IMG/VR virus record: IMGVR_UViG_3300024348_000279
Location: 1 to 21,937 of that record
Length of the DNA: 21,937 bases
From: a virus
Direction: 5' to 3' (one strand)
Part shown: positions 1 through 21,937 of the stretch, one piece after another
Position numbering within the stretch: position 1 is the stretch's first letter
Layout: every line of letters begins with the position of its first letter
Program-made: the position numbers and the translations under genes
Notes under the pieces: model-generated
What the model saw: the letters and a program-made list of their open reading frames with translations, nothing else
The model's database searches: none
What the model was told of the DNA's origin: nothing

Positions 1-105
1 CTTGTTAGGAGTAGAATGTGCTTCAACACATACTTGTTTCAGTGCCTTCTTTATTCTGCTCTTAAGCTCCTCAGTTAATTGTATGTTATTAGAGGTTGAG
101 GTCAT
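1..105 (-). CDS. Partial unknown gene overlapping the gp32 3' end
   Basis: An ATG at 105-103 opens a frame that stays open for all 35 codons to the window edge, so the 3' part of the gene is missing. The visible product begins MTSTSNNIQLTEELK and continues with a basic amphipathic stretch (SRIKKALKQVCVEAH). It starts 17 bases before the end of the gp32 gene, in another frame. No Shine-Dalgarno is seen, so it would probably be translated by coupling to gp32. In T4 the gene after 32 is the helicase loader 59, but these residues do not resemble the gp59 N-terminus I remember, so no function is assigned. The tight overlap and the lack of stops make a real gene more likely than chance. Confidence 0.55.
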   Translation of the reverse strand, partial: MTSTSNNIQLTEELKSRIKKALKQVCVEAHSTPNK

Positions 106-1012
106 TCAAGAAAGAATCTAAATCATCATCGGTATTAGCTTTTGCTGGTTCCGTTGCAGTTGCTACTGGAGCTGCTGCTGCCGGAGTGGCCGCTGCTGCT
201 ACAGGTGCTGCTTTTGGAGCTGCTTTCGATGCAGGTGTTGATGTAACCTCTGCAATAGAATCGCCTGGATTTAGATACATTCTAAGAACGTTGTTTACAA
301 ATGAACGAGTGTCTTCGTCCCATGCTTTGTAATCGTATGTTGCAAGTGAAGGAGCTGCTTCCAATTCCTCTTTAATACTTGCCATCGCCTCTTTAGATCT
401 TTCTGCTGGAGTTTCTCCCATTAAGATTGCAGATTTACTTGAAGAGAATTTAGACTTATCGTAGTTGTTATATTCCCCTTGTCTTGTAATAACAAGCTCA
501 AAGTTCTTACCTTCGAATAGGTCAAATACCTGAGTTGGCTCACCAAAATCTGGCTTCAATTCAGAATCAATCTTCTCTTTAATCTTATATCCAAATTTGA
601 ATACTTTGTAAGTACCTTCTAACTCTGGGTTTTGTGGGTCCTTAACGATCTTAATTAGAGAATAGTACTGCTGACGTCTCTTTAATTTCTCTGATGACTT
701 ACGGTCTACTGCAGAATCTGATTTTCTTAATTTCCAGAATACATCTGCAATTGGACAGTGTTCACCAATTGTTTGTGGAGAGTCTACTAGTTTACCATCT
801 CCATTAGAGTTAGTTAACCAGTGTACGTACTTTTGGATCAGAGATTTTCTTGGGTTCTCTGGGTTTGGTACAAAACGAATTAATGCTTTGTAAGTGCCGT
901 CTTTACCGTCGTCGGCTGTAGGTTTGTAAACTTCGTTTACGCTTGTTCTTTCAGGCTGGTGTGTTTCCACATCTTCCACGCCTAAGTTAAAAATGTCAAA
1001 TGAATCGCTCAT
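89..1012 (-). CDS. 32: T4 gp32-like single-stranded DNA-binding protein
   Basis: This protein would coat single-stranded DNA during phage replication, recombination and repair and contact other replication proteins through its acidic tail. It has 307 residues, close to T4 gp32 (301). Recognisable parts are the early core around residues 40-50 (YKALIRFVPN), the conserved stretch KIVKDPQNPELEGTYKVFKFG near 121-141, a YNNYDKSKF segment near 181-189 like T4 FSNYDESKF, and an acidic tail ending DDDLDSFLNDLNL, as in T4. An Ala/Pro-rich linker (about 263-292) separates core and tail. The zinc site looks degraded: His64 and Cys86 line up with T4 His64 and Cys87, but the equivalents of T4 Cys77 and Cys90 are absent. 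The start ATG follows an A-rich leader (AAAAGAAAATT). The next gene overlaps its 3' end. The family call is firm. Confidence 0.93.
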   Translation of the reverse strand: MSDSFDIFNLGVEDVETHQPERTSVNEVYKPTADDGKDGTYKALIRFVPNPENPRKSLIQKYVHWLTNSNGDGKLVDSPQTIGEHCPIADVFWKLRKSDSAVDRKSSEKLKRRQQYYSLIKIVKDPQNPELEGTYKVFKFGYKIKEKIDSELKPDFGEPTQVFDLFEGKNFELVITRQGEYNNYDKSKFSSSKSAILMGETPAERSKEAMASIKEELEAAPSLATYDYKAWDEDTRSFVNNVLRMYLNPGDSIAEVTSTPASKAAPKAAPVAAAATPAAAAPVATATEPAKANTDDDLDSFLNDLNL

Positions 1013-1117
1013 AATTTTCTTTTAGTTGTTTAAAATTGTTTAATAATGAAATACTTTAATTGTCTTTCAGTTCCTTATAGTTGTATAATAATCAATAGTT
1101 TCAAACTAGATTCATAT
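1013..1117 (-). promoter_or_regulatory. AU-rich leader of the gp32 gene
   Basis: This 105-base gene-free leader lies between the 73-residue gene and gp32. On the minus strand it begins with a small hairpin (TAGTT-TGA-AACTA, plus-strand 1096-1108). A second AACTA copy 3' of it (near 1078-1082) could pair with the same 5' arm. About 50 bases of nearly pure A/T, unstructured by eye, then run to the start codon. T4 gp32 represses its own translation by binding a pseudoknot followed by an AU-rich unstructured leader. The layout here is similar, but the resemblance is inferred and no pseudoknot was folded. TATAAGG near 1074-1080 could be a promoter element. Confidence 0.3.
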
Positions 1118-1339
1118 TTAACTTTGTGGTTCGCCAATCCCTTTTAACTCAGCATCAAAAACTCTTTCTATAGTTCCTTCACCTGAAGTTATGTATGGTC
1201 CGGCGAACGAGCACATTGTTATTGTTCCCGAGACAACGGTGTAACCCGCTGCGATCCCAGTATTGCATGGTGTATATTGAATTTCTAATGCTCCTTCCGA
1301 AGAATTATTTGTGATATTAAATACTTGACACTCAGGCAT
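1118..1339 (-). CDS. Small Cys-containing protein, stand-alone surface module
   Basis: The product has 73 residues, no signal peptide and no membrane segment. The N-terminal 60 residues follow the spacing C-x-x-F, N-x-T-N-N, Y-T-x-C, V-x(6)-M-C. The same pattern closes the 874-residue fibre protein (residues 792-853: C-x-x-Y, N-N-x-T-N, Y-T-x-C, V-x-x-V-V-C). I read it as a single free copy of that beta-rich, probably disulphide-linked module. From memory, small proteins with this Cys/Tyr pattern are common in Bacteroidota and their phages; I know no proven function. Its ATG overlaps the stop of the upstream gene by one base (TAATG), so the pair is translationally coupled. It could be a small virion decoration protein or a soluble partner of the fibre; both are guesses. 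Confidence 0.7.
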   Translation of the reverse strand: MPECQVFNITNNSSEGALEIQYTPCNTGIAAGYTVVSGTITMCSFAGPYITSGEGTIERVFDAELKGIGEPQS

Positions 1340-1533
1340 TACATTCGCTGTTTGTTAGAATCATAGTCCATCGTTAATATTGCTCCGTCAGGTTCCTTCC
1401 ATCTATTGTCCTCTAGCTTAATCAGCCCTGATTTGTGTAACAACGCCTCACGTTCTATAGACGTAATCTGGTTGCTTAACACCATTTTGTGTAGGATCGT
1501 CGCTAGACGAAAGTATTCTGCAGTTACTAACAT
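1339..1533 (-). CDS. Small hypothetical protein, 64 residues
   Basis: I do not recognise this protein. It has a helical, mildly amphipathic N-terminal half (residues 1-35, AEYFRLATILHKMVLSN and on) and a short C-terminal part with a likely beta hairpin (LEDNRWKEPDGAILTMDYD). It has no Cys, signal peptide or membrane segment. It is the first gene after the 287-base gap, so it probably opens the transcript that continues through the 73-residue gene to gp32. Its stop overlaps the next start (TAATG). The leader is A/T-rich with no Shine-Dalgarno, and a possible late-promoter-like ATATATAATA lies 28 bases upstream. A small regulator or structural protein is possible. The coupling to its neighbour is the main support that it is real. 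Confidence 0.6.
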   Translation of the reverse strand: MLVTAEYFRLATILHKMVLSNQITSIEREALLHKSGLIKLEDNRWKEPDGAILTMDYDSNKQRM

Positions 1534-1560
1534 ATCATTGATAAGTTTGATTTTTATACT

Positions 1561-1570
1561 TATTATATAT
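1561..1570 (-). promoter_or_regulatory. Possible late-promoter-like box ATATATAATA
   Basis: Read on the minus strand, ATATATAATA lies 28 bases before the start of the 64-residue gene, inside the gene-free stretch. T4-type late promoters are a single AT-only box near TATAAATA. The same ten bases also occur at 18213-18222 and 9031-9040, each upstream of a large gene on the same strand. In such AT-rich DNA chance matches are expected, so this is a weak call. Confidence 0.25.
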
Positions 1571-1744
1571 CGTTATTTTGTTTTGTTTCTAGATGATATG
1601 CTAATATATTGGTCACTCTAGAGTTAGGCTTTTCTTAGCTAATTAAAAAAAGATTGAGATTTATTGAACTTTTTTGAAACCTTTTCTGGTAAGTCGCATA
1701 TAAGTTATGTCTTTAACGCCAAAGGAAGATAAGTACCATTCCAG

Positions 1745-1820
1745 GGCTGGATGCAGAGACTAGGCTGAAGGCAGAGATTAGGACAGTTCTGGGCGGTCGC
1801 GGCTTGAAGCAGAGACTTGG
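1745..1820. repeat. Three 20-base GC-rich near-repeats
   Basis: On the plus strand the units are GGCTGGATGCAGAGACTAGG (1745-1764), GGCTGAAGGCAGAGATTAGG (1763-1782) and GGCTTGAAGCAGAGACTTGG (1801-1820). The shared core is GCAGAGAYTWGG. The first two overlap by two bases, giving an 18-base step. The third follows after an 18-base unrelated spacer (ACAGTTCTGGGCGGTCGC). The last unit ends exactly one base from the resolvase stop codon. A small imperfect hairpin (1737-1753, TCCA-GGGC-TGGA core) sits at the other edge. I cannot name the element; a protein-binding array, a recombination remnant or part of a structured RNA are all possible. Confidence 0.75.
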
Positions 1821-2522
1821 TTAGTCCGGCAAATTTTCCCCAAGTTGCTGAAGCAAATAATGATTAAGGAACCAAGCATCGACTAGATCATCAAATGGTT
1901 TTGGAACCTTCTTAACCTCATCACCTATTTCATTTACACAATATTTAAATAAAGGAGACTGAGCTAACTCTGAACTCTCTACTATATTATTTAAAAAGGC
2001 TACCCAAAGTGCTAACTTATTCATGTTACCTTTACCAGCATGTTTCTTAATAGTTGTGGGTGCAACGGTCAGTAAATTTTTGACCTCGAGTTGGCTTATC
2101 ATTTGTTCTTTAAGAATTGCAGCTCCTGCTGCCATATCAATCATATTATTAGTTCCCATCTTAGAACCATACGAAGTTCCCTCAAATGCTATATGATAAT
2201 CCTCCTTAGTATTTGTTATACCAAGTATTAGATTAATAATATCATCCGCTGTTTGGATATATCTTTTAATCTTTGCAAATTCGTTTTTGGAGTAATCACC
2301 TACTGAAGATTTCCAGTCAGGTTGGTGTACAAGAGTAACGTCTTTAAATAGACTTATTTCTTCTTGTCTCTTTTGTTCGGCTTTTGTTCCTGAACCAGCT
2401 TTAATATAGGAGATAAAGTGATATTCATTCGTATCAGACTGCCAGACACAGATACCAGGGGAATTAAGTGAGAAGTCAACTGTAACTAAATTCAAATTAG
2501 ATTCTTTTACCCATCGCAGCAC
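1821..2522 (-). CDS. RuvC-fold Holliday junction resolvase-like nuclease
   Basis: The protein would cleave branched DNA (Holliday and Y junctions) during recombination and before packaging, the job T4 gives to the unrelated endonuclease VII (gp49). The RuvC/RNase H-like order of acidic residues is present: a first strand LVTVDFSLNSPGICVW with Asp16, a second strand IAFEGTSYGS with Glu114, the family-typical APTTIKKHAGKGNMNK (154-169), and a C-terminal DDLVDA with Asp212 and Asp215 three apart, as in RuvC. From the GTG start at 2522 it is 233 residues and overlaps the upstream gene by 26 bases. A TTG at 2495-2493, one base after that gene's TAA, would give 224 residues starting MNLVTVDFS, with the first Asp at position 7 as in E. 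coli RuvC. I cannot decide between the two starts. Its stop abuts the GC-rich repeats. Confidence 0.82.
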   Translation of the reverse strand: MLRWVKESNLNLVTVDFSLNSPGICVWQSDTNEYHFISYIKAGSGTKAEQKRQEEISLFKDVTLVHQPDWKSSVGDYSKNEFAKIKRYIQTADDIINLILGITNTKEDYHIAFEGTSYGSKMGTNNMIDMAAGAAILKEQMISQLEVKNLLTVAPTTIKKHAGKGNMNKLALWVAFLNNIVESSELAQSPLFKYCVNEIGDEVKKVPKPFDDLVDAWFLNHYLLQQLGENLPD

Positions 2523-2865
2523 CTAAAGCAGCACCGACTAATCTGGAGGTTAATAAATCATAGAAGATACCTTTTTGAATACCTAGTACTTTACAAATAA
2601 CTTTACCAACTGATTTACCTAAAGCAAATCCAGCTAAACCACCAAAAATAGAACCTAAAAGACCCTCATTCATAAAGGCTTCTTCTAATCTGTCTAATTC
2701 AAATGTACCGTCTTCTTTTTGGTATTGTTGTACAAATTGCTCTAGTGCAAAATCTACTTTATCTTCTAAATCTTGAGTCCATTCTGATTGTAAACCTTCT
2801 TGTAAAAGTCTCATATCAGTTTCAGTCAAGTGTTGTTCAACTAAGTAATCATTAAATGTTTTCAT
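2497..2865 (-). CDS. Small glycine-rich protein with capsid-targeting-like start
   Basis: The product has 122 residues. The first ten (MKTFNDYLVE) resemble the capsid-targeting sequence of T4 internal head proteins (MKTYQEFI.E). L-V-E at 8-10 fits the L/I-x-E site cut by the T4 prohead protease gp21. Residues 11-67 are acidic and helical. Residues 68-95 and 104-120 are glycine/alanine-rich and hydrophobic (GLLGSIFGGLAGFALGK; GAALGAAMGK), a glycine-zipper pattern typical of membrane-inserting helices. I infer a protein packed in the head or baseplate that may act on membranes when DNA is delivered. A plain membrane protein of unknown role is the alternative. It starts 15 bases after the tail-tube-like gene, and its 3' end overlaps the resolvase reading frame if that uses the GTG start. 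Confidence 0.7.
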   Translation of the reverse strand: MKTFNDYLVEQHLTETDMRLLQEGLQSEWTQDLEDKVDFALEQFVQQYQKEDGTFELDRLEEAFMNEGLLGSIFGGLAGFALGKSVGKVICKVLGIQKGIFYDLLTSRLVGAALGAAMGKRI

Positions 2866-2880
2866 AATGTATATATCTTA

Positions 2881-3432
2881 TTAATCTATTTCTAATCTTA
2901 AGTCTAGCTTGTTGTAAAAAAATGTACATTCAAACGTATTAAAGTCAGCAACATTCTCAGCCATATTTAAGTTTAACTCATTTATAGAGTTCATTATTAT
3001 TTTATTAAATTCCATATAGGCTACTGAACTTCCCTCTGCATCTAAAATTCTTAAAGTCATTGGTTCTATATAAGCCTCTTTAGTAGATCTAGCATAGTAG
3101 TACAAAAGAGTATCTTGCATAATCCAGTAGTTAATAAAACCATCTAATAACTGCATAGTTACCGTGAACTCTCTAGAAATTGTATTTTGAATTGGTACTG
3201 CACCTCTATGGTATCTTGTAGTCCCATCATTATCTGCTTGAGTAATTGGATCAAAAGATAATCCCGGAATATTAAGTCCTTGTATTGAATAATTAATCAC
3301 ATCAACTGGTTCAGCTAAAAGATTACCCGGAGTCTTATTTAAATACGCTCTGTATTTGTCTGCAACTTCTTGTGGAATAAACTTTCTAGGGAACCTAAAA
3401 TCGTATGAATTATTTCTGCTATTTAATATCAT
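2881..3432 (-). CDS. Tail-tube-like virion protein (gp19/gp54-type, tentative)
   Basis: The product has 183 residues, near the 163 of T4 tail tube gp19. Its pattern fits the tail-tube beta-barrel family: an early strand with a GLNIPGLSFD turn (residues 52-61), a REFTVTMQLLDGFINYWIMQD segment (about 86-106) like the strand-helix of tube proteins, a PMTLRILDAEG strand (about 123-133), and a closing NTFECTFFYNKLDLRLEID run. These are shape and spacing matches rather than a firm sequence match, so the major tube protein and a gp54-like tube initiator at the baseplate are both possible. Its ATG overlaps the stop of the 698-residue gene by one base (TAATG), which argues for matched expression with a structural partner. 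Confidence 0.55.
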   Translation of the reverse strand: MILNSRNNSYDFRFPRKFIPQEVADKYRAYLNKTPGNLLAEPVDVINYSIQGLNIPGLSFDPITQADNDGTTRYHRGAVPIQNTISREFTVTMQLLDGFINYWIMQDTLLYYYARSTKEAYIEPMTLRILDAEGSSVAYMEFNKIIMNSINELNLNMAENVADFNTFECTFFYNKLDLRLEID

Positions 3433-5528
3433 TAGTTGCTTATGAATTTACCTTTAGTAACCATAGTCTCGTCTTGGCCATTGTCAATACTAATATAGAA
3501 CGTTCTGTTTTGCATACCTCTAATAGAGTTTGCATTTTGTTCATTAATCTTAAACAACACTTCACCCTGTCCCATGTCAATATCTTTATTATATACATGG
3601 TTAAATTTTAACTTAGTCTTACCATCGTTAAATGTTAGTTTCACTAGTTCTGTATTTTCAAAAGAAATATACTCAAAGTCGTCACCTCTCTTTTTAGCAA
3701 TCACAAACTTTATGTAAGTTGCAAATGGAGGAACTGTAATAGTTAAATCCCCCTCGTTTACAAATTCACCAGTTTCTATATCTTCAACATCTGCTAACAT
3801 TTCATTAACACCACTTCCACCAGCGCCAGTGCCAGATCCAATACCTGTTAAATCTACTCTAGAACTAGAAGCAATTACATTATATCTTTCAATAAATGTA
3901 GGTACATATTTTATAGTTCTAGGTAAGTTATCTGTAATAAATCCAGAAATTATTTTGTTAGAAGTTAAACTAGGCAATACATTGTAAACCTCAGTTAATA
4001 TATTTGGGCTATCAATTTTAAGTGCCTGTAACTTTTTACCATATCTAGCGGCTTGATTTACTGTAAGTGATGCTTTTTTAGTAATCTGGCTATTATCAGT
4101 TTGGTTGTATATTCTCATAGTTACATCAATTGAGAAATTAACTGCAACATTTGCATTTGTAATCACCGGTCTAAAAGTAACAGGAGTACTAAAATCTTCG
4201 TATTGTGTAAATGTGTTTTGAGTAGTTTTAATAAACGATGTACCTACTTGTTCAAATACATCTACATCAAAAATAACTACAATGTCATCGGATGAAGTAC
4301 TTATTCTACTTAAAATATGTCCTTCAAATCCTGCAAGTGAATTATCCTTTTCACCATATATCTTAAAGTAATCCCCGTCGTTAGCATCTTCTACTACTAC
4401 AGTAAAATCAGCAAACTCATCTTCTCTTGCAACTGTAAAAGAATTCTCTTCTCCAGTATATACATAATCGTATCCGCCTACAGCCTCTAATCTATCTAGT
4501 AATTTAAAACTAATATTATAGTTACTAAATGGGTTTTTATCACTAGAACCTATAGTTCCATCGCCATAAAATCTGTCATCGAATTCTGAATTCTGTCCAA
4601 CTAAACTTGGAATCTTAATATTAATATACTTAGACCAAAGTGTTTCTCCTAAAATAAAAGGCTTAGGATTAGAAAGCTCATAATTACTTTGATTTAAATA
4701 AACTAATTGTGTTAAATAGTTTTTAACCCTAGTAGTTCTATCAGAATTTACCTCAAACAAGAAGCCTTCATATCCTCTTGCTGCAAAACTAAATCCAGAT
4801 TTTAAGTGCAATCTTACAGTGTCATACAATATAAAGTTAATATTAGCTGTTGCATCTGATTGATAATTTAATAAATCATCCTCTCTACCACCAGTCCACT
4901 CTAAAGAGTTATTAATAAAATTTTGTTGTTCATAATTACCTGTTGAATCATAACCTAATAAAGCGTATTTAGTTTTATCATTACCCGGTACGTTTACAGC
5001 ATGGTATCTTCCAATTGTTTGATTAATATCATTCCCTGTTTCTTCATCAGGCGTAGCAAACAGAGGATTAGCTCTAGTATCAACGATTGCTTTACCGCCA
5101 ATTAAATCAGGGTAAGAATAAGATACTGTTCCGTTTATTACCGGAGTATATTCAGCAATATTAGTTATTGGAGAAAAAGAATAAACGCCTAAGTTATCAC
5201 TAATAGTAAATAATTCAGGTTGTGGTAATCCATTTAAATCAAATTTATATGTCTTACCATTCTGCATTAATAAAGTTCTAGCAGCAAAGTTTTCAACTGC
5301 AAGATAACCCGACATAATAGTAACGTCAAAGTTAACTACAGCACTTCCTAATTCTGAAATTAAGTGCCTAGTACTCGAAGAATCACCTCTTACAGTATCT
5401 AGGAATTTAACCTCACTACCATTATCATCTACCTCGATGCGATACTTCTCTTGATCGCCTTGGTCGTGGTATATAAACTCAAGTAATATATCTTGGTCTA
5501 TTCTAAAATATCTTGAAGATTCAGCCAT
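3432..5528 (-). CDS. Large virion structural protein, probable baseplate/tail
   Basis: I do not recognise this 698-residue protein by name. It is beta-rich throughout, with no signal peptide, membrane segment or catalytic motif visible. It opens with a well-formed strand pair (RYFRIDQDILLEFIYHD and YRIEVDDNG, residues 6-36) that looks like a small N-terminal docking domain. The middle (about 350-500) has Ig-like strand spacing. A Gly/Ser hinge, GSGTGAGGSG near 564-573, precedes a C-terminal beta domain (about 576-698). Similar Gly/Ser hinges occur in the 874- and 1219-residue proteins. The gene begins 3 bases after the 268-residue gene and overlaps the tail-tube-like gene by one base, so it is inside the structural operon. 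A baseplate or tail-tip role is inferred from context only. Confidence 0.75.
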   Translation of the reverse strand: MAESSRYFRIDQDILLEFIYHDQGDQEKYRIEVDDNGSEVKFLDTVRGDSSSTRHLISELGSAVVNFDVTIMSGYLAVENFAARTLLMQNGKTYKFDLNGLPQPELFTISDNLGVYSFSPITNIAEYTPVINGTVSYSYPDLIGGKAIVDTRANPLFATPDEETGNDINQTIGRYHAVNVPGNDKTKYALLGYDSTGNYEQQNFINNSLEWTGGREDDLLNYQSDATANINFILYDTVRLHLKSGFSFAARGYEGFLFEVNSDRTTRVKNYLTQLVYLNQSNYELSNPKPFILGETLWSKYINIKIPSLVGQNSEFDDRFYGDGTIGSSDKNPFSNYNISFKLLDRLEAVGGYDYVYTGEENSFTVAREDEFADFTVVVEDANDGDYFKIYGEKDNSLAGFEGHILSRISTSSDDIVVIFDVDVFEQVGTSFIKTTQNTFTQYEDFSTPVTFRPVITNANVAVNFSIDVTMRIYNQTDNSQITKKASLTVNQAARYGKKLQALKIDSPNILTEVYNVLPSLTSNKIISGFITDNLPRTIKYVPTFIERYNVIASSSRVDLTGIGSGTGAGGSGVNEMLADVEDIETGEFVNEGDLTITVPPFATYIKFVIAKKRGDDFEYISFENTELVKLTFNDGKTKLKFNHVYNKDIDMGQGEVLFKINEQNANSIRGMQNRTFYISIDNGQDETMVTKGKFISN

Positions 5529-5531
5529 GTT

Positions 5532-6338
5532 TTAAAATTGTAAAAATTTAGGTGACCAGTATATTCCTACGCCAATTGAAGGCCCAGTACTAATTACCTG
5601 GTTATTATTTAAGTTAACACCATATCCAACTCCAAAGCCAACTAGCCATCTAGATTTCTTTTGGTCTTTTCTGTTTAATCTACTATTAACTAGGTTTATA
5701 TTTTCAATATCTTTAATCTCTAATCCAGGGTAGCTTGTTGATAACTTTAATCTATCTGCTCCGTCTACATTCTCAATCGCAGCCATTAGGCTTAAAGTTT
5801 GTGTCAATTCAAACTTAGTTTCCAGTACTTTAAATTTTTCAAATTCATATTTAAAGGTAGAAAACCCTGTTAGTTTTCTAGAGTTACCATCACCGAAATC
5901 TTCAGCAGATGTAAAAGTAACTTTAGTAGTTGTCGTGTCAATAGTCTCAGTTGTAGTAGTTACATCTAGACTATCTTTAATTTCTAGGTTAGCAGATATT
6001 AATGAGTTAACTTCTTTTAAGTCATCATTAAGTGCTAAAGCCTTTTTATACTTTTTAGTCAACTTAGCCTGGCTAGATTCTAAGTTTGATAAATCAAACT
6101 CAAAAGATCTAATTTGAGCTAGTTGATCTCCATTATCATTTCTTAAGATTGTAACTGAGTCTTGAGCAGCCTTAAAGTTATTAAGTTGTCTGCCGGCATC
6201 TTCTTGTGCTAGTTTTACATCTTGTTTTAAGTTCTCAATACTATTACATTGTCTAAGAAATAATAAACATAAAAGAACTCCGGCGATAAACATCACCAGA
6301 GACTTATTAGATAGTATATTTTTTATTTTGTCCTTCAT
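5532..6338 (-). CDS. Membrane-anchored coiled-coil protein, spanin candidate
   Basis: The product has 268 residues in three parts. A basic N-terminus and one membrane segment (about 12-29, SLVMFIAGVLLCLLFL) give an inner-membrane anchor with the rest outside. Residues 33-112 form a long charged coiled coil. After a Thr-rich patch (126-138) comes a beta-rich C-terminal part. Its last 40 residues have alternating strands (LVGFGVGYGVNL; GPSIGVGIYWSPKFLQF) and end in Phe, like the terminal beta-signal of outer-membrane proteins. The layout would let it span the periplasm, as a spanin does in the last step of lysis, but no canonical lipobox is seen. A phage membrane or tail-associated protein is the alternative. 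The leader is A-rich (AAAATAAAAAATT), and spacing to neighbours is 11 and 3 bases. Confidence 0.7.
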   Translation of the reverse strand: MKDKIKNILSNKSLVMFIAGVLLCLLFLRQCNSIENLKQDVKLAQEDAGRQLNNFKAAQDSVTILRNDNGDQLAQIRSFEFDLSNLESSQAKLTKKYKKALALNDDLKEVNSLISANLEIKDSLDVTTTTETIDTTTTKVTFTSAEDFGDGNSRKLTGFSTFKYEFEKFKVLETKFELTQTLSLMAAIENVDGADRLKLSTSYPGLEIKDIENINLVNSRLNRKDQKKSRWLVGFGVGYGVNLNNNQVISTGPSIGVGIYWSPKFLQF

Positions 6339-6349
6339 AATTTTTTATT

Positions 6350-8974
6350 TTATCTAGCGTCGCCACTACCGCTTCCGGAACTATCACCGCCACTACCAGA
6401 ACCACTACTTGGGTAACATTGTGCACCAATCTGGAAGTTAGACCACGTTCCCTGGATTAAATTCACTGATATTAAATCAGCACATACTACCGTGGAAGTA
6501 AATGGATTTGAAGTTATTTGGTTTGGTACGCCACACTCAGTGTACGATGCTGTTACTGTCGAGTTAGTGTTATTATTCCATGAATGGAAATATTTAGTAC
6601 ATGGCGCCGCTGTTGTTGTAGCAACAGTTGTTGCTTCAGTTATATAGCCTGAACAGTCTACACCATCCTGGTCAGTAGTTCCATTCAAGTCAAATACAAA
6701 ACCTATTTTATCAGCACCCCATCCAGCATCTGGAGTTCTCGAACTCGATGTGGTTGCAGCCGTTAGCTTCGCGTTGTTTACGTAAATATTTGGTTTATTA
6801 TCAATCATTTTAGTTAAGAAATCTGATTGAGTTCCATCGTAATTTATTGTGTAAGTTCCTCCGGAGCTATTACATGCTAGTGACGGACTAAATGCAGCGG
6901 CAAATGTTGCGAATGCCGGCCATGATGTATCAGTAATATTTCTAGTTACACTTAAACTGCCTGTTGCATTACCGGCAGAATCAGTTGCCAATAGAGTAGC
7001 TACCACATCTTCTCTATCACCTTCTGCTACAGCTTCTAATACTACATCATTTGTTATGTCAATTGATCCAGATCCTGTATTATTGTTTATTGTAATCGAT
7101 AATCCATTACCCACTCCTGCGCCAGCTCCTGAGCTATCGCCGGTATAATCATTTGGACTTGCACTTCCTGTTAGGTTTAACCATACTGTAGTTCCATCTA
7201 CTATATCAGTCGTTCCAACTGTATATACGATTGTAGTTCCTTCGTCTACATTTGCATCACCAGGTGATGCAGTTAATGTATTATACGCAGGCGCCGGTGC
7301 TTGAGTTGCAGGCGTCGGCGTTGCTGTCGCATTAGTTGCCGGATTCACTAATGTAAAGTCATGTCTATCAGTACAACCATTCGTAATATCAGTTATGATT
7401 GCGTAATATGTTCCCGCAGCTAATGCAAATGTATTTACAATTTGGTCATTAGACGCAAGATATGTAACAAGCTCATAATTAGCTGAGCCGCCAGTCGCAG
7501 TCATAGTAAATTGCCCATCGCTACCACCATAAGTAGTTGGATTTACTGGAGTTTCATTATCTTTTGCAAAGTTTGCACAATAAGTACAACTTCCATCATC
7601 ACCTGTTGCGTTTGGATCATAATTATCCGCGTTTGGATCTGTACAACCCTGTCCATACTCTGGATTAGCAACTTGCGATATTGTCATCGAATCTGTTGCA
7701 TTTGCATTACTAGGATGTGTTATTACAATATTCCCTGTTCTAGCACCAGTTGCATTCGCAGCAATTGTAAAGTTCAATTCAGGATCAAACGTAGTTCCAT
7801 CAAAATATGAGTCTATTGTTACCCATGCCGGTGCAGTTACTTTATCAGCACTTAGTATTAATCCAACAGTTGGTGTCGTACTGTAAGTTATTTCACCAGC
7901 ACCACCACTATGTGTTATATTAACAAATTGAGACTCGTCACCAGTAAACGCAATTGTTTCTACTGGAGCGCTTGTTGCATTTGTTGCTGACGTTGTAGCC
8001 GCAGTTGCTAATGTTGTTGCAGGTTCTCCAGTCCATGGATCCCCGTTTTCATCAACTTCTAAATCACCAGATGGGTCTATTACCACCGTGTTACCTATAA
8101 TACCTCCGTATTGGTTTAGATTTAGATCTGCAGGTTGTTCAACTATAGCAACAGTTCCAGGAGTACTACCAGCACCACAAGGCGCTGTACAGAATTCTTT
8201 CCATGAAACAGTTCCATTGCCATCTTCAATTGCTCCCCAAAAGGCGCCATCACGGAATCTAATCATACCAGCCTCTAGAAAGGCAGCAGCAACGTTTGTC
8301 TCAGGTAATTTAAAAGTATTATTTATATTACTATCAAAGCTAACATTAGATTTAAAAGTAAATTTATCTAATTCTACAAAATATTCAATTATTTCTGCAG
8401 GATCTGTATTTAAATTAGCACCATAAGTCTCTGCTAATGTAAATCTAGTCCAATCGACATCTCCATCAGTTTGTTCAGATGTACTAAGAGTAATTGCTAT
8501 ATTATTTGAAGTTCCAGTTCTTTGTCCATGCCAATAAGTAATTAATTCATCAGAAGGAGAATTCCCTCCAACTGCATGTTTCCCAACTACTATTGTAGAT
8601 CTTAAATTAGTTCTACCATTATTATCCTGAACCTCATTAAAATCTTGATCTCCTAAAAATATTACTGGATGATAATTATCTGTTGATACTTTAGGCTTAA
8701 GTATAACATATTCATTTTGAGCAGTACCATTATTAACAGGAATAACTTTCCATCTAGAAGTAGTCTCTCCAGTTAAACCCTGAGGACCTATTTCACCTTG
8801 ATCTCCTTTTTGTCCAGTCTGTCCAACAGATCCCTGATCTCCTGGATTTCCCTTTTTACCTATAGGACCGCCACCGTTAGCCAGTATCTGGTCAAAGTTA
8901 TAGTTAACCTTTTCCCACTTGATCTGGTTAGAGTCACTAGGGTGTAGTATTTCTTGTATATTGAATATGGCCAT
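6350..8974 (-). CDS. Collagen-like fibre/adhesin with BACON and SprB-like modules
   Basis: This is a probable receptor-binding fibre or head/tail decoration protein of 874 residues. In order: an N-terminal attachment region (1-34, includes KWEKVNYNFDQIL); a collagen-like run of about 11 Gly-X-Y triplets (35-70); a beta-rich region (71-265); an Ala/Thr linker (317-340); a BACON-like Ig domain (345-437, APAWVTID and ISQVA); the motif CTDPNA..NYDPNAT.DDGSC (444-463); a SprB-like repeat (466-545, GGSDGQFTMTATGGS and AGTYYAIITDITNGC); an Ala/Thr/Pro linker (545-563); a Calx-beta-like domain (563-682); a Cys-rich region; and a C-terminal module (792-853) matching the 73-residue gene, followed by a Gly/Ser tail. 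The DNA coding for the C-terminal modules is much GC-richer than the start of the gene. It begins 3 bases after the giant gene. Confidence 0.85.
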   Translation of the reverse strand: MAIFNIQEILHPSDSNQIKWEKVNYNFDQILANGGGPIGKKGNPGDQGSVGQTGQKGDQGEIGPQGLTGETTSRWKVIPVNNGTAQNEYVILKPKVSTDNYHPVIFLGDQDFNEVQDNNGRTNLRSTIVVGKHAVGGNSPSDELITYWHGQRTGTSNNIAITLSTSEQTDGDVDWTRFTLAETYGANLNTDPAEIIEYFVELDKFTFKSNVSFDSNINNTFKLPETNVAAAFLEAGMIRFRDGAFWGAIEDGNGTVSWKEFCTAPCGAGSTPGTVAIVEQPADLNLNQYGGIIGNTVVIDPSGDLEVDENGDPWTGEPATTLATAATTSATNATSAPVETIAFTGDESQFVNITHSGGAGEITYSTTPTVGLILSADKVTAPAWVTIDSYFDGTTFDPELNFTIAANATGARTGNIVITHPSNANATDSMTISQVANPEYGQGCTDPNADNYDPNATGDDGSCTYCANFAKDNETPVNPTTYGGSDGQFTMTATGGSANYELVTYLASNDQIVNTFALAAGTYYAIITDITNGCTDRHDFTLVNPATNATATPTPATQAPAPAYNTLTASPGDANVDEGTTIVYTVGTTDIVDGTTVWLNLTGSASPNDYTGDSSGAGAGVGNGLSITINNNTGSGSIDITNDVVLEAVAEGDREDVVATLLATDSAGNATGSLSVTRNITDTSWPAFATFAAAFSPSLACNSSGGTYTINYDGTQSDFLTKMIDNKPNIYVNNAKLTAATTSSSRTPDAGWGADKIGFVFDLNGTTDQDGVDCSGYITEATTVATTTAAPCTKYFHSWNNNTNSTVTASYTECGVPNQITSNPFTSTVVCADLISVNLIQGTWSNFQIGAQCYPSSGSGSGGDSSGSGSGDAR
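6416..6601 (-). other. C-terminal Cys module shared with the 73-residue gene
   Basis: Residues 792-853 of the fibre protein carry C-x-x-Y, an Asn/Thr-rich turn, A-S-Y-T-E-C, T-V-V-C and a final C. Order and spacing match those in the small gene at 1118-1339. The linker just before it (EATTVATTTAAP) resembles linkers before other modules, marking it as a separable unit. Confidence 0.6.
7340..7579 (-). other. SprB-like repeat domain
   Basis: Residues 466-545 have the SprB spacing: a G-x-D-G-x-F strand, a T-G-G-S-x-N-Y turn, a hydrophobic strand, then L-x-A-G-T-Y-Y-x-I-I-T-D-x-x-x-G-C-T and a last strand before Pro. SprB repeats are known from the mobile surface adhesins of gliding Flavobacteriia. 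A phage copy suggests a fold taken from, or shaped by, the host surface. Confidence 0.6.
7664..7942 (-). other. BACON-like Ig-fold domain in the fibre protein
   Basis: Residues 345-437 show the BACON pattern: an A-W-V-T-I strand, then F-T-I-A-A-N-A-T-G-A-R-T-G-N-I-V-I, and a final T-I-S-Q-V-A strand. The family is common in Bacteroidota surface proteins and in their phages, where it is thought to aid binding to glycans. Confidence 0.65.
8765..8872 (-). repeat. Collagen-like Gly-X-Y repeat
   Basis: Residues 35-70 of the fibre protein carry about 11 uninterrupted Gly-X-Y triplets (GPI, GKK, GNP, GDQ and so on). Such triplets form trimeric stalks in many phage tail fibres, so the protein is probably a trimer. 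Confidence 0.85.
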
Positions 8975-8977
8975 GCC

Positions 8978-11900
8978 TTATGACGTTATTTTTACCATAG
9001 GTCTAATTCTATAAGAGTAACCTAATCTTTTATTATATATCAACCTAAAATTAAGGGGCTTTTGTTCGTGAGAAGAAAAAGTAAAGTTTTGATCGTAGAT
9101 GTAGTTATTATTATCTAAATCTCCAACTGAATCAACGCTTTCTACTTGAGATCCTGCACCTTTAAGCCTTTGTGTATATAGTTTAATTTGGCTAATTCCA
9201 AACACATTTATCAAGTTCTTCCCAATATAAAGTTGAGCATCATCCTCTAAAGTTGTTTTATCATCAGCCGAATTTGCAGCTAGAACATATTTTTTAATAG
9301 TATCTAGCACACCGTCAGCACTTAATTTTTTATTTATTGTAAAATCTATATAGAAGTCTAATACAACTCTCTTTTTATCCTCAAACTGCACAATATCTGT
9401 TGTATTAGTAGAGTTAGCTAAAATATCGTCTAATTCTTCTTCTGTTCTTACACGAGTAACATCAAAGTTTAACATCGTGTAACTATCTTTAATCTTCATA
9501 ATAGTTGAAGCTAAATAAGATCTTTCTTCTTTAGTTTCAAATGTTCCAGGCACTTCTTCTAAAAGACCACCTGATAAAGCCCTAGTATAATAGTTTTTAT
9601 CCCATGATGATTTAAACACATGGACATCTTTTTTATCAATAGCAACTTCTCCAATTAATGGATATAAAGGTGGCTTATCAGAAGATACTGATAATTTAAT
9701 TACACCACTAGATTTAAATTCATTTACTTTTCTATAGAAGTGATTTTTAATATAACCCCATTGGCTATCATGAGTACCTCCATCGTAAATAAAACCTAAA
9801 TTAAATGCAACACCACATCTATTATATCTCTTGTAGTAATCTTTAGCTAACTGAATATCTTCAGTGCTAGTTAAAGAATGTTTATACATTTGCTCTTCTA
9901 ACTCTAACTCAATAATATTTGAAGTATTTTGTAGAGTGTTTGTTTTCATGTGAGCATATATGTCTGTAAATGTCACAACCGGAGTTGTATCAATAGTATA
10001 TCCACCATTATGTCTAATCAAGAATGGATAATAAGTTCTAGTTAGTCCTAAATTAAAACCAATATTACCAGAAGATAATTTAAACGATTCAGGTTTGTCA
10101 TCATCTACCTCAGTATTAACCTCGGCTTGTTTAATAAATTCAACACCATCTTCTAATAAGATAATAAATTTATTAAGAGATACTGTACCATCTAATCCTA
10201 CAGTTGAATATGTAACTTTATCAGGGTTTCTTAATAACATTGTTGCCATATCTTGAGCCCCTAAAGATTCTAAGATATATTTATATGCATTAATACCTCC
10301 TCCTTTGTAAACATACTCAGCATTATACTGTAAATAACCTGGTAGATTATCTAATGTCGTTTCTACCGGAGTTCCGTTTGTAATATCTTGAGGAAGTCTT
10401 GCAAGTATTATTTCAGCCTGTCCACCTAGATTAGAAATATCTAATTGAATTTTCTGAAGACCAAACGCTGTATTTATGTTTACAATAATACTTCCGTAAT
10501 CATCATCTTCATTTTTATTGATTTGCTCTAAGAATTGTGGGACACTTCCATCTGCATGCGTTAAACCATTTACTATTAAATAATTATCTGCATTAGGATC
10601 ACTAAAGTTAGCACCTGTTAAATCCAAGTGGCCATCAACTTTAACATCAGAATACTTAAATGTACCCTCTTCATTATTCCATATTAATGAGTGGTTTAGT
10701 TCATATAATAATTTTCTAGTTAGAGTTTGATCTGCCCATAAATCATCTAATCTTAAAGAGATAAAGAATACTACAAACTTAAATTGTTTATTTTGTATTA
10801 CTTCATATTCAATACCATTAGAATCTTCTGATGTTTTTACATTTAATACAGTACTAAATCTATATCCATTAAATTCAGAAGACTTAACAAAATCAACTGG
10901 ACTTGTAGATGTAAATTCTTTTCTAGTTTTAAAGATAACTTTTAAGCCTTTAAATATAGACTCCGCAAATGCAGTATCATTACCACCATTGATTAGCGTA
11001 TATTTTTTCTGTCTATTAGTCTTGACAAAAGTTTTGTATGCATTATCACCTTTAGTTTCAAAGCCTTCAGTTACAAAGAATCTATCAAAGTAATCATAGT
11101 CAATACTCTTAAACATGGCAGGCGTCATTTCAAATCCTTCCATAAAGTTAAGATAACTAAATGATTCGTTTAATTTATAGTCTGGGTTAGTTGAAGTACC
11201 AGTATTTTCTTTAAGGTGTTTTGGTAAGTTATTAATATAGAACCACTCGTGAGTCATTCCAAGTCTATCTCTACCTGCAACAGAAAGATCTGCTGAGAAG
11301 TTAGATCTACCAAACGCCTCGTTAGCGTTTAAGTAATATGGTTGTTCTCTAACAGTTAATGTATCTTTTAATACCCACTTGTTAATTGAAGGAACAACTC
11401 TACTCCTTATAGAGTTCTCTTTTAAATAGTTTTCTTTTAATCTATCATATTCACTTTCAACAAAATCTTCATTAAAAGTATCTGTTATTTCATCTTCCAA
11501 TACTCCGGTTAATCCCGAGAAGTAACTCGCAGGTGCTGTTATATAATCAGTGTTTTCTCTTTCTCCAAAAGGATATATGTCACTTTGATTATCTAATTCC
11601 GGCTCGTAGTTAATATTAGCAGCGGTTTCGTATTTTAATTCTTTTAAATCTGAATTTGAAGTATCATAGAAATCAAAGTTCATATCGTGAATATCAAATG
11701 CAGAAAATAAACCTAATGTTACTAGGTTATCTGCAAAGACATTTACTTCACCTGATTCTATTGTATTTTTCTTATCCAATACAAGTTTCTTATATTGTAA
11801 AGGCAGTCTTTCAATATCATCGACAATATCGATAACTTTATTGTAAACACCTTGTGAACTAGTTTCTAAATAATCATTAATATTAATATCAGCTACAGAA

Positions 11901-14900
11901 TCTAATGTTACTAATACAGATTTACCAGCTGAGTTACCACCATTAAAGAAATAGATCTTACTATTCTTAAATACTTCTGAAGTATTACCAGTTAGTTGTA
12001 ATCTTAATACATTTCTAGGCTCGCCAGAGAGTCTGTTGTCTTCGTCAATAGTTAACCAGTCATTTGCATTATCGTTCGGCAGTGCAACCCCTGATTGCAT
12101 TAGTCTATATCCAAGAACGTCATTCTTGATATAAAGATGATCTGCTCCATCATACGTTAATGCTGTAAACCCATTATCTTTAGAATTAATAGATTTTGTA
12201 AGAGCGGATGCAATTTCAGCATTAGTTCCATTTGAAGAAAATGCTGTTGTGTTAAAGCCTCCTGCTAATAAAGCATCTGACCCAAAGAACATATTATTTG
12301 AAAGATCATAAGGTACTTGTGTATACTCAATTCTAGCTAATGTTGTGTTAGAACCAGAATATGGAGCTATAGTAGGTTTTAAAGGCCTTAATGTACATTT
12401 ATTTTCGTAAAATATAATGTCATCGCCGTCTGCTTTCCAATATAAGTTATCATCGATCCCAAGTCCTTTCAATACTTCAACAGTTTCTTGAACAGTATTT
12501 TGTAGTGTTAATAAGTAATTTCTATTACCATCTGTTTCTACAAGAGTAAGTCCTAATACGAATGTATCTCCAGGAGTAAATCTTGTAAAGTTAATTCTAT
12601 AATCTTGTTCTTTAGAAGGGAATATTGCTATTCTATCGTTATTAGCAGGAGCTCCATTGATTGTAAGTTTAATAAAATCACTACCAGCTGCTGCATGTTT
12701 AGTTGTATCAACAGATCTACCAACATTTGCCAGCTTAATTTCAGCAGGTATCATATTAGAAGAATCTTCAACTTGTACTTCTAATTTTGAAGTATCATAG
12801 AATGAAGGAGAAATCTTATAGAAGTTATTAGAAATATGTGCGTATCCTAACGTCGGAGTAGATTGCATCAATCCAACAGGAGGTATTGCTGATACAGAGT
12901 CTTCGTTAATATATGAATTTAAAGTTTTAAACTTAAGTAATCCATTATTAGCAGACTCTAAAGACCCATATCCTGAATCAACATCATTTACATATAATCC
13001 GAAATATCTATTTACAGCATAGTCTTCTGTGTCATCATCATTAAATAAGAACTCTAAGTTAATAAGGTTCGCACATGCTAATTTGTTTCTTTCAAAACCA
13101 CCAGTAATTAAATCATTTTCATTAATAATAGTTTGATCTTGTTTTACAAAATCGTCAAACAAGTATTCACCCTTGTTTGTAAAACCACCTTGCATTAAAT
13201 CAATACCATTAAAGTTTGATCTTTCGTTTTCACTAAAGTTTACATTAATAGGGTTACTTGGAAATAACTCAGACTTAACGTGGTTTCTAATATAAGTACC
13301 AATGTTAGATTCTCTAGTTAAATCAAATGTTTTTATTAATTCACTATTTTTTAGAATCTCGTCCATGTTATTAAAGCTACTTTGATTATCAAAATCTAAA
13401 ATAGCAGCTGGATCACTAACTCTAAATATTACAAAATTACTAGGTATATTTTTATCTAGCCAAATAGGAGCTAACATTCTAAAATCTTCATCGTGTAATT
13501 TAGAATAATTATATGTAGTTCCGTAATGGTAATCTTCTTCAATTTGTTTTTCAAAAGACTCTTGAACTGTAAGTTCTGAGAATCTAGATTTAACATTGTA
13601 TATTAAATCGGATGGTGTTTTATTAGCATTAAAAAACTTAGCTAAATCATAAGACCATTTGCCATCTTTATTAACAACCCATTTTTTATACTCAACAGCT
13701 GCTAACTCTTTACTAGCATCAATAGACTCAATATACATATTGTCAAGACTATTAACTACTAATTTAGCATTTGTAGATAGTTTTGGGTTTGTTCTTAATA
13801 AAGGCTTAGATATATTATCTAATTCATAATTCTTTTCTAAATCAAAATTAGGAATAGATCTATTAATAATATCTGCATTGTCAATTCCATCTAAAATAAA
13901 TTCTGTAAAGTTTTGTGTATCTAATAAACAGCTCGCGCAATCTTCTCTATACTCTATTACCGCTCCGCTTGTAAACCCTAATTCAACTGGATTTATTTCA
14001 ATAACCCTAATATCATCACCATACTCTGGTTTGTCTATTAAGATATTAACAGCATCATCGTAATTAACTGCAAATATTTTATGTTGAAGAGTAACACACT
14101 CTAGCATGCTATCACCTCCAATGTTTATTGCCGTACCATTGTGTTTGCTTGGCTCTATAACATCTATTAGTTTTTTAATATATGATGATGAGTTTGAAGC
14201 AAATGTATGTAATCCATCTGTTAGATATAAACTATAATATGGTTTTCCTGCTTCTACTTTAGCAGCACATGCATAAAAAGCATAAAACACGTTTATTCTA
14301 GATTCTAAAAGTTTATCAGCATCAGAGATTTCACATTGATCTCCTGCTAGCCCAAGGCAATAAGTTGAATTACCACTAGGCTTAACAAACTGTGTATTAC
14401 AATCACCTAATATTGAATCGCTATTCGCATATCCTAATGTATCAGTGACTGGATTAATTCCAAGCCATGAATATGTATATGAAGCATTTTCTGTACTTAA
14501 GTAACCACTATCGTTTTCATTATCCCATATTGCAAATCTAAGACTAGGTGTATATCCAGCCTCTGGATCACTTATTGCACCATTTGTTTCATCAACCGCA
14601 ACAAAGGTAGTATTGTCCCATAGTCCATCGTAGTTAACTTCACTGGCAGTTGCCTCAGTAGTGTATATTAATATTTGATTTTGAACTACATACTCTAGGG
14701 CTTTTTGGTGTGTTGAAAGATCGACATAATAAGCACCGCCCACCATATCATCATAACGAGCATCTATTCTAGTCCATAAGTTAACTAAAGTAAGTCCATC
14801 TTCTCCAGCAAGACATGCTGCATCTACCGCTAATCTATTATCTTGGCTATAATAAGCCTTAAAATTAAATGTTACATACTCTATCGGTTCTGGGCATAAA

Positions 14901-17900
14901 AATAGCTTTACAGGGTTATCAGGGTCTGTTAGATTATCTGCCCATACTCCTTGTCCTGCAGCATTTGTTGTAAACTTATAGTATATGAATTGACCATTAC
15001 CATTTTTTCTAGTACCATCATTATAGAAGCCTGGTGATACACATAAAGATGCCGGAGCATAAGTATTTGTAACATCTGCCGGGTTATTTCTATATTCAGG
15101 CTGATTAGCATAATATTGACTAGTAAATAATTGACCTCCTGCAGCTATTACATCAGCAAGAGTTGGTTCATCCATTTCTACTGAAGTCCCCGATCCTGTT
15201 GGACCAATTACGTTTTGATAAACAGCAGTCTGACTAACCGTGTATTCTAATTCTTCGGCACATATCTCATCAAGATCACCAGAGAAGTTAATGTCAATTG
15301 GCCACGCATTGTCTAAACTAGTTTCACAATCAACAACTTGTATAATACTACCATTAGCGGCTATTTTAACCGCTCTAATTACTACCTCACCAGCAATATC
15401 TTGCTGAATTGAAACCCAAGGGTTAGAATCCGCTGTAACTGGGTCTATGTTTTTAATGACCTCATTGTCATCTAATGTTGTATCGCTATATAGCGAATCA
15501 CCCGCATTTAAACTTGTAATATTTGTAACAGCTGATGCTTTTAAGTAAGCATTAACATTTCGGTTATCATCACATGCTGCTGACGCAGTATTCCTCCAAA
15601 GAGGGCTAGATACTGTTATGCCACTAATATAAAGTACTCCAGTGACATTAAGTTTTAATGTATAAGTATCGAATCCACTATTTGCATCTTCTACCTTAAT
15701 GGTAAATACTTCTTGGACAAGCTGACCGGGAGATATATCCCATTGATCTGAGTTATATGTCCATACACCAGTATTCGGATTTATATTAAGTGTACCCTGC
15801 TGTGAAGCCGCGTTAGTCGCACTTACCCACTCCGCAGTCCATGTTAAATTTGTAGTTTCAGCATCAGATGCTGTAATATTATCAGATGAAGATGATATTG
15901 TATCATATTGAGATAGCTGCTTTTCTACTTCAGTTTGGCCTGTTGAGCCATTAAACGAAATAACAGGATCAGTATTTAACGCAGCTGTTATTGTAATAGT
16001 AATCGACTTTGATCCGGATCTTAATGCTGGGTTATCATCATCTTCTGCTTTATACCAGAATGTGTCTGTTTTAGTATTGTCCCCTGGGGACATTGTATTA
16101 CCAGTATATGTATAAGTTAATATACCATTACTACCATATACGAATTCACCATGTGTCCCTGATTTAACTTGATCTACAACAAATAGAGTATCGGTAGTTC
16201 CACCTGCGTTTGACCAATAGTAGGTTAAATCATCATCTCCGGTATTAGTATCTGAAACAAATTGACTTATGTTAATACCAGGTGCTGTGTCGTTCTGTTG
16301 AGCTGCAGAAATACTTCCAGTAATATCATTAGCTGTTGGCTCTGAATTTAAAGGCGCTGTTATTGTTAAACTAGCAGTATATGTAGGAGAATCATCATTC
16401 CCATCATTTACTTTATATTCAAAACTAATAGTCTGTTGACCCGCTGAACCAACTGCAGCATTAAGTTGTATCTGAGCAGATAAAGTACTAGGACCTCCTG
16501 CTAAGGTGTGCGGAACTGTGCTAATATTTGAAGGAGTACCACTTGAATTATCTATTAATACAGACACGTTGCCTTCAAGTGTTAATCCACTAATATCAGT
16601 AATTATTACACTTAAGTCATCACCATCCGCGTCAGTGACAGACAGGCCAGACCATGCAGTGCTAGCAAAGTCTAGAAAATTAATATTAACATTACTAGGG
16701 CTTGCTGACCAGACTTGACTCTTAGTTATATCATCACCTGTCGGTGCTGTATTACCTGAAGTTTGTGTTATTTTAAAAGTTGTTGCAGTTACATTAGGAT
16801 TATCAGGGTGTCGAAGTGTCACGTCGACCTCTCTTGACGATCCTGTATTATTTTCAGTTGCTTGGAACCTTAATTGTCCACCATCAATACCAAAAGAGTT
16901 AGTACTTGCTGTGAGCCATCCTGCTGAAGAGTCATATAGAATATGATTATCAACATCAAAGTTATTTGTAGCTCCAGTGATAGTAACCTGTTTTGCCTGG
17001 TATGGTGTTCCGAGCGGTGCTATCGTAATAGCACTAGTATCGGACATTGAAATACTTGCAGTAGCTAAACCACCGGTCGCTGAAATAGTACAATCAAGTG
17101 TACCAGAATTAAGATAGGCTGCAGGTATATCAACAGTTAGTGTGTAACTCGTAGTACCCGCTTGGTATGTAGTTGGAATAATACTAGCAAAAGTTGCAGT
17201 ACCGGTAGTTGAAAAGTCGGCAGCCGTAATCTGCTCACCAATCACACCATTGGCAATTGTTAATGTCTCTGTAGAACATGTAAATGCTCCTAACGTTGCA
17301 TTAGTCGCGTTAGTTGGAGCAGTAGTTGCAGCAGTCGCATTAGTTGTTGCAGCAGTCGCAGCTATATCACCATTAAAGTCACAAGAAATATCTACACCTC
17401 CAAAATTTGAATAACCACTAGGTGGTGATATTTCAGAAATTTGATAAGTTGTAGTTCCATCACCATCATCATTGTAAGTATATACACTTGGAGTTATTAT
17501 ATAGTCGGAATTAGCAGGAGCCACTAACCAGGTAACTGCAGCTGGTAAAATTGTATCTCCAGCATTACCATTAGCAATTGTCGGGCCTGCTACGCTACAA
17601 TCATACGTTGTTGGAGCCTGTGTTGTAGTAATTGTAACGCCTTGAATTACACAATTAAGTGTTCCATCATCAGAATTATTATACCCTGGAGGTATATTAA
17701 CATTTGCACTGTAAGTATCGGTTCCGGTTGCATAATTTGTTGGATTGTAAGAAGCAATAGTAAATCCACTGTCTACAGTACCTGCTACGAGGTCACCATC
17801 TACACCGCCTGGAATATTAAGGTTTACATCACCACAAGCAAGGGTTGGCATCCCGAGATTTGCTACATTTACAGCACCATTACCTATCTGTAAAACATAA

Positions 17901-18175
17901 ACTGTTGGGTACCCGTGCGTCTGGTCATTAGCTGCATCAAATATCCAATGCTCACCTTGTCCATCAAATGGAGTAGTATTCGCAGTAGCATCCTCAAACA
18001 CCTGTGTTGTTGCACCCGGCTGATTCTGAGGAGCAACTCCGGCTGAACTATTATTGTAATATATAGTTTGATACGGGCCATTGTAATTGGCAGGAAGGGT
18101 AGTTTGAATCGCAGCCTGAGCATTCGCCAAGGTCGCGTAACTAATCGATCTTAATTGTACTTGTTTTATAGCCAT
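8978..18175 (-). CDS. Giant virion protein: adhesin half plus structural half
   Basis: The protein has 3065 residues. Residues 1-110 are a small N-terminal region. Residues 113-369 hold three Cys-bounded tandem modules joined by Thr/Ala linkers. Residues 383-473 are BACON-like (GWLTAS, FKITQT). Residues 474-847 contain three cadherin/VCBS-like beta domains, opening NTAPTGDDIT, NSEPTANDIT and NTDPVISFNG. Residues 866-950 are a Cys-bounded module with GDSLYSD. A Cys-rich region continues to about 1430. From about 1440 to the end the style changes to non-repetitive, Asn/Asp/Lys-rich phage structural sequence (for example FRMLAPIWLDKNIPSNFVIF near 1565-1584), with no enzyme motif seen. I infer a baseplate or tail component carrying an exposed N-terminal adhesin. 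The leader is A/T-rich. No internal stop or frameshift is present. Fusion of two ancestral genes is possible. Confidence 0.8.
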   Translation of the reverse strand: MAIKQVQLRSISYATLANAQAAIQTTLPANYNGPYQTIYYNNSSAGVAPQNQPGATTQVFEDATANTTPFDGQGEHWIFDAANDQTHGYPTVYVLQIGNGAVNVANLGMPTLACGDVNLNIPGGVDGDLVAGTVDSGFTIASYNPTNYATGTDTYSANVNIPPGYNNSDDGTLNCVIQGVTITTTQAPTTYDCSVAGPTIANGNAGDTILPAAVTWLVAPANSDYIITPSVYTYNDDGDGTTTYQISEISPPSGYSNFGGVDISCDFNGDIAATAATTNATAATTAPTNATNATLGAFTCSTETLTIANGVIGEQITAADFSTTGTATFASIIPTTYQAGTTSYTLTVDIPAAYLNSGTLDCTISATGGLATASISMSDTSAITIAPLGTPYQAKQVTITGATNNFDVDNHILYDSSAGWLTASTNSFGIDGGQLRFQATENNTGSSREVDVTLRHPDNPNVTATTFKITQTSGNTAPTGDDITKSQVWSASPSNVNINFLDFASTAWSGLSVTDADGDDLSVIITDISGLTLEGNVSVLIDNSSGTPSNISTVPHTLAGGPSTLSAQIQLNAAVGSAGQQTISFEYKVNDGNDDSPTYTASLTITAPLNSEPTANDITGSISAAQQNDTAPGINISQFVSDTNTGDDDLTYYWSNAGGTTDTLFVVDQVKSGTHGEFVYGSNGILTYTYTGNTMSPGDNTKTDTFWYKAEDDDNPALRSGSKSITITITAALNTDPVISFNGSTGQTEVEKQLSQYDTISSSSDNITASDAETTNLTWTAEWVSATNAASQQGTLNINPNTGVWTYNSDQWDISPGQLVQEVFTIKVEDANSGFDTYTLKLNVTGVLYISGITVSSPLWRNTASAACDDNRNVNAYLKASAVTNITSLNAGDSLYSDTTLDDNEVIKNIDPVTADSNPWVSIQQDIAGEVVIRAVKIAANGSIIQVVDCETSLDNAWPIDINFSGDLDEICAEELEYTVSQTAVYQNVIGPTGSGTSVEMDEPTLADVIAAGGQLFTSQYYANQPEYRNNPADVTNTYAPASLCVSPGFYNDGTRKNGNGQFIYYKFTTNAAGQGVWADNLTDPDNPVKLFLCPEPIEYVTFNFKAYYSQDNRLAVDAACLAGEDGLTLVNLWTRIDARYDDMVGGAYYVDLSTHQKALEYVVQNQILIYTTEATASEVNYDGLWDNTTFVAVDETNGAISDPEAGYTPSLRFAIWDNENDSGYLSTENASYTYSWLGINPVTDTLGYANSDSILGDCNTQFVKPSGNSTYCLGLAGDQCEISDADKLLESRINVFYAFYACAAKVEAGKPYYSLYLTDGLHTFASNSSSYIKKLIDVIEPSKHNGTAINIGGDSMLECVTLQHKIFAVNYDDAVNILIDKPEYGDDIRVIEINPVELGFTSGAVIEYREDCASCLLDTQNFTEFILDGIDNADIINRSIPNFDLEKNYELDNISKPLLRTNPKLSTNAKLVVNSLDNMYIESIDASKELAAVEYKKWVVNKDGKWSYDLAKFFNANKTPSDLIYNVKSRFSELTVQESFEKQIEEDYHYGTTYNYSKLHDEDFRMLAPIWLDKNIPSNFVIFRVSDPAAILDFDNQSSFNNMDEILKNSELIKTFDLTRESNIGTYIRNHVKSELFPSNPINVNFSENERSNFNGIDLMQGGFTNKGEYLFDDFVKQDQTIINENDLITGGFERNKLACANLINLEFLFNDDDTEDYAVNRYFGLYVNDVDSGYGSLESANNGLLKFKTLNSYINEDSVSAIPPVGLMQSTPTLGYAHISNNFYKISPSFYDTSKLEVQVEDSSNMIPAEIKLANVGRSVDTTKHAAAGSDFIKLTINGAPANNDRIAIFPSKEQDYRINFTRFTPGDTFVLGLTLVETDGNRNYLLTLQNTVQETVEVLKGLGIDDNLYWKADGDDIIFYENKCTLRPLKPTIAPYSGSNTTLARIEYTQVPYDLSNNMFFGSDALLAGGFNTTAFSSNGTNAEIASALTKSINSKDNGFTALTYDGADHLYIKNDVLGYRLMQSGVALPNDNANDWLTIDEDNRLSGEPRNVLRLQLTGNTSEVFKNSKIYFFNGGNSAGKSVLVTLDSVADININDYLETSSQGVYNKVIDIVDDIERLPLQYKKLVLDKKNTIESGEVNVFADNLVTLGLFSAFDIHDMNFDFYDTSNSDLKELKYETAANINYEPELDNQSDIYPFGERENTDYITAPASYFSGLTGVLEDEITDTFNEDFVESEYDRLKENYLKENSIRSRVVPSINKWVLKDTLTVREQPYYLNANEAFGRSNFSADLSVAGRDRLGMTHEWFYINNLPKHLKENTGTSTNPDYKLNESFSYLNFMEGFEMTPAMFKSIDYDYFDRFFVTEGFETKGDNAYKTFVKTNRQKKYTLINGGNDTAFAESIFKGLKVIFKTRKEFTSTSPVDFVKSSEFNGYRFSTVLNVKTSEDSNGIEYEVIQNKQFKFVVFFISLRLDDLWADQTLTRKLLYELNHSLIWNNEEGTFKYSDVKVDGHLDLTGANFSDPNADNYLIVNGLTHADGSVPQFLEQINKNEDDDYGSIIVNINTAFGLQKIQLDISNLGGQAEIILARLPQDITNGTPVETTLDNLPGYLQYNAEYVYKGGGINAYKYILESLGAQDMATMLLRNPDKVTYSTVGLDGTVSLNKFIILLEDGVEFIKQAEVNTEVDDDKPESFKLSSGNIGFNLGLTRTYYPFLIRHNGGYTIDTTPVVTFTDIYAHMKTNTLQNTSNIIELELEEQMYKHSLTSTEDIQLAKDYYKRYNRCGVAFNLGFIYDGGTHDSQWGYIKNHFYRKVNEFKSSGVIKLSVSSDKPPLYPLIGEVAIDKKDVHVFKSSWDKNYYTRALSGGLLEEVPGTFETKEERSYLASTIMKIKDSYTMLNFDVTRVRTEEELDDILANSTNTTDIVQFEDKKRVVLDFYIDFTINKKLSADGVLDTIKKYVLAANSADDKTTLEDDAQLYIGKNLINVFGISQIKLYTQRLKGAGSQVESVDSVGDLDNNNYIYDQNFTFSSHEQKPLNFRLIYNKRLGYSYRIRPMVKITS
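9031..9040 (-). promoter_or_regulatory. Possible internal late-promoter-like box
   Basis: The minus strand reads ATATATAATA inside the 3' end of the giant gene, 57 bases before the start of the 874-residue gene. It is identical to the boxes at 1561-1570 and 18213-18222. The base composition makes chance occurrence quite likely, and here the bases also code for protein. Confidence 0.15.
16757..17029 (-). other. BACON-like Ig-fold domain in the giant protein
   Basis: Residues 383-473 have the strand order A-G-W-L-T-A-S, then L-R-F-Q-A-T-E-N-N-T-G-S-S-R-E-V-D-V-T-L, and a last T-F-K-I-T-Q-T strand, as in BACON domains. It is a second copy of the fold found in the 874-residue protein. Confidence 0.6.
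17069..17839 (-). repeat. Three tandem Cys-bounded protein modules
   Basis: In the giant protein, residues 113-179, 191-270 and 298-369 share one layout. Each has a Cys in its first residues, then in most copies a G-x-x-G-[DE] turn, a central strand region, an S-Y or T-Y strand, and a closing P-x-x-Y-x-N stretch before a last Cys (LNC, ISC, LDC). Copies two and three also share T-I-A-N-G near their start. Copies are 67-80 residues long and separated by Thr/Ala linkers. I do not recognise the family. Confidence 0.6.
17294..17362 (-). repeat. Ala/Thr/Asn linker with repetitive DNA
   Basis: Residues 272-294 of the giant protein are almost only Ala, Thr and Asn (ATTNAT and TNATNAT words). The DNA repeats related GTTGCAGCAGTCGCATTAG-like words. 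The 13-base word GTCGCATTAGTTG (plus strand) also occurs in the 7286-7342 linker of the 874-residue gene. Confidence 0.55.
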
Positions 18176-18197
18176 TAATTATTCATATCTATTTTCA

Positions 18198-18213
18198 AGA
18201 GGATGTCTCCTCT
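18198..18213. other. Six-base-pair hairpin before the giant gene
   Basis: AGAGGA (18198-18203) and TCCTCT (18208-18213) form a perfect six-pair stem with a four-base loop in the 68-base gap between the 1219- and 3065-residue genes. No T-run follows on the minus strand, so a terminator is unlikely. It could limit read-through, mark an RNA-processing site, or affect translation of the giant gene. The minus-strand arm AGAGGAG is Shine-Dalgarno-like but lies about 25 bases from the start, too far to serve it. Confidence 0.35.
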
Positions 18214-18222
18214 ATTATATAT
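18213..18222 (-). promoter_or_regulatory. Possible late-promoter-like box before the giant gene
   Basis: The minus strand reads GAATATATAATAGAGG here, 38 bases before the start of the 3065-residue gene and in the longest gap of the structural block. The ten-base core ATATATAATA equals that at 1561-1570. Gap position and strand fit a promoter, but the motif is AT-only and unproven. Confidence 0.25.
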
Positions 18223-18243
18223 TCACCTTACTCAGGCTATATA

Positions 18244-21200
18244 TTATCTAAATAACTTGGCAGCCTTAATAGAGTTTAAATTTCTACCTTTAGGACTATA
18301 CTTCGCGAATACTTCTAAATCAAATGAGAACTGTTCACCATACTTGTCAAAAATATCTAAACCTATTTTCTTAGTATAAGTTAAGTTATTATACGCAAGT
18401 CTAGCAAATCCGCCAATTCTACCCGTGTCAATCGAATCCTCATTACCAAAGTAATCTGTCATTCTAAATTGGAATACTATATCTACCGAAACTGCATTCG
18501 ATTCGTTATCCTTTTTAGCTTTGATTTCTCTAGAAGATCTCTTAGTTTCTCCGGTTACTTTTAGGGTATCAGCATTTACTGGAGACATAAATAAGAATGC
18601 TCCACATGATTTACCACCTAACATATATTGGTCATTTGCTTCAAACGACATTTTCATAGGTCGTTCCTGTGCGGTTTGTGAATATAAACTAGTACCTTGG
18701 TGATATGCTAATTGTTGTTTAGCTTGAGTTTGATTATCTGTGTCAGCCGAAGAACCGAAGATACTAAATAAAGTAGCTCCTGTTGCTAAAGTAGCTGTTT
18801 TAGGCATTGAAAATATCATAGATTCTGCTACACCCGATATACTATAGTTACCTCCAGCATTTGCACCATCCCATATATTAGCTAAACTAGGGTGGTCTTT
18901 GTGTACAAATAACCCTGAGTTATATTCAGTAATATTTACAGAACTAATAGGAGATACTTTAACTTGACTCTTGCTCCATTCTTGCCCTGCACCGTAATCA
19001 ACAAAACCTCCAGACCATATAAAGTTATTATTACTATCTGTTGCAGCAGCCGAATTTGGCCATTCTTCACCAGCACCAGCTCCAGATCCAGAACCAGTAG
19101 CAAAGGCTAATCCATGTTCATAATCCGATATTTCCGGCGAAGCAACTTCTGTGCCGACCGGCTTAGTAATATAATGTGGTGTTTGGTTTGCAATATCCAT
19201 ATATCTACTATAGATAAATTGACCTCTTCTTTGCGCCGATTGATACGGAGCATCTGATGTTAAATCAAAATTATCAGTATTTATATTTTGATACTGAATA
19301 GGCACTAAATCATAGTTACCTTCTTCTTGATAATAAATATCTCTTTCAACTTTTGTATCTACCGCTGTATTTCCACTACCATCTTCGTTTGCAATACCAA
19401 ATCCTTTTGCATTTGCCGTACTGTTTACATTAATAGATCTATAAGCTGGTTTTGTTCTATCACCGATTAGTTTAGAAACTAATTCTAACTTAGTAGATTT
19501 GCTATTTTCTAATTGTAGTTTAAATGTCTTAGTAACAATATGTCCTTTTCTTACAGTTAAATCTGCAACCTCATCGATATAATATCCTGCAAATAATTGA
19601 GTTGTAGTATCTTTAGTAATGTTAGTAACTGATCCATCTTCTGAAACAACTTTCACCATAAGTTCTCCAACTTCAGCTTCAACAGTTCCTTTAAGTCCAG
19701 CAATCTGAGCTTCAAGCTCCGCTATCTTGTCATAGACAGAAATTGGCTTTTGTTCTGGAGATAAGAATCCTGATGCAATATTAGTTGCAACGTGAGCATA
19801 ATAGTTTTCATTTGCAGTAAATGCATCACTAACGTGAGTGAATACTCCTTGTCCTGTTAATTCTTCAGTGATTTGTACTTTTGCTAATTCAGCAGTATTT
19901 ACTTGAACTACTGCAGCAACATCTGTTGTATCAATTTCTTCTTCCGGAAAGTTAATCGTTACCGGTTCTGACCAATCAGAAATTATTGGGTTAGCAGGGA
20001 ATCCAGCCTCAGAAACAGATTTAGCTCTAATTTCTACTAGCTCTCCTTGATTAATTGCAATATCTAATTGATTAAAGTTAATCTCTTGACCATCTTCTAT
20101 TTTACTAGCTTGCCATGTAAACTTCTTTTCGATAGTTCCATCGCTATTAATAGTTTTAGCTCTTTGTCTAACTTTACCTCTATATTCATTCCAGTTTGAG
20201 AAGATAGCAGATTGTTCTCTACCATCAACTGTAAACTTAAGTTGAGAAGCGTCAGCAGCTTTACCTGATGTTGATAAGTATCTATATTGAATAATAAACC
20301 TTACAACCTCTTGGTCTAATGTATCAGCAACCTGTTTTGCAGCAGGTACTTTCCAGAAACCTCTAACTCTATATTTAGGGTTAATCTTCTGTGCATTTGA
20401 CGAAGATGATAAGGCTTGTATTTGAGTTACAATAGAATTATATAATTTAGCTTCAGAAGATCTTTCTTCAATTAGCGCAATTAACTCATTCTTATCTTTG
20501 TCTTTTTGTACTTGAGATGCGTATTTAGTACTAGCAATAACAGATCTCTTTTTAGAAATAGTTTCATCTAGTTTTTTAATAGCCTCTTGTACAGATATTT
20601 TATCAGCAGATAATTTCTTAATTTTATCAGCAGCATCATTTTCAGTTAAATGTCTGTTGATTTGAATTACTTTAAAGTTTTGGCCATCTAATACAGGAGC
20701 ATCTGGTGTAACACCAACTGTCGCTGGAGGAATATTATCCTCTTTAATAGATGTAATAAACTTACCGAAATCTGCTACATTATCTTTATAGAAGTTTGAT
20801 AGTAAAATAATACTACCATCTTCTTGTAATACTTCTAAATCGTTTGAATAGAATCCAACACCTGGAGACCATTTCTCAGCTAAGATTTTTGATTCAGCAT
20901 CAATTGCTTTCACAAACATTAATATTCTTTCGTCAAATCCAACTGGAGTTTCAATACTTAAATTGTTATCTTCAGTCTTATAGATTGATAAAGCACTTCC
21001 ACCGATTTTAATAGCTTCATAGCCTTCAATTAATCTAAGCTCAACCTGTCTAGTTGAAGAATCCAGCTTGTCAATTACATATCTAGTGTTTTTAGAACCG
21101 CCAGTGACCATCAATTGATCTCCTGCGCGAAGTAATTCAGTTTGATCTAGATCTTTATTATTATCTGAATAAGTTAAGCTATCTAATGTATATAATTTTA

Positions 21201-21903
21201 TAGCCTGTTTTTTAGTTACACCAGCTTCAATAACTTCTCTCTTAGAATTTGAAATTGATAGAACGTCAAACTTTCCAGTATATTGTGTAGTTCTATAAGG
21301 CATATCTCTCATCTCTTCATCAAGAGTATATGCTATATTGTTATTGACAATATCTCTAATTGCCGTTAAATAATCGATGTCATCTTGGTTTCTGTAATTC
21401 TCGTTAAAGAAATCTACAGCAACTTGATTTGTTCCATCGAATAAAATTCTTTTAACAAGAATCCTTTCTGTGTCATTTGGTATTTGACCACTTACATCAA
21501 TAGTTGTAGTCAACATTGGGTTTAAGAAATCTTCTGCAAAATAATTTGGCTTAGACGCAAACGCAGTTGGTCTAGCTAATGTAGTAATATCATTAGCAGG
21601 AGTCTTTAATGAAGTTGTAATAATATTTTGAAAAGTACCATCTGGTAATTTTACTTTAGTACTACCTTTTCCTAATCCAGCAAGTGCTTTAAGATTATTA
21701 TCTAATCTTAGTAATTCTTGCTTCATATAACCAAACCCAGGAACTGATACTATTTTAGTACCTTCGTCGGTCAGTATTTCTAATGGAATAGATTTCGCAT
21801 TAGTAGTTACTGCTTCGTTGATTCTTTCAAATGTCTTTAGAGAATTAGTATTAATTTCTAAAAGCTTCTTTAAGGAATTAGATATGGAATTGTTAGTGTT
21901 CAT
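18244..21903 (-). CDS. Large virion structural protein with Fn3-like region
   Basis: I do not recognise this 1219-residue protein by name. The N-terminal third (1-400) is mixed helical/beta, opening with a polar helix (SISNSLKKLLEINTNSLKTF). A charged coiled-coil stretch (about 418-498) precedes a fibronectin-III-like pair (about 510-652), with YRVRGFWKVP, VVRFIIQYRYLS and a closing VEIRAKSVSEAGFPANPIIS plus DWSEPVTINFP. A short coiled coil lies at 722-746. The C-terminal third is beta-rich, with a Gly/Ser/Ala hinge (GSGSGAGAG near 937-945), and ends in LDIFDKYGEQFSFDLEVFAKYS. There is no signal peptide or catalytic motif. It starts one base after the preceding stop and heads the structural block in this window. 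A baseplate or tail-fibre-connector role is inferred from size, domains and neighbours. Confidence 0.8.
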   Translation of the reverse strand: MNTNNSISNSLKKLLEINTNSLKTFERINEAVTTNAKSIPLEILTDEGTKIVSVPGFGYMKQELLRLDNNLKALAGLGKGSTKVKLPDGTFQNIITTSLKTPANDITTLARPTAFASKPNYFAEDFLNPMLTTTIDVSGQIPNDTERILVKRILFDGTNQVAVDFFNENYRNQDDIDYLTAIRDIVNNNIAYTLDEEMRDMPYRTTQYTGKFDVLSISNSKREVIEAGVTKKQAIKLYTLDSLTYSDNNKDLDQTELLRAGDQLMVTGGSKNTRYVIDKLDSSTRQVELRLIEGYEAIKIGGSALSIYKTEDNNLSIETPVGFDERILMFVKAIDAESKILAEKWSPGVGFYSNDLEVLQEDGSIILLSNFYKDNVADFGKFITSIKEDNIPPATVGVTPDAPVLDGQNFKVIQINRHLTENDAADKIKKLSADKISVQEAIKKLDETISKKRSVIASTKYASQVQKDKDKNELIALIEERSSEAKLYNSIVTQIQALSSSSNAQKINPKYRVRGFWKVPAAKQVADTLDQEVVRFIIQYRYLSTSGKAADASQLKFTVDGREQSAIFSNWNEYRGKVRQRAKTINSDGTIEKKFTWQASKIEDGQEINFNQLDIAINQGELVEIRAKSVSEAGFPANPIISDWSEPVTINFPEEEIDTTDVAAVVQVNTAELAKVQITEELTGQGVFTHVSDAFTANENYYAHVATNIASGFLSPEQKPISVYDKIAELEAQIAGLKGTVEAEVGELMVKVVSEDGSVTNITKDTTTQLFAGYYIDEVADLTVRKGHIVTKTFKLQLENSKSTKLELVSKLIGDRTKPAYRSINVNSTANAKGFGIANEDGSGNTAVDTKVERDIYYQEEGNYDLVPIQYQNINTDNFDLTSDAPYQSAQRRGQFIYSRYMDIANQTPHYITKPVGTEVASPEISDYEHGLAFATGSGSGAGAGEEWPNSAAATDSNNNFIWSGGFVDYGAGQEWSKSQVKVSPISSVNITEYNSGLFVHKDHPSLANIWDGANAGGNYSISGVAESMIFSMPKTATLATGATLFSIFGSSADTDNQTQAKQQLAYHQGTSLYSQTAQERPMKMSFEANDQYMLGGKSCGAFLFMSPVNADTLKVTGETKRSSREIKAKKDNESNAVSVDIVFQFRMTDYFGNEDSIDTGRIGGFARLAYNNLTYTKKIGLDIFDKYGEQFSFDLEVFAKYSPKGRNLNSIKAAKLFR

Positions 21904-21904
21904 A

Positions 21905-21937
21905 TTATCTTAAAATATCTACTTCAAATACATAGTT
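21905..21937 (-). CDS. 3' end of an upstream gene (partial)
   Basis: The minus strand at the window edge reads ten codons (NYVFEVDILR) and a TAA that ends one base before the ATG of the 1219-residue gene. That spacing and the beta-strand-like residues fit the end of another structural gene of the same operon. With only ten residues the call rests on spacing. Confidence 0.4.
   Translation of the reverse strand, partial: NYVFEVDILR

Follow-up and report, generated by a model that had tools for sequence, protein, structure and literature searches.

Why would a phage carry, directly beside its gp32 gene, a small gene whose product resembles the tip of its own fibre? The question is raised by an IMG/VR virus record of 21.9 kb (21,937 nucleotides; the whole stretch was analysed and is called the window here), in which a 73-aa protein and the last domain of an 874-aa fibre seemed to share a module. 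The original prediction held that this module seems to exist both inside the fibre and as a signal-less stand-alone protein in a replication segment, where it might decorate the virion, occupy the partner site of the fibre or act as a donor cassette for fibre change.

The locus

The main genes of the window all lie on the minus strand: 1,219-aa structural-type protein, 3,065-aa protein, 874-aa fibre, spanin-like protein, 698-aa, 183-aa and 122-aa proteins, RuvC-like gene, 64-aa gene, 73-aa gene and gp32. The following features are used below.

89..1012, minus: gp32, single-stranded DNA-binding protein (PF08804, E 8e-19; phrog_224, E 2e-41)
1013..1117, minus: leader of gp32, conserved, at which the inserted 73-aa gene has its downstream border (alignment of relatives)
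1118..1339, minus: gene of the stand-alone module, with a product of 73 aa (start codon ATG at 1339, stop 1118-1120; family profile E 1.5e-6)
1121..1159, minus: C-terminal tail of the stand-alone protein, residues 61-73 (sequence conservation, model)
1160..1330, minus: residues 4-60 of the stand-alone protein, its module domain, with six beta strands predicted (AlphaFold pLDDT 82.4; family alignment)
1339..1533, minus: 64-aa gene, directly upstream of the 73-aa gene (present in nearly all relatives)
6350..8974, minus: 874-aa fibre protein with a collagen-like N-terminal stretch (ORF list; PHROGs and collagen matches)
6416..6601, minus: fibre tip module, 62 residues, four Cys, from CTKYF to GAQC (profile 24.0 bits, E 1e-5; model)

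As a replication segment the surroundings are loosely described: gp32 and the RuvC-like gene are close by, yet the 73-aa gene shares its strand with the structural genes and is some 5 kb away from the fibre. At its start it overlaps the stop of the 64-aa gene, in the sequence TAATG. Tail fibre PHROGs and collagen matches of the 874-aa fibre cover residues 34-81 only. Because the phage relatives of the 1,219-aa protein are found in Tenacibaculum, Flavobacterium, Chryseobacterium and Prevotella phages and in Sphingomonas phage PAU, the host of the window virus is likely a member of the Bacteroidota.

Three other parts of the locus were noted in passing. Directly after the fibre, the spanin-like protein (window 5532-6338) matches phrog_89 (E 4e-5) and, weakly, DUF6808. 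Across relatives, positions 1013-1100 of the gp32 leader (minus strand, TTGTACAACTATAAGGAACTGAAAGAC...) show strong conservation, beyond the needs of a plain spacer, and a promoter or a gp32 translational operator is a candidate explanation. Some 290 nt (1534-1820) separate the RuvC-like from the 64-aa gene and contain short repeats such as GCAGAGACT; an Rfam search that included this gap gave no match, and a tRNA search found none.

A domain family shared by small protein and fibre tip

Direct BLASTP of the 73-aa protein against the fibre tip is weak (24 aligned residues, E 0.016), and viral contigs were therefore scanned for a wider family, using a search pattern at the DNA level that encodes YT[DN]C[DN]G and then Cys-Ala. 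Nearly all pattern matches belong to one domain family with the signature CxxY..N..YTDCNG..CA..GxC, present in one to six copies per ORF. A hit in contig L224 was rejected as a false positive, being an antisense ORF. The family profile was built from 81 non-redundant members with four Cys, all from other viral contigs and none from the phage group of the window. It scores the window stand-alone at 22.1 bits and the window fibre tip at 24.0 bits, and none of 1,500 shuffles of either one reaches the score of its own sequence. As a control for the choice of this particular pair by the original prediction, all 227 window ORFs of at least 30 codons were scored: only the stand-alone (E 1.5e-6) and the fibre tip (E 1e-5) match the profile, and the next ORF stands at E 0.93. 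Aligning the stand-alone family with 43 members of the wide family by hhalign gives a probability of 94% and E 1.4e-7, while its profile-profile comparison with an alignment led by the fibre tip gives E 8.5e-7. With a profile made of the stand-alones alone, a match is obtained at the C-terminal end of a protein annotated as structural, from the genome of an environmental podovirus (E 4e-5).

The predicted structures point in the same direction. The AlphaFold model of the stand-alone, built from its own eight-row alignment (pLDDT 82.4), places strands at residues 5-11, 18-22, 31-35, 38-44, 49-52 and 55-60; that of the fibre tip, built from an alignment that excluded the stand-alones (pLDDT 77.7), places them at 6-11, 18-24, 27-33, 38-43, 45-47 and 59-63. 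In both models Y-T-x-C occupies residues 22-25, after the second strand. Judged from strand order, register and the profile match, the two are predicted to share one fold of six beta strands. A fold search of the PDB gave no significant match, and a search of predicted viral structures gave none at E 0.001 or better, its best matches being phage proteins, one of which (TM 0.65) carries the annotation major tail protein.

We regard membership of the fibre tip and the small protein in a single domain family as almost certain. The claim that the same module occurs inside the fibre and, without a signal, as a stand-alone protein beside gp32 is thus borne out by profile, profile-profile and model agreement. 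Profile comparison and structure prediction had been proposed as its checks; the former gives a significant match (E 1.4e-7), and in the latter the separate models agree in six-strand order and in the register of Y-T-x-C. The motif order that had first suggested the link is shared in part: Y-T-x-C is present in both sequences, but V-x-C as the third element holds for the fibre alone (V-V-C), the small protein having I-T-M-C.

To place the module within its proteins we used 118 ORFs, nine of them stand-alones. The last module ends at most 20 residues from the C-terminus in 71 of the 118 (the nine stand-alones counted). Outside the stand-alones it sits inside large proteins, mainly of virion type, for the most part at the C-terminal ends of tail fibres and muzzle-family tail proteins. 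Five large module carriers match phrog_14478, a virion structural protein, and one of these five also matches crAss_MUZ (Pfam PF25731). In crAss001 the tail ends in the muzzle protein, which probably makes contact with the surface of the cell (PMC10172136). The domain family is accordingly found on virion proteins in its wide form, and from its position we infer that the module is a surface-binding domain. Searches of Pfam, PHROGs and the PDB gave no significant match or model for it, and no description of it was found in the literature. We here define it, from viral contigs, as the YTDCNG tail-tip module family, for which none of these three databases has an entry.

By profile, the C-terminal module of the crAss-type muzzle family (phrog_14478; PF25731 in one) is the same domain as that of the 73-aa protein. 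In the muzzle family, however, it is fused to a virion protein of 1,550-1,950 aa and has four Cys, whereas the stand-alone is free, has three Cys and carries an extra tail. The 73-aa protein keeps the first three Cys, and we file it as a family variant because the fourth is replaced by an LxGxGxP tail; the four-Cys trait is common to the sequences used, and a Cys is missing from certain fibre tips of this family as well. One candidate, the tip F015 of contig L015 (and L033), is module-like by eye and was rejected, its profile score being no better than that of its own shuffles.

The free gene and the fibre tips

The 73-aa gene is found in 12 of 80 contigs with a close gp32, inserted between the 64-aa gene and the gp32 leader; in 67 of the 68 others the 64-aa gene stops 63-98 nt ahead of gp32. 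A family search recovered the stand-alone gene from 13 contigs, in every one of which (13/13) it adjoins gp32, and about eight distinct sequences are known. The carriers are large myovirus-like contigs related to Bacteroidota phages and form one clade in the gp32 tree (99/99), which fits a single gain of the gene. On the evidence of its coding sequence the gene is real and kept under purifying selection (dN/dS among orthologues 0.16-0.47). The stand-alone is absent from the cultured relatives MaF61, MA9V-2, PTm5, pT24 and PAU, from two large uncultured phage genomes and from Motura; a module search of the same genomes, Motura aside, found no module either. Searches of 50,697 phage records by tblastn gave no match for the stand-alone and the tips, and none for two members of the wide family; a third member gave one weak match, to a structural protein, which was later confirmed by profile. 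Within the clade, the gp32 tree groups contig L029 with L031 and L032, yet the stand-alone of L029 is of the window type (70% identity versus 46%), a pattern that we read as a recombination break between the neighbouring gp32 and stand-alone genes.

The window stand-alone is 17% identical to its own fibre tip and 46-99% identical to the other stand-alones. The longest DNA common to the stand-alone and fibre genes is 12 bases (codon shuffles: mean 10, maximum 15), and a tree built on few columns groups the stand-alones in a single clade (98/92) that excludes the window tip. Between L001 and L004 the stand-alones are 99% identical and the fibre tips 35%. L029 has kept the stand-alone gene together with a fibre that diverges ahead of the tip and in which no module is detectable. 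A tip module with no stand-alone beside gp32 occurs in L024 and L085 and, as a weak match, in L034 and L047. By these comparisons the free gene is no spare tip and does not track the fibre tip. The collagen-type fibre tips of the same phage group (window, L004 and L085; weaker in L024, L047 and L034) are of the same family and predicted strand order, but they diverge and are exchanged quickly, whereas the free copies are conserved and group in a clade of their own.

Since the stand-alone stays constant while tips swap, a donor cassette is unlikely and a competitor for the partner site is weakened. Exchange of fibre tips among relatives is what a cassette for fibre change by recombination would serve, but the longest common DNA is within the range of codon shuffles and the stand-alones form a clade apart from the window's own tip; with 17% identity between the two as well, this suggestion of the original prediction finds no support, and we give it next to no weight. 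An assembly helper or competitor matched to the tip would bind the partner of the fibre or aid folding of the tip, and the stand-alone does fall in the fold family of the tip in the window and in L004. Such matching is quite improbable given the near-identical stand-alones and dissimilar tips of L001 and L004, the gene of L029 beside a fibre without the module, and the tip modules of L024, L034, L047 and L085 without a gene beside gp32. The first two of these observations also weaken the earlier idea of an occupant of the fibre's partner site.

A module of receptor type, made free in the cytoplasm, would be expected to escape at lysis, and by this reasoning it might serve as a soluble decoy that covers receptors on debris or infected neighbours and spares the progeny useless adsorption. 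A decoy should, however, match the tip of the same phage, and at 17% identity it does not, which makes this function very improbable. A somewhat unlikely reading is that an undescribed surface module, common on the tail proteins of environmental phages, became detached as a free protein working by itself, either as a second adhesin on the particle, independent of the fibre, or as a receptor-covering decoy let out at lysis.

Possible roles of the free module

The role that we tentatively favour is that of a small accessory virion protein docked by its tail. No signal peptide is seen by eye in the 73-aa protein. The free module would be made without a signal and fold in the cytoplasm, and its conserved C-terminal tail (LxGxGxP) would dock it onto a constant part of the particle, which would thereby display an extra copy of the module whatever the fibre tip. 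A constant free module with a private tail is what suggests an accessory protein at a constant site. In the tail, L65, G67, G69 and P71 are invariant among stand-alones, and the segment is missing from fibre modules; model confidence is low from residue 66, and the tail is probably flexible. The family kinship, the predicted fold, the virion setting of the wide family, the single gain, the maintenance of the gene and the invariant tail residues argue for this reading. Against it, the gene adjoins gp32, outside the tail cluster, distinct sequences number only about eight, and the fourth Cys is lost, so that the chemistry of the stand-alone differs.

It is just as conceivable that a module free in the cytoplasm was taken over for work inside the cell. 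In the main rival, which is of this kind, the small protein is expressed together with gp32 and acts in host takeover, in anti-defence or in a gp32-linked role. Its start is coupled to the 64-aa gene, directly ahead of the gp32 leader, and the missing signal peptide, the lost fourth Cys and a persistence independent of fibre type would all suit a task inside the cell. Every other relative recovered, however, lies in large phage proteins that are virion-type or unclassified, and similarity to Pfam or PHROGs families is lacking, so we rate this rival as unlikely.

An accessory virion protein of this type would have a counterpart in phage Ig-like domains and T4 Hoc/Soc, in which a small beta domain is fused to tail proteins and, in Hoc, is a separate decoration protein. 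For the 73-aa protein, the PDB gave neither a sequence match nor a significant structure match. The tail-tip module is widespread on the fibres and muzzle-family proteins of phages, among them several groups infecting Bacteroidota, and can live as a free gene. The 73-aa protein offers a short, soluble handle for finding the ligands of such tips in crAss-like and marine Bacteroidota phages.

At the fibre locus itself, C-termini are swapped as blocks among close relatives (L001, L004, L015, L024, L029, L033, L034, L047 and L085), and the N-terminal parts of the same fibres are 42-70% identical in most and 35% in L085. In L223, a 165 kb relative, a gene of the fibre cluster ends in a Hint or intein-like stretch (CLIGGTKITLSDGSLINIENLNVGQ).
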